DNA of 64,000 bases, from assembly GCA_033819885.1 (NCBI GenBank), contig JAQYUZ010000046.1:62001-126000 (forward strand), in the 5' to 3' direction. This document shows, piece after piece, positions 1 through 64,000 of the stretch (the first letter of the stretch is position 1; each line of letters opens with the position of its first letter). The notes under the pieces are model-generated. The model ran no database searches. It was not told the DNA's origin and saw nothing but the letters and a program-made list of their open reading frames with translations. The stretch comes from Microbotryomycetes sp. JL201 (Eukaryota > Basidiomycota > Microbotryomycetes). A program made the position numbers and the translations under genes.

Positions 1-653
1 TCTGGATGCTGATTTTTGCCGACTCGCCAGATGACAAAAAGGACGGAGAGCCACCGGACGCTTTTGCAGCTCTTGAAAAGTCTCAAAAGCAAAAGACGAA
101 GGCATTGTCTGAAGCTGCGCACTTGCAAGCACTTGAAGACGACCGAGCGGCGCACTGGTCAGACCCGTACGCTGCATCGACCATCTTGCGCAACAAGTTT
201 CGGAAAAATAAAAAGGTTCGGCTTGAAAGCGAGGCAAGGGCGGAAGACGTTAGGTCCAAATATGGACTTGGAGACGCGGTCCAAATCAATGATTTGCGAA
301 CGCCGCGTGACGCGGCTGTCAAAGAGGCAGAAGACCGAGAATGGGAGGCTGCAAGAATAGAGCAAGAAAGGCGTCAGCGGAACGGCGTGCAAGCTGATCC
401 GAAATCATCTGCAAAACGGAACGGGCGCGAATGGGACGAACCAACTCGTCACTCGTCTTCGTCACGGGTGGCGTCAACACCTCGAACGAAGAGTGCGCAT
501 AGCACGAAGAAGACTACGGCCGTGGAAGCGCTGCGCAAACGCCTCGTACAAGCCTCGACTACTAAATCCGACCCTTTCAAGGTCCCCGCAACGCCATTGT
601 CCAGAACCACAAGCAGGCTAGCTGACGTCAAAGTCGCTCACATCAAACAGTAG
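1..653 (+). CDS. CWC16/Saf4 (CCDC130)-like splicing factor, C-terminal part
   Basis: Partial gene whose 5' part lies before the window; the stop is at 651-653. The readable C-terminal 200 or so residues are hydrophilic and charged. They include a DPYA..LR.KFRKNKK stretch, which resembles the segment found after the zinc-binding core in CWC16/Yju2/CCDC130 proteins. Members of this family join or leave the spliceosome around the catalytic step. The tail is rich in Ser, Lys and Arg, as is usual for the disordered end of these proteins. A likely 3' splice site (gccag) at 26-30 suggests the last exon starts near 31. The catalytically informative zinc core is not in the window, so the family call rests on the tail motif only. 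The next gene starts 131 bp downstream. Confidence 0.55.
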   Translation, partial: WMLIFADSPDDKKDGEPPDAFAALEKSQKQKTKALSEAAHLQALEDDRAAHWSDPYAASTILRNKFRKNKKVRLESEARAEDVRSKYGLGDAVQINDLRTPRDAAVKEAEDREWEAARIEQERRQRNGVQADPKSSAKRNGREWDEPTRHSSSSRVASTPRTKSAHSTKKTTAVEALRKRLVQASTTKSDPFKVPATPLSRTTSRLADVKVAHIKQ

Positions 654-784
654 AACCCTTCCACGCCCCCCACTGTTGTTGTCACTTGTCAGCCCTTTTT
701 CCGCCGTCTGCAAATAGGAGCTCGAATGGGTCCAGCCGCGGACTACCTGCTCATGCGCCTCTTATAAGCCCAGAAGTCCTCGTC

Positions 785-2670
785 ATGAAGCGTCAAAAGC
801 ATCTTCGCAATAACGACGGGGACCATGGCTCGGATTCTGATGGCTACACCTCCAGTCAAGCCTCCTCTGCCAGTTCAAGCTCGAGCTCGAGCGGATCTGG
901 CTCGTCAGCGTCTGATCGGGGGAGCATGAGACCAAGAAAGCATGCAAAGATCCATCGGATGCATCTTTGGTACCACAAGGCGAAGCGGAAGCTCAAAACT
1001 CGACTTCATCGCCACCGTCGAAGTGAGAAAGATCGTTATGAGGGCGACAGGCGGCATCACCGTCGCTTAAAAAGAGCTACAGTGAGCCGACTCTGTCCAC
1101 CCGCAGCCGTCAGCCTGATCAATGCTCCACAGAAAAAATCGTTGTCATTCTTCGAGCAGCACGTGTGGTTGATTGCGTGCGTGGCGATTCTGTTCATTTT
1201 GACCCTCGCTCTTCTGATTGTTCTCGCTGGTGAGATTCTGCTCCTGAGCTTCTGGTCTGCCCACTGACTTGCGCTTCCAGTTCGCACAGCCCGAGAGAAT
1301 CCTAATGCCTCGGCCCAACATGATCCAGAAACGCCTGCTCCTCACTCAAGCCCAAGCTCTGCTACATGGCAATGGCCCAGGTCGGGATCACCGGAAGCGA
1401 TCGCATCTGCTTTTTCCATGACTCGCGCAGCGGTATCCCAGTTGCAAATGCCAAAGGAGGCAATAGAGCAGGCTGAAGAGTGGGTCTCACCTCACTACGA
1501 TGCACGTGCTAGAAGCTGTGCTTATCATGAAATACAGCGCGACCAAATTTATCAAGGAAACTTGGTCATGGAAGAAAGGGGGCAGTGATTACTTGTCATT
1601 CCGCCCAGACCCGTTTGAACGTGAGTCATCTCGCCTGCTTTGCGCGTCTTGAGAAATTTGGCTGAGAATATTTCACAAAAGGCTCTGGCGGCCTCGTCCT
1701 TGCCATCGAGTATCCGAAAGGCTCATATTCGGGTTCGAAAAGCGGCGGTGGCGTCGGTGGCTTGCACCTCGGCATCTATGGCGATGCCGCGGTTGTGGAA
1801 CGCACAGTGATCGCTTACGAGGTCGCATTCGACGAAAACTTTGACTTTGTGAAAGGCGGAAAGCTACCTGGTGCTTTCGGCGGAGCACAATCCGACGGAT
1901 GCACGGGAGGCGAGCAAAGTGCCGCTTGCTTTTCGCTGAGACGTGAGTCACTCCGCTATGGACAAGAAGCAGTCATTTTGAATTGTTCTTTCCCAGTGAT
2001 GTGGCGAGAGGAGGGCGCTGGGGAGGTCTACGCGTACATTCCTCGGTATGACGCTATGTGCGCTCACGGTGCAGCTGCAGAGTGCAATGATGTTTACGGA
2101 GGTGCGCATTGCAAAGCTATTCAATGAGTTGGCATTGACTATGATACAGTCAGTCTGAACAGAGGAAGCTGGACGTTTCAGACCGGTCGGTGAGAGTGCC
2201 TAGTTTAGCCATGACCACCGTTCCACGAAATGATCCGTTTGTTCCAGCTGGACGCAGGTCGTTCAAGTCGCTGCCCTCAATTCGGAACCAGACGCCTCGA
2301 GGACTACTGCGAACGGTCAGCTGGCAATATACGTTGATGGCGGACTCATTTTCGATCGCTCCGATGTACGTCATTGCATTCTGGTCAAATCTAGCTGTCA
2401 GCGATTGAATTTGTTGCCCAGCTTGTGTTTAGGATCAATTCGAGCGTCACGTTCTCGTCCTTTCTTATTTCTTCGTGAGCCGAGATGTTCCGAGCTACCG
2501 AGCCGCAACTGACATGACATACAACCAGGTTTTTTGGTGGGAGTACGTCAGACTTTGCCAGTGATGGCGGCCGAACGTACTATCGCAATTTTCAATTCTT
2601 TGCCGGAAAAGAAGCAAGTAGCGCGCTCGGCAACAGAGTCGAAGCTCACGTCGCCAAACGTAAAACATGA
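785..2670 (+). CDS. membrane-anchored PL14-family polysaccharide lyase
   Basis: Nine-exon model: 785-1229, 1281-1479, 1538-1620, 1682-1942, 1997-2101, 2150-2189, 2248-2365, 2422-2474, 2529-2670. The sum is 1446 nt, 481 residues. The N-terminus is cytosolic in style (Ser-rich, then Lys/Arg/His-rich). One membrane helix follows at about residues 120-148 (WLIACVAILFILTLALLIVL), giving type II topology with the enzyme outside. The lumenal part carries the PL14 hallmarks in order: EYPKGSYS, GGVGGLHLGIYG, FDFVKGGKLPGAFGG, CFSLRVMWREEGAGEVYAYI, a RGSW..QTGRWTQVVQ segment and a final FFGGSTSDFAS. PL14 enzymes cleave uronic-acid polymers such as alginate or glucuronan by beta-elimination; the KGGKLPG loop is the conserved family core. 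Substrate here is unknown. An earlier in-frame region before 785 has no ATG, so 785 is the first usable start. Confidence 0.8.
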
Positions 2671-3293
2671 GACGTGAAGCAGTCCAAGTATGATTGACTG
2701 TATGAGGGGAAAGCCATAGACTTTAATGACGAAATGTGCTTAATGTTGTTACATATCGCGAGTACTCGGACGTCCGGTTTGCCGGCCGAAAGTGCCACTG
2801 CACACGAGAGCAATCACCTCGGCTCACAAGTCAAGGTGCCTTTACTCAAACCTGGGCAAGATTGACCGGGGGAATATCGATTTGACTCCTCGCCGGCGCA
2901 ATGACGTCGGCTGTAGCCTTCCACCAAACGAGTGGATCGCACGTGGAAGAGATCCAGAAAGCGCTGACCAGACCAAGTCGAGCTGATTTCGAGTTGTCTC
3001 GAATGTCGTTGCTTATTAACTTGTCTAATCCGGAGTATGTCTCAGTTTCCAAATTGGCTCCCGGAGCATCGGGTCTTTGCCCTCGTCGGTGCGCAAAGAT
3101 GCCCGTGTGTGCGCGCGGGATCGCCAGCTCACTTCCGAACTCAAATGGGCCAGTCCCAGCGAGTGACGGCGTTCTGCGTTTCAATTCAGCTAAAGTTGGC
3201 CGTCCGTCTGCCTGGCTCGAGCTACTCTTTCACCGTGTTGCGCTTCAAGTGACCGTAGCAAGGACCGACGGCGCACATTGACGACAAGCAAAC
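2671..3293. other. intergenic region, no gene supported
   Basis: This 623-bp stretch lies between the PL14 gene and the next plus-strand gene. Open frames exist on both strands (for example 2901-3281 plus and 2846-3184 minus), but they overlap each other, lack recognisable domains and show no clear splice pattern. It probably holds the 3' end of the lyase transcript and the promoter of the membrane-protein gene at 3294. Confidence 0.5.
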
Positions 3294-6037
3294 ATGCTGT
3301 CGGCAAGTGACGCTGTCGCCCGATTGCTACAGCGACGGCAGCAACGCGAACCGTTCGCGGACTTGCTCGAGCATCTGAGCGAAGCCGCGTATCCCACGCC
3401 ATCTCATGGGTTTCGTCACAGATTGAGAGCGCTTCATGCTGTTCTGGCTCTGTGAGCCGCCTTGTCGTCTCGCTTTGATTCTTCGAAGCTGACCCGGCAC
3501 GCGAGCAGCGCTCTGTTGTGCTCGCTTGCCCATGCGATGCTCGTCATTACAGATCTCAGGCGGCGACGAGGGCAAAACAGCTTGTGGATCGTCAAGACTG
3601 TTACTACAAGCAATGGAAGATTCATTGCAAGTCTCTCTGAACGAGGGACTGTGCAAATGCATGCTGACGCACTCGCAATCAATTTTGGCAGATCACAAAG
3701 TCTGTCGAGTGACTGTCGCTGATACCGGCATCGGGAAGGCTGACCGCGCGAAATGCTTGACAGTTCGCGCATCCTGTCGTGCATCATGTCTTTTCTCAAT
3801 TTGTCGCTTTGTCTGGCGTCTGAAGTCTACGGCAGCAGGGTACTTTATCAGCATACTTCTGTTTCTGCTTTGGGACTCTTTCGAGGCATCATGCCAGTTC
3901 TCATTGTCCTCCACCTCATCATCTTGACGTTCGGTCCACTTCAAGCGTTCTTGATCGATCCTGCGCACGGGGCGAGCTCGTCGACATCGAATGAAGAACA
4001 TCGCCACAGACGGCGGCGTGGTTTGCAGGTGGCTGACGTGCTCAACTTTGTGCTCGTCGCCATGTGCTCGCTAGGAATAATGACACTCGTTCCGGCTTGC
4101 GTCTTGACATACTACATTGCTTGCTCGGACCGCGACTTTCGAATGGCAACGACCGCCCTGCGCAAGCTCGGCAGCCAAGTCGACCCATCTCGACCGTTCG
4201 AGGGCACTACACTCGCACAGCTGCTACAAGTCGCTCAAGTTCTCGAAGCGATCAAAGACAAGACATACTGGTGAGCGATAGTGTGCAGGTACAACCGAAC
4301 TTTTAGCACTGAAATTGCGATCGTGAATAGCGCTTATATTGCAGGCAAGCCGAGGAAAAGCCGCTACTTGTATCCCACAACTGACAAGTCAACGTTTCCA
4401 GAATATGTCCCGCTCGGCATTTTGTGTCTCTTGCTAGCAATAGTCAACGCCTGCTCGTTGTGGACTGTTCGGAGGACGACAAAGACGGCTGAACGACGCG
4501 TCAAAATGTTTCCGGATGGCCTAGAAGATCAAATGGCGCTGAAATTTCCAACGATACACCCGCCGATGCAGTCGGCAGCCATCGCCTCCTTGTCCAGCAG
4601 TGGCCGACCGGCCCAATCTTTGTCAGCAAACAAGCTCGAGCCGATGAGGTCAGGCATCGGATCAATCGTGTCGGCATCAACAGAAACGACAGACAGCTCG
4701 CTCTCTTCCGTTCACGACCAGACTCTCATGGTCGACATGACGAAACTGTCTAAACGACAACTTGCCGCCATTGCAGGTAAAGCCGAGCACGGATTGCAAG
4801 GCGAAAAGGCGCGACAGCTATTGGCACTGTACGCCCAAGGTACAGAGCTGACGCTCGTTGCGAGTTTGTTCCTTGCCTTGTCCTTGCTCGGGTTTGGGCT
4901 CGCCACCTGGTTCTTGACGCTCGTGACCTTGCGAGGTGACGAAAAGTGGCCTTGGTCGACACAGGAAGCCATATTCACCGTAATCCAGTCAGTTATAGTG
5001 ATCGCCACGGCTGTGACTCTGCTGACGTCATCGACTCGTTCAGATGGTCGTATGCTCTGGCTCTGCTCATTGCGTACCCTTGGCTCATCTATGGCACGTG
5101 GTGCAGCATACCAGAGGCTCAGAACAAGATTATGTGGCCGAGCAAGTGCATTCTCCGTCGCGCCGCCCGCGCCTTGCATGGCCGGATCGCGTCGTGGCGA
5201 AGTCGAAGTGGCGTCCGTCCAGACTGTGATCCCGAACTCATGGTCAAGTCGACAGCAGCAAAGGGCCAAAGTCCCGGCCGGAGTTCACATCCGTCACGAT
5301 CGAGGCGCACTTCTGTGGCGACTCCGTATTCTGCGCGACGGGCTCCATACTCGCCGACAGCTCAAGGCGCAGCGCCTTCGGGTCGCGTTCGTGTGGTCAT
5401 CCAAGAAACGGTCACGGAAGAGTATAGGCTTGACGCTCTCGTGTCAAACAGTGCCGACGTCAGTCCGTTCTTTGTCAGCTCGACCGAACAATGTCCAGCG
5501 ACGAATTCGGCAGGAACAGTGCAGCCTCGTTCGATCGAGACTGTCATTGAAGGAGGATTTGCTCAGCCCGGTGCTGGTCAAGGACGTGTAGACGATGACG
5601 AAATCGAGGCGACATTGGGCTGCGGTGGAGGACTTGGCATCGAGTGGAACAAGCCAAGTTGGGCCATGCTCGATGCCGATCTGGGCACGAGTGCGGCGCC
5701 TCAAACGCGTGCAATCTCTGACATGCCGTTGCCGATGCCGACGGTACCGACGCGCGCTCGCTTGTCTGCGTCGCCGAGCCGGGGATCGAGGTTATCTGTC
5801 GATTCGCTAGCGACGGTGGCGACAGCTGCGACTTCAGTCGGCCTGCCCAAGATCACGTCGGCAATCGGTGGCGCGATCCCTTGGGAATGGCAACGAAGGT
5901 TGCCTCCTGCGTCATCTCGGCCGCCTCCAAAGACCAAAAGTGGTGGCGGCAAACATTCAGCCTTGTCGGCATCGTCACTGCCTGCGGTCTCACAGGACAT
6001 GGGTCCGTCAGTTTTGCCCAGATCGTCGTCGGCATAG
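3294..6037 (+). CDS. multi-pass integral membrane protein of unknown function
   Basis: Model with five exons: 3294-3451, 3560-3703, 3764-4270, 4307-4935, 4989-6037, totalling 2487 nt (828 residues). About six hydrophobic helices are visible, such as ILSCIMSFLNLSLCLA, MPVLIVLHLIILTFGPLQAF, LGIMTLVPACVLTYYIA, YVPLGILCLLLAIVNACSLW, LTLVASLFLALSLLGFGLA and YALALLIAYPWLIYGTW. A hydrophilic Ser-rich loop sits between helices four and five. A cytosolic-looking tail of roughly 320 residues is rich in Ser, Pro and Arg. I do not recognise the family. Two splice choices are weak: the 36-nt intron 4271-4306 is very short, and intron 4936-4988 removes a stretch that is itself strongly hydrophobic in the upstream frame. 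The first two introns are chosen to keep the frame, so the N-terminal 100 residues are least certain. Confidence 0.55.
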
Positions 6038-7698
6038 ATTTGTGTTGTACATATTGAGCAATCATAAAATGTGCTTGTTGTAACAGTCATCGTTTGAGAA
6101 AACGACCCGAATCCAGGATGGCTTCGGACGAGCTCAGAGGAGTCCGTCTCCGCTTTCGTTTCTTTATTTCTCCTTGGAAACACAAGACGCGGCCAGAACT
6201 GATGGCAGCGAGGAGGATCGGAGATCCTCACGGTCAGCAGCCACGTGGAGAGCGTGAAACACAAGAGGCTCTCGGGCTGTCAAACGGCTCAACTACTCAG
6301 GTGAACAATCATGAGGATATGGCTCAAGGCCCTTGTCGCTCGCTCGGTTTCTTGCCGTTTCATTCGCCGTTTCCAGATTGAGCTCCAGGCCGTGTATGAT
6401 CGCTGCATTTCTAAGCATCCGAAATGCGAATCATCATGGTCGAATAAGATTCTGACCAAAACACGGATTTGCTTTTCGGTCCCTCTCCACGGGCATGCGC
6501 AGTTGCCGATCCCTGGTGGCGCTGCAGCCCGCTGGCTTCCTGCAGTCACCAAATCGGACTGTGACGACGGTTTTGATAGCTGACTGCACGATGCAAGCTT
6601 GAAATTGAAAAAAATTCAAACACTACAGTGTTCTGTTTCCCATTCCTTCTCGCTCCTTCTTGCCTTGGTTTCCCCGTCCTTAGGCCGCTGAGGCCTTGGA
6701 GCTGTTGATCCCATTCTGTCAGCAATCTTATAATTCTATTGTCCCAGTGCACGCGCACATTTGGTAAGCTGACGCAACGAAAGGAATAGAGAATCCCAGC
6801 CCGCAGAAGCAAGCGATCTTGAGGGCGAGGGCTCCACCATTCCTATACTGGAAGGGCATATTCTGTACATAAATTACGCGCACATGAATCCATGATAGGA
6901 GAGACGAGCAACTGAATGTCAGCAGGTCCGGCCCTCGTGACGGGCCCACGCGTTTTCATTCCTCACGTTGTACACCTTGTTGTCGACGTGCAACGATCGA
7001 ACCACAGACTGGCGGCTGAGCTTTGAAGCTTGAGCCATGGGGCGGGCAGCAACTCGGGCGAGCATGATGAGGACGAAGTGGTGTGATCTCAAAGTGCGTG
7101 CCGACCCGGAGGACGACGCTCCTAGCCGCGTCCGCATCCAATACAAAGGGCCAACGAGACTTGTACACGGTACAGTGTGGCGAGCAGGTTCTATCCAAGG
7201 ACGACTCAACAACCGTTGACTCAGAACGCAGTGCTCGATGAGCATGTATTGGAGATGATTCCACGACAACGCACTGCACCATGCAAGGCCCAAAGGCCCG
7301 AAAAGCTCAGAAGAACTCCAAAAAAAAAACTCTCACTGTAGCGATAACATCTGCCAAACGAGCGATAATTGCAACGGACGCGGCCATTCAGCCCCCAGTG
7401 GGGCTTGCTTCGTAAAACAAGACCCAACTTGAGAAAATCAACTTTTGAATATGTGCGTCTGCAGCAAACACCAGCTCAAACAGCACAAATGTCTCCAGTC
7501 ATGCCACCTCTGCGCTGCGGACACGGACAATCACAACAAAGGGAGAAAGGGCCTGCTTTCAAGACAAGTCTCTGGGTATATAAACACTACTCCGGCTTGC
7601 GATACTCTGCCACTCCAGCACGTAAGACACAGCCACGAGCTCGAAAGTATGAAAGGGGGTCAAAAGAAAATGGAGAAAACGATTGATGGGCTCTCGAC
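6038..7698. other. gene-poor intergenic region
   Basis: This is 1.66 kb without a gene I can defend. Small ATG-started frames occur at 6118-6381 and 6311-6583 (plus), 7037-7219 (plus) and 7449-7702 (plus, a Cys/His-rich start). None has a known domain or clear codon signature, and opposing minus-strand frames are equally long. A short A-tract lies at 7321-7329. A clean TATA-like element at 7577-7584 is listed separately. Confidence 0.5.
7577..7584 (+). promoter_or_regulatory. TATA-like element pointing plus, antisense side of the DPBB gene
   Basis: The sequence gggTATAT AAACA is a near-consensus TATA box on the plus strand. It is followed by about 70 bp of leader-like sequence and an ATG at 7649 that opens only 15 codons. 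Transcription from here would run into the 3' end of the minus-strand DPBB gene (stop at 7699-7701), so a non-coding or antisense transcript is possible. The call is from motif shape only. Confidence 0.3.
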
Positions 7699-9556
7699 TT
7701 AGATGAACGTGTACGTGATCGGCACCTTTTCGGGGCGAGGAACTTATCAGCGTCCTGTTTGCACCAGTCTCGTCCAACGGCAAAAGCTCACCATGCCCTC
7801 CGACTCTGTGGCAATCGCCGTAAAGGCAGCTACACTGAGATCCAAGCAGGCGTTGTTGACACAGGTCGGGCAAGAGTCGGCCACGACGGCATCGACCGTG
7901 CGTCCGTCCGAGACGCGGGTGATGCGCACATGTTGACCGCAGTGGCTGCCGCCGTCATAAACGGCCGTTGGAAGAGCAACGAGAGGAGTGCTATCAGAGT
8001 TGACTTGACCGCACTGCTCGTCCGTCAATGGGTCAGCACCTCTCCGCTCGACCCACTAGCGGATGGACTTACGTTACCGGCGACGCCGTTCTGGTAAAAG
8101 TATGTAGCATAACCACCCGAGATGACGTCTCCACCACCATTTCCACCATTGTTGTTGCCTTGCGATCCGCCGTCCGAAGTGGGTTCCGGTGCAGCTTCGG
8201 TTGTGGTAGTCGTGGCGGCGGCGGCGGCCTCGGACGAGGACGAGGCGGCGGCAGCCGCTTCAGCCTCCTCACGAGCCTTCTTGTCAGCTTCTTCCTTGGC
8301 CTTGCGGTCAGCCTCGGCTTGGGCGGCGGCAGAGGCAGATGCTGCAGCCGCGGCGGCCGAGCTCGACGAAGCGGCGGCGGCCTGGTCCGCGGCGAGCTTG
8401 ACAGACTCGATGGATGCAGCATCGGCAGTTGTGGTCGTAGGAGCAGCCGTCGTCGTCTTGGGCGCGGCAGTCGTCGTTGGCGCATCAGTCGTCGTCGGCG
8501 CATCAGTCGTTGTCTGAACGTAATTGTTCTGGGGCTTGAGGGTGGCAACAGACGCCGCCGAAGCCGATGCAGCGGCGCGCACGCCAGAGCTTGAAGCGCC
8601 AAAGATGTCGGTCGCGCCGGCAGTCGACTCTGGCAGGTTCAAATCGTTGTCGACAAAGTGAAACTCGATCGGCAACACGCCCTGCTCGGTCGAGCCACCG
8701 AGCTGCTTGAAAACGCCAACGGGGACCTGGACGCTGCCGGCAAACCAGCTGGCATCTTGGACCGTCAGAGTCAGGCTCTGGCCGGTGGCTGGGTTGGTTG
8801 CGACGACCTTTTTACCGCACAAAGGCGAAGGCGAGTACACGTCGGGCCACAAGCCAGTCGGGAGCGAGAAGACGAGCGAGTTGTCACTGGGATCAGTCAA
8901 GCACGTCAGCTGCGCAGCTTTTCCGAGGCAGCAAGGATGTAGACACACTCGAAGTAGGTGTGGCTGCAACCAAAGCGCACGATTAGCAGAGATAAAGCTG
9001 TCATGGAGCAGGGGGCGCTCACCAAGCACTGTAGCCTCCAGTCTTGGCGTAGTACTGCGCTTGAGTGGTGTACACTGGACGGAGCAGTGCGACGAGGTCA
9101 GAGGCAGACGAGTTTCACCGAGTGTGTGCCACTCACCAGTGTCGCCGCGCTTGGCAAGAGTGCCTGCAAATGGTTGCACCGCGTCAGCATTCGATTCGTA
9201 GAACGCCCGTCGTTGTTGAGTGACGGAAATAAATTTGGCGAGGCGTTGACCTTTGGCGACGCGTCGAGGCGCGCCGTGCACGCGCCGCTCCGCAGCAACC
9301 GACGGCTTTTTTTGGTTTCGAGGCCGAAATGACGTGCCACACGTGCGTGGCGGCTGCATGACCACCATGGAGTGAGAGACTGACCTCGTTTGATTGACCG
9401 TTTGACCATGCGACGGTCGTGGGCGCGCCTGAGGTTGCTGTGGCCGTCGGCAGCGCGGAGGCTGCGCTCAACGGCGTGGTGTTCGTCACTGGTGCCAAAG
9501 GCGAGCACGGCACTGGCGCCGAGGGCGGCCACCGCGAGTCGAGTGAGAGACGGCAT
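7699..9556 (-). CDS. secreted protein with two DPBB (barwin/expansin-like) domains
   Basis: Seven exons in transcript order: 9556-9385, 9163-9137, 9074-9023, 8963-8945, 8909-8073, 8013-7792, 7725-7699; 1356 nt, 451 residues. The product begins with a signal peptide (LAVAALGASAVLAF) and dibasic Kex2-like sites (KRSIKRG, AKRGD). A first double-psi beta-barrel follows (LCGKKVVATNPATGQSLTLT, then SWFAGSVQVPVGVFKQLGG). Next comes a long Thr/Ala/Ser-rich linker with a charged helical stretch (DRKAKEEADKKAREEAEA). A second DPBB closes the protein (GGYATYFYQNG, CGQ, VRITRVSDGRTVDAVVADSC, LDLSVAAFTAIA). DPBB proteins of the expansin, loosenin and RlpA type bind or loosen wall polysaccharides, mostly without hydrolysis. 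The C-terminal nonapeptide after intron 7726-7791 matches the paralogue at 31046-33171 in position (SEGMVPI). It is divergent from the TMEM41-like gene across a 745-bp shared promoter region. Confidence 0.8.
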
Positions 9557-10301
9557 CGCTTATCGTGTGTCGGAGCCGTGTAAACGAGCGTCGAGGTGGG
9601 CTAGGAGCCTTTGAACTTGAAGGTTGAACGAGCGGACGGGTCGACTGTTGAGGCTGCAAGCGAGCGTGTGGACCAGCCAGACACACGATTATACAAAGGA
9701 GAAGCAAGTAGCGTGAGTGAGAGTGCGCGGGGCGTGCAGAAGGGACGAGGAAAGGAAGAAAGACTCGGGCCGCAGCGTTGCGGCGAGCGCACGGACCCGG
9801 ACGACCCCTCGTGTAGGCTCCTAGCGATGGAAAAGGACAAGGGGGAGGGCTGCTCTGCGGTACTTACCTTGCTTGCTGCACGGTCCACAGTCGTCAACAA
9901 ACACAAACCAGTCACCGGCCAGGTCAGAGGCGCGACTGGTTTCCGCCCGCTAATTTTGGCGCCACCGCCCCTTGCAGCACCGCTCAATTTTGTTGCGACC
10001 AGCGTCAGTTGGCATGGTCTGCGCAACAGACAGGCATGCATAATTGGATTTGAATGCCGTCTGCTGACAGAGTGTTGGGGTGCAGGTCGGATTGGCATGT
10101 TCGCTGCGGGTCCACCTCCTGTCGCAAAGCCGTGTACCTGACGGTGGCTCTTCTTGACGATGTTGAATTTTGCCTTCAGAGCATCAAGCTCAAGCTGGGA
10201 CCTGTAGCATTTCGACACTCGAGCGAAGAAATCCAAAGTGAAACCGCTGTTGCCGGCAGCGGCGGCGGCTGGGCGTCGCCCGCTCTTGCTCCAAAAAGGC
10301 C
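9557..10301. other. divergent promoter region
   Basis: This 745-bp region separates the minus-strand DPBB gene from the plus-strand TMEM41-like gene, so it should hold both promoters. On the minus strand a TATA-like TTGTATAATCG lies near 9683-9693, about 130 bp before the DPBB start codon. A 300-aa minus frame (9601-10503) crosses it but has no domain and runs into the other gene, so I treat it as chance. Confidence 0.5.
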
Positions 10302-12381
10302 ATGTCGGGCCGTTCTCGCTCGTCGACTGTCGGATCCGTGACGAGTGCTCGACAAGTGTTGTTGCCGGAGCAGAGTCCGCTGCAGGCTGATGCGCGGGCG
10401 TTGGCTGGTGACGACCTGGCGACGGCGGCTCGAGCGCAGCACCAACTGAACCACTGGACCCGCGCGAGGGACGACGACGGGATCCTGTCGACGTCGCACG
10501 CATCGCAGTTGACGCTCAAGACGATCAGGCGGCCAGCCAGTGCGGGCAGCAGCGATGACGAGGACGAGGATGAGCCTGGCCAGCACTTGGCCCGCTCAAA
10601 CACCGAACACGCACACACACGCCAGCTCAAGCGCGGAGATCCTCACTTTATCCTGGATTTGACCCCTGCCGGTGCATCAAACGCCCCTGCAGGGCTCGCA
10701 CCAGCGACAGCAGCCAGTGGCAGAGACCGCAGCGCCACGTTCGGCGGAGTCGAACTGCCACAGTCGCCCGCACTGGACAATGCACGGCGCGAGTCTCTGC
10801 TGCAGCAACAGAAACAGAAACAACAACAGCACGCACCGCCATCACCAGGACGTAGACCATCGAGACCGTCACCTTTGATCCGCTCAAACTCGTCTTCGTC
10901 GTCACTGCATCTCGGTGGCGACAGGCATCCTCTCGTTCGCAAGTGGGTCAGGCTAGAAAAAGATCGACCGATGCTCGCTGCCGGCATCAAAGCAGGAGCG
11001 CTATTTCTCGCAAGCATCCTCGTCTTGTACATCTTGCTCCGTTCACTCTTGCCCCCGATCGACGACGAGCACAGAGACGCTGTCAAATTGCCAAAATCGT
11101 TTGACGATCTAAAACAGTTGAACGAAGTGCTGCAGGTGCGGAAAGCTGACATCAAAGCTATTCTGGCGCAGCTGACCCGGATCGGCTTGCAGATTTACAA
11201 AGAGCGGCATTACTACCGCGTGCTCGGCTCTTTCGTCACAGTCTACCTGTTTATTCAGGCGTTTTCAATCCCTGGTTCCATGTATTTGTCAATCCTTTGC
11301 GGCGCAATGTATGGAGTTCTGGTGGCCATGCCACTCGTTTGCTTTGTAGGTTTCCGCCGCCCAGACATGATATGCTATATGGCTCCACGCAGCTGACACG
11401 CACCTTTGGCCCACTAGTGCGTGGCGACGGGCGCCCTCTTGTGCTACTACATCTCTGCCGCGCTAGGCCCGGCAATACTGCACAATTCCGAGAAATGGCA
11501 GAAGCGCATTGACGCATGGACCGATCGAGTTCACGATCACAAGGAGAATTTGGTGTCCTATCTGATTGTTCTCAGGTCAGTCAGCGGATCACCGTGTCGC
11601 AGGGCCGGTGAGGCTTACGACACCGTTCAACATTAGAATTGCCCCACTTCCGCCACATTGGGGTGCGTGAGAGCAGCTATGTTTGACAGAGTCTTAGAGA
11701 TTGACTGATCTGATTGCACTCACAGTTGTCAACGTGGTGGCGCCCCATCTCGGCATATCGGTCTGGCACTTTTGGATCTCAACCTTCTTTGGCAAGCTGA
11801 ACACAGATGTCTGCAATTGAACACGGCTAACTTTGTCATCATCAGGTATCGCCGGCGTGTCATACATCCATACGACGATTGGCACGACTTTGGACCAAAT
11901 GACGTCCTCGAGCGATTTCCATCTGATCAGTTGGCAAAACGGCCTCGGTCTTGGTGGCATTATCGTTGCCGTTCTAATTCCGGTCATGCTGAGACGATTG
12001 TATCGCAAAGACCTGGAACAGGCGGCTCAAGATCCCGTCGACGAGGACGAGGGTACCGCTACGGCCAACGAGCCTTTGTTGCCGTCAAGCACGTCGGACA
12101 TTGCAATCCGTCCTCCACCAGGCAGCGATCGAGGTAGAAGGCCGAGCGCTAAAGCGGAGCGGCCGTTCACACTGCTTTCCGAGTCATCAGACGAGTCTGA
12201 CGAGGAGCAAGACCCGCATCCTTCGACTAGAGAGGTGGCGAGGCCACTCAGCCCAGCCATCGGTCGTGGCGGTAACGTCGACAAGGCGAGTCAACTTCTG
12301 GGGGTGCAGGTGCACAGCGCGACAACATTGTCGTCGATTTCTGACGATGACGATGAAGGCCACGCTCGACCTTGGCGGTGA
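10302..12381 (+). CDS. TMEM41/VTT-domain (DedA superfamily) membrane protein
   Basis: Five exons: 10302-11345, 11418-11575, 11637-11662, 11726-11791, 11846-12381; 1830 nt, 609 residues. A disordered, Ser- and Gln-rich cytosolic N-terminus of about 220 residues precedes the first helix (AGALFLASILVLYILLRSLL). The VTT core is clear: SIPGSMYLSILCGAMYG, then VATGALLCYYISAALGP, then the re-entrant signature IAPLPPHWVVNVVAPHLGI, then FGIAGVSYIHTTIGTTLDQM. TMEM41B/VMP1-type proteins of the ER act as lipid scramblases and support autophagosome and lipid-droplet formation; the same role here is an inference. The intron at 11792-11845 begins with GC (g|GCAAGC) and is the only choice that keeps FFGIAGVSY in frame. 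The acidic C-terminal tail of about 130 residues is not part of the family core. Confidence 0.8.
11792..11845 (+). other. GC-AG intron in the VTT gene
   Basis: The donor reads TTTG|GCAAGC and the acceptor CATCATCAG. No GT donor nearby gives the reading frame needed for the conserved FFGIAGVSYIH segment after the junction. GCAAGY is the usual form of minor GC donors spliced by the U2 machinery. Confidence 0.8.
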
Positions 12382-12594
12382 TGCGAGGTTTCCCTTTTTT
12401 TTTTCGTTTCCTTTTGCGCGCCCAGTTGTGCGCGACAGACACTGTTTTCTTCGTTTTTGTTTCCCTGGTGTACTTGTATACAAATTCGGCCATTTTACCG
12501 TTCTGTTCGTGGGCGGGCGCCGGTCACGAGGTGCGCGCGCTTTGACCTTTCTTTGAACGAGCGGGCCCCGGCCTGTCCGACAAGCGCCCGTGCG

Positions 12595-15500
12595 ATGCAG
12601 CAAACGACGGCCGGAAACAGCCAAGGAGTGAGTTCAATCGAGCTTCGCAGATGGCGGTATTGTGCACAGGTGCTCGCCGAGCCATGGCACCCGTGCGGTC
12701 ATCGTCTGCGCTGCTGAACTGACCCGCGAACGATACACGACAGACTCAAACGCCGTCAAATGGCACTCCAACTCGGATACCAGGAACACCGACGCAGGAG
12801 CACACGTTTGCGAGCCTGCAGGATGACAGAGCCGAGTTGCGACCGATGCTCGAGCACTTGTCGCTCCACACAGCCCTCGCCGCGACAGATTCGGGCGCAG
12901 CGACACCTCAGGCAAGGTCAAGGAGACCATCTGTTGCGTTTGACATGTCGGCCGAGGTCGCCGAGACGGCACACACGCCGTCAGTGCACGAGACGGGCGT
13001 ATTTACACCGAGACCAGACGACGACAGCGAGCAACGATCATTGATGCACTATGCAGAATACTTTGGACGCCAAGAGACGCAACACAATCCGGGCTCGTTC
13101 CCTCCAGAGATTGTTTCGCTCATCGTCCAGCACCTGTACTACTCGCTCGTGCCGCCACCCGAATTGTTTCCGGCGCCAGACCCATACTTGCAGTTGGTGC
13201 CAAACAAGGTGCCGTACCTTCCTCCAGAGTTTGCGCCTCCGATGCAAGATCAAGCGAGGGACGCGCTCAGAAAGCTCTGCCACGTCAACCACGTGTGGAA
13301 CTGGGAAGCGACCCGAGCCTTGTGGCGCAAACTAAGTTTCGGCATGCCAAAAGGATGGGAAAAAGTGTTGAGGGTCGTGGAAGAGTACAACCAAGGTTTC
13401 AGAATCATTCAAACCGGCAGACGGGACGGTTCGGCCGGCAGGGACGGCGCAGAGTCCGCGGGAAACAGCGGCTGGAGCATTCAGACGATCGCGGGAGTCA
13501 CATCTGAGGCAGCAACGATGACGGAAGATGTTCCGAGGGGCAGGACAATGGACGTGAGCGAAGACAACAAGTGGGACGCCATGATGGGTCATCGCAAGCC
13601 GGCAGAACCGATGATGTTGGACCAGCCAGGTGCGATCAAAACTCTTTGTCGAAGCACGATCGAGCGCTGACACACGCACAATTCGTTGCAGACCATTCTC
13701 TAAGGGCTCTCGAGGACACAGTCGTGCTTGACCCGCGCGATTCGCCGCTCCTGTACACGAAACAGATCTCGTTTTCTCGCTTTCGAACGGCGGGTATGAG
13801 TCGATCAGTCCGTCAAGGCTCGCACGAACGATTCGTCACCCCATACAGGTTGCTCACGCTCTTGCGCGGCACGAGACTCGGCAAAGGATCGCTGCAAAAG
13901 CCGAGCTTGAACGAGGACGAAGATGCGCTGAGCGTGTTTACAGATTCTGCCACCGAAGACGAAGACGAACTTGGTCCAAAGCCAAAGCAAAAGGGTAAAC
14001 TCGAAGCTGTCGGCTTTACAGAGTTTATGGACTCTGCCCTCACTCGAGTCGTCTTGGATGAGTTGCTCTTTCGCGGCGGTTACTTGGCAGAGTACGAAGA
14101 GCCAGACGAGCCGGCGTTCTTGGATTACGCATCAGAGGCGGACACTTTGCCTTCGCCTAGCCCATCGCCTTCGCAGGCCACGTCGCCGTTGCCACCGCTC
14201 GAGCCCTTCAGGTCAAGACATCTCCAGTCGTCGCATTCGAGGTCGCCTGCTGGTCACAGACGGTCATCCCTGTCTTCGAGCGTACCCGAAGAGGAGGAGG
14301 AAGACGCGCCCGAACGTGACGAGGGGGACGATGAAGAAGACGTGGACATGGACGTCGGAAATGATGTTCGAGGACGGTCCGCTCGGCTCGGCGTACCAGC
14401 AAGGCACGCACTGCAGAGGCGAAGCTCTGGATCGGCGTTCGCGCCTCCTTCGAACCTCGTGTCCCGCGACGAGAGCGAGGAACGAGGTCGAGGTCGAGAT
14501 GGTCACGCCTTGACCGGATCTGCGCGAACACGAGGTCGACTCAGTCGATCGTTGCTGCCACCTCCTTCGTCGTACCTGTCCCGATCATCCTCTGTGCCCG
14601 CTCCGTATCTCAGTCATCAGCTCACGCCGGCTTTGACACAGCGACGGATGTCGATCGACACGGAGCGCTCGAGCTCGGTACCACCATCTGTATCTGGCAA
14701 ACGCAAAAAAGTACCGGTCAAAGTAGTCCAGACGCTCGAAGGAAGCACCGGAGTCCGAGCGATTCGGGCTATGGACTTGTGCGGATGCGTCAGCCGGTCG
14801 TTTGTGTGCGTGTTTCGGTAGTCTTTCGGATGCAAGTTGCTGACGCTCGCGAGACAGGTCTGCGCTCCAGGAAGTCATTGAAGCGTACAAGCTCGGTCCG
14901 CCCGCGCTCAGTACGGCTTCGGCAATGACGGCAATTTCCGAGTTTGACGCCGAGTCTGACGATGACATGACTGAAGCCGGCAGCTCCATAGCAGAATCGC
15001 ACTCGGGTCGCAAGCTCAGGCGGACGTTCTTTCCGCACATGAGGCGTCTGGGCCTTGCGTCTACGCTGCTTCCGACGAACCTGATCCAGGCGTTCGTGCT
15101 CGCGTTTCCGTTTTTGACGCACCTCGACTTGGCTTCGACTCTCAGTTCACCAACTCTCTTGCGATACCTTGCAATGGCCGGTCAGGACGGCCCCGGAGGT
15201 CGCAAGATGCGCCTAAAATCTCTCAACTTGGCGCGGTGTCGCCTGATGACAGGCGAGGCCCTTGTTGGCTTGCTGTGCGGCGATTGTCCTCCATTCACTT
15301 CGCTGGCCGAAATGAACGAGGGCGAGTCGTGGGGCTCTGGTGAGATCGTGTCGGACATGACAGAGTTGTCTCTTTACGGGGACTCTGCGTATCCTTCGCC
15401 GTTGTCAACCCCCGAGCTGAAACTCATCATCTCCATCTCACCTGCGTTCACTGGTGGGCATCTGAGGTACCTCGATCTCGGCTCGACGCCGTTGACAGAC

Positions 15501-16166
15501 ACCCTATTGCTCGAACATTTTCCGCCACAACCTCACTTGATCGTACTCGGTCTGGCAAATTGCAGACAGATCACGATGCAAGGTGTCACGTCGTTTTTGA
15601 TCAACAAGGCCCCTGGCGTCGAAGTACTCGACCTCTCCAACGCCGCTCCCGGACCGCCAATGGCTATGGCCCCGTCATCGGCAGCGCGCAGAAGGACCAT
15701 GACTTCTGGTCCACCTACGTTGAGCATAATGGAACTACATAACGTATTGCTCAAGACGTGCGCGAGTGTCAATCATTCAAGCTCGAACCCGGAAGAAGCA
15801 GAGATCCTTCTGGCTCTGCGTGCCACGAACTTACGCGTGGTCGAGCTCGACGAAAAGACGTTGGAGATTCTACAAGGTGGAGCGGGAGATTGGAAGCCAA
15901 TCTGGGGCAAGGGTCGCCGTGGATGGTATGTTGATATTGCAACGTACTCGGCGCACTCGACTTCGCCTGGCGCCACGCTTCCACGAAAGCTGGTGCATCT
16001 TGCTCGCACGGAACCCCGTCGTATGGCACTACAAAAGCTTTACGAGCAGAACGGGACGGTCACGACTGAAGTGGGTTGGTGTTCGCGCAAGATGGAGATT
16101 GTAAGGGGCGACGGCATGCTCGGCAAAGAAGAGGGTCTGTACAGCTTTCACGCGTTCTCAGTATGA
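12595..16166 (+). CDS. large F-box-like / leucine-rich-repeat protein
   Basis: Four exons: 12595-12627, 12744-13629, 13692-14796, 14858-16166; 3333 nt, 1110 residues. Around residue 110-200 a F-box-like segment is visible (FPPEIVSLIVQHLYYS, then LRKLCHVNHVWNWEATRALWRKLSF). A long acidic and Ser-rich middle (EEEEEDAPERDEGDDEEDVDMDV) and a basic patch (GKRKKVPVKVV) follow. The last 400 residues contain LRR-like repeats (HLDLASTLSSPTLLRYLAMA, LKSLNLARCRLMTGEALVGL, LRYLDLGSTPLTDTLLLEH, LIVLGLANCRQITMQGVTSF, VEVLDLSNA). F-box/LRR proteins usually present substrates to SCF ubiquitin ligases; the target cannot be read here. The first exon is only 11 codons and its 116-nt intron is longer than most, so the start is the weakest part. 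Confidence 0.65.
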
Positions 16167-16741
16167 AGGAATACCTTGTGTACCAATATGTTGTTATACA
16201 TCTGAGGCTTGTCGATTCGGAAGTCAGTACAGGCACGTGACTTTGAAGGCACTCCGGCCCGGCGTGGTTACGTCACTAAAAGCAATCGATGACGCTAAGA
16301 ACGGAAATAGCCGTCTTGGCACGCGACGCTAGACATTTCATTAGAAATCTTGAAAATCCGCATAGTGTCATCGCTACTTTGTGCTGCGCTGCTTTCCAAC
16401 TCGGATCTCCGCATGCTGAATGCTCAGGGGCGTCACTGAAATCCTTTGCCTCCCATCTGCTCGTTCTTTTGAGCCTGTTGGACGATACATCAAAGGGCAG
16501 CCGGAGTGCGACACACTTGTGAGTTGACCGTGTACCCTACTACGTCTCTCTGTGCCAGAATGTGTCGATTCTCGAAGGACTCTGGAGAACTGCGAAGCGC
16601 GGGGTTTTTTAAGTTCTCCAAAAATGGGGGGACCCTCTGCGGCGAACCGCACTCACATGGGTAACTGACCCGCGTTTGTCCTCCTCTCCTCTCGCCCATC
16701 TCGCTTGTGTCCGCTCCATACAGATTCCTTAACACGACAAG
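16167..16741. other. intergenic region upstream of the sugar transporter
   Basis: This 575-bp stretch should hold the terminator of the LRR gene and the transporter promoter. Two short G-runs are present near 16602 (gcgcgggg) and 16624 (atgggggg). No coding frame stands out. Confidence 0.45.
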
Positions 16742-19385
16742 ATGAGCAACCACTCGTCGACTCCGCCTTCGACGGCTCACGACGAAAAGAAGAACGGCAG
16801 CATGGACCTGAAAAAGGGCATGGGCGTCACCCACAATGAGGAGATTGCTGACAGCCCGGCCAAGCTCGGTCTGGGTCAAGACAACGTCAATGCCAGGCTG
16901 GATGTGAGCTTTGTCTCCTGAGAGTCGCGAGCATCGGAGCCGGAACTGATTGCATCATGCGCAGAATCCTCTGGCTGGTATCTCGTACGAGCGACTGGCC
17001 GACATGGGTCGGGCTTATGCTCGAAACCATGGCATGGGCGAATTCGAGGACGAATTTGCAAGGGGAGCTTGCGTCGCCAAGGACCCGACCGCGTACCGCG
17101 AGATCCCGGGCCTTACTGAAGATGACTTGCGCGTGCTCGAGCGCGAAGTCACTCACAAGTGGGACCAGCCAAAGACAATGTGAGCGCTGATTGTCTGTCT
17201 GTGTGACCCATTCAGACGGAGGGCTGACGTGGTGCTGCAGGTACGCTCTCGTGGTCTTGTGCTCAGTCTCTGCAGCTGTGCAGGGTATGGACGAGTCTGT
17301 TACAAATGTCAGTGTAGCTCGTGATCAATGTGACCGAGACGTTCGAAAATTGACGTCGTATGGAAACTCAGGGCGCAAACTTGTTCTGGCCGCAAACTCT
17401 TGGCCTCGGCACAACCGGCCGGGACGAATGGTTGCTCGGTTTGACCAACGGTGCTCCTTACCTCTGCTGCGCGGTTCTCGGCTGCTGGCTCACATCTCCT
17501 CTGAACAACCACTTTGGCCGTCGTGGCGCCATTTTTATCTCCGCCATCGTCTCTTTCCTCACCTGCTTCTGGCAGGCCTTCACGAACCATTGGTGGCATT
17601 TGTTCATCGCACGCTTCATCCTCGGCATCGGAATCGGTCCCAAGTCTGCCACCACGCCCGTCTACGGCGCCGAGACTGCGCCTCCTTTGATTCGCGGCGC
17701 CCTCGTCATGCAATGGCAAGTATGGACCGCTTTCGGTATCATGCTCGGTACAGTGTCATCCCTTGCGTTCTACAAGGTGCCCGACCCCTCAAACATTCGC
17801 GGTCTTAACTGGCGAATTATGCTCGGTTCGGCCGGTGTCCCTGCCATTGCCCTGTTCACCATGGTCTATCTGTTGCCCGAATCACCTCGATGGCTTGTGG
17901 GCCGTGGTGTGAGTATAGTGTTGGCGTTAGAAGCATGTAAACTGACTGCATCTGCAGCGCCACTCGGACGCCTTCAAAAGCTTGTGCCGCCTGCGCCACA
18001 GCAAAATGCAAGCCGCCCGTGACCTTTTTATGATTCACTCATTGCTTGAAGAAGAGGCATCCATTCACACCGGCCGTCCTGCCATCGTCGAGCTGTTTGC
18101 AGTGCCTCGCAATCGTCGCGGAGCCCTCGCTGCTGGAATCGTCATGTTTATGCAGCAATTCTGCGGAATTAACGTCATCGCTTATTACAGTAGTACTGTG
18201 TATGTATCTGTAGCGATTTCTGGACCTTTCAGAGCTCTCTGGTACGATGTAGAGCTGATCCGGCCCGCCACAGGTTCCGCGAGGCCGGTTTCTCGGAAAT
18301 CTCCGCGCTTGGCGCCACGCTCGGCTTCGGTGCACTCAATTGGTTGATGGCAATTCCTGGCATCTTCACCATCGACAGGTTTGGACGTCGCGCCTTGCTT
18401 TTGACGACATTCCCCTTGATGGCGATTTTCTTGCTCATGGTCGGCATGGCATTCTTCATTCCTGAATCGTCAAAGGCGCGCATTGCAGTTGTTGCTCTGG
18501 GTATTTACTTGCACTGCATGGCCTACTCGCCTGGAGAAGGACCAGTTCCGTTCACTTGTGAGTTCAGTCCCTCGCTGGATCTGTTTGCGGTCCCATTCGC
18601 TATTCTGGCATCCAAAGGGCTTCCAATAACACTGATCAAAATCAAGCGAACTCAAGTCGACGGCAATCCGTGATCTGACGCGCTGACGCTGCTTCTCTCC
18701 CCATTCTCGAAGATTCTGCCGAGGCTTTCCCACTCTATGTGCGCGAGACGGGCATGTCCCTCGCTACAGCAATCACATGGTTCTTCAATGTGAGTTGTTT
18801 TTGCATTCGATTCTGCTGAATGGTGCTTACTATCGACGCAAACAGTTCATTCTTGCGCTCACGTTCCCTCGACTTTTGACTGCGTTCAAGCCTCAAGGCG
18901 CATTTGGATTCTACGCTGCCTGGTGTTGCGTTGGTGAGTGATCATGAGCGGTTCTTGCCCGCTAGTCGACCGGACGGACTGGAAAACGTCTCCATCGCCG
19001 CTACGGGACCCCTCAGTCGGCTCTGCGTCGCTATTGCACAATTGCTAACAAGCAACTTTCTCGCTATAACACAGGCTTCCTACTTATCCTGCTCTTCGTG
19101 CCCGAGGTAAGCGCGGTGTGATTGCGGTGGCGAACCAGAATTGACCAAACCCGTTTCTAGACCAAACAACTCACGCTCGAGGAACTCGACATGGTCTTTT
19201 CGGTTCCAACAAAGAAGCATGCTGCCTATCAGCTGCGCGAAATCCCTTACTTCATCAACCGCTATATCTTGCGACGCAAAGACACACCAAAGCAACCGCC
19301 GCTGTACCAATGGGCCGGCAAGCCCTCGCATGCTCTCGCCGAGACGATGAGCAGGAGCGGACAGGGTGCAGAATTCAAAGCCTGA
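16742..19385 (+). CDS. MFS sugar/polyol transporter (SP family)
   Basis: Ten exons: 16742-16903, 16965-17179, 17241-17307, 17372-17908, 17958-18199, 18274-18557, 18713-18789, 18846-18933, 19075-19106, 19161-19385; 1929 nt, 642 residues. A long hydrophilic N-terminus leads into twelve-helix MFS topology. Sugar-porter marks are present: NNHFGRRGAIFISA after helix 2, GIGIGPKSATTPVYGAE, the PESPRWLVGRG end of helix 6, the QQFCGINVIAYYSS motif of helix 7, DRFGRR, and PLYVRETG after YSAEAF. The last PESP-like motif is FVPETKQLTLEELD. Import of hexose, polyol or a related compound by proton symport is the family role; the exact substrate is not readable. Introns 18558-18712 (155 nt) and 18934-19074 (141 nt) are longer than the local norm. 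Confidence 0.9.
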
Positions 19386-19880
19386 GCGAACTTTTCAGAT
19401 GCGATATGCGACTCGAATGCTTTTTGCCCTAATCTTGTAGTTATGATTTATTCTGCAATCAGTACGCCCGATGATTTCTCCATATCAGGTGTTGAAGGAC
19501 AGAACCATTGCTGAGCTGTGTTCAGTCGGGCTGTATTAGAACCTTTACGGATACTTCGGTATGTTTGCGAGCTCAATGTCCCGCTATGTACGGATGCCGC
19601 AGGACCGGGTTTCCAAAAGATCGTTCTTTGATTCGCCGCTCGGTTTGAATGCAGTCAATCACTCGACGCGGAATCAATATCGTGGATAAGCCTCAGTCCT
19701 CATCAAGAGAAATCTCGGCCGCTTAACGCCTTTGTTCGTTTATCGCTCGTCATGCAACTCTTGTACTCTCAGTGTAAATCACTATCTAAGCACAACCATT
19801 TTCGTCACATGACTTGCTTTTGAGAAGGAGGTGAAACCGATGGACGAAAGACGATAAATGTGCGGAACTTCGGCCTCTTC
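19386..19880. other. 3' flank of the transporter, no gene
   Basis: About 500 bp without a convincing frame or motif on either strand. It is somewhat AT-richer than its neighbours and probably holds the transporter 3' UTR and that of the convergent hypothetical gene. Confidence 0.5.
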
Positions 19881-20309
19881 TCATTTGGCTCTGCGCCAAG
19901 ACTGCTTGACCTCCTGTATGTGACGGCTTAGCGGTATGTTGGCTCCTTGCTGAAGGAGAGCGTGGATGTTCTTGGCCACGTGTGACCTCCTGTTAAATCC
20001 GCAGTCGTCGTCGTCGCCTCCGTCGTCGGCTCCTGTCGTCTTTCCCTTTGTCTTTTTCCTCCTCGTCACACTCGCTCGACGCAGGCTTTGACTCATCAGC
20101 TTGTCAGGATTGCCACTGCCCAGTGTGCGCTGCTCCGACGTATTTATAGCACGAGAAAGCAGCGGATCGTCGAGTTGTCGCTTGACTAGAAAAGGTGTGC
20201 CGTGGCGCCTGAGCTTGACACAACGCACATAACTCACAATCAGCTTGTTTGTAACATACGAGCCCGTCTCTCGCCGTCTGTGTGCAGCATCCGCCTGCAC
20301 CGCCCACAT
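19881..20309 (-). CDS. hypothetical basic protein
   Basis: An ATG-started frame of 142 codons on the minus strand. The sequence has a conserved-looking core (RRHGTPFLVKRQLDDPLLSR), a basic patch (RRASVTRRKKTKGKTTG), an acidic run (DDGGDDDD) and a basic helical tail. I do not recognise a family. A possible 29-nt GT-AG segment near 20220 would be too short for a normal intron, so I read straight through. The N-terminal half lies opposite the sequence just before the inverted duplication. The true start could be further inside or in an upstream exon. Confidence 0.35.
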   Translation of the reverse strand: MWAVQADAAHRRRETGSYVTNKLIVSYVRCVKLRRHGTPFLVKRQLDDPLLSRAINTSEQRTLGSGNPDKLMSQSLRRASVTRRKKTKGKTTGADDGGDDDDCGFNRRSHVAKNIHALLQQGANIPLSRHIQEVKQSWRRAK

Positions 20310-20555
20310 GCCGTCCGCGAGGACCGAGCGCTCTCAAGGTACACCGCACAGCGCAACTGCAACCGAATGCGGGCCAAGCCAGAACGAAAAATTTCGCAAG
20401 TGAGTGTTCGGACAGCTTGGTGCGCTACGTATGCGAGGTGAGTACGCCGCGCAGACCTCGCCCGCTCGGGCATGGGATCCGAGCGCGCGCGGAACTTGTC
20501 TGACGAGCCCTGATTTGGTACATCAATGTCTCCGATGTCTCCTGAATGTTCTAGA

Positions 20556-21270
20556 TGAATGGGACAGCCTACATGCTCGAGGCCATCTCGGCAACCGAGA
20601 TCAAGGTGCTGGCACCTGTCGACCTGACCAAGCGCTGCGTGCGGCTGCATGTTGACATGCTGTCTTGGAAGTGGAGGTTGGAACCCTACAGACGTCGATC
20701 TGGTAGCAAGCAATCTGGTCGCTTGCGGAGCCAGCCCCGGCAGATTATTCTACACCGTCACAGTTCACCTTGAACGTGAAGCGGCAGCAAGCCTGCCAAG
20801 CACACTCGACGTGATGCTATTAAAATGATTCAAGCCGGCTGTGCCGGTATCATAATTTTGGATACGACTCGCGCCGGCGCGACGTATCAGATGATGTGGC
20901 GCCTGGCGCAGCTCATCGAGGCCGCACAGCCTGGCTTTAAGGCGGCGGGAGTCGAAATTGTTATCGTATCGAATGCTACGGAAGCCGTCAACTCGGGGTT
21001 CAACCATGTCTGGCTCGACCGAGAGCGCTGTGACAGTGTCAGATTGGTCAAGACCGGCGATAAGCAAACCTCGTTGTCAGTGGCGATGATGACGCTGTCA
21101 TGGTACTCGGTCGAGATTCGGACTATCTATTTGGGCTGGCACCCGAGACGATAGTGTCAGAGATGTCGAGCCAGTCGTCGACGGCCACGTCACTTGTGGG
21201 ATTCTCAAAGTCGGCGATGCGCTCGATGAGCTACTCCGCATCCTCGACTGCAGTATCCGTGTCAGCCCTC
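20556..21270 (+). pseudogene. decayed left arm copy of the unknown gene
   Basis: This arm encodes recognisable pieces of the same protein as the right arm (YMLEAISATEIKVLAP, VRLHVDMLSW, MIQAGCAGIIILDTTRAG, HVWLDRERCD, VLGRDSDYLFGLAPETIV). They lie in different reading frames: the frame changes after DMLSW and again after RLVKTGD, and a stop follows the first shift. Introns cannot easily explain this, because the homologous positions in the other arm are continuous coding sequence. I therefore call it a pseudogene of the gene at 21274-21999. Confidence 0.7.
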
Positions 21271-21273
21271 GGT

Positions 21274-21999
21274 CTAATTCACGGAGACTGTGTTGATCAT
21301 GCGATCGAGCTCTTTCAACGCGTCGCCAACTTTGTACAATTTCAAAGCGACGTGGCCGTCGACGACTGGTCCGACGTCTTTAATAACTATTGTATCGGGA
21401 GCCAGCCCGAACAAATAGTCCGAGTCTTGACCGAGTACCATGATGGCGTCATCATCGCCATCGACAACGAGCGTGTGCTCATCGCCGGTCTTGACCAATC
21501 GGACATCGTCACAACGCTCTCGGTCGAGCCAGACATGGTGAAACACCGAATTGTCGGCTTCCGTAGCATTTGCAACGACAATAATATCGACTCCCGCCGC
21601 CTTCAAGACGGGCTGGGAGGCCTCGATGAGCTGCGCCAGGCGCCACATCATCTGATACGTCGCGCCGGCGCGAGTCGTATCCAAAATTATGATACCGGCA
21701 CAGCCGGCTTGAATCATTTTAATAGCATCACGTCGAGTGTGCTTGGCAGGCTTGCTGCCATTTCCCGCCGCTTCGCCTTCAAGGTGAATTGTGACGGTTT
21801 TAAATAGTTTGCCGAGGCTGGCCATGCAAGCGAACAAGTTGTTTGCTGCCAGGTCGACGTCTGTGGGGTTCCAGCCCCCACCCTTCCAAGACAGCATGTC
21901 AACATGCAGCCGCACGCGGCGCTTGGTCAGGCCGATTGGTGCCAGCACCTTGATCTCCGTCGCCGAGATGGCCTCGAGCATGTAGACTGTCCCAGTCAT
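21274..21999 (-). CDS. unknown protein, intact right arm of the inverted duplication
   Basis: A continuous frame of 241 codons, read from an ATG that directly follows a good 3' splice site (ttctag), so at least one upstream exon is likely and the true N-terminus is not resolved. The product has alternating hydrophobic strands and helices (AGCAGIIILDTTRAGATYQM, GVDIIVVANATEADNS, DDAIMVLGQDSDYLFGLAP) that look like an alpha/beta fold. I do not recognise the family. A 235-codon plus-strand frame (21100-21807) lies antisense to it and has no independent support. The neighbour copy in the left arm is broken, which makes this the only candidate functional copy here. Confidence 0.5.
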   Translation of the reverse strand: MTGTVYMLEAISATEIKVLAPIGLTKRRVRLHVDMLSWKGGGWNPTDVDLAANNLFACMASLGKLFKTVTIHLEGEAAGNGSKPAKHTRRDAIKMIQAGCAGIIILDTTRAGATYQMMWRLAQLIEASQPVLKAAGVDIIVVANATEADNSVFHHVWLDRERCDDVRLVKTGDEHTLVVDGDDDAIMVLGQDSDYLFGLAPDTIVIKDVGPVVDGHVALKLYKVGDALKELDRMINTVSVN

Positions 22000-22105
22000 C
22001 TAGAACATTCAGGAGACATGGTTGTACAAGTGAGCATCATCAGGCAAGTTCGCTTGAGAGTGAGCGCTTTGGCCCAACGGACGAGGTCCGAGCGCCCCGT
22101 CGCGA

Positions 22106-22520
22106 TTCGGCGCCCGGAGCGAGTGCGCACGCCATCTGCCTGGCTGGAGCGAGACTCTAGAGTGTTCCTCCGACGAAGATGGTTAGATCTGTAAATGTCG
22201 CCTTGAGGGTGAAAGTACGGCCTACGTAAGCAACCGTATGTCGACTCGCTCGCCAGACTACTTGCTGGAGTCTGATGGCCAAAACTCACTCGTCTTTAGG
22301 TCTTTTGCGGTGGATTGGCTCATTGGAAACACCCATATCATGCTGCTGCTTTCGTCTGCAAGTTTCGGTTCAGGAGCCTGACCGCGTCGATCGTGACTGG
22401 ACAACCCGAGAAGCGATCTCATTGTAAGCGATCGGCCACTTCTGCCTTTAGCTCTGGCGTGAATTGATAGTATATTGCAAAAGACTACGGGCGCACAAAA
22501 GCATTGTGTCGGCCCAATTT
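22106..22520. other. intergenic region
   Basis: About 415 bp between the inverted duplication and the stop codon of the minus-strand DPBB membrane protein. Only short overlapping frames are present; nothing is recognised. Confidence 0.45.
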
Positions 22521-24382
22521 TTAATCGTCTTTGAGCCAATTTGACCAAGAATGCTCTTCAGAGCCAGCAGGCGCGCCTTTGATTGATTGCATGTCTTTCA
22601 GGCTCGGAGACGTGTTCAAAGGAACGAGACCCCATACGATATCAAGCGGGTCTGCGTCTGTGTCTGCGAGACTGATATCGTGCAAGTGGGCCAAGTCATC
22701 GGACGAGAGCGTCAAGGCTTTGAATGCTGTGCGAGACAGTTCGATAGAGCTGTCATGGAGAGAGTGCAGTGAGCTTTGAGGGCGATACTGTCACATGCGT
22801 TGACGTACTTGGGATCACATCTGCAAAGAACGCAACTCGTCAGTTTTCGCCCTCGTCTCCTGGAGTCATCGAAAGCCAACTCACTTTGTGCAAGCTCCGG
22901 TCACCCAGACTTGAACAGTTGCTCCTGTTTGCAGGTTGGAGACCAAGACTGTAGAATTGCATGTGGCATACGTTCCGCTCTGACCGGTACCGACAAACTG
23001 CGAAACAATTGCGTGAGTTCTCGTTCGGATCTGTGCCTGATACTACTTACAACTGGCAATGGAATGGCAGCGACAAAGTCTTGATCTGTCGTGACCGCTC
23101 CGCAAGGCGTCAAATGTCCAGCTGTATCGAAAACAAATCAGTCTAGAGGGTTTGAGAGGACGCGAATCGAACAAAGCTCACAAGCAGAGTATACGTGACT
23201 GCGTCCTTTAAAAGTCTGAAACGCCTCGGTCGCTAAAGACATGCGAAAGGGGACGGACAAGTAATTGACGGCATTGTTGGCTTGCTGCGTATGGGCTGAC
23301 GAGCGGTTGTCAGTTGAAGCCGAGACATGCGAGAGCAGACTCACCGGGAAGAATTGCCTGGGTCGTCGATGTGGTGCTAAGAGTCTGAGTCGCTTCCCAG
23401 TGACCGTTGTCTTGCCCTGGCAGACTGATCAGCTTGTGCAAAGTAATGGTTGCACTCGTCGCCGGGGAAGAGGCGCCACCGGCTTCAATTGCAATAAGCT
23501 CGGTTTGCGTTTGCATACGAGTCATCGTTTGCTTGGAAGCTGTTGGATGGGCAGAGAGAAACATGTCCTCGTCATCGTCTTTGAACCAGTCGACTGGGTT
23601 CCAGCTCCAATCAAAGTCGTCATCTTCATTGATGTTTGATGACAGGTCACTCGGCGAAGCAGTTGGACTTGCGAGGGTCTGAATTGAAGGTGGAGGAGCA
23701 AAACCTGGGTGTGATAAGCCGCTCTGATGGCCGTCTGTTGGCAGAGCTTGACCGCGTTGCAAAGCGTCTCCAACTTCTTTTGATAGTTGCTCGCCGACTC
23801 TGTGATTGTTGAGTACGACGACGACGATGGCGACAAGTCCGATAATGACCACGAGGGAGGCTCCTATGCCGACGTACAATGCTGTGCGACGAGGTGCAGA
23901 TTTTGTCGCCGGAGATGATGGTTGCGACGATCGCTGGAGAAAGCCTGGCAAAGGCAGAGGACGGCGAGTCGAGGCGTTTTCCAGGTCGTACATGGTTGCG
24001 CCGTTGGGGTTTTCGCGATATCGCGAGTCTGTTGCTCTCACGGAGGTAGACGCAGAGTCGAGGCGTGAATAGCGTTGCTATCCGACATGAACCGAGTACG
24101 TCAGGACGTACGACGTTGCGAAAAAGTCTCCGCTCCGCCACTCACGCTGTCGCGTTTTCCTAGAGCGCGCATGACGCGGCTCTTCGGCGGCTTCTCAAGG
24201 TCAAACAGCTCTTGCTCCAGTGCGTGATCTTCAGAGTCAGTTGATGCATCGCTAGAAAGCGAGTTTCGGCGTGCCTGCGATTGTCGAGCGGGCAGAGGAA
24301 GGCGTATGTGGCTGTCATCGTCGTCAGAGTCTGGTGCACGCTTGAGATCGTCGTATCGCTCGTGATCCGAGTACCTTGGCAT
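22521..24382 (-). CDS. type II membrane protein with extracellular DPBB domain
   Basis: Seven exons in transcript order: 24382-24146, 24077-23345, 23295-23182, 23121-23051, 22997-22885, 22820-22809, 22749-22521; 1509 nt, 502 residues. The N-terminus is acidic and Ser-rich (DSDDDDSHI), followed by Arg-rich segments. One helix comes next (ALYVGIGASLVVIIGLVAIV), so most of the protein faces outside. A disordered acidic stretch (EDDDFDWSWNPVDWFKDDDED) leads to a DPBB fold: PCGAVTTDQDFVAAIPLP, SGTYATCNSTVLVSN, GATVQVWVTGACTKC, then IELSRTAFKAL. The CTKC..IELS pattern corresponds to the CPTC..LDLS pattern in the two secreted DPBB proteins of this window. A 12-nt exon (22809-22820) encodes CDPN between strong splice sites. 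It is divergent from the ARID gene. Confidence 0.75.
22809..22820 (-). other. 12-nt microexon
   Basis: On the minus strand, TTTGCAG precedes and GTACGTCA follows the 12 bases, both strong sites. Its product completes the CTKCDPN segment of the DPBB domain. Skipping it would keep the frame but remove one of the conserved cysteines. Confidence 0.6.
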
Positions 24383-25494
24383 GTTCGGCTGAAGGATGAG
24401 AGGAACCAAGTCAGTCTGGTGCAAGCAGCGTCCTCTCCTGCTCCGCGGAGTTCCGTAAAGACTCAGGAGCCGACGTGTCTTGTCGTGAAAGCTGTGCTCA
24501 TGTTTACCCTCGAGATTTTCTTTTTTTTTTTTTTGATTATTTTTCAAAGGTGTCACGTGCGACGAACAGTGTTACCGTTGTGATGGACACTTTGGCGTTC
24601 GCACGTGGCAAACGAGTCGCGTGCGGCCGACGCGGGAGGTCTATGCGGGTATTAATAAAGGTAAGAGCAGGCGATGCCCGAACGCGCTGGTGACTTGATC
24701 TGTATGCCAACTAGCTGAAGGGGCTGCCCCGAATAATTCTCTGTGCAGTCAAACAGGGCATCCGCCGCGGCTCCGTCCGTTTTGGCTGAATCCTTACTCC
24801 CCGGACATTGCGCGTCGACGTCGAGTAGTCCGGCGAGGCCAGCGAGCAACACTGTGACGCCGCGTGGTGCCGACCCGTAACGGCGTGTGGCTGCTCAACT
24901 GCGCTCAAGGTCAGTTTCGGTCCTCGTCCCCGCCGCACGCGAACGGACGAGCTCGGCAGTGACGGGCACGCAACGACAGAACGTAACGACGTCGGCAAAT
25001 CCTCGGATAGGCAAGGTGGGCTAGGCTGGACCTGTCACTCGAACTCGACACGCCCTTGTCAGTGTGCAATCAGCGCATCGGCCGAGCACCGAAGCGGCCC
25101 GGCTGCGCGAGACACCACGCCCATGAGCGGCACAAGCGGCGCACACCAGATATGTTTCAGGAAATAACCAAACTGGCCCCATTGGCCGTTGAGCGGCGAA
25201 AGATCGCTTGCGGCCTTCGGTCGTCGCGGCCGCTGGCGTCACCTCGAACCGGCCCCGCGACGCACAAAGGGGCGCGCAACCATGATGGAACATCTGCCAG
25301 GTTCAGAGAGAACATCACGCATCCGCGCAGCACGCCTCTGCGGGACATCATGCCGGCACATCACGCTGCCCGCTCACGCAAGCCACCGCTGACTCGCCAC
25401 ACTTGGCTTATTCATTGGCCATATTTGCATGAAAACAGATTAGAAGCGCATCGAAACCTCCAGCTCGACTCTGACCCAGCGCAAGTCTGCCGCC
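24383..25494. other. divergent promoter region (1.1 kb)
   Basis: Separates the minus-strand DPBB membrane-protein gene from the plus-strand ARID gene. It contains a T-tract at 24521-24532 and an AT-rich tattaataaagg near 24651. No gene is supported, although frames of up to 187 codons occur (25056-25619 plus) that run into the ARID gene. Confidence 0.5.
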
Positions 25495-25560
25495 ATGGAC
25501 CTCAACAACCTCGCCGGCCTCGGTGGCAACGCGTTTGGCTATCAGCAGCAGCCTCTGCAA

Positions 25561-25594
<34 letters not shown>

Positions 25595-26726
25595 CTCTCA
25601 ACCTCAACTTTGGCTTTAATGCAATGCAGCAGCGCCCACAGCAGCCACAGCAGCAACACCAACAAGCAGTGCCAACGGCCGCGCAGCTGCAAAACTTTCT
25701 CGCGGCCATGCAGCAACAATCTCAGGCTGCCCAGGGCCTCAACCCGCAACAACAGCAATTTTTGCTGCAGCAGATGGCTCAGCAACAGCAACAGCAACAA
25801 CAAAGGCAGCAACAGTTGCAGCAGCAGCTGGCGCAAATGAAGCCGACGACGCAGAACGCGGACCACATCGCGAACCTGCTCAAGTCAAACCAGCTGGCGA
25901 GTACTCGAGAGTTTATGAGAACGCTGTCTCGTCACTCATTGGCTACGTTTCACAGACGTCTGAGCAATACAACTTGCTCGCGAGCCAGATCACGGCCATG
26001 CAACAGCGGCCGCCATCAGCTCAGCTCAACCAAGCTCAGCAGCTGCAGCAGGCACAATACAACAATGGCAGTAATGCTCTTGCGACTTTGAATCAGCTGC
26101 AGCAACAACAGCAGCAGCAGCAGCGACCGCAGCCGCAAAACCCGTCTGCATTGTTCTCAACACCGACATCTGCTCCGTTGCAGCAGCAGCAACAACCACA
26201 ACAATCACAACAACATCAAGTGCAAGCACAGATGACGAATCCAGGATTAAGCTTGCCCGCTGTTTCGACTGCTACTGACGAGCAAGGACGTATCCCATAC
26301 GGCGCACTCGCCCAGTATGTCGAGGCCGGCAACAAAGTCAAGCAGTATCAGACTCGGATCAATCTGATACAATCGGCTCTGTCGACGGGCATGATTGGCG
26401 GTCAGGACGGCCAACCGGCAAAACCGGTTGCACCAGAGCAGAAAGCTCAGTTCGAGGTGCAACTCAACCAGCTGAGGTGTGTTGACTTGCTGGTTCCCGG
26501 ATTGCTTGTCTGACATGCTTTGACGCAGGCAACAAGGTATCATGTTGCAGCAATTCGCTGCTTCATTCCAAAATCAATGGGGCGTGCAGCGGATACAAAA
26601 CGACATGGCGTCCCACAAGGCAGAGCGCAATGTTAGTCAATTGCCTCGAAGGGAAAAAAAAAATTGCTGAACTCGATGGATCCATTCGTTTTGCAGGCTG
26701 CCGGGGCGGCTGCATCGACGCAGAGC

Positions 26727-26774
<48 letters not shown>

Positions 26775-29586
26775 CAACAACAACAACAACAACAGCAGCA
26801 GCAGCAGCAGCAGCAGATGTCGCAAACGCAGCAAGGCTTGAACGGAAACCTCAACGCAGCTTCTCTTGCCGCTTTCCAAGCCCAGCTCAACGCGAGGAGC
26901 GGGGCAGGTCCTTCCAGCTCGCCTATTCTCGGACAGCAAAACACCGCAATCAACCAGACCCATCAAGCTCTTTTGAATTTTCAGCAACAACAGCAACAGC
27001 AACAGCAGGCACTGTCTCAACAACAACAGCAACAGGTCCAGCTGGGACAGATGAACGTGATTCCTTCAAACTTGTCGACGAGAGTAAGTGATGCGTGCAA
27101 TTTGCCTTGGTCGTTATCCTAACTTGGAACGCGCCTGCAGATGGATCCGAGGCAGTTTATGCAGTCCCTGGTCGAATTCATGAAGCAGCGCAAAGAACCG
27201 CTCACCTCTTTGCCTGCAATCGACGGCAAGAGCGTTGATCTCTACCAACTGTATCAACTCGTCGTCATGTCCGGTGGCAGCAGCACCGTGAGTTGCGCAC
27301 CGTCTTTAGTGCCGCGCGCCCAAAAGCTGACAGTTCGCCGTGGGCTAGGTCAATGCCAAAGGCTTGTGGCACCGTATTGCCAAGCAACTTGGGTTCGACG
27401 TTGATGTGTCCTCGGCGACGATGCACAACGAAAGTTCCCCTGAGACGACGCGCATCTCGATGGAGTTGTCGCAAATCTATCAGAGGTTGTTGCGGCCATA
27501 CGAAGATGCAAGTTTGAGCCGGTCTGTGTCAAGCAGTGCATGTTTTGCTGATAGATATGCCTTTTTAAGAACTTTCAAAAGTCGCTCAACAAGCAGAGGC
27601 AGGCAATTCTTGAAGCACAAGGCATGACCGGCGGCGCTCTCGACAAAGAAAGTCTTGCAAATCTTCAAGCACGCCTGGCAGCGGGCATGGCTCAAGGGAC
27701 TCAAGCAGCAGCGGCCGCTTCTGGATCGCCACAGCTCAACAACCTCGGCTTGCGGCCTAATTCAACTGGCGTGCAACCGTCTCTGGCATCCATCTTGCCC
27801 GGACAAAACACGAATGTGCCTATATTTAATAATCTGCATCAGCAGCAGAACCTGGCAGGTAATTTGAACGCGACTCAGCTCGAGACAATCAGGCAGCAGC
27901 AGCAACAATCGCAGATGCAGCAGCAGCTTTCATCGGCCGCGCCAATGTACCAAACTGGACAAACGAGCCTCGGCCTTGACATGCCCTCCTCGTCATCCTC
28001 GAACCCGGCGGCTGCCGGTCAGCCTCAAGGCCGCGGACAGGTCCCGCTCAATCCCGAGCCTACGCCAGAGCACTTACAGGAAGCACGCAACAAGGTTGCT
28101 CAGATCAAGAAAATGCTGGACGCCCAAGTGCATGCTTACAAGCCGATTGAATTGCCCCAAGACGAAAAACTCAAAATTAGCCAGTACACGAACCAACTTG
28201 CGCCGCTCGTCGACAAGGTCAACGGGTTGATGCCATTGTTTTTGGCCATATCTGGATCAATTGAGAGCGTCATCAGGCTGATGAGATTTGTACGTAGACC
28301 GGCCATGGGTCGGTTCGCCGCATGCTGACGACCGAAATGTTGCGCAGGCGGCTATGTTTGCCGAGCACGTCAAGATGCTTCCGTCGGGTCGCGTCCTCAT
28401 GGACAGACAAACGCTCGCCAACATGAAGGACATGTTTGACAAGACGTTCGCGTACGTCAAATTTCATCACAAGCCGAAGCGAGAAAGTGCGGCCGCCAGC
28501 GCGGACCCGACCCAGTCGCCCCTGCTTAGGGATCAGTTCTCAGTCATGGCTCAGAAGAATGCGGCGCTGCGCGTCGAAGACCTCAAGCCGCCGCCGTTGA
28601 AACGTGCCAGACGGCAGTCCAACTCTGCCACGTCGCCAGCGGCCCCCTCGCCTTCGACGCCCAACTCTCAAGCAGAAGGCATCGAGTCGCCCCCAAAGTC
28701 TGCTGCGACGCCACGTACGAAAGCAGCTGCCAAGCGCGGCCGCAAGAATATTAATGACGCCGCCGCCAATGCTGCCTCGCCGCCGATCAAGACTGACTCG
28801 CCGAGGACGATTGTCGCATCTCCTTTGTCGATGAGCATGGCACCATCCCCTAAACCTATCGTCGCTCCTCCGATGCCGACAGTGCCAGAAGAGGAGCCGC
28901 TTGCCGTCAAACGCAAACGCGAAGCTGAAGAAGCGCAAGCGGATCCCGACTCGTTCATCGAAAAGACATTGCGAGGGCTGACTCGACCGGTTGATGGTTC
29001 ATCTGCGCTGTCACGCGACTTGACGAGCCAGTTGCCGTTTGATTTCCAGCCTGCGTTGCCTCTTGTCACGAACGCAGCATCATCCGTGTCGTTTGTCAAC
29101 AACGGCAATATGCCTTTGCTGAGCATTCCTGGCGTGTCTGTGACAAGCTCGACGTCGATGACATCTGCGCCTGCCATTGCGGGCAATGCGCCGGCCGATC
29201 CGTTCAACTTTGACTTGTTTATCGACGCTTCGGCGGCCGGCTACGTCGACGACGATGTTGCGACTCCAGACCTTGGCAAAGATGGACCAGACGAAGCGTC
29301 ACCTCCCTCGGATGACGAGCGAGAACAAAGTCAGCGAACGGCCGCGTCAAAGTCTTTATCGACGCAAGGCGCTGCACCGGCGTCTGCTTTCATGGCTGGT
29401 CGTGCTGGTGTTGCCGAAAAGACAATGTTTGGTGGACCTGCTGACGGACATGCGGACGACGGTTCGGACAAATGGTGGTTGACGCCAAGCGCGGACGCTT
29501 CCGTTCCAGACACGTTTTCGTGGACGAACGATGCGATGCCGGCAGGGACGTGGTCCATATTCGCGACGGATACTTTTCTTGACTAA
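25495..29586 (+). CDS. ARID-domain, Gln-rich SWI1-like chromatin-remodelling subunit
   Basis: Eight exons: 25495-25896, 25956-26476, 26529-26631, 26697-27083, 27141-27287, 27349-27507, 27570-28289, 28348-29586; 3678 nt, 1225 residues. The N-terminal third is Gln-rich with several long runs. An ARID/BRIGHT DNA-binding domain spans exons 5 and 6 (FMQSLVEFMKQRKEPL, DGKSVDLYQLYQLVVMSGG, NAKGLWHRIAKQLGF, LSQIYQRLLRPYED). After it come a helical segment (QEARNKVAQIKKMLDAQVHA) and a Pro/Ser/Ala-rich nuclear-type tail with KRARR and KRKREAEEAQ. This layout fits fungal SWI1, the ARID subunit of SWI/SNF, which contacts DNA without strict sequence preference. Two introns need GC donors (25897 and 27508). 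Orthology to SWI1 rather than another ARID protein is inferred from the Gln-rich layout. Confidence 0.75.
25897..25955 (+). other. GC-AG intron (first intron of the ARID gene)
   Basis: The donor reads CAGCTG|GCGAGT and the acceptor TTTCACAG. Nearby GT donors (gtactc, gtcaaa) are in the wrong phase to join the open frame that starts with TSEQYNLLASQ, whereas this GC site joins it in phase 0. Confidence 0.65.
26727..26816 (+). repeat. 30-codon CAG/CAA tract (polyglutamine)
   Basis: Ninety bases of uninterrupted CAG and CAA codons encode 30 Gln in a row; the middle is a CAA block flanked by CAG runs. Pure triplet tracts like this change length easily, and the other frames are open only because of the repeat. 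Confidence 0.95.
27508..27569 (+). other. GC-AG intron after the ARID domain
   Basis: The donor reads GAAGAT|GCAAGT, a perfect GC-type donor, and the acceptor is TTTTTAAG. It joins RPYED to NFQKSLNKQ in phase 0, as expected at the end of an ARID domain. Confidence 0.75.
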
Positions 29587-29872
29587 TTATTCTTGGTCAC
29601 GCCCGACTTTCTCGGTTCTCGGTTGTATCTTTTTTACCTTTGTTTGTTGCGTTCACATTGATGCGACTCGTCATGTATTTATTTGTAGCTGTTGCTCGTT
29701 GTTTTGTCCGTCTCGTTCCCGGATCATTCGTTGTATTGAAATCGAAACGTGCTCGTGGTCTTCGCCGTAAACGACAAACTCCGAGGAATTGACGGCGCGA
29801 CTCCTGTGCAAGATCGCGCTATCCTTTACGGGTTTGTCGCTTTTGACCTCTTGGTTCATCAGTCAGAATTAA

Positions 29873-30675
29873 ATGTCATCCTCGTCGTCCGAGCAAGACG
29901 AGAAATTAAAGCGTGAGGAGCACCATCACCGACATGGTGTGCGCAAGCGAGTCAAGCGGCATCTGCATCGAGCTCACGAGAGAGTCAAACACGGACATGA
30001 ACAATTCAAAGCGTATCGCAAAGTAAAATTGAAAGCAGGACGTCACGTGGTCAGTCGCACGCTCAATGAGTACATACATTTGCATGGATTGAAGGTTGCT
30101 GACGTTCGAACGGAATGACCCTGTTGAAGCACTTGCACGAGATGTCAAAACGAACAACAGTCATCATTTGCTGTGTTGTGACTGTGTTGATGCTAGGACT
30201 CGGAGGTTTGGTGTACTGGAAAGGCTGGTGGCAAACTTGGTACGACTGGATTCACGACTTTGTGATTTTCCCAGGTCGGTCAACTCGTAGACAGACCTTG
30301 ATCCACAAAAAAGGGGGATTGTTGACAAGCTTCCTTTTTTGCGTTTTCGTTGACGGGAACAAAGAACTCAAGAAACCTTTTGATGCTGAAGAAGCTTTCA
30401 AGTCGGCCACGTCCGCCGTCGTATCTGTCGCGACCAGTCTCGCTTCTGAAGCAAGACGAGTCATAGATAAAGCAGGTGACGGAGCAAAGGATGCAGCGAA
30501 CGACGTCAAGGATTTCTTCAAAGGGATTGGCAAGCGTGACGAGTTTGACAGGCTTGATTATGTCGAGGCGATTGCTACGACAAGCGCTGTATGGGATGGA
30601 GCGACGATCTCGGTTGCACTACAGGCTTCGCGTCCGACATTGAGCATCGTCAAGCCAACTCGGGGGTGTGTATAA
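29873..30675 (+). CDS. small single-pass membrane protein, unknown function
   Basis: Three exons: 29873-30049, 30130-30274, 30365-30675; 633 nt, 210 residues. The first 60 residues are extremely basic and His-rich (EEHHHRHGVRKRVKRHLHRA). One membrane helix follows (VIICCVVTVLMLGLGGLVYW) with a Trp-rich border (WKGWWQTWYDWI). The C-terminal half contains an amphipathic helix (SLASEARRVIDKAGDGAKDA). I do not recognise the family. The second intron is 90 nt and has no stop in the reading frame, so both spliced and unspliced forms would be translatable. The first junction was chosen because GTCAGT and a late AAG acceptor with a CTGAC branch-like site restore the frame. Confidence 0.5.
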
Positions 30676-31045
30676 CATGCATGCGGTTTCACCGGAATGC
30701 AAGTGCGGGCCGGTCGGGCGCAGGCCGAGTCGCGTCTAGAGCCGTTGAATGACTGCTCGACGAATGAATGTATTCTTTTCCGACTGGCACGAGACATGCC
30801 AGTCGTGTCGCAAAGATGCTTGTGTTATATTCACGCGTTTGTAGTCTTCTTGTTGATCGAGTCGAGCGTTCCAACGGCTTTTGCTTGGCGTTGTCGACTG
30901 CGGGCGATCTGTTCATTTTGCGTCGAGGCGCGCGTCTCTCGTTTCCGGTTCAAACGGCAGCACGAACGACCTTGTCCTTTGGCAGAGCGCCCGACTGTTC
31001 TGATCCGCTGGTCCGAGTCGTGTGCCTGCAAGGCAGCAGCAAGGG
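30676..31045. other. intergenic region
   Basis: About 370 bp between the small membrane protein and the second double-DPBB gene. Only overlapping short frames are seen; likely the promoter of the DPBB gene. Confidence 0.45.
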
Positions 31046-33171
31046 ATGCATTCGTCGATCGCGACTGCAGGAGCCGTCGCGCTCTGGCTCACGGCCGCCA
31101 CAACCGTCTCGGCCTCACACGAGCGCAGGCACTTTGCCCGAGACGCTATCCATCGTGTCATTGTCAAAAAGAGTCAGTCCTGCACACATGGCGTGTCGTG
31201 CCTGTCCGCGAATCGTCGTCCGGACTCGGACAAGACGCGACTTGTTTCAGGAATGTTTGCTGATCAACATGGCAATCCACACCCCACTACCGCCTCGGAC
31301 GGCAACGTCACACAGGGCAAGACGTGCCATTGGTCGGTAAGCTTGTCATGGACCCCCCGCGTGTATGCTTCTGCGTGCACTGACCGCGCTTTTTGGTCTG
31401 TGCGCGCACGCGTCCTCTCGCCTGGGCAAATATCCAGCCAAACTTGCTCTGCCCGGCACACTCGACAGGTCCGAAGCAACAGTCGAAAACGCCACAACGA
31501 ACGCGACTGGCAACGATGCACCTCAAACATCAGCGTGGCGCATCGGCGAGGCGCTCTGGTTCAACCAAACTGGCACAAGCACGGGCGCGTGCAAGCGAGT
31601 CCACACGTCAGTGCATAGACTGAACCTGTGTCAATATCATCGAACAGGGTGCTTACGACGTCCCTGTCCTCTACAGCAACGAGGACCTTGTGTTTGGTCT
31701 AAGTGCGCCACTGTACGGATCGCTCGGACAAATCTCACCAGACTGCGGTCGCCTCGTCGAGGTCGAGCACATTGAATCCGGCAAGACGTGAGTTCTCGTT
31801 TGATGTAAACACTCACGCTCATCGCAGGCTCATGCTAATGATACGCTCTCTCACAGCCTCACCTTGCCGGTTACCGACTCGAGCGGCAACGAATACTTTA
31901 CCTTGTCGATCCAAGCTTTCCGTCAATTTGCGCCACTGAGGACAGGACTGCTCGAAATCAAATGGCGATACGTAGGCGATTCGTCTACGGCGGCTGACGG
32001 CGGCGCCTCCAACTCGACCGCTCCGGCCCACAGTGGCAACTCGACAACGACTGCCCGTCCCGCCGGCGCGACGGCAGTCTCTACGGCCACAATCACTTCT
32101 GCTGCATCATCCGCCTCGGTCAACAGTGCCGCCTCGGCCCGCGAAGCCGCAGAATCGCGTGCGTCAGTGTCCTCGGCTCGAGCTGCAGCCGCTGAAGCCA
32201 GCAAGGAAGCTGCCGCTTCATCATCTTCCGCCGCCGCCGCCGCTGCTGCCGTAAGACACTCTTGCTCGAAACAAGCCGAGTCAAATCATCTGATGTTTTG
32301 CTTCCCTTCGTGCCCAGGCATCCGCATCTGCTGTCGCCGAACGCAAAGAGCGCGAAGCCCAAGACGCTCGCAAGAAAGCCGAGCGCGAAGAACGCGAGCG
32401 CAAGGAAGCTGCCGACCGCAAGAAAGCAGCAGCAGAAGAAGAAGCTGCTGCTGCTGCTGCTGCACGTCAGGCTCAAGAGAAGGCTGAACGAGAGGCGAGG
32501 GAAGAGGCTGAGCGCAAGGCGAGGGAGCAAGAGGAGCGCAAGAAACGCGAGGAAGAGGAACGTCAGCGCCGCGAGGAGGAGGAGCGCAAGAGGCGCGAGG
32601 AGGAGGATCGCAAGAAAGCCGAGGAGGATCGCAAGAAGGCCGAGGAGGCCAAGAACAACAGCAACAACGGTGGTGGCAATGTCGTCCGCGGCGGGTTCGC
32701 GACGTTTTATTACCAGAATGGCAACCCTGGGTGAGCTCTCTGCCGTCCTGTTTAGAAGCGTTCTGCGCTGACCACTCCTGCTTTTTAGTCACGTGAGCTC
32801 GACTTGCGTTTCCTCGAACGAAAATAAGTAATGCTGACAACGTGAAACAAGTGCGGCACGGTCGCTGCCGAAAGTGACAAGGTGATTGCCTTGCCGACCA
32901 ACACGTATGCCAACGGAAAGCATTGCGGCAGACAGATTAGGCTCACGCGCACCGACAACGGTCGTTCCGTCGTTGCTACGGTCCGGTGAGTGCAACTAGG
33001 TTGACAGTCTGCGGTCTGCATCACACACACATTGACACTGGTTTCAATTACCCTAGCGACTCTTGCCCGACATGCCATAACGATCAAAGCCTCGACCTCT
33101 CGGTTGGAGCATTCAATGCCATTGCGTCAGAGTCCGAGGGCATGGTCCCGATCGAATGGGTGTGGGCGTAA
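31046..33171 (+). CDS. second secreted double-DPBB protein, with charged-helix linker
   Basis: It starts with a signal peptide (IATAGAVALWLTAATTVSAS). The resolved exons are 31046-31172, 31251-31336, 31648-31787, 31857-32250, 32318-32730, 32789-32792, 32852-32985 and 33057-33171; the exons between 31337 and 31647 are uncertain. The first DPBB contains LWFNQTGTSTGACKR, then DCGRLVEVEHIESGKTLTLP and SIQAFRQFAPLRTGLLEIKW. A Ser/Ala-rich linker passes into about 100 residues of nearly pure Glu, Arg, Lys and Ala, then an Asn/Gly hinge. The second DPBB follows (GGFATFYYQNG, CGTVAAESDKVIALP, IRLTRTDNGRSVVATV, DSCPTC, LDLSVGAFNAIASESEGMV). It is the paralogue of the minus-strand gene at 7699-9556, with the same domain order. 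The likely role is binding or loosening wall polysaccharide. Confidence 0.75.
32336..32655 (+). other. segment encoding an ER/K-type charged helix
   Basis: This stretch encodes long alternation of acidic and basic residues (for example EREAREEAERKAREQEERKK and REEEERKRREEEDRKKAEED). Such patterns form stable single alpha-helices in known myosins and kinesin-related proteins. Here it lies between two extracellular DPBB domains, where it could act as a stiff spacer. Confidence 0.7.
32789..32792 (+). other. 4-nt microexon
   Basis: The bases TCAC lie between a strong acceptor (CTGCTTTTTAG) and a strong donor (GTGAGC). The exon before ends with two bases of a codon (GG), and the exon after must start in phase 0 at TGC for the conserved CGTV. 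Only inclusion of exactly four bases (GGT CAC) restores the frame; a single intron 32731-32851 gives a quick stop. Confidence 0.65.
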
Positions 33172-33606
33172 CGACCGAGCTCGTGACAGTCGCATGTCCG
33201 CATTCGAGCATCAATTTATACCCGAATGTTTCTGTCTTCGCTCTTTCAAACTTTTGACAACCTTTTTTTTTTTTCTTTGCTTTTGATTGACGAGTTTGGT
33301 CTTGTCTTGTGCGTCTGAGACTGTGTTGCAATCGTTTGCAAGATCTGGCAGCTGTGCTGTTGCCCCAGGCTGGATGTGTATTGTGCTCATTATGTCGAAA
33401 GTGGTGCACCGCCGCGATGCGCAGCACTCTTGGCGATTACAAGTCTGGTTCACGCTTGCGGTTGAAGGCAGAGACATTCGCGTCCGACTCTTTGGCTTCC
33501 CAGTTCTTGAGCCGTTCCACCAGCTCGCGCTGTTTTATATTCGCTTGCACTGCGCTCCTTCCGCTCGCTCACTTTCCTGCTTTGACCGGCTGCCGCGTGA
33601 CCGACG
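33172..33606. other. intergenic region
   Basis: About 435 bp between the DPBB gene and fimbrin. It has a T-tract at 33262-33273 soon after the DPBB stop, likely in the 3' UTR. No gene is supported. Confidence 0.5.
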
Positions 33607-36067
33607 ATGCAGGCGATCAAACTGCAGAAAAAGTACCCTGCGTTCTCCCAAGAGGAGATGATGGGGTTGATTGCCCAGTTCAAGTGCGTGTTCCGACTTG
33701 CATGCCATGCTCAGCCCATCTGTACGAATGAATGACGCCGCTGACGTACGTGCGCCGCGCCTGCGCTCTGTCGCCGCCTCGCGAGCAGCCAGATTGACGT
33801 CGACGGCACAGGCAGGTTGCCGAAATCAACCGTGCTCACGAGCTTGTCGGGGGCGAGCGCGCCTCAGCGCTATTCGTATGACCAAGTGCGCGAAGCACTC
33901 AAGACCGTCAACCTGGACTCGTCTGGCAACGTAGAGCTCGACGACTTTGTCGAGCTCAACCACAAGCTCAGAGAAGGTGCAGGACAGAACGCAGGCCGCG
34001 TACTGAGAGGCGGCGCACTCAGTGGCCTCGTCGGCGGAGCGGCCGCTGCTCCTGCGTCGTCTGCACCGAGCCACGCTAGGACGGCCAGTGGAGGAAATGC
34101 ATCGGCAGGAACGGGAGGCAAGGTGCTCGTGCAGGGTAGCAACACCAACATTACTCACTCGATCAACGAGGACGAGCGCACAGAGTTTACCCGCCACATC
34201 AACCAGGTTCGTACACCATGACATCTCGAGATTGAGAAGCGACATCGAATAACACTCGAACACAGGTCCTTGCCGGAGATGCCGACATTGGAGACCGGCT
34301 GCCGATCCCGACCGACACTTTCCAAATCTTTGATGAATGCCGAGGTTCGTCCATGCCTTGGCGACGAACGCACTGTACTGACACCGGTGGAATACTCGCA
34401 GACGGTCTCATCTTGTCAAAACTCATCAACGACTCCGTTCCCGACACGATCGACGAGCGCGTCCTCAACAAACCGTCCAACAAGGCCAAACGCGCGCCAA
34501 CGGCGATGCCAGCCCCATCCTCGGGCGCCGGACCAAAACCAATCAATGCATTCCAAATGACCGAAAACAATAACTTGGTCATCTCATCGTCAAAAGCGCT
34601 CGGTTTGTCGGTCGTCAACATTGGAGCCAACGACATTGTCGAAGGCCGCGAGCACTTGATTTTAGGCCTTATCTGGCAAATCATTCGTAAGGGTTTGCTC
34701 AACAAGATTGACATCAAGCTGCATCCCGAATTGTACCGGTTGCTTGAGGATGATGAGACTCTGGAGCAATTCCTCAGATTGCCGCCGGACCAAATCTTGC
34801 TCAGGTGGTTCAACTTTCACCTCAAGGCGGCCAATTGGGGGCGCAGGCGAGTGCTCGTCCATTGAAACAAGTTCAGTGTGGCAGCCTGTTGACTTTTTGC
34901 GACGCGGATCTCGCTCTGCAGGGTCAATAACTTTTCGAAAGACGTGGCAGACGGCGAAAACTATACAGTCCTGCTTAACCAACTCAAACCGAATGAGTGT
35001 TCGCGCGCTCCACTGCAAGAGCGTGACCTGCACCAGCGAGCCGAGCAAGTCCTGCAAAACGCAGACACGATCGGCTGCCGCAAATACCTCACAGCGTCGT
35101 CGCTCGTCGCCGGCAATGCCAAGCTCAATCTTGCGTTTGTCGCAAACCTGTTCAACACGTGGCCAGGTCTGGAACCGTTGGAAGAGAACGAGCGACCGGT
35201 GATTGAAGACTTTGACGCGGAAGGTGAACGCGAGGCACGAGTGTTTACCTTGTGGCTCAACTCGCTCGATGTCGACCCTGGCGTGTACGACTTGTTTGAA
35301 GACTTGAAAGACGGTCTCGTACTTTTGCAAGCGTTCGACAAGATGATTCCCGGATCGGTCGTGTGGCGACGAGTCGCAAAAACGCCTCAACCATTGTCTC
35401 GGTTCAAGGCCGTCGAAAATACCAATTACGTGCTCGACTTGGCGAAAAACAACAACATGCACATCGTTGGCATTCAAGGTGCCGACTTGGTCGACGGTCA
35501 ACGCACGCTCACGCTTGGCGTCGTCTGGCAGATGATGAGGCGCAACATTCTGTCGACCATGGCGAGCTTGAGCAAGAACGGCAAAGAGATCACTGACGGA
35601 GAGATTGTCAAGTGGGCAAATGATCAGGTCCAAAAGGGCGGCAAAAAGTCGCGCATGTCGAGTTTCAAGGATCCGTCTCTCACGAATGCAATCTTCTTTC
35701 TGGACTTGCTCGACTCGCTCAAGCCGGGTTACGTCGACTATTCGCTCGTGTACGAAGGCAGAACGGACGAGGAATGCAAGGCCAATGGTTAGTGCCGCTT
35801 GTCATTCGCTTCGAGCGGTCGAGCTTGCTGACAAAAGCCTCTCGCGTGCGCACACGCGCACACGTACACACAGCCAAATTGGCCATTTCAATTGCACGCA
35901 AGCTTGGTTCACTCATCTTCATCGTCGCTGAAGACATTGTCGACGTCAGACCGCGTCTCATTCTGACATTTACGGCCGCACTGAGTGAGTCGCTCGGCGC
36001 ACCGGGGGACGATTTGTCAAGTCTTGCTCACGCAGAAACCACAGTGGCGCTGTCGATGGGTGTGTGA
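33607..36067 (+). CDS. SAC6: fimbrin (plastin), actin-bundling protein
   Basis: Seven exons: 33607-33683, 33789-34206, 34266-34344, 34402-34846, 34922-35787, 35874-35984, 36036-36067; 2028 nt, 675 residues, close to the usual fimbrin length. The N-terminus has EF-hand-like loops (IDVDGTGRL and NLDSSGNVELDDF). Four calponin-homology domains follow in two tandem actin-binding modules. Clear marks are FDECRDGLILSKLINDSVP, AFQMTENNNLVISSSKALG, LLRWFNFHLKAANWGRR, NNFSKDVADGENYTVLLNQL, YDLFEDLKDGLVLLQAFD and AVENTNYVLDLAKNN. Fimbrin crosslinks parallel actin filaments in cortical patches and cables and supports endocytosis. The fourth intron has a GC donor (34847). A 323-codon minus-strand frame across the gene is a shadow. 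Confidence 0.95.
34847..34921 (+). other. GC-AG intron in fimbrin
   Basis: The donor reads CGCAG|GCGAGT and the acceptor CTCTGCAG. GT alternatives either cause a stop or delete the conserved WFNFHLKAANWG segment, so the GC donor is strongly supported by the protein. Confidence 0.85.
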
Positions 36068-36349
36068 GGCAGGAGATTTGGTGCAGCCAACACGCTTAGT
36101 CGAAATGCTTGTATGATTAATCGAGAAAATTGAATAACAATCAATCGCTCGTCACGAGTGTAAGGAACCGAGGCTGGTCCCGAGAGGCAGCCAATGTGCG
36201 GAAAACCTTGAAGCGTTTTATGGCGTTTCTACATTAAGATCAAGAGTAAAGGAATCGCGCTCGTGTCTGTTCATCACTCGCACATTGGTCCAAAGTCAGC
36301 TCGGTCTGCCGGCTGTCGGATGCTGTTTGTGTGTTTCGCATAGAGAGAG

Positions 36350-36748
36350 AACGTGCCTGGAGAGGCTCGACGGATCTGTGTTACCTGGTTGGACCACGTT
36401 CATTGCAGCGGAACCACGTTCATTGCAGCGAGTGCGTCACCACATTTGCAAACCGGTGGACGGGCTGCCACTCTTGCACCAGATTTGCAGATCGCTCCTT
36501 TGTACGCAGGGGTCGCTGCCTCATTGACAGGCGCACGTTCTGTCTACCTGTTTCGTGCTTTCGTCACTTTGAACAGGTCATTGTCAGTTCGGGAGTCCCA
36601 TGTTCGTCATCCCGGGACGGGACTCCTGTTTTGCGGGACAATTTTCGCCGAGGTCCAAAAATAGTCCGCGGCGGTTCAGGCGCGGGGGGCGGCGTCATAA
36701 TTTTATAGACGGGCGTGCGTGGCGGGCGTGCTGCAGCTGTCGAACGTG
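36350..36748. promoter_or_regulatory. cluster of five CACGTT/AACGTG sites, possible Pho4/NUC-1-type element
   Basis: Hexamers at 36350-36355 (AACGTG), 36395-36400, 36415-36420, 36534-36539 (CACGTT) and 36743-36748 (AACGTG). In yeast and Neurospora, the bHLH regulators of phosphate genes bind CACGTG and CACGTT. The gene directly downstream is a phosphate-family transporter. Chance expectation for this hexamer in 400 bp on both strands is about 0.2, so five is unusual. Function is inferred. Confidence 0.45.
36391..36430 (+). repeat. tandem 20-nt direct repeat (two units)
   Basis: Two adjacent 20-base units, ggaccacgttcattgcagcg and gaaccacgttcattgcagcg, differ only near their first bases. Each carries one CACGTT motif. 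Confidence 0.9.
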
Positions 36749-37037
36749 CGCAGAAGCTGGTTTGTGATTGGTTGACCGTCTTGCGTGTGCATGCATATTT
36801 GTCAAAAAAGGCCATCAGACCGGCAAACGAAAGAGGGCAAGACGCCAGACCCGCGAAGGCGGCTCTGGAAAAAAAAAAGGGGAAAAAAACTCCGCAGCGT
36901 CCGGCGCGGCGTCCAGGCCGCGAAAAAAAGTTTGGATTTAGCGCGCCACAAGGAGAGCGGGTCTGAGTACTTTGCTTTCACATCCTGCTCACGAAGCGTA
37001 CGGTCGACACTTCTGCTCAGCAACAGAAGCTGCAGTG

Positions 37038-39627
37038 ATGGCCGACATTACTTCTCAACCTAGTCCGGCGTCGTCCGTGACGGACAACACGGCACACAGC
37101 AGCGACCACAAGTTGTTGGACGAGTACTTGTTGCCGGACGACTCGTACTCGAGCGGCGTCTACTGGGCAGATTTGCCATTCAGGGAGCGTCTTCGATTTG
37201 TCAACTCTACTTCCAATGCCGAGGCCAAGCGCGAGGCAAAGGTGCGTGTTCTGAAGCATCTCGCGGACTTGCGCATCCCGCTCGTCCGACGTCCCGGCGC
37301 ATTTTTGAAAGCTCTGCATTGCGTTGCAAGCCGTGTCTTGATGCATGGCAGCACTTCGCATGTCTTAACGACCTGCATGCACGTTCTTACACCCGTCCAT
37401 CGAGGCAATGCTGACGAATCGTCTTCCCCGCGCTCGCGCACGCCGTGTCAATTTCAGCTCGTCTGGACGGACGCCAAGCAAGATCCGGCTTTGCCTGTCA
37501 AGAAGTACTTCCGAAAATACTTCATGAACGGCATGGGCTTGTTTGTTGAAGGCTACGTCCTGTTCTCTATCGGCAACTTGTCGCCTCTGTTCAAGGCGGC
37601 ATGGAAGAATTGCTGGGGTGGCGACCACTCTGTTAGTACCTCATGTGCGATTCCTTTCCTTGCTTTATTGCACGCTGACTCTTCTCACCACTCGGCTGTA
37701 GGAGTGTCCGAAAGAGCTCATTGACTCGGTCACGTACCTCGAGATTATCGGTATCATCATTGGTCAGATCGCTGTCGGCATTGAGGGCGACTGGATCGGC
37801 CGTAAGCTGTCGTTTGATGTGCATTTGTAGTATAGCACGTGCTGACTTAGCTGTGTCCAGGCAAATTCGGCCTCGTCCAGGACGCCCTCGTTATGCTGCT
37901 GGGTGTCATCATGCTAACAGCTGCCTGGGGCACATCGCTCGAAGGCTGGGTCATCATGTACACCATTTCGCTGTTTATCTGTGAGTATCCCGCTTCCTTG
38001 CAAATCGGGCACGCGTCAAGGGTCACGAATCGTCAGCGGCTGACACTGTGGCTCGCGCTGGTCAGATGGCTTTGGTGTCGGTGGCGAATACCCGATGACT
38101 TCGACGCGTACGCTTGAGGGTCAAGGCGGTCCTATTGGCTCGCGTGACGATCGACAGCATCGTGGCCGCAACACGTGCGTTTTTATCTTCCCGAGCCCAA
38201 GTCGCTTCTGGACTGACACGAAATGACTCGAAACTGCATTCAAGCGTGCTCGCCTTCCTTTGTCAAGGATGGGGTCAAGTTTTCAATCAAGCGGTGCTCA
38301 TGATCTGCCTCGTCATCTTCAAAGACGGCCCGAACCGAACGGAGCCGCCTTACACCCCGAAAGTCGCTCAATTAACGTACCGTGTCTCGTTCGGAATCAT
38401 TGCCATCCTCCATGCTTGGTTGGCATACAGGCGTTACTACCATATTCATGACGCCAACATGCAGCTCAACAAGGCCAAGAAGCGCCAAAACACGTCCGGT
38501 TACGATCTCGTCTCTTTGCGCTTGCTGTGCGGTCACTATTGGCACAGGTTGTTGGCCACTGCCGGTGGCTGGTTTGCGACCGATTTCTTTTTCTATGGCA
38601 ACAAAATCTTCTCTGGCATTTTCATTGGCGTCATCAAGCCCGGCGCTTCCGTTTTCGTCACATGGGAGTACAACTTGCTCAACACGGCTGTCTCGCTCGT
38701 TGGTTGTGAGTGCATTTGCTTTCATCCGTCAATACGCACTGACCCTTTTCTTCAGACTACCTGGCCGCATTCCTGATCGACTACAAATTCTATGGCCGAG
38801 TGCGCATGCAACAAACCGGCTTCGCCATTTTGTTCCTGCTATTCTTGTTCCCGGCCATCTGGTACGATGAACTCCGCCAACCAGGTGCAAACATCAAGTG
38901 GTTCCAGTTCATGTATTACTTGTCGAGTTTCTTCACCCAATTCGGCCCCAATTGCACGACGTTCCTGGTTGCCGCTGAGGTTTACCCGGCATCGATCCGC
39001 GCCACCGCACATGGCTTCTCTGCTGCCATGGGCAAGCTCGGCGCTCTGGCACCCACTGTTCTGTACAACTACATCGACAATCACACCAAGTTCTGGGTCG
39101 TGCCGTGGTTCGGCTTGCTCGGCGCTGTTTTGACTGCCGCTTTCTTGCCCGATACGACTGGTCTTGACTTGCGCGAGCAAGAGCGCTATTGGCTTTGCGT
39201 TCGACAAGGTCGCGCCGATGCTTACCATGGCGTTGCGATCCACCCTCGCCACTTGTCGTGGTATGAGCGCACCGTCCTGAAGAGACATTTGAACTACGAC
39301 CCCCAACAGGACAGATTGGACAAGATCGACGAGCTGCGCGTCTTGTACGAGTCGCACTTGATCGCCAAGGCCGACGAGACCGGCGAATACTTTGATCCTG
39401 ACCACGCGTTCATCTCGGAAGACGTTGCACGTTTCTTCGAGGCGGAGACCAAGGCTGGTAAATTTGACGAAAAGAAGGCCGAACAGAAGCAGAAAGAGTC
39501 CAAGTTGCACGCTCAGGCACCTGACGTGAGTGTATGCAAGGTACTCAGCTCGGCTCACGCACGCATACTGACTTCGCTTGCTTTTCAGGTTCGCATGCGA
39601 TCCAAGCTTCACGAACAGCTCGAGTGA
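37038..39627 (+). CDS. MFS transporter of the phosphate:H+ symporter (PHS) type
   Basis: Eight exons: 37038-37241, 37458-37631, 37702-37801, 37861-37980, 38066-38174, 38245-38705, 38756-39525, 39589-39627; 1977 nt, 658 residues. The hydrophilic N-terminus leads into MFS helices. PHS-like marks are YLEIIGIIIGQIAVGIEGDW followed by IGRKFGLVQD, YGFGVGGEYPMTSTRT, the FLCQGWGQVFNQ helix, and late FGPNCTTFLVAAEVYPASIR with ATAHGFSAAMGKLGA. The family includes Pho84 and Git1, importers of inorganic phosphate or glycerophosphodiesters; the GEYPM variant leaves the substrate open. The C-terminus is charged and helical (EKKAEQKQKESK). The first intron is 216 nt, long for this region. A truncated paralogue follows 350 bp downstream. 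Confidence 0.75.
37690..38549 (+). repeat. source copy of a duplicated transporter segment
   Basis: This part of the transporter gene is repeated at about 39966-40833, offset by 2277 bp. From 37850 to 38468 I see no difference by eye, introns included, while both flanks differ at many positions. Confidence 0.8.
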
Positions 39628-39965
39628 ATAGTTCTTCGTGTGCACAATCAGACGTTGCATGACTTTTCGCATTTTCTTCGTTCTACCGCATTTCTTCCAG
39701 TAATTATCTTAGGGTTTCGGCATAGAGTTTCTCGTTGCGATATACAACGTACAGAGTTCTTCCTTGCTGCGGTGCAATAGCAGTCCGCTATAGGGCTTTT
39801 ACTCCTGAAGAAACCGAGACATCTTACGAACTCGACCCGGTTCGACTTTGCACCAGGTTGATTTGTTATGGATTTATCAGGGCCTTAATGCTGGCGTATC
39901 GAACATCTACGAGTCGCAGTATGTGCAGTTCGCTTTGACGCTTCAATGTTCGCTGAACACTCCCA
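39628..39965. other. spacer between the transporter and its truncated copy
   Basis: About 340 bp. The last 100 bp contain a transporter-like fragment (WIYQGLNAGVSNIYESQ) that could be the remains of the exon preceding the duplicated block. No intact gene is present. Confidence 0.4.
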
Positions 39966-40833
39966 CACTCGGCTGCAGGAGTGCCCGGAAGAGCTCATTG
40001 ACTCGGTCACGTACCTCGAGATTATCGGTAACATTATTGGTCAGATCGTTGTCGGCATTGAGGGCGACTGGATCGGCCGTAAGCTGTCGTTTGACGTGCA
40101 TTTGTAGTATAGCACGTGCTGACTTTGCTGTGTCCAGGCAAATTCGGCCTCGTCCAGGACGCCCTCGTTATGCTGCTGGGTGTCATCATGCTAACAGCTG
40201 CCTGGGGCACATCGCTCGAAGGCTGGGTCATCATGTACACCATTTCGCTGTTTATCTGTGAGTATCCCGCTTCCTTGCAAATCGGGCACGCGTCAAGGGT
40301 CACGAATCGTCAGCGGCTGACACTGTGGCTCGCGCTGGTCAGATGGCTTTGGTGTCGGTGGCGAATACCCGATGACTTCGACGCGTACGCTTGAGGGTCA
40401 AGGCGGTCCTATTGGCTCGCGTGACGATCGACAGCATCGTGGCCGCAACACGTGCGTTTTTATCTTCCCGAGCCCAAGTCGCTTCTGGACTGACACGAAA
40501 TGACTCGAAACTGCATTCAAGCGTGCTCGCCTTCCTTTGTCAAGGATGGGGTCAAGTTTTCAATCAAGCGGTGCTCATGATCTGCCTCGTCATCTTCAAA
40601 GACGGCCCGAACCGAACGGAGCCGCCTTACACCCCGAAAGTCGCTCAATTAACGTACCGTGTCTCGTTCGGAATCATTGCCATCCTCCATGCTTGGTTGG
40701 CATACAGGCGTTACTACCATATTCATGACGCCAACATGCAGCTCACCATGGCCAAGAAGCGCCAAAACATGTCCCTTTACGACCTCGTTTTTTTGCGCTC
40801 AAGCTTGCTGTGCGGTCACTGTTGGCACAGCTG
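39966..40833 (+). pseudogene. truncated tandem copy of the PHS transporter
   Basis: The copy carries exons equal to exons 3-5 and the first half of exon 6 of the transporter (ECPEELIDSVTYLEIIG, then GDWIGRK, the GFGVGGEYPM exon and VLAFLCQGWGQV). It lacks the N-terminal start and everything after the RQNMSLYDL segment. The remaining sequence runs into unrelated DNA before the kinase gene. The exons and splice sites inside the copy are intact, but there is no complete gene. Flanks differ from the parent while the core is identical. Confidence 0.8.
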
Positions 40834-41110
40834 ACTGCGAATTTCTTGGCTGTCGATGCACACCTTCGTCGCAGAGAAAAGGTGCAGCCGTTCCAAACAG
40901 CCTCACCGACTCTTCGATTTGTCGCGCATTTTTGGCGTGTTGACCCTAGAGTTTCAGTGTCGAATTCGCTGCTACGAAATGCCACGTGCGGCAATCATTT
41001 CCTGTTGCTATGCACTTGTGATGCGTCTTTATTTCGGAGACAACGTGAAATGACGAACTTGACTCGGTTCGACTTGGGCCTGCTTGCAGACAAGCTTACG
41101 AGTCGCCTCG

Positions 41111-42945
41111 ATGCTTGTGTGCCGGACTCGCACGAGCCGCATCTGGCAAGTATGGGCTGCTACGAGGACGTCATACAGGACTGTCGACCTTGGTCAAGGA
41201 CGATTTCCGCTGCCGAGATGGAATGATCCACGTAGTCGAATGAATTTTCGGCGGACGTTATCCACTACATCGAACGACACTGTTCTGGCGGGACAGACTG
41301 ATGCGCAAGAGCTCTTGGCCTCGTATTCGCAGCAGCCGAGTCGAACGGTCAAATTGACCGACTTGACACGGTACGGTCAGCCGCCGTTAACAGAACAAAG
41401 GCTGTTGGAGAGTGCCGAGACGACTCGACACAATTTGCTAGTCGGCTTGGCTAAGCGGGTGCGTTAACATCGGCTCCGGGCGGCAGGTGGGCTCATCGGT
41501 GCCACTAGACCAGCGACAGCTTGCCATGCGACTCTCGGACTCAAGTACAAGCATTGTACTAACACTCACTATTCGTTCATTGATCCACAGGTCACGCAAC
41601 ACTTGTCATTGCCCTTTCTGCCAGCAACAAATCCTTCCCTGCAAACGATTCACAACTTGTATTCGACGGCGTTCTTCAATCTTGTCAACCTGCCGCCGAT
41701 CAAGTCGTTGAAGGACAACGATCAACTATGCGAGGTCGTCAGGCAAATGGTCGAAGCCCACCGTGACAATATTCCCATCTTGGCAAAAGGTGGCGAATTG
41801 AGTGAAGCTACATTTATGCCATCAACACTGACGACGGCCTGTTTCCCACTCGTCAGGCTTTCAAGAGACCAAGAAATATCTCCCCGAAGACGTAATCACT
41901 CAGTTCCTGGACCGTGCGATACGGTTACGCATCTCACTTCGACTCATGGCCGAGCAACATTTGTCACTGTCGGCAGCATCTCTACCTGCATTACAGTCGG
42001 GGTCATCTTTGGAAGCGGCAAGCCCTTCAACGACAGATTTGCGAATCGAGCCTTCGGCGAGGGCCCCCGACACGTCAAGCAGCCTTGCCGAGACAAAGTC
42101 TGGAAGAAGACGCGTCGGTATCCTCGATCTCGACCTTAAACCGCGAGATATCATCGGTTCATGCGCCGATTTCGTAGCCTTGTTGTGCGAGTCGACTTAT
42201 GGCGTCGCCCCAACTTACCGCATAGAGGGTTCCGGCGCGGACCAGCCTGTCGGAGCTGTCGCTTCACACCTCGAATACATACTAACAGAGCTGCTCAAAA
42301 ATGCGTTCAGGGCGACGGTCGAATTCAACGCGCCAAAACGAGAACCGGTTGAGGAAGGCGTGTTTAGGTTTGAAGACTTGCCACATGCGCATCTCGAAAA
42401 AAGTGACTTGCCAGAGGTCGTCATCACAGTTGGAGTGGTGCGGGGGGTATTGACGATCCGTATCCGCGATAGAGGCGGAGGAGTTCGTAAGTCTGGAAAC
42501 CATTGTCTTTTAGAACAGCTTTGGCTGACGCTCGCTCCCTCTTTCAGCTCCCGAGAATGTCGACAACATCTTTTCTTATTCGTTCACGTCCGTGCCAAAC
42601 TTGCCTGATCCCGACTCTGATCCTGACTCGCCCGGAACGCCTGATTTGTACGGTGGCGCCGGCGGAGCGGGATATTACGGAGGAGTGGGTGGCGGCCCCG
42701 GCGGAGGAGAGAGCGCCCTGCAAACCAGTTTTGGAACGCTTGCAGGTCTCGGATTTGGGTTCGTGTCCAATCGCGATATTAATAAACTGAAGCTCGACTA
42801 ACTGACTCATGCTCGGTCTCGCAGTCTGCCACTGTCGCGCATCTACTCGGGCTACTTTGGAGGCAGTCTGGACCTGGTTACCATGCACGGTTGGGGTACG
42901 GATGTGTATGTTGTGATGCCCATCGTCGTTAGCGATGGCGCCTGA
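41111..42945 (+). CDS. mitochondrial protein kinase, branched-chain ketoacid dehydrogenase kinase-like
   Basis: Five exons: 41111-41458, 41591-41789, 41857-42486, 42548-42758, 42825-42945; 1509 nt, 502 residues. The N-terminus is Arg-rich with almost no acidic residues (MLVCRTRTSRIWQVWAATRT), as expected for a mitochondrial presequence. The helical regulatory domain has LAKRVTQHLSLPFLPATNPS, LPPIKSLKDNDQLCEVVRQM and GFQETKKYLPEDV. The GHKL ATP-binding domain shows the N-box ELLKNAFRA, the G1-box IRDRGGGVPPENVDNIFSYS and the G2 box AGLGFGLPLSRIYSGYFGG, ending GWGTDVYV. These kinases phosphorylate the E1 subunit of mitochondrial dehydrogenase complexes; LPPIK and GTDVY lean towards BCKDH kinase, with pyruvate dehydrogenase kinase as the alternative. 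The ATP-lid region has an unusual Gly-rich insertion. Confidence 0.85.
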
Positions 42946-43109
42946 TGAGCTCTGCCCGAGATGTATCAGACCAAGAGGCTAGCCGTGTTGTATGTAGAAT
43001 TTTTACTTGCTCATTTGTACCATGCACGGATCCTATTTCTTTGATCCGATGCACGATTTTGAGGCACAACTTGTTTGCTCTCAGGCCACTCTGCGCGCTC
43101 GTCGCGTCC

Positions 43110-45125
43110 ATGGCCGACACGTTGAGCGACCTGACTCGGCTGAGTCAGTTCGCTGGAACAAATGTCCCAGGTACGTGTGTGCACGCGGGAGAAGCCTCGC
43201 TGTAGACGCTGCGACGCGCATGGCGACCGACTTGCTCGGCCGAGCGTCGAGCGACAGGGCTCTTGACGAGGCGAAAGAAGCTCGGACTGACTCTGTGGTT
43301 TGTACGACTGCCCAGCCGCGCCCCTCAACGGCCCTTGCTTGTCGTTGTTCGGTCAACTGATGACCCACCCGACCCGCGTCACTTACCCGTGGCCACCGCT
43401 GCGCACAACGCTCTCGTCTTTCTTCAACACTGTCAATCCGACTCAAGGTCTCGACCTGAGCAGGATTCAGAGCGGGTGGTGCGGTTTGGCGCTCGTCGCA
43501 ACGAGCTTTAGGCGGTTGGAGCTTGTGCAGAGCGAGGCAGACAAGCAACAGGTGCACGAGTGGCTTGAAGCAGTGAAACAAGCGGCCATCATCAAGAGGT
43601 GAGCTTGTGTGAACCGCGCCCTACGCTTTGCCAGCGTTCTTCAACGCGACTCTCAGGAGGGACGGCCTACTCACATTTCACGACTTTGCAGTCTCACCTT
43701 CAGGGACGCCACATCGAACGAGTTGTACGAAGTCATCAACAGTTTCAAGTCGCCCATCTCACCAGAAGACTTGGAGCAGTACGAGGCCATGTGAGCCCGA
43801 AGCGCGCGCGAGAGATTGCGTCGTGTGACACGGCCCGCTGACCCTCACATTCTTTGTAGTGCTGCACGGGAAGCGGCTGCAATCATGGCGCACCATGGCA
43901 TGCCAGCTTGGAACGTACCCAATGGCCAGATTTCTGGGCATGGGGCACATGACGCCAGCTCTCCTGCTATCAAGAAACCGCAACAACAACAGTCGGGTTT
44001 TGATGACGACGCAATCGATCCGTTGGACCTGTCCGAGTCTGACGAGGGTGCCGTGGAAGATGACGGTGACGATTACGTCGAGAAAACGGGCAGGAAACGC
44101 AAACGAGCTTCGAGTTCGGCGGGTGCAAGGAAGGAGACTACTTCTGCAGCAGAAAGGAGAAGCAGTAGTGTGCAAGCAGTGGGTGAGGTTGGTCAAGTTG
44201 TGACAGCGGGACCCTCGAGTGGCGTCTACGCAAGCCAGAACTCTATGGAGCGACCGATCGTGACGCAGCTAGCAAAGAGGATCAACGAGATGACGGGGAT
44301 TGCCCTCAACAAGTGCATCGAGTCGCTGTCGAGGTTTTCTGACGATGATCTTGGATCGATCAATCCAAATTTGCCGATCCCCCCACAATTTTTACCGGGA
44401 GGTCAAGGCCCGCCGCAACCTCGCGGCGTCGCGATGGCATCCTCGTCGAAACCCAAACCGACAAGTCGAGCTAGATCGGCGACGTCGGTTGACCCGGAAG
44501 GCAACGGCAACGCTATCGCCGGACCCAGCGGGACCCCATTGTCGGGCGCAGGCGCCAGCGGCGGTGGCAGCGGCGCAAAGAAGGCTTCGAAAGCGTCAAA
44601 ACCTCACGACCCGAATCGCCCAAGCTTTTCATACTCTGCTTTGATCGGTCAAGCGATTCTCGGCAACCCAGACAAGCGAGCGAGGTTGTCCGAGATTTAC
44701 GATTTTGTCATGACCAATTGTGCGTTCGGTGGCACAACGTGGTATTGGATTCGTCACTGATCATTTGCACTGCAGACCCGTATTACCGCAGGAACGAGAG
44801 CGGATGGCAAAACTCGATCCGACACAATTTATCGCTCCAACCCGTATTTCGTAAAATTCCAGACGAAACTTATACTGGCAATAAAAAGTCGTGCTTTTGG
44901 ACAATCAAAGAAGAGGAGGAGTGGAGGTTCGCTGGCGGAGGATGGCAAAAGATGGGCGTGGGCAGCGGGAACCATCGACGGAAAGGGGGCAGTGCGTCTG
45001 CGAGTCCAGCGCCGGGTGGAAGCAAGCGATCGAAACGCAAAACCGGTGCAGACGATGACGACGACGATTTTGGCGATGTTTCAATGGCGTCGGCAACTCC
45101 TGCCGGTTTGTCAGACGAAGATTGA
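43110..45125 (+). CDS. forkhead-domain transcription factor
   Basis: Five exons: 43110-43170, 43316-43598, 43692-43790, 43860-44719, 44776-45125; 1653 nt, 550 residues. The forkhead winged-helix domain lies at about residues 405-495: RPSFSYSALIGQAILGNPDK, LSEIYDFVMTNYPYYRRNES, GWQNSIRHNLSLQPVFRKIP, then KSCFWTIKEEEEWRFAGGG. The recognition helix NSIRHNLSL is complete. An acidic block (DLSESDEGAVEDDGDDYVE) and a basic KRKRASSS patch precede it; a Gly/Ser-rich linker and an acidic C-terminal tail (DDDDDDFGD) flank it. Forkhead proteins of fungi often control cell-cycle or developmental genes; the target set cannot be read. The stop lies 103 bp from the stop of the convergent CIA30-like gene. 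The N-terminal 150 residues carry no known domain. Confidence 0.85.
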
Positions 45126-45228
45126 CAGCTTGAATGGAAGTAGCAGGAGGCTTGGTAATTCGGTACAACAGGGTGCATTGCAAGAGTACATGTCCATCTC
45201 GAGTCATGGCACTGATTCATGCAGAAAT

Positions 45229-46407
45229 TCAAGATGTCGTCCCCCTCGCAGACGCAGCCGCGGCGGCCGCACGCTCGCGTTGGTGTTCCTGCTCCTCTAA
45301 CGCGAGATCGCTCGAGACGGCATCGATCGATTCGATGCCGAGTTCGTACCTTATGCCGCAAAGTCAGATCGATGCGTGATATGTCTAATGAGAACGATTT
45401 GAGCTTACCGACCCTCTTTGGGTCCGAGCACCGAAATGCCGACTGTCCTGATCCTCGTTCGCATCATTTCAATTTGCTTCTCAGAAAGGTCTCCAGAATT
45501 TGTCAAAGTAAAGTCTGAGAACGGGATAAGAACATTTGTAAATTCGTGTGGCGCGTCTGGAGTGACGGGCGACGGTAGCCACAGCCGATGTTGGAACAAG
45601 TCTGAGCGAACTGTCAGGCGTAGAGAGACAGTCGTCAGTACTTAGGGGCTGTCGTTTGAACAGAGGAGTTGAGATGGCGCTGACCTGGTCCGTCTGTTTG
45701 AATATTTACAAAGTACCTCATGCCGTCACCAGAACTGCGCACGCGCAGGCGGAGGTAGTCGTGCAGTGAAGTGTCCCAGGTCTGAGCTCCGAACATTGTT
45801 GTGCGTTGCTGCAACGCCGATCGGGTCGATCGCAGGGCGAGTTAGCGTACTCAGTCGTCGGGCCGAGCGCGCTCGATCGCACCTTTGTCCTAAAGCCGGC
45901 ATACCCGCCTCGTTCTATGACACCTTCTTTGCGCCTGCCTGCCTGCAGCTCGCTGCTGAGCTTGCCCCACAAACGGCCTTTGCCTTCGGGGCCGAGGTCC
46001 AGATGCACCGTGCTCTTGCCGCCTGTCACCGTACCGAATTAGTCGGACCAGTCCTTTGTTTCACATTTGAGCCCCTGTGCGCGCTTGACTGCACGGTGCG
46101 CATGCGAAATGCGCGGGCGGAGTACTGACCCAAGTCTTCGTCACATCCGAGCGCAAACTGCTGCAAGTCTTCGGGCTTCTTGAGCTCAACCAAAGGTAGA
46201 ACCGTCCTTGTTTCAGGCACAGGCGACGCTCTTAACACTGCACACGCCGAAGAGCGGGTCGCGAGGGCGAGGACAACGACGTCAGCGGACAATGGACAGC
46301 ACGCACAGCACACGCGCGTGCACCGAACGAGCACACTGACCTTGGTTTGTTCGACTGCGCAGGTGCTCGGCTGAGCGCTGCAAGTAGGATCGCCATGAGC
46401 CAGACAT
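45229..46407 (-). CDS. CIA30: complex I assembly factor CIA30/NDUFAF1-like
   Basis: Six exons in transcript order: 46407-46341, 46237-46130, 46022-45883, 45808-45685, 45610-45409, 45349-45229; 762 nt, 253 residues. The CIA30 domain fills most of the protein: GGKSTVHLDLGPEGKGRLWG, the GGYAGFRTK turn, LHDYLRLRVRSSGDGMRYFV, IQTDGP, FQHRLWLPSP, FTNVLIPFSDFTLTNSGD, RTVGISVLGPKEGRYELGIE, SIDAV. CIA30 proteins help assemble the membrane arm of mitochondrial NADH:ubiquinone oxidoreductase. The N-terminus (MSGSWRSYLQRSAEHLRSRT) is basic and could be a short presequence. The C-terminus ends in an Ala/Arg/Glu helix. The last intron's acceptor (ATAAG) is not a CAG but is the one that keeps the frame. Exon sums close exactly. 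Confidence 0.85.
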
Positions 46408-49400
46408 TCCTCAGTGGCGCGGAGAGAAAGGAACCTGATCCATGGTGGCCAACACTCTCGTTGTAATGGCACCGGCTCTCAATAATTTCTTTGACCACAA
46501 CACATGGGTACAGTCGACGAAAACTCTCGTCGTATCTCTTCCCACCCCTGTCCACTCATTCAAGGTCACGAGTGGCCATTTGCTGAAGATCATTCGCGCT
46601 CAGGAAACACTTTCAGACAAGGGCCGCGACCATCGACTGCGCCGCTTTCAAACTTGTTTTTCTTCGCAGACAGGCCTCTGACGGTATCTCGTAGCCGCTC
46701 AAGCGCCCAGCGCTGACATCGCAAACTCATCTCCGAGCGCTCCAAACGTATCAATCTGACGCTCGATCCGGCCCCGCCCGGAGTACATTGCACGCAGCGA
46801 AGACTGATGGTTGTATGCGTGTAAAAATAAATTTGTTTCCCTCCTCACTTGCAGCCGAGGGCCGTATCGAATGCATTCTCGAAGATCGCCAACCCAGCCT
46901 CGGGAGCTTCATCGGACTCTTCGGAGATTGGTCTTCTGAAGTGGAGGCCTGCACATCCCTCTGCTCTCGCGCTTGTGCGGAAAAGAAGAGGAGTCGAGGT
47001 CTGTACAGACAATTGCCCACAGCACTCGCGATCTCGTCACAGTATTGCCTGTCAGAAGCGCCCATTTGTGCCCTTCACGCTCGGCTTTGTGCATCGCTTG
47101 CAGCAGTCGATCGGTGTCACACAAGAACGGACTTTTCAGAGCATGCAACGAGAGAAAGTAAGCCCCGACTGAACGATCTTCATTCCGCCTCTGCGCGAGC
47201 CTCTCGGTTCCGAGAGCGCTAGCGTCGCCTCGCTGTGAGGGGGCGACACCGAGGTCAGCAGGCGATTTCACGTTGCACTGGTTGAACAAGCCCGATCGGC
47301 TTCAAGAGTTCTCGAGACTTGTCAGCGTAAAAGATCGTGACAAACAGAAGGAGATTCCAGATATTCCAGCACCCCTGTTTCCACCGGAAAGAAGAAAATC
47401 CAAGGAACAAAAACATTAAAGAGAAAAAAGGAAGACCTGCCGATCTGCAGCCTAATAGCACAGTGATTGAGCGGATTCAGAATCCAGCTCAGAGCAAAGC
47501 AGGACGGACAAGAGGCCGCCAAAGCCGCGGAGCCTCGGCCGTCTTATCTGATGCTGGAAGCTTTGGAATCGGAATTCAGGCTCACGAGAAGGCAATCACT
47601 GTGAGCATTTTATGACGCACAACGCTCACAGGAGAATTGCTCTGTCTAATAAGGCAGACTCGCACGTCACGCTTCACTGACGTCTTGCCAGCCTCGACGC
47701 TTTTGTGCTGCAGGTTCAAGCAGCGCAGTCTATCCGCGGCTGTTCTCGGATAGACTCAGCTTAAATGGTTCCGCCTGACGCGCTTCGGTGCTTGTCGGGC
47801 GTTTTCTATGACTGGCTTGGCTTTATGCCGGTCTGCTCCAATTTCGTGGGATTTTGTTTGTTAACCCACAAACATTGAGGGCGTCTGCGGTCATTGTCAA
47901 GTAGCTTATCGTCGCCTTTGAATTCTTCCAGAATTCGAGGCATTCCGACGAAGAGCAACAGTCGCAGCAGTTCGGCGAGTGTAGTGCCGCTGTTTCAATG
48001 CTGTGTCATCCGATTGACGCAGCTCGCCACAGACCGGGGACGTACAAGGTTAATGTTGAATTTTGTCATAACATTATGAGAATGACGCGATGCAGCAGAA
48101 TACCATCATGACACTGCGGTTCAGTCCCCAGAACGCGCATTTCATAACGCGGCGTTTCTGACGATCGCCCTTACGTTATGGCTGATTCTCGACACGTGCG
48201 TGGCCAAACGTAAATTGCTCACAGGGTTGCTTCTCGGCAAGTCCGTCGGAGTCGGCCAGAGCCCTCTTACTGAGTCCATGAGACGACAGCGACGCTGATT
48301 TCGAACTCCATGTGAGACATGCTCGAAATTCAGCGCAGGACAAAAGTGTACAAAGCGCATGCGCCCGAGCCCGCGCGCGTGCGCTCATCTCGTGCGGAGA
48401 GACGAAATTGCGTGCATGCGGAGTTGAAACCCTATTTTGCCGAACGTTGGTCGCGACCTGCACGCCTGTGCTTTGCGCATACTATTCATCGCACATATGC
48501 AACAGTAATGCACGTCAATCGCCTGCCAAGGTTGAGCTTTTCCGCCCATTCGGCCGTTCAAACTGCGCCCTGGGCCCTTTTGGGTTCGGGACCACGGGCC
48601 GGCGATCCGTCTCGTTTCGGCACAGTTTTTGACTTTCTTTTGCTCAAGAATGTGGAGGCTCTAATGAACGGCCAAAAGCTCCGGGCGCGCCCAGCAACAA
48701 GAAGAAAAAAGAAACCTGTTGGCAGGATGGGGTTTTCTTCGGGCTCTGCACATGATCTCACCGTTTCCCGCGAGCGCGCTATACAGTCGGAATCGACACC
48801 AGAAAGGGGAGGATCGCCTGTAATGCACATGGTTGTTAGAAGACGGTGCCTTCGCCGTAAATGAATGAACAGGAAAAAGCAGTCTTGGCGAGTTGTGACT
48901 TTTTGTTGTGGAGGCAGAGCGGAAATGACGGCTCGCCGCACGGCGGGAGGTGGAAAGCCCATCATCAATCGACTTTCGAATTGATTGCGAAACGCCGCGA
49001 ACGTCAGAACGAGCTCGCCCGTCTGCTCACACACATAGCAGACAACCCATATTGCACGGCCACCGGGGATCAGCACCGTACACTCCGCCCGAGTCAACTG
49101 CACCTGCGCCAGTGCCCTGTGTGCGTCTGCCGCCGGCCGTTCGGACGACGCGCGTTTGCCGTGAGTGCAAAAACGTGGCGCCTGACGAGCAGGTGAGTCG
49201 AATGGCAGAGTGCTTCTGCTTCGCATTGGACCATGCTTCGTCGAGGGACATGCAAAAAGTACGCCCCGGCGCGCGCTGTACTCTCGACTGCTGGGCGTCG
49301 ACTTGCCCGGGCGCCTCGTCGGTTCAAAGGCCGCTTGCCGCGCACACTCCGCGCATGCACGTACAAGCGACGTGGCGAAGGGTGCTAGTATCATTGCATG

Positions 49401-49973
49401 ACGCTGTACTATGCAGTCGTCACAACGATCGAGCCACTCGGCCCTCACAAGCGCCCAAGGCTCCTGAATCGCCCATTGTTCTGGGGTTTGCTGATGTGAG
49501 CAATCCCCGTGTGCCTGCGTGACTCGCGCCGCGCCAGGAACGACTGTTCGCTTTCATGCACTGCGCCATCGAACGAAACACAATGGTCATACCTCGGCCA
49601 TGACACTCATGACATTCGTCTGCCGTGCACGTCCCTGACTGTTCTGCTGCATGCTTCCCTTGTCTTCGGGTCCGTGGCGTCACCAGTGCAACTTTCGGCG
49701 AAACGGCTTCGGGCTTGCGTCTACAGCACATCAAACATGTTTCGACACCTTGAACAGCAACATTCTGTCAACTTGAACCATGATATAGACAAAGCTGCCG
49801 ACAATATGCAACAATACACTGCGAGCGGTCTGACCGAGCCATCTCCGAGTCACGTGTTCGGGCAAGTCGGTTTACCCTTTGTCTGCCGAGCTCGTCTCAA
49901 TACATGCCGCTGACTCTGCCACGATTTCACCAGAGCTTGGGAGCAACACCAGATCTCAAACGGCCATCACAAT
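46408..49973. other. gene-poor region of about 3.6 kb
   Basis: Much longer than other gaps here. Frames occur on both strands, none with a known domain. The best coding-like piece is plus-strand 47284-47420 (LNKPDRLQEFSRLVSVKDRD and EIPDIPAPLFPPERRKSKEQ), with a further open segment to 47615 in another frame and an upstream piece at 46849-47159. It could be a decayed or badly spliced gene. A 296-codon minus frame at 48558-49448 lacks any domain. The 3' part, up to 49973, should hold the promoter and leader of the Zn2Cys6 regulator. Confidence 0.4.
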
Positions 49974-50895
49974 ATGCAACAGCAACAGCAACAGCAACAA
50001 ACGTTCTCGACTGAATCGCGCTCGGACGATGGCAACGGATCTTCGTCGCCGAAGCCTCAGCGGAGGCCAACAACGAGTCGCAGTGCCATGGCTTGTGTCT
50101 TGTGCCGGAAACAAAAGGTGAGACACTATCTTGATCGGGTTTTGTTTTGGTCAAGCTTACTGAGGACCGGGCGCGACAGATGAAATGCGAAGGGAAGGAC
50201 AAAGCACCGTGCAAACGCTGCCGGGCAGCCAAAGTCGAGTGCACGTTCGAGCCCAGTCACGCCGGCTCCAATTTACCTCGTGCACGAGGCATCTCGAAGG
50301 AGTGGATCGAAGAGTACGTCGAATTTGCAGAGGCTCTTGTCTCCCGCGCTTACTAAATTTCACCCATTTCAGTCGAATGGCTTCGGTTGAAGGTCGACTA
50401 GTCAAACTGGAAAGCAGGAGAGGCTCGCTCGATTCGGATTCTTCCGCCTCGCCGAGCACGACGTCTCCTACGACGCCGTCTTCGTCCACGGCTGCACTCG
50501 AAGCGCGGATAGCTCAACTCGAGGCGCAGGTCTTTGCGCTGACGTTCGCCGCCACTGGACAACGGCCAAGCATGCTACAGGGCAATTCGACGCCGACCGT
50601 CTTACCGCCACACGGCGTATACGCAACGTCTCAATCTCACTTTGCGTACGCCGCTCCCGCGCAAAGTCAACTTCCTTTGAATGGTGGCTTTGCTTCTCAG
50701 CCACACGGCGCACCTCCTGCTCATGTTGGAGGCGCATATAACGATTATTATCCGACACCTAATTTGGAACTGCCTTCGCAAGCAACCGAAATGTTTTATC
50801 AACAGCAATTGTCAAACGCATCCGCTCCGACGCTAGGTCGGGACGGTATCGCGTACGCTCGGCACCCTCAAGACGTGGATTCGGGCCTGCGATGA
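49974..50895 (+). CDS. Zn(II)2Cys6 fungal transcription factor
   Basis: Three exons: 49974-50117, 50180-50313, 50373-50895; 801 nt, 266 residues. It starts with MQQQQQQQQ and a Ser-rich stretch, then the binuclear zinc cluster: ACVLCRKQKMKCEGKDKAPC, then KRCRAAKVECTFE. All six cysteines are present with normal spacing, and the first intron splits the cluster between KQK and MKC. A coiled-coil-like dimerisation segment follows (RMASVEGRLVKLE and LEARIAQLEAQVFAL). The rest is Pro/Gln/Ala-rich. The protein is short for this family: the fungal-specific middle homology region is absent, so it may be a minimal regulator or the model may end too early. Its long upstream region suggests complex control. 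Confidence 0.8.
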
Positions 50896-51162
50896 TTCGA
50901 TACTGGGACAGACTTGATCAACGCGGGAGAGACCCAACAACCATCCAGGTGGTCTCCTGCATCGTGGAACCGCCATTGTAAGCATGCACTTGCCTGCCCA
51001 TCTTCAAACGTATATACGCCTTATCATGTGTGCTGCACGTACATGTTCTCCTTGCCCGCTTCTTGTTTCGCTACATTTGTTGTGACATAAACAAAAACTG
51101 CAATCCAACCTGTCCCTATTCCGCCCTTGACCGAGTGCCTTGCCCCTTTTCTAAACCCCCAC

Positions 51163-52385
51163 ATGCCGAAGTTCTCGGTTCGGTCTTTAAGGTCGGATCG
51201 AAGCTCAACCGCCATGGACGAGCAACCCATGCTACCTCCAGAGATTATTCTTCAAGTATTACGACACTTGTCGTGCATCTCTACAGCGGACAAGGTCGCG
51301 TACGCCGCCAGTCGAGCGACACTCGTTGTTTGCTCGCTCTTGTCAAGAGCATGGCGTCCTGTCGTCTTGTCTGAGCTGTGCAGAAACGTCAGAATTAAAG
51401 AGTTGGCAGTAGACCGCGGTCTACTGCCGTGGTTTATCAGTCGAGTCTTGGATGACAACGACAGTGACGTCGATCGAAGATTTCTGGTTCGAGAGTTGTC
51501 GATAGATCTCGATCAAGGTCATCAGAAAAAGCATACGAAGCACCAAGTGCCACGGGAGCTAGGCAGGATGCCTCGCTTGCAAGCGATCGAATTGTGCGGG
51601 TTTCACATAGAATGGGCGAGCCTGTTTCAATCTTGTGCGCGGGCAAATTCTTTGCGACGCTTTTGAACAGATTGAGCTGACTCGTGCTCGTCTGTTGACA
51701 ATCAGATCCTTCGCTCAAGCGCGTTGCTCTTAGCGGCTGCCTTGTCAACACCACCCTCTCCTTGTCAACCGTGGTCCACGCTGAAGAACTCGCGTTGGAC
51801 AACTGCACAATTTTGACGAGGGATGACACGAAGTGGTCGCTTGACCCTCGTGTATTTCCAAAACTCAATTCTCTGACCATCAAAGGTCCACTGCACATGT
51901 CGGGCGACATGTTTCTCGGAGCGTTCGAGCGAATCATTGACAGAGTCGAACGATTGGCATTATCGTTCGAGCCTCGTTGGGAGCCAACTGGCCCCAGTGC
52001 CGCTCAACTGAATTTATGGATCACCCATCTGCTGGCTCGATGCAGTTCACTCTCGTCGATCAGCCTGGACATTGTGACAATCAACCCCTGGATCGCATTG
52101 GCTCTCCGTGCGGCAACACTGAGACCTCGCTACAGTCAAGACATCCGTCACCTTGAGATCGTACTTCAACCAGACAAGGAACACCAACCCATCAGAGATA
52201 TGAGTCTGTGTTTTTCGAGGTTGATGATGATCGAGTTGAGGTCAGGAGCTTTGCCAAAGCTGGAGACGTTTAGGGTCGTTGACCGAGATGGAAAGGATCT
52301 CAAGGATGTCATGGTGACGCGTGGCCTCGTCGAACAGCTGCAGCAAACAGGAGTGGCGCTGAGCTCGGCTAATGTCTGGCGTTGA
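51163..52385 (+). CDS. F-box-like protein
   Basis: Two exons: 51163-51634 and 51706-52385; 1152 nt, 383 residues. After a short basic N-terminus comes a F-box-like segment (LPPEIILQVLRHLSCIS, then LVVCSLLSRAWRPVVLSELC). The remainder is made of irregular leucine-rich stretches (LGRMPRLQAIELCGFHIEWA, VHAEELALDNCTILT, FPKLNSLTIKGPLHM), as in many basidiomycete F-box proteins. The substrate is unknown. The start ATG at 51163 is followed by a second ATG at 51213 just before the F-box; either could be used. The two exons join in phase (tct t|at cct) through a GTGCGC donor. Confidence 0.65.
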
Positions 52386-52914
52386 GGCGTTTGTTGATCT
52401 GTCGGAAGACAAACGTGGACCGTAAGGCGAAGTGTGGTCGAAAACGCTGTCCCTTATGTTAACTGAATGCGGTTTAACTGCTCTTGTGCGAATAAAATGA
52501 CTTGCCTCGACTGATTTTCTCCCACTCGGGTGGGAGAGCCTGCGAGGGCGATCAAGCTGGAATGCTTTACAGCCAAGATGGCGATAGAAGCCGGCTACGT
52601 GACATGATGCTTGACAGCAGGTAGCGAGTGTGTTTGTTGCAAGGTTTTGGCCAATCCGGCGCTCGCAGAAAGTGTCAGGACAAGAGTCCGGAAACGACGA
52701 GACTTTGGCCCGGCGGCATCGTCGGGGCAGGCGCAGGTTGGCCGCGGCGCGAGTTGGTTTGAGCTCAAGCGCGACCGGCACAACAGAAACAACAGCGAAA
52801 CTGTCGTGTCAGACTCTGCTGCGCCTTTCTCAAGAATCGAATCCCTTCTGCGAACGTATCACCCCAGTCTTTGCCCCGCGCGCACATTCGAGCTTGGCAC
52901 GAGCACAAGAGGCA
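52386..52914. other. intergenic region
   Basis: About 530 bp between the F-box gene and the acetoacetyl-CoA synthetase gene. Frames on both strands overlap and lack domains. A short inverted repeat (tctcccactcgggtgggaga) at 52518-52537 lies about 130 bp after the F-box stop and could form a small hairpin. Confidence 0.45.
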
Positions 52915-55839
52915 ATGTCGAACCCGATGCAGGCGAGCGGCAAGCTGCTGTGGACACCCAAGAATGTCGAGCACACGCAAATGTTCAAGTTCCAGCAGCA
53001 CATTGCTCAAAAGTATTCTGTTCAACTGGGTCAGTCCGCTGTCAGACAAGGCGAAGCCCCAGATTACGGCTACTTTGCTGACGATAGTCGACTGTGTGAA
53101 TACAGACAACTACGAGTCGCTGCAAAAGTGGTCAACGACCAATATTGCACAATTCTGGCAAGAAGTGTGGAGCTGGGGCGAGCCCGTCAAGGCGAGCAAG
53201 GAGGCAGATGAGGTGAGCGCGAGCGGGCCTCGACACCTTTTCAGTAGTTTCCAATCCCGCAAAGTCCCTGCCGGATTGACCGTCGCGGGCTGCGCTGTCA
53301 TCACCTGCCCTGTTGTCGATACCGGCGGATGACTTCTGGCTCCGACGGAGAGTCAAGTTCACAGACAAAGGGACTCGTTATGGAGCCCACGTCTGCGTAC
53401 AGCCCTGGTCAATCTTGTCGTGACTGTAGTGTCCACGCAGCAGAGGCGAAAAGTCGCAATTACAAGCACTCACTTGACTACGATCCTCGGAGCTCAGTGG
53501 CTGACGACGCTTGTCTTTGCGATCTCACATAAGGTGATTGAACTTTCAGTTCCGATGCAAGATATCCCGGCTTGGTTCACGGGTGCCCGCTTGAACTGGG
53601 CCGAAAACATGCTTCAAGCTGGCCGCAAGACGCCGGGCAAGGTCGCAATTGTTGAATGCAGTGCGTGACTTGACGCAAAAAAGGGGAACGAGTCTATGCC
53701 TGTGTCTGACGAGGCTATTATTCTGCCCTCCAGGCGAGCCTGCAGCCGGCGAACCCATGGAGTACACACACATCACGTACGAGTCACTTCTTGGCCAGGT
53801 GCACGCCGTGGCGCTCTCTTTGCGCGAGCTCGGTCTCAAACCGAACCAAATTTTATGTTATTACGGTCCGACGTCTGCTGCGTCCCTCGTGCTCTTGCTC
53901 GCGGCCACTTCAATCGGCGCCATCTGGAGCAGCGCCGCTTCAGACTTTGGTGCCAACGGCGTCCTCGAACGTTTCGAGCAATTCCTTGCAGAAAATGACG
54001 ACAGGCTGTGGGGTATCGTCGGTGTCGACAGCGTCAGGTACAACGGTAAAATCATCAGTCAACGACAAAAGTTTGATAGCGTGGTCGATGGCCTGAAAAA
54101 GCAAATCAAGGGCGGCCACGACATTGCAGTCATTGTGCAAGACTACCTTGGCGTGGGCAGACAAGAACCTCTCAAGGAAGGTTACCGCGACTGGGCGGAC
54201 TTTGTCGCAGTTGGAGAGAAGCAGAAAGCGCAGGGCAAAGAATTGATGTTTGAGCAAGTGTCGTTTGACCAGCCCTTGTGGGTTTTATTCTCGTCGGGAA
54301 CGACTGGCAAGGTGAGTTGGTCCGTGCTGTTCGCATATGCAAGTACTCTTGTTGATTACAGCCGAGCAGCCCAAGCCGATCGTGCACCGCGCTGGAGGCA
54401 TGCTGCTGCAGAGCAAGAAAGAGCATGTCATCCATGGCGACGTGACCGCCGAAGATGTCTTTTATTACTACACGACTCCGGGATGGATGATGTACAGTGC
54501 GTCGAGAGCGCTCACTGTGTGCTTCTCTGATTTAAACGAAACGATCGCTTGCAGACTACCTCGTGTCGGCTTTGCAAACGGGATGCACGTTGGTCATGTA
54601 TGACGGATCTCCACTCTTCAGGCCAGAGCTTCTGTGGAAGATGGTCGACGACATTGGTGTGACCGTTTTTGGCACAGTAGGTTGGACTTTACGTCGCACC
54701 GATCAACGTGCTGTGTTGACCATGCATGACCCCTTTCTCCACTTTCCTGTCTGCAGTCGGCAAAGTACATAGACGTTTTGTCAAAGGGATACGAACCTAA
54801 AACGAAACATTCGCTCGCGTCTCTCAAGCAGATCTTGTCAACTGGTTCGCCTTTGAAACCCGAACTGTTCTCTTGGGTCTACGAACACATCAAGACGGAC
54901 GTCTTGCTCGGTTCAATCACGGGTGGTACAGACATCTGCAGCTTGTTTGCAGGTCACAACACTGCTTTGCCCGTGTACGAAGGCGAGATTCAGTGCATCT
55001 GCCTCGGCATGGCGATCGAGTCGTGGTCAGACGACGCAAAGTCGTTGCCTCAGGGCGAGCAGGGCGAACTCGTGTGCGTCAAACCCTTCCCGTGCATGCC
55101 CATCTTTTTCTGGGGAGACTCGAAGGACCACGCTAGATATCGGTCGAGTTACTTTGAAAAGTTTGAAGGCGTGTGGGCACATGGCGATTTCTGCATCATC
55201 ACGCCATCGAGGGACGGAAACGGTGGAGGTTTGCTCATGCTCGGTCGATCGGACGGCGTACTGAACCGTAGGTGTTCATTGCGATTGTTAATAAGGCGCT
55301 GTCGCGGCTGACATCGTCTCTTGGTCATCAGCATCTGGCATTCGGTTCGGCTCGGCAGAGATCTACGAAGTATGCGACACGTTTTCGCCGTCTGCAGATA
55401 ACGCTGGTGCGCTTAACGTGATTGAAGACTCGCTCGTTGTCGGTCAAAAGACTCAGGGCGGAGCTGATGAGCGAGTGGTCCTGTTTGTCAAACTGATTGA
55501 CGGCAGGCAACTCGGTGACGATCTCGTCAAGGAGATCAAACTTCGAGTTCGTACTGCACGGAGTGCTCGACATGTGCCTGAGCGCATCATTGCCGTTGCA
55601 GATATTCCGGTGAGTGTGGCTACGAGGCGCGGGAATCACAGAATCCTCGGAATTCGTCTTAATGTCCGGCCTCGTTATGATTGCAGCACACGATCAACGG
55701 GAAAAAAGTCGAAGTGCCGATCAAAAAATTGCTCAACGGCGCGCCTCTCTCGTCCATCAATGCGTCTACGTTGCGTAATCCGGAGTGCTTGGACGAATAT
55801 GTCGCATTGGGCGAAAAGCTGCGACAAGAAGTTGCATAG
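52915..55839 (+). CDS. AACS: acetoacetyl-CoA synthetase
   Basis: Nine exons: 52915-53029, 53106-53212, 53534-53660, 53734-54311, 54370-54496, 54555-54676, 54757-55267, 55332-55609, 55687-55839; 2118 nt, 705 residues, near the family length. The protein belongs to the ANL adenylate-forming superfamily: FTGARLNWAENML at the front, the P-loop-like FSSGTTGKPKPIVHRAGG, TTPGWMMYNYLVSALQTG, then LGSITGGTDICSLF, WAHGDFCII and LGRSDGVLNPSGIRFGSAE. The last exon has the conserved catalytic-lysine type ending (HTINGKKVEVPIKKLLNG). It activates acetoacetate to acetoacetyl-CoA in the cytosol, feeding sterol and lipid synthesis or leucine/ketone use. No peroxisomal or mitochondrial signal is obvious. The second intron is 321 nt, by far the longest in a confident gene here. 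Confidence 0.92.
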
Positions 55840-56910
55840 AGTAGTCTCTATCTTGAGATGTTTGATGAAGTCGTTGCTGTCATGTATGTGAGGTCGTTGC
55901 TGTCATGTATGTGAGGTCGTTGCTGTCATGTATTCGTGTCCATGGGCGCAATCCGGTAACAATGAATACGACGGGTCCGGGTCCGTCTGAGCCAACTCGC
56001 CGATGATGTGGCTCGAGTCGCAAAAGGGACAGGGCTTGCCTAGGCAAATACTGAAGCACAGCACAAACAGCATAGCTCTCACAAACCTTTCGTTGCGACT
56101 GGCGCCCTGTTAATTTTCAGAGTCTGGCAATGTGGCTCTGAGAAACCAGTCGCGATGAGCGGCTGCGCATCGGTTCTGGCTTCGCTTGATCTCGCTGGTT
56201 TCTCTTCGTCCGGCGCGCTTGCAAAGCCCACGACGAGACGATCGACTGCACTGAATGCTATTGGGAGTGCAGCTGTAGGTCAGAGATCCGCGCCAGCTTG
56301 ATCTCATTTGCTCGAGATCGACTTTGCGTTCCGGCGGCATCAGAGCGAAAACGATCCGTGCACAACGATCGACCGAGAAACAAACAACAAACAGTGCCAA
56401 CCGGAACAGACGGCTCGTGTCTCTGCTTCAAACAACCAGCCACCCGATGTCAGACATGGTGAGAACTCTGGGCTGTGCATCAAGACTGCATACACGCTAC
56501 GCGGCCATCTCTGGCGACGTCATTTTCACGTGCGAAACAAGCAAAGAGGGGCGAGGGCAGAGGCCTGAGCGCGACGAGGCATGTGGCGCGTAAACAGTGC
56601 AGGTCGACTGGATTGAGCCGGGCGACGAACTTATCAACGATGCCTGACTCTCTTTATCACGGCCAATTCGAGCTTGGCGCGTCGACCAAGCGTGTACGGA
56701 GCATTCGCTCCTGACCAGCATCAGCGAACCCGCAAATGCAGCGTACGCGTGGTGTAGCCGCCCTAGGCGTGGAAGCACGAATTCATCAGTATAGACAGTA
56801 TACACATCCCCGCAGCGCCATTGACACACTTTTTGACGTACGCTCAGGCCGCAACGGGAGAAGCTGCAAGTACCACGCCCATTCGATCGCCGTTACAGGA
56901 CAGCACAAAT
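55840..56910. other. intergenic region with a short tandem repeat
   Basis: About 1.07 kb without a supported gene. It contains the 23-nt tandem repeat listed separately and several small overlapping frames on both strands. Confidence 0.5.
55870..55931 (+). repeat. 23-nt tandem repeat, about 2.7 copies
   Basis: The unit gtcgttgctgtcatgtatgtgag repeats almost perfectly just after the stop of the acetoacetyl-CoA synthetase gene, so it probably lies in its 3' UTR. Confidence 0.9.
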
Positions 56911-59321
56911 ATGGAGGACCGGTACAGCATCGGGGTGGGCAGACCTTCTGAGTGTGAGAATCTCCGGTGTGCCCATTTTGCTGCTCATCATTCTGGCCAA
57001 GTTCTAACGGTAATTCCGCTCGCAGCGACATCACCATCAAGCCATCGCACAGGGACGCCAGACCGATATCACAGGTCAATATCGTGGACAGCTCAAAATC
57101 TGCTCCCGTGGCTGACAAAATCCTCAAGAGGTCGTCGATGCCTCGCTACTCACTTTCGACGCCATCAACCCACGCGCCGATTCCAGCACCAACGTATCCG
57201 ATACTGTCCCAACAATCTGTCAGCCTGTCGCGCTCACCTTCACTCACAGATGCGAGTCTCGAGCCGACGATCAGTGGCGGACTGACTCGTCGTCTCAGCA
57301 TCAGCTCATCCGAAGACGACGCTGAGCATGAAGAATGCGGCCAAATCATGCGCGCAGAGAGGTACAGTCGTGCAGAACCGAATCTGACGAGGCGTGACAG
57401 CTTGCCGCCCTCGCCACTAGAATCGATCATGCGCTTCGACACGATGAAGGACAAACTCGAACAAGAGCTTGCTGAATTACCAGTCAGTTGCTGCGACTAT
57501 TGGCAGCGTTCCGCTCAGACTGATTGCGCATCCATTGTCAACGACAGCCCAATCCAAAGCTATGGTTGCCGTCTCACCTAGCGACTTATTTGGCAACGCA
57601 CCTTTCGCTGCATCCCGTCCTGCGTGAAGACGTGACTTCATTCGTGCGAGCGTCTCGTCTATCCGGTCGAACATTTCTCCGCTTGAGAGATAGCGACCTC
57701 GAGTCGCTCGGTGTCAACATTGCGTGGCGCAAAGCGTTGAACGAGGCCCGAGCGCGTTTGCGACGAGAGTCTTTGTGCGGGCGTGTCATGTGGGGTTTCG
57801 AGGGCGGCGATACGTCGAACCTGGATATGGGCTCAGACAATGGCGACACCAAGTCGGGCAAGCAAAAGAGGCAGAGTCACAGCCGACGCGGTAGCATGGA
57901 AGTTGAAGGGTCCGACTTGTCGGACGAAGAAGGAAAAGAAGAGTGGAAACGCAGTTGGAGGATGCTTCAAGGTAACCGACGCGTTCGATGTATGGTCGGA
58001 CGGTTCGAAGATGTTGTCGAAGCGTCTCGCGAAGGCACTCCAAACGTTTCACCTGTCAAGATTCAACCGATGACGACTCGCAATCGGTTCGCCGCACGTC
58101 AGTTTCCGTTGTCCCCATACCCGCTCAAGGATCAGCATCAACGCGAAAGCTCTGGCGATAGCCAGGCTTCAATTGATCCTGGTGTCGACGAGGATCAAGC
58201 AGATGGAGCGGCTGCTGCGACGGAGCGGGTGTCTGCCCCATCGCGCCTAGCAACAAGTCACTTGCCGTCTACGTTTTCATCTCCTTCTGTCGCTGGCACC
58301 CCGCCCCCGCTGTACGAGGTCACCGACTCTAGCAGGCAAACGTCGCCGGCTTCCGCGCCACAGTCCACCTCGTCGAGCGCCGATGCGTCTCCTGCGTCAG
58401 TGTCGCCTCTTCTCAACACCAAGCCGTTGCCGAACGTACCGAATTACCAAGGGTTGATCCTGTCTCACTCGCACCCGTACGGCCTCGTTCGTCGGCCGAG
58501 TCATCACCGGCAAAAGGATGGACGAGCTGAAAAGGAGGGCCGCGTTGACGACGGCGATGGCGCCACCGTGCGGTCAGCCCCGTACAAGAAAGCCGGTTCG
58601 CACACTGGCGCTTCTGTCAGGTTCTCGGACACTGACGGAAGAAAGAGCACACTGCAAGACTTGTTCGGCATCGATGTATCAGCGCCTGGTCGCGATCGAG
58701 ACCATTCTGATGTGGATCGAGACGAGGTTTTGCCGTTCACGGTGAACGGAGGCAGGGATAGCAAGGGAAGCATGGTCTTGGTCAAACGAAGCCAGCTCGA
58801 AGAGCTTGCTCGGCGCATGAACGAAGTCGAAATGCAAGTGGCGCTCGTCCAGGGACAGATGTCGGCTTCAAATTCGGTATTTGATTGCTCCGAGGTCGAA
58901 GAGTTGGACGCTCGCCTGTCACAGTGGGTCGCCGCTGGCCGGTTCCTTTTGCACTCTTGCTAATGACAATCACTCTAGACTCGAGACTGTTCTCCAGAAT
59001 CACTCATGGCACGGCACGACCTCGTCGACCGTGTCGCATGCTTCTGCCATCACGACAATGTCTTCGTCCGCCTCGTCGTCCGGATCGCTGTCGCATACGG
59101 ACATCTTGTCTCGCTGGTTCCGAAATGCTTTTACGACCTTTTCGATGCATGACATTGCTACAGCATCGCACGACTCTGCTCGCATGTTGATGGACCCACA
59201 AGGACCGTTGATGGGATGGACATCGCTTGGTGGATACATTCTGGCGGCGAGTATTGGCATTGGCATCGTCGCGGGCGAAGTTGTTGTCGCTCGCGTGTTT
59301 GGCATTCGCCGTCGAGCATGA
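56911..59321 (+). CDS. SAM-domain protein with C-terminal membrane anchor
   Basis: Four exons: 56911-56951, 57026-57482, 57548-58917, 58979-59321; 2211 nt, 736 residues. A Ser-rich N-terminus ends with a predicted helical segment (FDTMKDKLEQELAELP). A sterile alpha motif domain follows at about residues 170-240 (LREDVTSFVRASRLSGRTFL, LRDSDLESLGVNIAWRKAL). The long middle is disordered and rich in Ser, Pro and Asp. A short coiled-coil-like part follows (LVKRSQLEELARRMNEVEMQ). The last 35 residues hold one helix (LGGYILAASIGIGIVAGEVV) and a basic end (RVFGIRRRA), which fits a tail-anchored protein. SAM domains mediate protein-protein or RNA binding; the partner is unknown. The last junction uses a GTCACA donor chosen to keep the frame. 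Confidence 0.7.
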
Positions 59322-59658
59322 GAGTCGCGTAAGGTGAAGTTAAAAGAGAGAGAAACCTCCACGTTCTGCTGCATTTACTTTGTGTTGTTGTGCTCCTCTG
59401 TGTCCGCACAGATCGGTATTTGTGCTCGAGCTCGGTAGCGTTGATCGTTGAGCCAGCCCGATATGTTTGCAATGCTGCAAAAGTTGTGCCCCTTTCTGTT
59501 GTGCATCTGAGCGCGATCCAAGGTGTGTCTGTGCACAGCCCTGTGCGCACGAGGGTCGTAAATAGTCATGCGCAGCGCCACGTCTGCGGAATATTGACAA
59601 TCTGACAATTCTTGGCGCGGCGAACAAGACACTTGTCCACGCGCGCGGCTTTGGCGAA
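59322..59658. other. intergenic region
   Basis: About 340 bp between the SAM gene and the GH16 gene. Minus-strand frames cross it without domains. It should hold the GH16 promoter; an AT-rich cgtaaatagtc lies near 59556. Confidence 0.45.
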
Positions 59659-61286
59659 ATGTTTGCATCGACAGTGGCTGCCTGCATTGTTCTAGCCACT
59701 GCTGCTCGTCTCCAAGGCGCGAACGCCCAGACGCTGTCGCCATACACGCTCGTCCAGCGATGGCAAGGCGCGACATTCTTTGACGGATGGACATACTATG
59801 GCAAGTACGACAACCTTACAAACGGAGGTATGTCACTGTTTGAGTGTGGCCATATCTGCGTGGGAGTGTACCCGGCATGGTGTGCTACACGGCTCCTGAC
59901 GAGTCGTACGACGCGCGCGCGCGCATTTTGAGGCCCGAGCGTTGGCGCTTGCTGCAAGCGATGCCCATGCCGCACCCACTCGTGGAGGCAAGATGGAAAA
60001 ACAAATTATCTGGACTGACGTGACCCCACCAGACGTCAACTTTGTCAACAGGTCGGATTCGAGCCAACTCACGTTTGTCAACAGCGCCGGCAACGCAATC
60101 ATCAAAGTAGACAACACGTCAGTTGTTCCTTACAACGAAAAGCGCAACACGGTCAGGATCACCTCGGAAAAACAGGTACGCGGGCGTGAAGCTAGAGCCG
60201 ACCTTGCCACCGCGTACTCATCTTGCCATTCCAAACCCGTGAAATCCGTGCTCGGTAGTTCGGAATCGGCTCTCTATGGGTCATGGATGCGGTGCATGTT
60301 CCGTATGGAGTGAGTCTCTCGTGCGACCATTGCGTATTGCTGCTGATTCAAATTCGCACAGTGCTCCGTCTGGCCGTAAGTGCCTCTCGAAACCCGCTCG
60401 CAACAGGTGACATTTGGTGACCGCTTACGTGTTCAGCGCGTTCTGGTCACATGCCCCCGTGTGGCCGTCGGGAGGCGAGATTGACACATTTGAAGGTGTG
60501 AATCTAGTGACGCGCAACCAAATGGCGGTAAGCAGTAATGCGCCTATTGTCCATCTTGTCCTGTCTTGCTCGCGCAACGACATCCGCTGAAGTGTACCTA
60601 TTCTGATGCAGCTCCACACGCGGTCGGGATGCACCGCAGGAAACACGTCTGCCGCCCAGACAGGCAACCTGACGTACGGCAACTGCGATGCCAACGTCAA
60701 TTCAAACTCTGGCTGCACTGTCGTCGACCCCGACGCCAATTCTTATGGGGCCGCTTTCGCCGCTGCCGGAGGAGGGTTGTGGGCGACAGAAATGGCAGAG
60801 ACGGGCATCTCAATCTGGTTTTTTTCTCGGAACAATATTCCGGTTGACCTTGACGTTACTCGCAACGCATCGGCTGTTCCCAACCCCGCTAGCTGGGGCA
60901 CTCCAACAGCCTACTACCCGTCAAGCTCGTGCGACATTGCACAGTTCTTTCAACCCCAGCAACTGACGTTCACCATCACGCTGTGTGGCGATTGGGCCGG
61001 CAACGCTTTCGTGTTTAACCAAACTTGTCAGGGTCGATGCTACTTGGACTATGTCTTGAACGCCTCGAACTATGATCAAGCGTACTTTGAAGTGAGGCAC
61101 GTGTCGGTGTACTCTGACGGGTCTTCAAATTCTACCTTGCCTTCATCGACGAAATCGACGACCGGCTCGCAAGCTACGACTGCGCCTACGTCCTCTGCTC
61201 TCGCTTTACAAAACAATGGGATTGTTTTAGCAACTATCGCAGTTGTGAGCGCTGCTGCGTGCGCTTGGACGACGTTCCTTTCATAG
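59659..61286 (+). CDS. GH16 glycoside hydrolase, GPI-anchored type
   Basis: Six exons: 59659-59827, 60033-60175, 60259-60309, 60362-60375, 60437-60527, 60612-61286; 1143 nt, 380 residues. A signal peptide (MFASTVAACIVLATAARLQG) is followed by the fungal GH16 laminarinase-like core: YTLVQRWQGATFFDGWTYYG, KRNTVRITSEKQ, FGIGSLWVMDAVHVPYGCSV, then WPAFWSHAPVWPSGGEIDTF. The catalytic E-I-D-x-x-E motif is complete (GEIDTFEGVN). A Ser/Thr-rich stretch (TLPSSTKSTTGSQATTAPTS) and a hydrophobic end (IVLATIAVVSAAACAW) fit GPI attachment. The family cleaves or remodels beta-1,3(4)-glucans; wall-anchored action is inferred. A 14-nt exon supplies CSVWP. The first intron is 205 nt. Confidence 0.88.
60362..60375 (+). 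other. 14-nt microexon in the GH16 gene
   Basis: The bases tgctccgtctggcc lie between TTCGCACAG and GTAAGT. They encode CSVW plus two bases of Pro, a segment conserved in GH16 proteins between the HVPYG and AFWSHAP parts, and they are needed for the frame. Confidence 0.85.
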
Positions 61287-61434
61287 ATTCGATATCGACA
61301 TTGTTTTCTGTCAACTTCGGTCTGGTAGGCGTGCATCGCGAACCTACTCGGAAGCGCACGCTTTTGCGCAACCGTATATCATTGTTGTTAATGAAAAATA
61401 TTCCCGCTGTGTCGTCGGACGTTCGCCAATATTC

Positions 61435-62036
61435 ATGAGGAGTCTAGCCCGCGCATCCGCGGCGCAAATACCCCACTTTAAGCGCTTCAAGTCAGGAAAC
61501 AACGTTTCGACACCAATGAGCAAACCAAATTCTGCTCGTCAGAGTATCGGTGCATCAGATTGGTCGAGCGACGATGACCAAATTCGAGAACAGTGGAGTC
61601 GTCCATCGTTGTCTAGCGATGACGAACACAAGCTCATGAATAATGTTCAGGCGAGTCTTGGCATGACCCGAGGGTCAAGATCATAGCGACTGCTAACGAT
61701 TATTTTTTCGCAGGGCCCTTCTGAAAGGAAGCGCAGGCAGGTGCAACCGACAAGGAGCAAAGTCAAACGGTGTTGCTCGCTGGTGACAGAGTATGGTGGA
61801 ACGTGGACATGTTGGCTACGTGCGTTCACCTTGCATCTTGATGACCCGCACGAGCACGAGAAAAGACTGAATCCATACCCTGTAAAGCCATCATTGCTTT
61901 TTTTGCTGCCGTCGGCATTTTCGCAGGCATCTACTTTGGAAAAAACGCCGCCGCACAGAGACACTTGCAGGCCCAGAACATGACAAACAGCTATACTCCC
62001 GTAGCCGTTACAATGCCGGGCGACTTGACGCGTTGA
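61435..62036 (+). CDS. small type II single-pass membrane protein
   Basis: Three exons: 61435-61650, 61714-61819, 61888-62036; 471 nt, 156 residues. The N-terminal 100 residues are hydrophilic, with an acidic Ser-rich segment (DWSSDDDQIREQW). One helix (IIAFFAAVGIFAGIYFG) is followed by a short outside tail with one N-glycosylation sequon (NMT). The first intron probably starts with GC (TTCAG|GCGAGT) and has an excellent branch site (TGCTAAC) before TTTTTTCGCAG; a GTTCAG donor six bases upstream would also keep the frame. The second intron uses GTGCGT. I do not recognise a family. It lies between the GH16 gene and the J-protein gene. Confidence 0.5.
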
Positions 62037-62383
62037 TGCACCCTGACGCATAGGCCTGGCTGGAAGGAGGCCTGAACGATTTGCCGAGCTATTGTGTTTC
62101 TAGAAAAGACATCTACATAACTCTTGAATGGTATCAGGGGTACGAGCGATTGTCGGTTTCCAAAGCTAAGCAGAAGAAAGACACCTTTTCGAGCGGGCGT
62201 GATGACCGCGAGTGCTGGTCTGTCTGTTGGTTTTTTCCAACCTGAACATTGATGTGATGACAAGTAGATTTAGACAAAGTAAACTGAAAACAACAAAAAA
62301 AGAAACGTGGCGCGGGGGTATCTAAGAAAGGTGGTTTCTCAACCGAGACTATATACGAAGACGGCACGAGCGCTCAAGACCGC
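62037..62383. other. convergent intergenic region
   Basis: About 350 bp between two stop codons facing each other. No frame or motif is convincing; probably two 3' UTRs. Confidence 0.5.
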
Positions 62384-63997
62384 CTAAGTGCCCCATTTTT
62401 CACCCTTTTCGAGCACTTTGCAAGCAAGGACGAGCACGCCTTTGACTCGCGGACCGAGCAAGCCGCGGCGTTGCAATTCGCCGGCAGCAGCAGAAAAGTT
62501 CGGGTCCGAGTCGTCGTCCATGTCAGATGCAGCAGATGGTCCACCGCCTTCAGAGTCGCTGCTGCTGCTGCCTCGCGAAGACGCTCGGGTGTGCGACGAA
62601 TTGGATGACGGATTCGGATGCACGACTACTTCTTCGCGCATAGCCTTGTCGAGCACCATCGGAATTTCGAGCGTGACACGTGTCAGTGCAAGCGTTAATC
62701 GCAGGCGGCCAAGAATGTCAAAGTACGACAAGGCGCGCAGGTTCGATTGAATCTGGTATAGCCTGATCAACTCGAATCGGATCAGCCGCATGTACTTTTG
62801 GCCACCTGTGTTAGACAGTCAGCGTGTTAGCGAAGCTCTCACAAGGCGAAGAAACGTGGCTCTGACGCACTCAGAAGCACTTCGCGAACGCGCCTGAAAG
62901 CGCCCTCGAGGCTGTCGACGGTCTCGTCTCCGAGGTTGAGACCAGGGTTGCCCTCATTGAGAGCGTCTGCAGCACATGTCAGTGAGCCCGACTTTCCGAA
63001 GCTTTGTGAGTAGACGCGCACTCACTGACAAAGACACGAATCATCTCAAAATCACCGTTCAAGAACTGTCAATGAAGCGCAGATCAGCCTACATCCTTTC
63101 TTTCTCGGCACGCGGGCGCGGATCTACCTCGGTAAAGACAGATCGCAACACGCCGTTGAGGGTTTCATCACCAAGACCGGCCGATCCGTCCTTTGGAGTG
63201 GCTAGAAACGCGATTGTTCAATATGCGATACAGGTCAGGCCCATTCAAGTACAACTTACCTTGGTCAAACGAGCGTCCTCCGCCGAGATCGTAGATGCGC
63301 CTGCTCGCGGGTTTGCTCAAGGTTTCATAGGCGTACGATAGACGCTGAAAAGCAGGTGTAGCCGCTGCAAAGTCTGGCAATTTGCTGCGATACAAAGACC
63401 ACGATCAGCATTCGTACAAGCAGAACGCGCAGGCTGACGCAAGACTGACTCTGGATGGCAAATTCTGCTGCGGCCGAGAAATGCACGCCTGATCTCTTCC
63501 GACTTTGCCTTCTTGTTGACGCCGAGAATCTGGTACAGATCTTCAGTTTCGTTTATCAGCTTCACGAGCGCGATGGCATCTTTCGTGTCTTTTGTCTGCG
63601 CGCTGGTAGGATGTGATGGCGAGCAGCCACCGCTCTGAAATGAAGACGAGGTTGGGCCGGTCGAGTGGCGATGGGTTGCGCCGTTCGGTGCGTGACCATG
63701 ATGATACGATGCTGAAGTCTTGCGACTGCGTGACGGCGACGAGGCGGCTGCTCCTGTAGGCGTGCGTTGTGAGCCGTTCGCTGCGGCTGTTGTCGTTGTC
63801 GAAGGAGTTCTGCGGGAATGCGCCGCGTGGTGATGGCGGTGCTGCGGGTGATGATGCCGCGGCGGGGACGCTGATGGCAGTTGAGAGGCTGTGCGCTTGT
63901 GATGGGGCCTGACGACCTTTTGGTGACCGCCATCATCGGTGGCGGCTGCGGTTGAGCGATTCGATCCGCTGCCGCTGCCAGCGCCGTCGTCCGTCAT
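62384..63997 (-). CDS. J-domain (DnaJ-like) co-chaperone
   Basis: Six exons in transcript order: 63997-63450, 63384-63260, 63201-63128, 63065-63026, 62966-62871, 62805-62384; 1305 nt, 434 residues. The first 140 residues are low-complexity, His/Ser/Thr-rich. The J-domain follows: DLYQILGVNKKAKSEEIRRA, FLGRSRICHPDK, then PAFQRLSYAYETLSKPASRR. The HPD motif is complete only after splicing, because the Asp codon is split (GA|C) by intron 63449-63385. The second half is helical (LNLGDETVDSLEGAFRRVRE and IRLYQIQSNLRALSYFDILG) without zinc fingers or a membrane helix. J-proteins stimulate Hsp70 ATPase activity; the client or site is unknown. The ATG is three bases from the window end, so an upstream exon cannot be excluded. 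Confidence 0.75.
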
Positions 63998-64000
63998 GGG

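What the first reader, a model, noticed from the sequence alone, without database searches (positions are those of the whole stretch)
32731..32851. A 4-nucleotide exon in a secreted DPBB gene
Seen directly: between GG|GTGAGC at 32731 and AAG|TGC at 32851, a single intron breaks the frame. The only way to reach the conserved CGTV core is to include TCAC (32789-32792), which sits between a textbook acceptor and a textbook donor. The paralogue at 7699-9556 has one simple intron at the same place, so an intron gain inside the old intron border is plausible. Four-base exons are extremely rare and need splicing by some recursive or intron-definition route.
Basis: partly seen in the sequence, partly recalled or inferred. 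Interest (0 to 1): 0.8.

Follow-up and report, generated by a model that had tools for sequence, protein, structure and literature searches.

The report
Four-base exon in a fungal gene
A fungal gene for a secreted protein appears to carry a working exon only four bases long between two ordinary short introns; such tiny exons are already known in plants, humans and one other fungal gene, but they are easily missed by genome annotation.

Summary
The 121 bases between the exon ending at 32730 and the one starting at 32852 read as intron A (32731-32788, 58 nt), exon TCAC (32789-32792) and intron B (32793-32851, 59 nt). Each intron has a GTGAGC donor and a CTGAC branch-point match. Removing all 121 shifts the frame; with TCAC the product is NPG-H-CGTV. 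Eight of 8 other DPBB domains that cover this motif in the genome search have exactly one residue before that cysteine, seven of them without an intron there, so homology fixes the four bases needed. A paralogue has one intron exactly at B, so A is the extra one. Other short exons in this genome also fit conserved proteins. Against: B ends in a poor AAG acceptor, my gene finder did not use that acceptor, Pfam does not choose between variants, and no RNA or orthologue could be examined. Constitutive 1-nt exons (Arabidopsis, Fusarium) and a 4-nt exon (human MPC1) are published. This is a well-supported new member of a known kind, probably spliced by intron definition, one intron after the other (inferred).

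The parts
31046..31332 (+). first exon (signal-peptide-like start MHSSIATAGAVALWLTAATTVSAS, judged by eye); its 3' end is uncertain
   Evidence: open frame; several possible junctions to the next exon, all weak: the one used in the model, 31333-31468, scores -2.9, below all 107 reference introns
31469..31606 (+). exon 2, leads into the first DPBB-like domain (..TGACKRVHT)
   Evidence: one open frame from 31470 to the stop when spliced
31677..31787 (+). exon 3, first DPBB-like domain (NEDLVFGLSAPLYG..CGR..)
   Evidence: intron 31607-31676, signal score at the 91st percentile of 107 reference introns
31857..32250 (+). exon 4, end of first DPBB-like domain and Ser/Ala-rich linker
32318..32730 (+). 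exon 5, Glu/Lys/Arg-rich linker and start of second DPBB domain (..GGFATFYYQNGNPG)
32731..32788 (+). intron A, 58 nt, the extra intron: GTGAGC, CTGAC (A at 32771, 17 nt before the end), TTTTTAG
   Evidence: signal score at the 83rd percentile of 107 reference introns; no other copy found in the genome
32789..32792 (+). 4-nt exon TCAC: last base of a Gly codon plus a His codon (GG|T CAC|TGC)
   Evidence: frame and ungapped alignment to paralogues
32793..32851 (+). intron B, 59 nt, shared with the paralogue: GTGAGC, CTGAC (A at 32837, 14 nt before the end), weak acceptor ACAAG
   Evidence: same position and phase 0 as the paralogue's intron 8072-8014; 10th percentile score; no other copy found
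32852..32985 (+). exon 7, DPBB core CGTVAAESDKVIALPTNTYANGKHCGRQIRLTRT..
33057..33171 (+). exon 8, end of DPBB domain and stop codon TAA (33169-33171); preceding intron 32986-33056
7699..9556 (-). paralogous two-domain DPBB gene with one intron (8072-8014) at the site of intron B; it has its own 15-nt exon at 8963-8949
   Evidence: clean seven-exon open frame

Best explanation
TCAC is a constitutive 4-nt exon. Shown from sequence: it lies between two introns of normal length for this genome, each with its own donor, branch-point match and acceptor; its inclusion restores the frame; and it supplies the one residue that each comparable DPBB domain I could align has at that place. Inferred: each short intron is recognised as a unit (intron definition) and the two are removed one after the other, because four bases cannot hold a 3' splice-site complex and U1 together. 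Intron A, with the stronger signals, probably goes first. The U1-facing bases -3 to -1 of donor B (CAC) all lie in the tiny exon, so donor B reads the same before and after A is removed. Inferred on evolution: an older intron (B, shared with the paralogue) was joined later by a second one (A) four bases upstream. Keeping A or B, or skipping TCAC, gives an early stop, so among these forms only the fully spliced one makes a complete protein.
For: Frame: with A and B removed, one open frame runs from 31470 to the stop. Homology: of 11 other DPBB domains found by tblastn, 8 cover the G-x-C motif and 8 of 8 have exactly one residue between G (or S) and C; seven read through it with no intron (one of the seven, C37:113993, is a weak alignment, E 0.07). 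A profile built from 6 of those 8 (C12:640816 and C37:113993 left out) scores the TCAC product 134.6 bits, the 1-nt variant 127.5, the 10-nt variant 127.8, the 144-nt single-intron variant 105.4 and the skip form 12.7. Intron B matches the paralogue's intron in position and phase. Signals: intron A at the 83rd percentile, donor and branch point of B normal; 0 of 20,000 shuffles do as well. A home-made gene finder without homology also chose TCAC as an exon, by 6.1 nats over the best parse without it. After each branch point the first AG is the one used here. Other short exons in the genome agree with conserved proteins: 14 nt in an EMC3 gene, 14 nt in a glucanase-like gene, 11 and 10 nt in a mitochondrial carrier, 15 nt in the paralogue.
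Against: No transcript was seen. Intron B ends in AAG, which 3 of 107 predicted reference introns use, and its acceptor is poor (total at the 10th percentile); the paralogue's last intron also ends in AAG. The same gene finder preferred acceptor 32874 for the second intron, which would stop the protein at once; restricted to introns A and B it used A but left B in. Pfam DPBB_1 does not favour the 4-nt form: 38.6 bits, against 39.6 for the 1-nt variant, 39.3 for the 10-nt variant and 36.3 for the 144-nt intron. The other possible 4-nt exon, AAGC, scores slightly higher on the paralogue profile (135.9), but needs a 25-nt intron. The first exon junction of the gene could not be settled. The reference introns are predictions.
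Confidence: 0.86

Rival explanations
1. One longer intron, 32731-32874 (144 nt), is removed and the protein lacks HCGTVAAES.
For: In frame, no stop; its acceptor scores better than that of B (-0.3 against -4.1); Pfam still recognises the domain at 36.3 bits.
Against: Deletes the conserved Cys-Gly and its neighbours (105.4 against 134.6 bits on the paralogue profile); 144 nt is long here (5 of 107 reference introns are 115 nt or more); total signal score 3.0, 5th percentile; leaves a complete intron A and a good donor inside it unused; skips the first AG after the branch point.
Confidence: 0.05
2. Intron B is no longer spliced, or is spliced to a poor site, and the gene now makes a shortened protein that ends soon after NPGH; the DPBB exons downstream are relics.
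For: Weak AAG acceptor; the home-made gene finder ends the gene early.
Against: Exons downstream are fully open, keep the cysteines, match paralogues at up to 61-62% identity and are joined by a further in-frame intron. The paralogue's last intron also ends in AAG and still joins conserved EGM-VPI.
Confidence: 0.05
3. A small base-calling or assembly error changed the length of a single intron or exon here, and no tiny exon exists.
For: Cannot be tested without reads; one assembly only.
Against: A single intron 32731-32851 lacks four bases, not one; a one-base error would restore frame but not the residue between G and C that the paralogues have. An error would hardly create a complete intron with branch point, acceptor and donor at the right spacing (0 of 20,000 shuffles).
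Confidence: 0.03
4. A twin intron (stwintron) or zero-length recursive site: the 121 bases leave in two steps and no bases stay in the mRNA.
For: Two introns back to back.
Against: Removing all 121 bases shifts the frame and stops after NPGAARSLPKVTR; the acceptor and donor are four bases apart, not joined.
Confidence: 0.01

Closest known systems
1-nt exon of CYP621A in Fusarium (PMC12940212; first of three parts of the text read)
   Same: Fungal; [quoted passage not shown] needed for frame; fixed by comparison with an intronless relative; lies in a conserved motif
   Different: One base rather than four; 20 orthologues named and RNA reads support it; different gene family
1-nt exon of APC11 in Arabidopsis (PMC4674806; abstract and passages)
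   Same: Constitutive, not a multiple of three; its authors suggest intron definition combined with stepwise removal
   Different: Plant; shown by experiment
4-nt exon of human MPC1 (PMC9929638; abstract and passages)
   Same: Same length; constitutive; not a multiple of three
   Different: Flanked by introns over 12 and 3 kb and argued to work by exon definition; shown by experiment
20-nt switch microexon of Xlr2 in Trichoderma (PMC11121469; abstract and passages)
   Same: Fungal tiny exon missed by annotation
   Different: Conditional switch, 20 nt; here the skipped and retained forms end early, so no useful switch is apparent
Microexons of Phanerochaete chrysosporium P450 genes (PMC1184071; passages)
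   Same: Fungal genes with short introns and many tiny exons
   Different: Shortest exon listed there is 6 bp

Membership tests
Constitutive ultra-short spliceosomal exon (under 10 nt) | AG before and GT after the exon, with a complete intron on each side | tested here: met
   58- and 59-nt introns, each with GTGAGC, CTGAC and AG; acceptor of B weak
Constitutive ultra-short spliceosomal exon (under 10 nt) | Inclusion needed for frame, length fixed by a relative without the introns | tested here: met
   8 of 8 covering domains have one residue there, seven without an intron
Constitutive ultra-short spliceosomal exon (under 10 nt) | Spliced transcripts contain the exon | not testable with these tools
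   no RNA data
Constitutive ultra-short spliceosomal exon (under 10 nt) | Conserved in orthologues | not testable with these tools
   the genome collections hold prokaryotes, phages, plasmids and viral contigs, metagenome scans are capped at 0, and the tool states that this genome has no relatives there; no collection scan was made
Switch microexon (multiple of three, conditional) | Both forms keep the frame | tested here: not met
   skip form stops after NPGAARSLPKVTR
Stwintron (definition recalled) | An internal intron splits a splice signal of an outer intron and no bases between them stay in the mRNA | tested here: not met
   without the four bases the frame is lost
DPBB domain proteins (Pfam PF03330) | Curated score reached | tested here: met
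   38.6 bits against cut-off 28.8
DPBB domain proteins (Pfam PF03330) | Enzyme or binding activity | not tested
   sequence only; nearest solved chain is 9ce9_A, an RlpA-like DPBB protein, E 1.5e-14

The most novel reading that the evidence does not exclude
This fungus tolerates very short exons as a rule, because its introns are removed strictly by intron definition. New introns land next to old ones and split exons down to a few bases, leaving constitutive non-3n exons that act only as spacers. The two sister DPBB genes would be two snapshots: a 15-nt exon in one, a 4-nt exon in the other. The whole genome would then be a natural series for measuring how short an exon can become.
Probability: 0.35. 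Interest if true: 0.55.

Novelty: new member of a known kind. Interest (0 to 1): 0.4.

Why it matters
Exons this short can break gene annotation: my own simple gene finder ended this gene early and lost a whole secreted domain. The case has an internal control, a paralogue with only the older intron. It suggests a simple way in which such exons arise: a second intron gained beside an existing one. It does not open a new kind of splicing, because 1-nt and 4-nt exons are published.

Tried and rejected
Duplication of intron B as the source of intron A: the two share GTGAGCTC at the start, but 510 of 4,000 random intron pairs align as well, and no other copy of either intron was found in the genome. 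So the origin of A is open.

Pfam as arbiter between splice forms: it does not decide. A profile from the genome's own paralogues was used instead.

First training of a home-made gene finder drifted and fused genes; it was replaced by a stricter one. Its early acceptor model excluded AAG by construction. That was seen and changed. In some searches the weights at position -3 were set by hand after the counts.

A predicted 2-nt exon TT at 11726-11727 in the window was checked and rejected: reading the three frames shows a longer exon there that seems to end at a GC donor. So tiny exons from the ab initio finder alone are not reliable.

Searches used wrong joins at the 5' end of the target; one search found none because of a wrong end coordinate; searches used wrong joins in the paralogue. 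Searches hold the corrected target and the corrected paralogue. The first intron of the target is still uncertain: the finder's better-scoring paths use donor 31396, the model uses donor 31333.

Not done: structure prediction (the spliced protein is not a contiguous reading of the window), scans of the viral, genome or metagenome collections, and naming the species.

Full report
What is there. The window lies in a 17.15-Mb genome of 92 contigs, by its gene structure a fungus (inference). The 121 bases from 32731 to 32851 split into 58 nt (GTGAGC ... CTGAC ... TTTTTAG), the four bases TCAC (32789-32792), and 59 nt (GTGAGC ... CTGAC ... ACAAG). The branch-point A is 17 nt from the end of intron A and 14 nt from the end of intron B, and in both the AG used is the first after it. 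The median length of 107 predicted reference introns is 65 nt, with 5 of 107 at 115 nt or more, so 58 and 59 nt are ordinary and 121 nt is unusual.

Why four bases are needed. The upstream exon ends in CCT GG and the downstream exon starts TGC GGC ACG GTC. Joined directly they shift the frame and stop after NPGAARSLPKVTR. With TCAC they read CCT GGT CAC TGC GGC, that is P G H C G. tblastn with the domain found 16 matches in the genome. Leaving out the three from the gene itself and merging pieces gives 11 DPBB domains. Eight cover the motif, and 8 of 8 have exactly one residue before the Cys: GNCG three times, GSCG twice, GACG twice and SACG once (C41:69783 after splicing). Seven of these read straight through without an intron there; one of the seven, C37:113993, is a weak alignment (E 0.07). 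The three that do not cover it in that search are on C56, C41:133857 and C41:70661. A twelfth, diverged domain at 22521-24501 (minus) was met later and is not in this count. The length of the missing piece, one base plus one codon, is therefore set by homology, independently of the splice signals.

Alternatives. Of the GT-AG, GC-AG and AT-AC single introns tried (donors 32639-32860, 30 nt or more), 13 are in frame without a stop. All 13 delete conserved residues; the best keeps donor 32731 and uses acceptor 32874, losing HCGTVAAES. Two-intron alternatives with a 1-nt exon C or a 4-nt exon AAGC need introns of 28 or 25 nt; a 10-nt exon needs a very poor donor. On a profile made from 6 of the 8 covering paralogues the scores were AAGC 135.9, TCAC 134.6, 10-nt 127.8, 1-nt 127.5, 168-nt intron 110.5, 144-nt intron 105.4, intron B kept 12.9 and skip 12.7 bits. 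Pfam's general DPBB model does not separate them: TCAC 38.6, 1-nt 39.6, 10-nt 39.3, 144-nt 36.3, 168-nt 36.2. That result is against my reading as far as it goes; the genome's own paralogues are the closer yardstick.

Signals and chance. With weights learned on this genome, and the position before AG set by hand from the counts, intron A scores 12.9 (83rd percentile of 107) and B 5.6 (10th percentile). B is pulled down by its acceptor. AAG ended 3 of 107 reference introns with coding flanks and 26 of 332 of all predicted introns. These reference introns are predictions, not verified. In shuffles of the inner bases, 1,810 of 20,000 contained some AG-N4-GT with two introns of at least 45 nt, 6 had both scores at or above the lower observed one, and none reached the observed sum. 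With the last 20 bases of B held fixed and any exon of 1, 4, 7 ... 31 nt allowed, 0 of 20,000 reached it. A home-made gene finder without homology also chose TCAC, by 6.1 nats over the best parse without it. But it then preferred acceptor 32874, which ends the protein at once, and when only A and B were allowed it used A and left B in. So it supports intron A and the exon's start, not the end of intron B; that end rests on frame and homology.

The gene. The target encodes a signal-peptide-like start, a first DPBB-like domain, a Ser/Ala-rich and Glu/Lys/Arg-rich linker and a second DPBB domain. Pfam reports two DPBB_1 stretches, 47.7 bits for the whole protein. From 31470 to the stop at 33169-33171 the spliced frame is clean. 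The junction of the first exon is not settled; the in-frame choices are weak.

The paralogue. The gene at 9556-7699 on the minus strand gives a clean seven-exon frame of 442 residues. Its intron 8072-8014 sits before the same Cys codon in phase 0, exactly where intron B sits (GGT AAC|TGC against GGT CAC|TGC). So B is shared by the two genes and A is extra. A gain of A in the target is the simplest history; loss in the paralogue is not excluded. The paralogue has its own 15-nt exon (8963-8949) in its first DPBB domain, again just beside the conserved Cys, made by an intron that the target lacks there (target TGC AAG is unbroken). A and B share their first eight bases, but this is no more than expected (510 of 4,000 pairs), and no other copy of either was found in the genome.

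Is this one gene or a habit of the genome? In 264 kb (the window and 200 kb of contig C12) the finder predicted 275 internal exons with a median of 158 nt; 16 are 20 nt or less and 6 are 10 nt or less. Predictions of this size are unreliable: a 2-nt one in the window was wrong. I looked at nine of the genes concerned and sent seven proteins to Pfam and three to the solved structures. Several agree with homology. A 14-nt exon in an EMC3 gene lies inside an ungapped stretch of the alignment to solved EMC3. A 14-nt exon at 60362-60375 of the window encodes CSVWP of a glucanase-like gene, ungapped there against 2cl2, although Pfam gave no match to that protein at E 0.01. 11- and 10-nt exons lie inside a Mito_carr match (solved carriers align over the same region, with gaps). 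A 12-nt exon at 22820-22809 (minus) lies inside a sub-threshold match to DPBB_1 (18.9 bits, cut-off 28.8). For a 20-nt exon in L048 and a 17-nt exon in L038 the Pfam matches do not reach the exon. So very short exons seem to recur here, and TCAC is the shortest one with homology support in what I examined.

How it probably works. Shown: the signals, the frame, the homology. Inferred: each intron is recognised as a unit, and the two are removed in turn, since four bases are too few for a 3' splice-site complex and U1 to sit together. Intron A, with the better signals, may go first; donor B keeps its bases -3 to -1 (CAC) either way. Keeping A (immediate TGA), keeping B (NPGHVSSTCVSSNENK*) or skipping TCAC (NPGAARSLPKVTR*) all end the protein early, so among these only the fully spliced form makes a whole protein.

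What is known. A 1-nt exon in Fusarium CYP621A, argued in just this way and supported by reads, was published in 2026 (PMC12940212, first of three parts read). A 1-nt exon in Arabidopsis APC11, whose authors suggest intron definition with stepwise removal, dates from 2015 (PMC4674806, abstract and passages). A constitutive 4-nt exon is known in human MPC1 (PMC9929638, abstract and passages). In P. chrysosporium P450 genes the shortest exon listed is 6 bp (PMC1184071, passages). In two Cryptococcus papers the passages that mention microexons concern aligner settings. Searches for a 4-nt exon by six spellings gave three papers, none fungal by title; a search for microexons with 'fungal genomes' and 'spliceosomal' gave none; stwintron with microexon gave none. 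These cover only the open-access library held here.

Verdict. The finding is real at the level of sequence and comparison, with about 0.86 confidence that TCAC is an exon. It is a new member of a known kind. The main gap is transcript evidence.

Noticed in passing
window 8949-8963 (-): A 15-nt exon (CCACACCTACTTCGA) in the first DPBB domain of the paralogue, between 59- and 62-nt introns, beside the conserved Cys.
   Followed up: yes
window 60362-60375 (+): A 14-nt exon encodes CSVWP of a glucanase-like gene; alignment to solved laminarinase 2cl2 is ungapped there.
   Followed up: yes
window 22809-22820 (-): A 12-nt exon in a third, diverged DPBB-like gene (22521-24501, minus); domain match below the Pfam cut-off.
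   Followed up: partly
window about 11726-11845 (+): A gene with a sub-threshold VTT-domain match (30.5 bits, cut-off 33.9) seems to use a GC-AG intron (TTTG|GCAAGC ... CATCAG|G); the automatic model misread it as a 2-nt exon.
   Followed up: partly
L041:5321-5334 (+): 14-nt exon in an EMC3 gene, in an ungapped stretch against solved EMC3.
   Followed up: yes
L036:3429-3439 and 3696-3705 (+): 11- and 10-nt exons in one mitochondrial carrier gene, inside the Pfam Mito_carr match.
   Followed up: partly
window 7726-7791 (-): The paralogue's last intron also ends in AAG and joins EGM to VPI; the target has no intron there but has one at 32986-33056 that the paralogue lacks, so intron turnover between the two genes is high.
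   Followed up: partly
window 31333-31468 (+): No well-scoring way to join the first exon of the target to its second; the start of the gene may be different from the model.
   Followed up: partly
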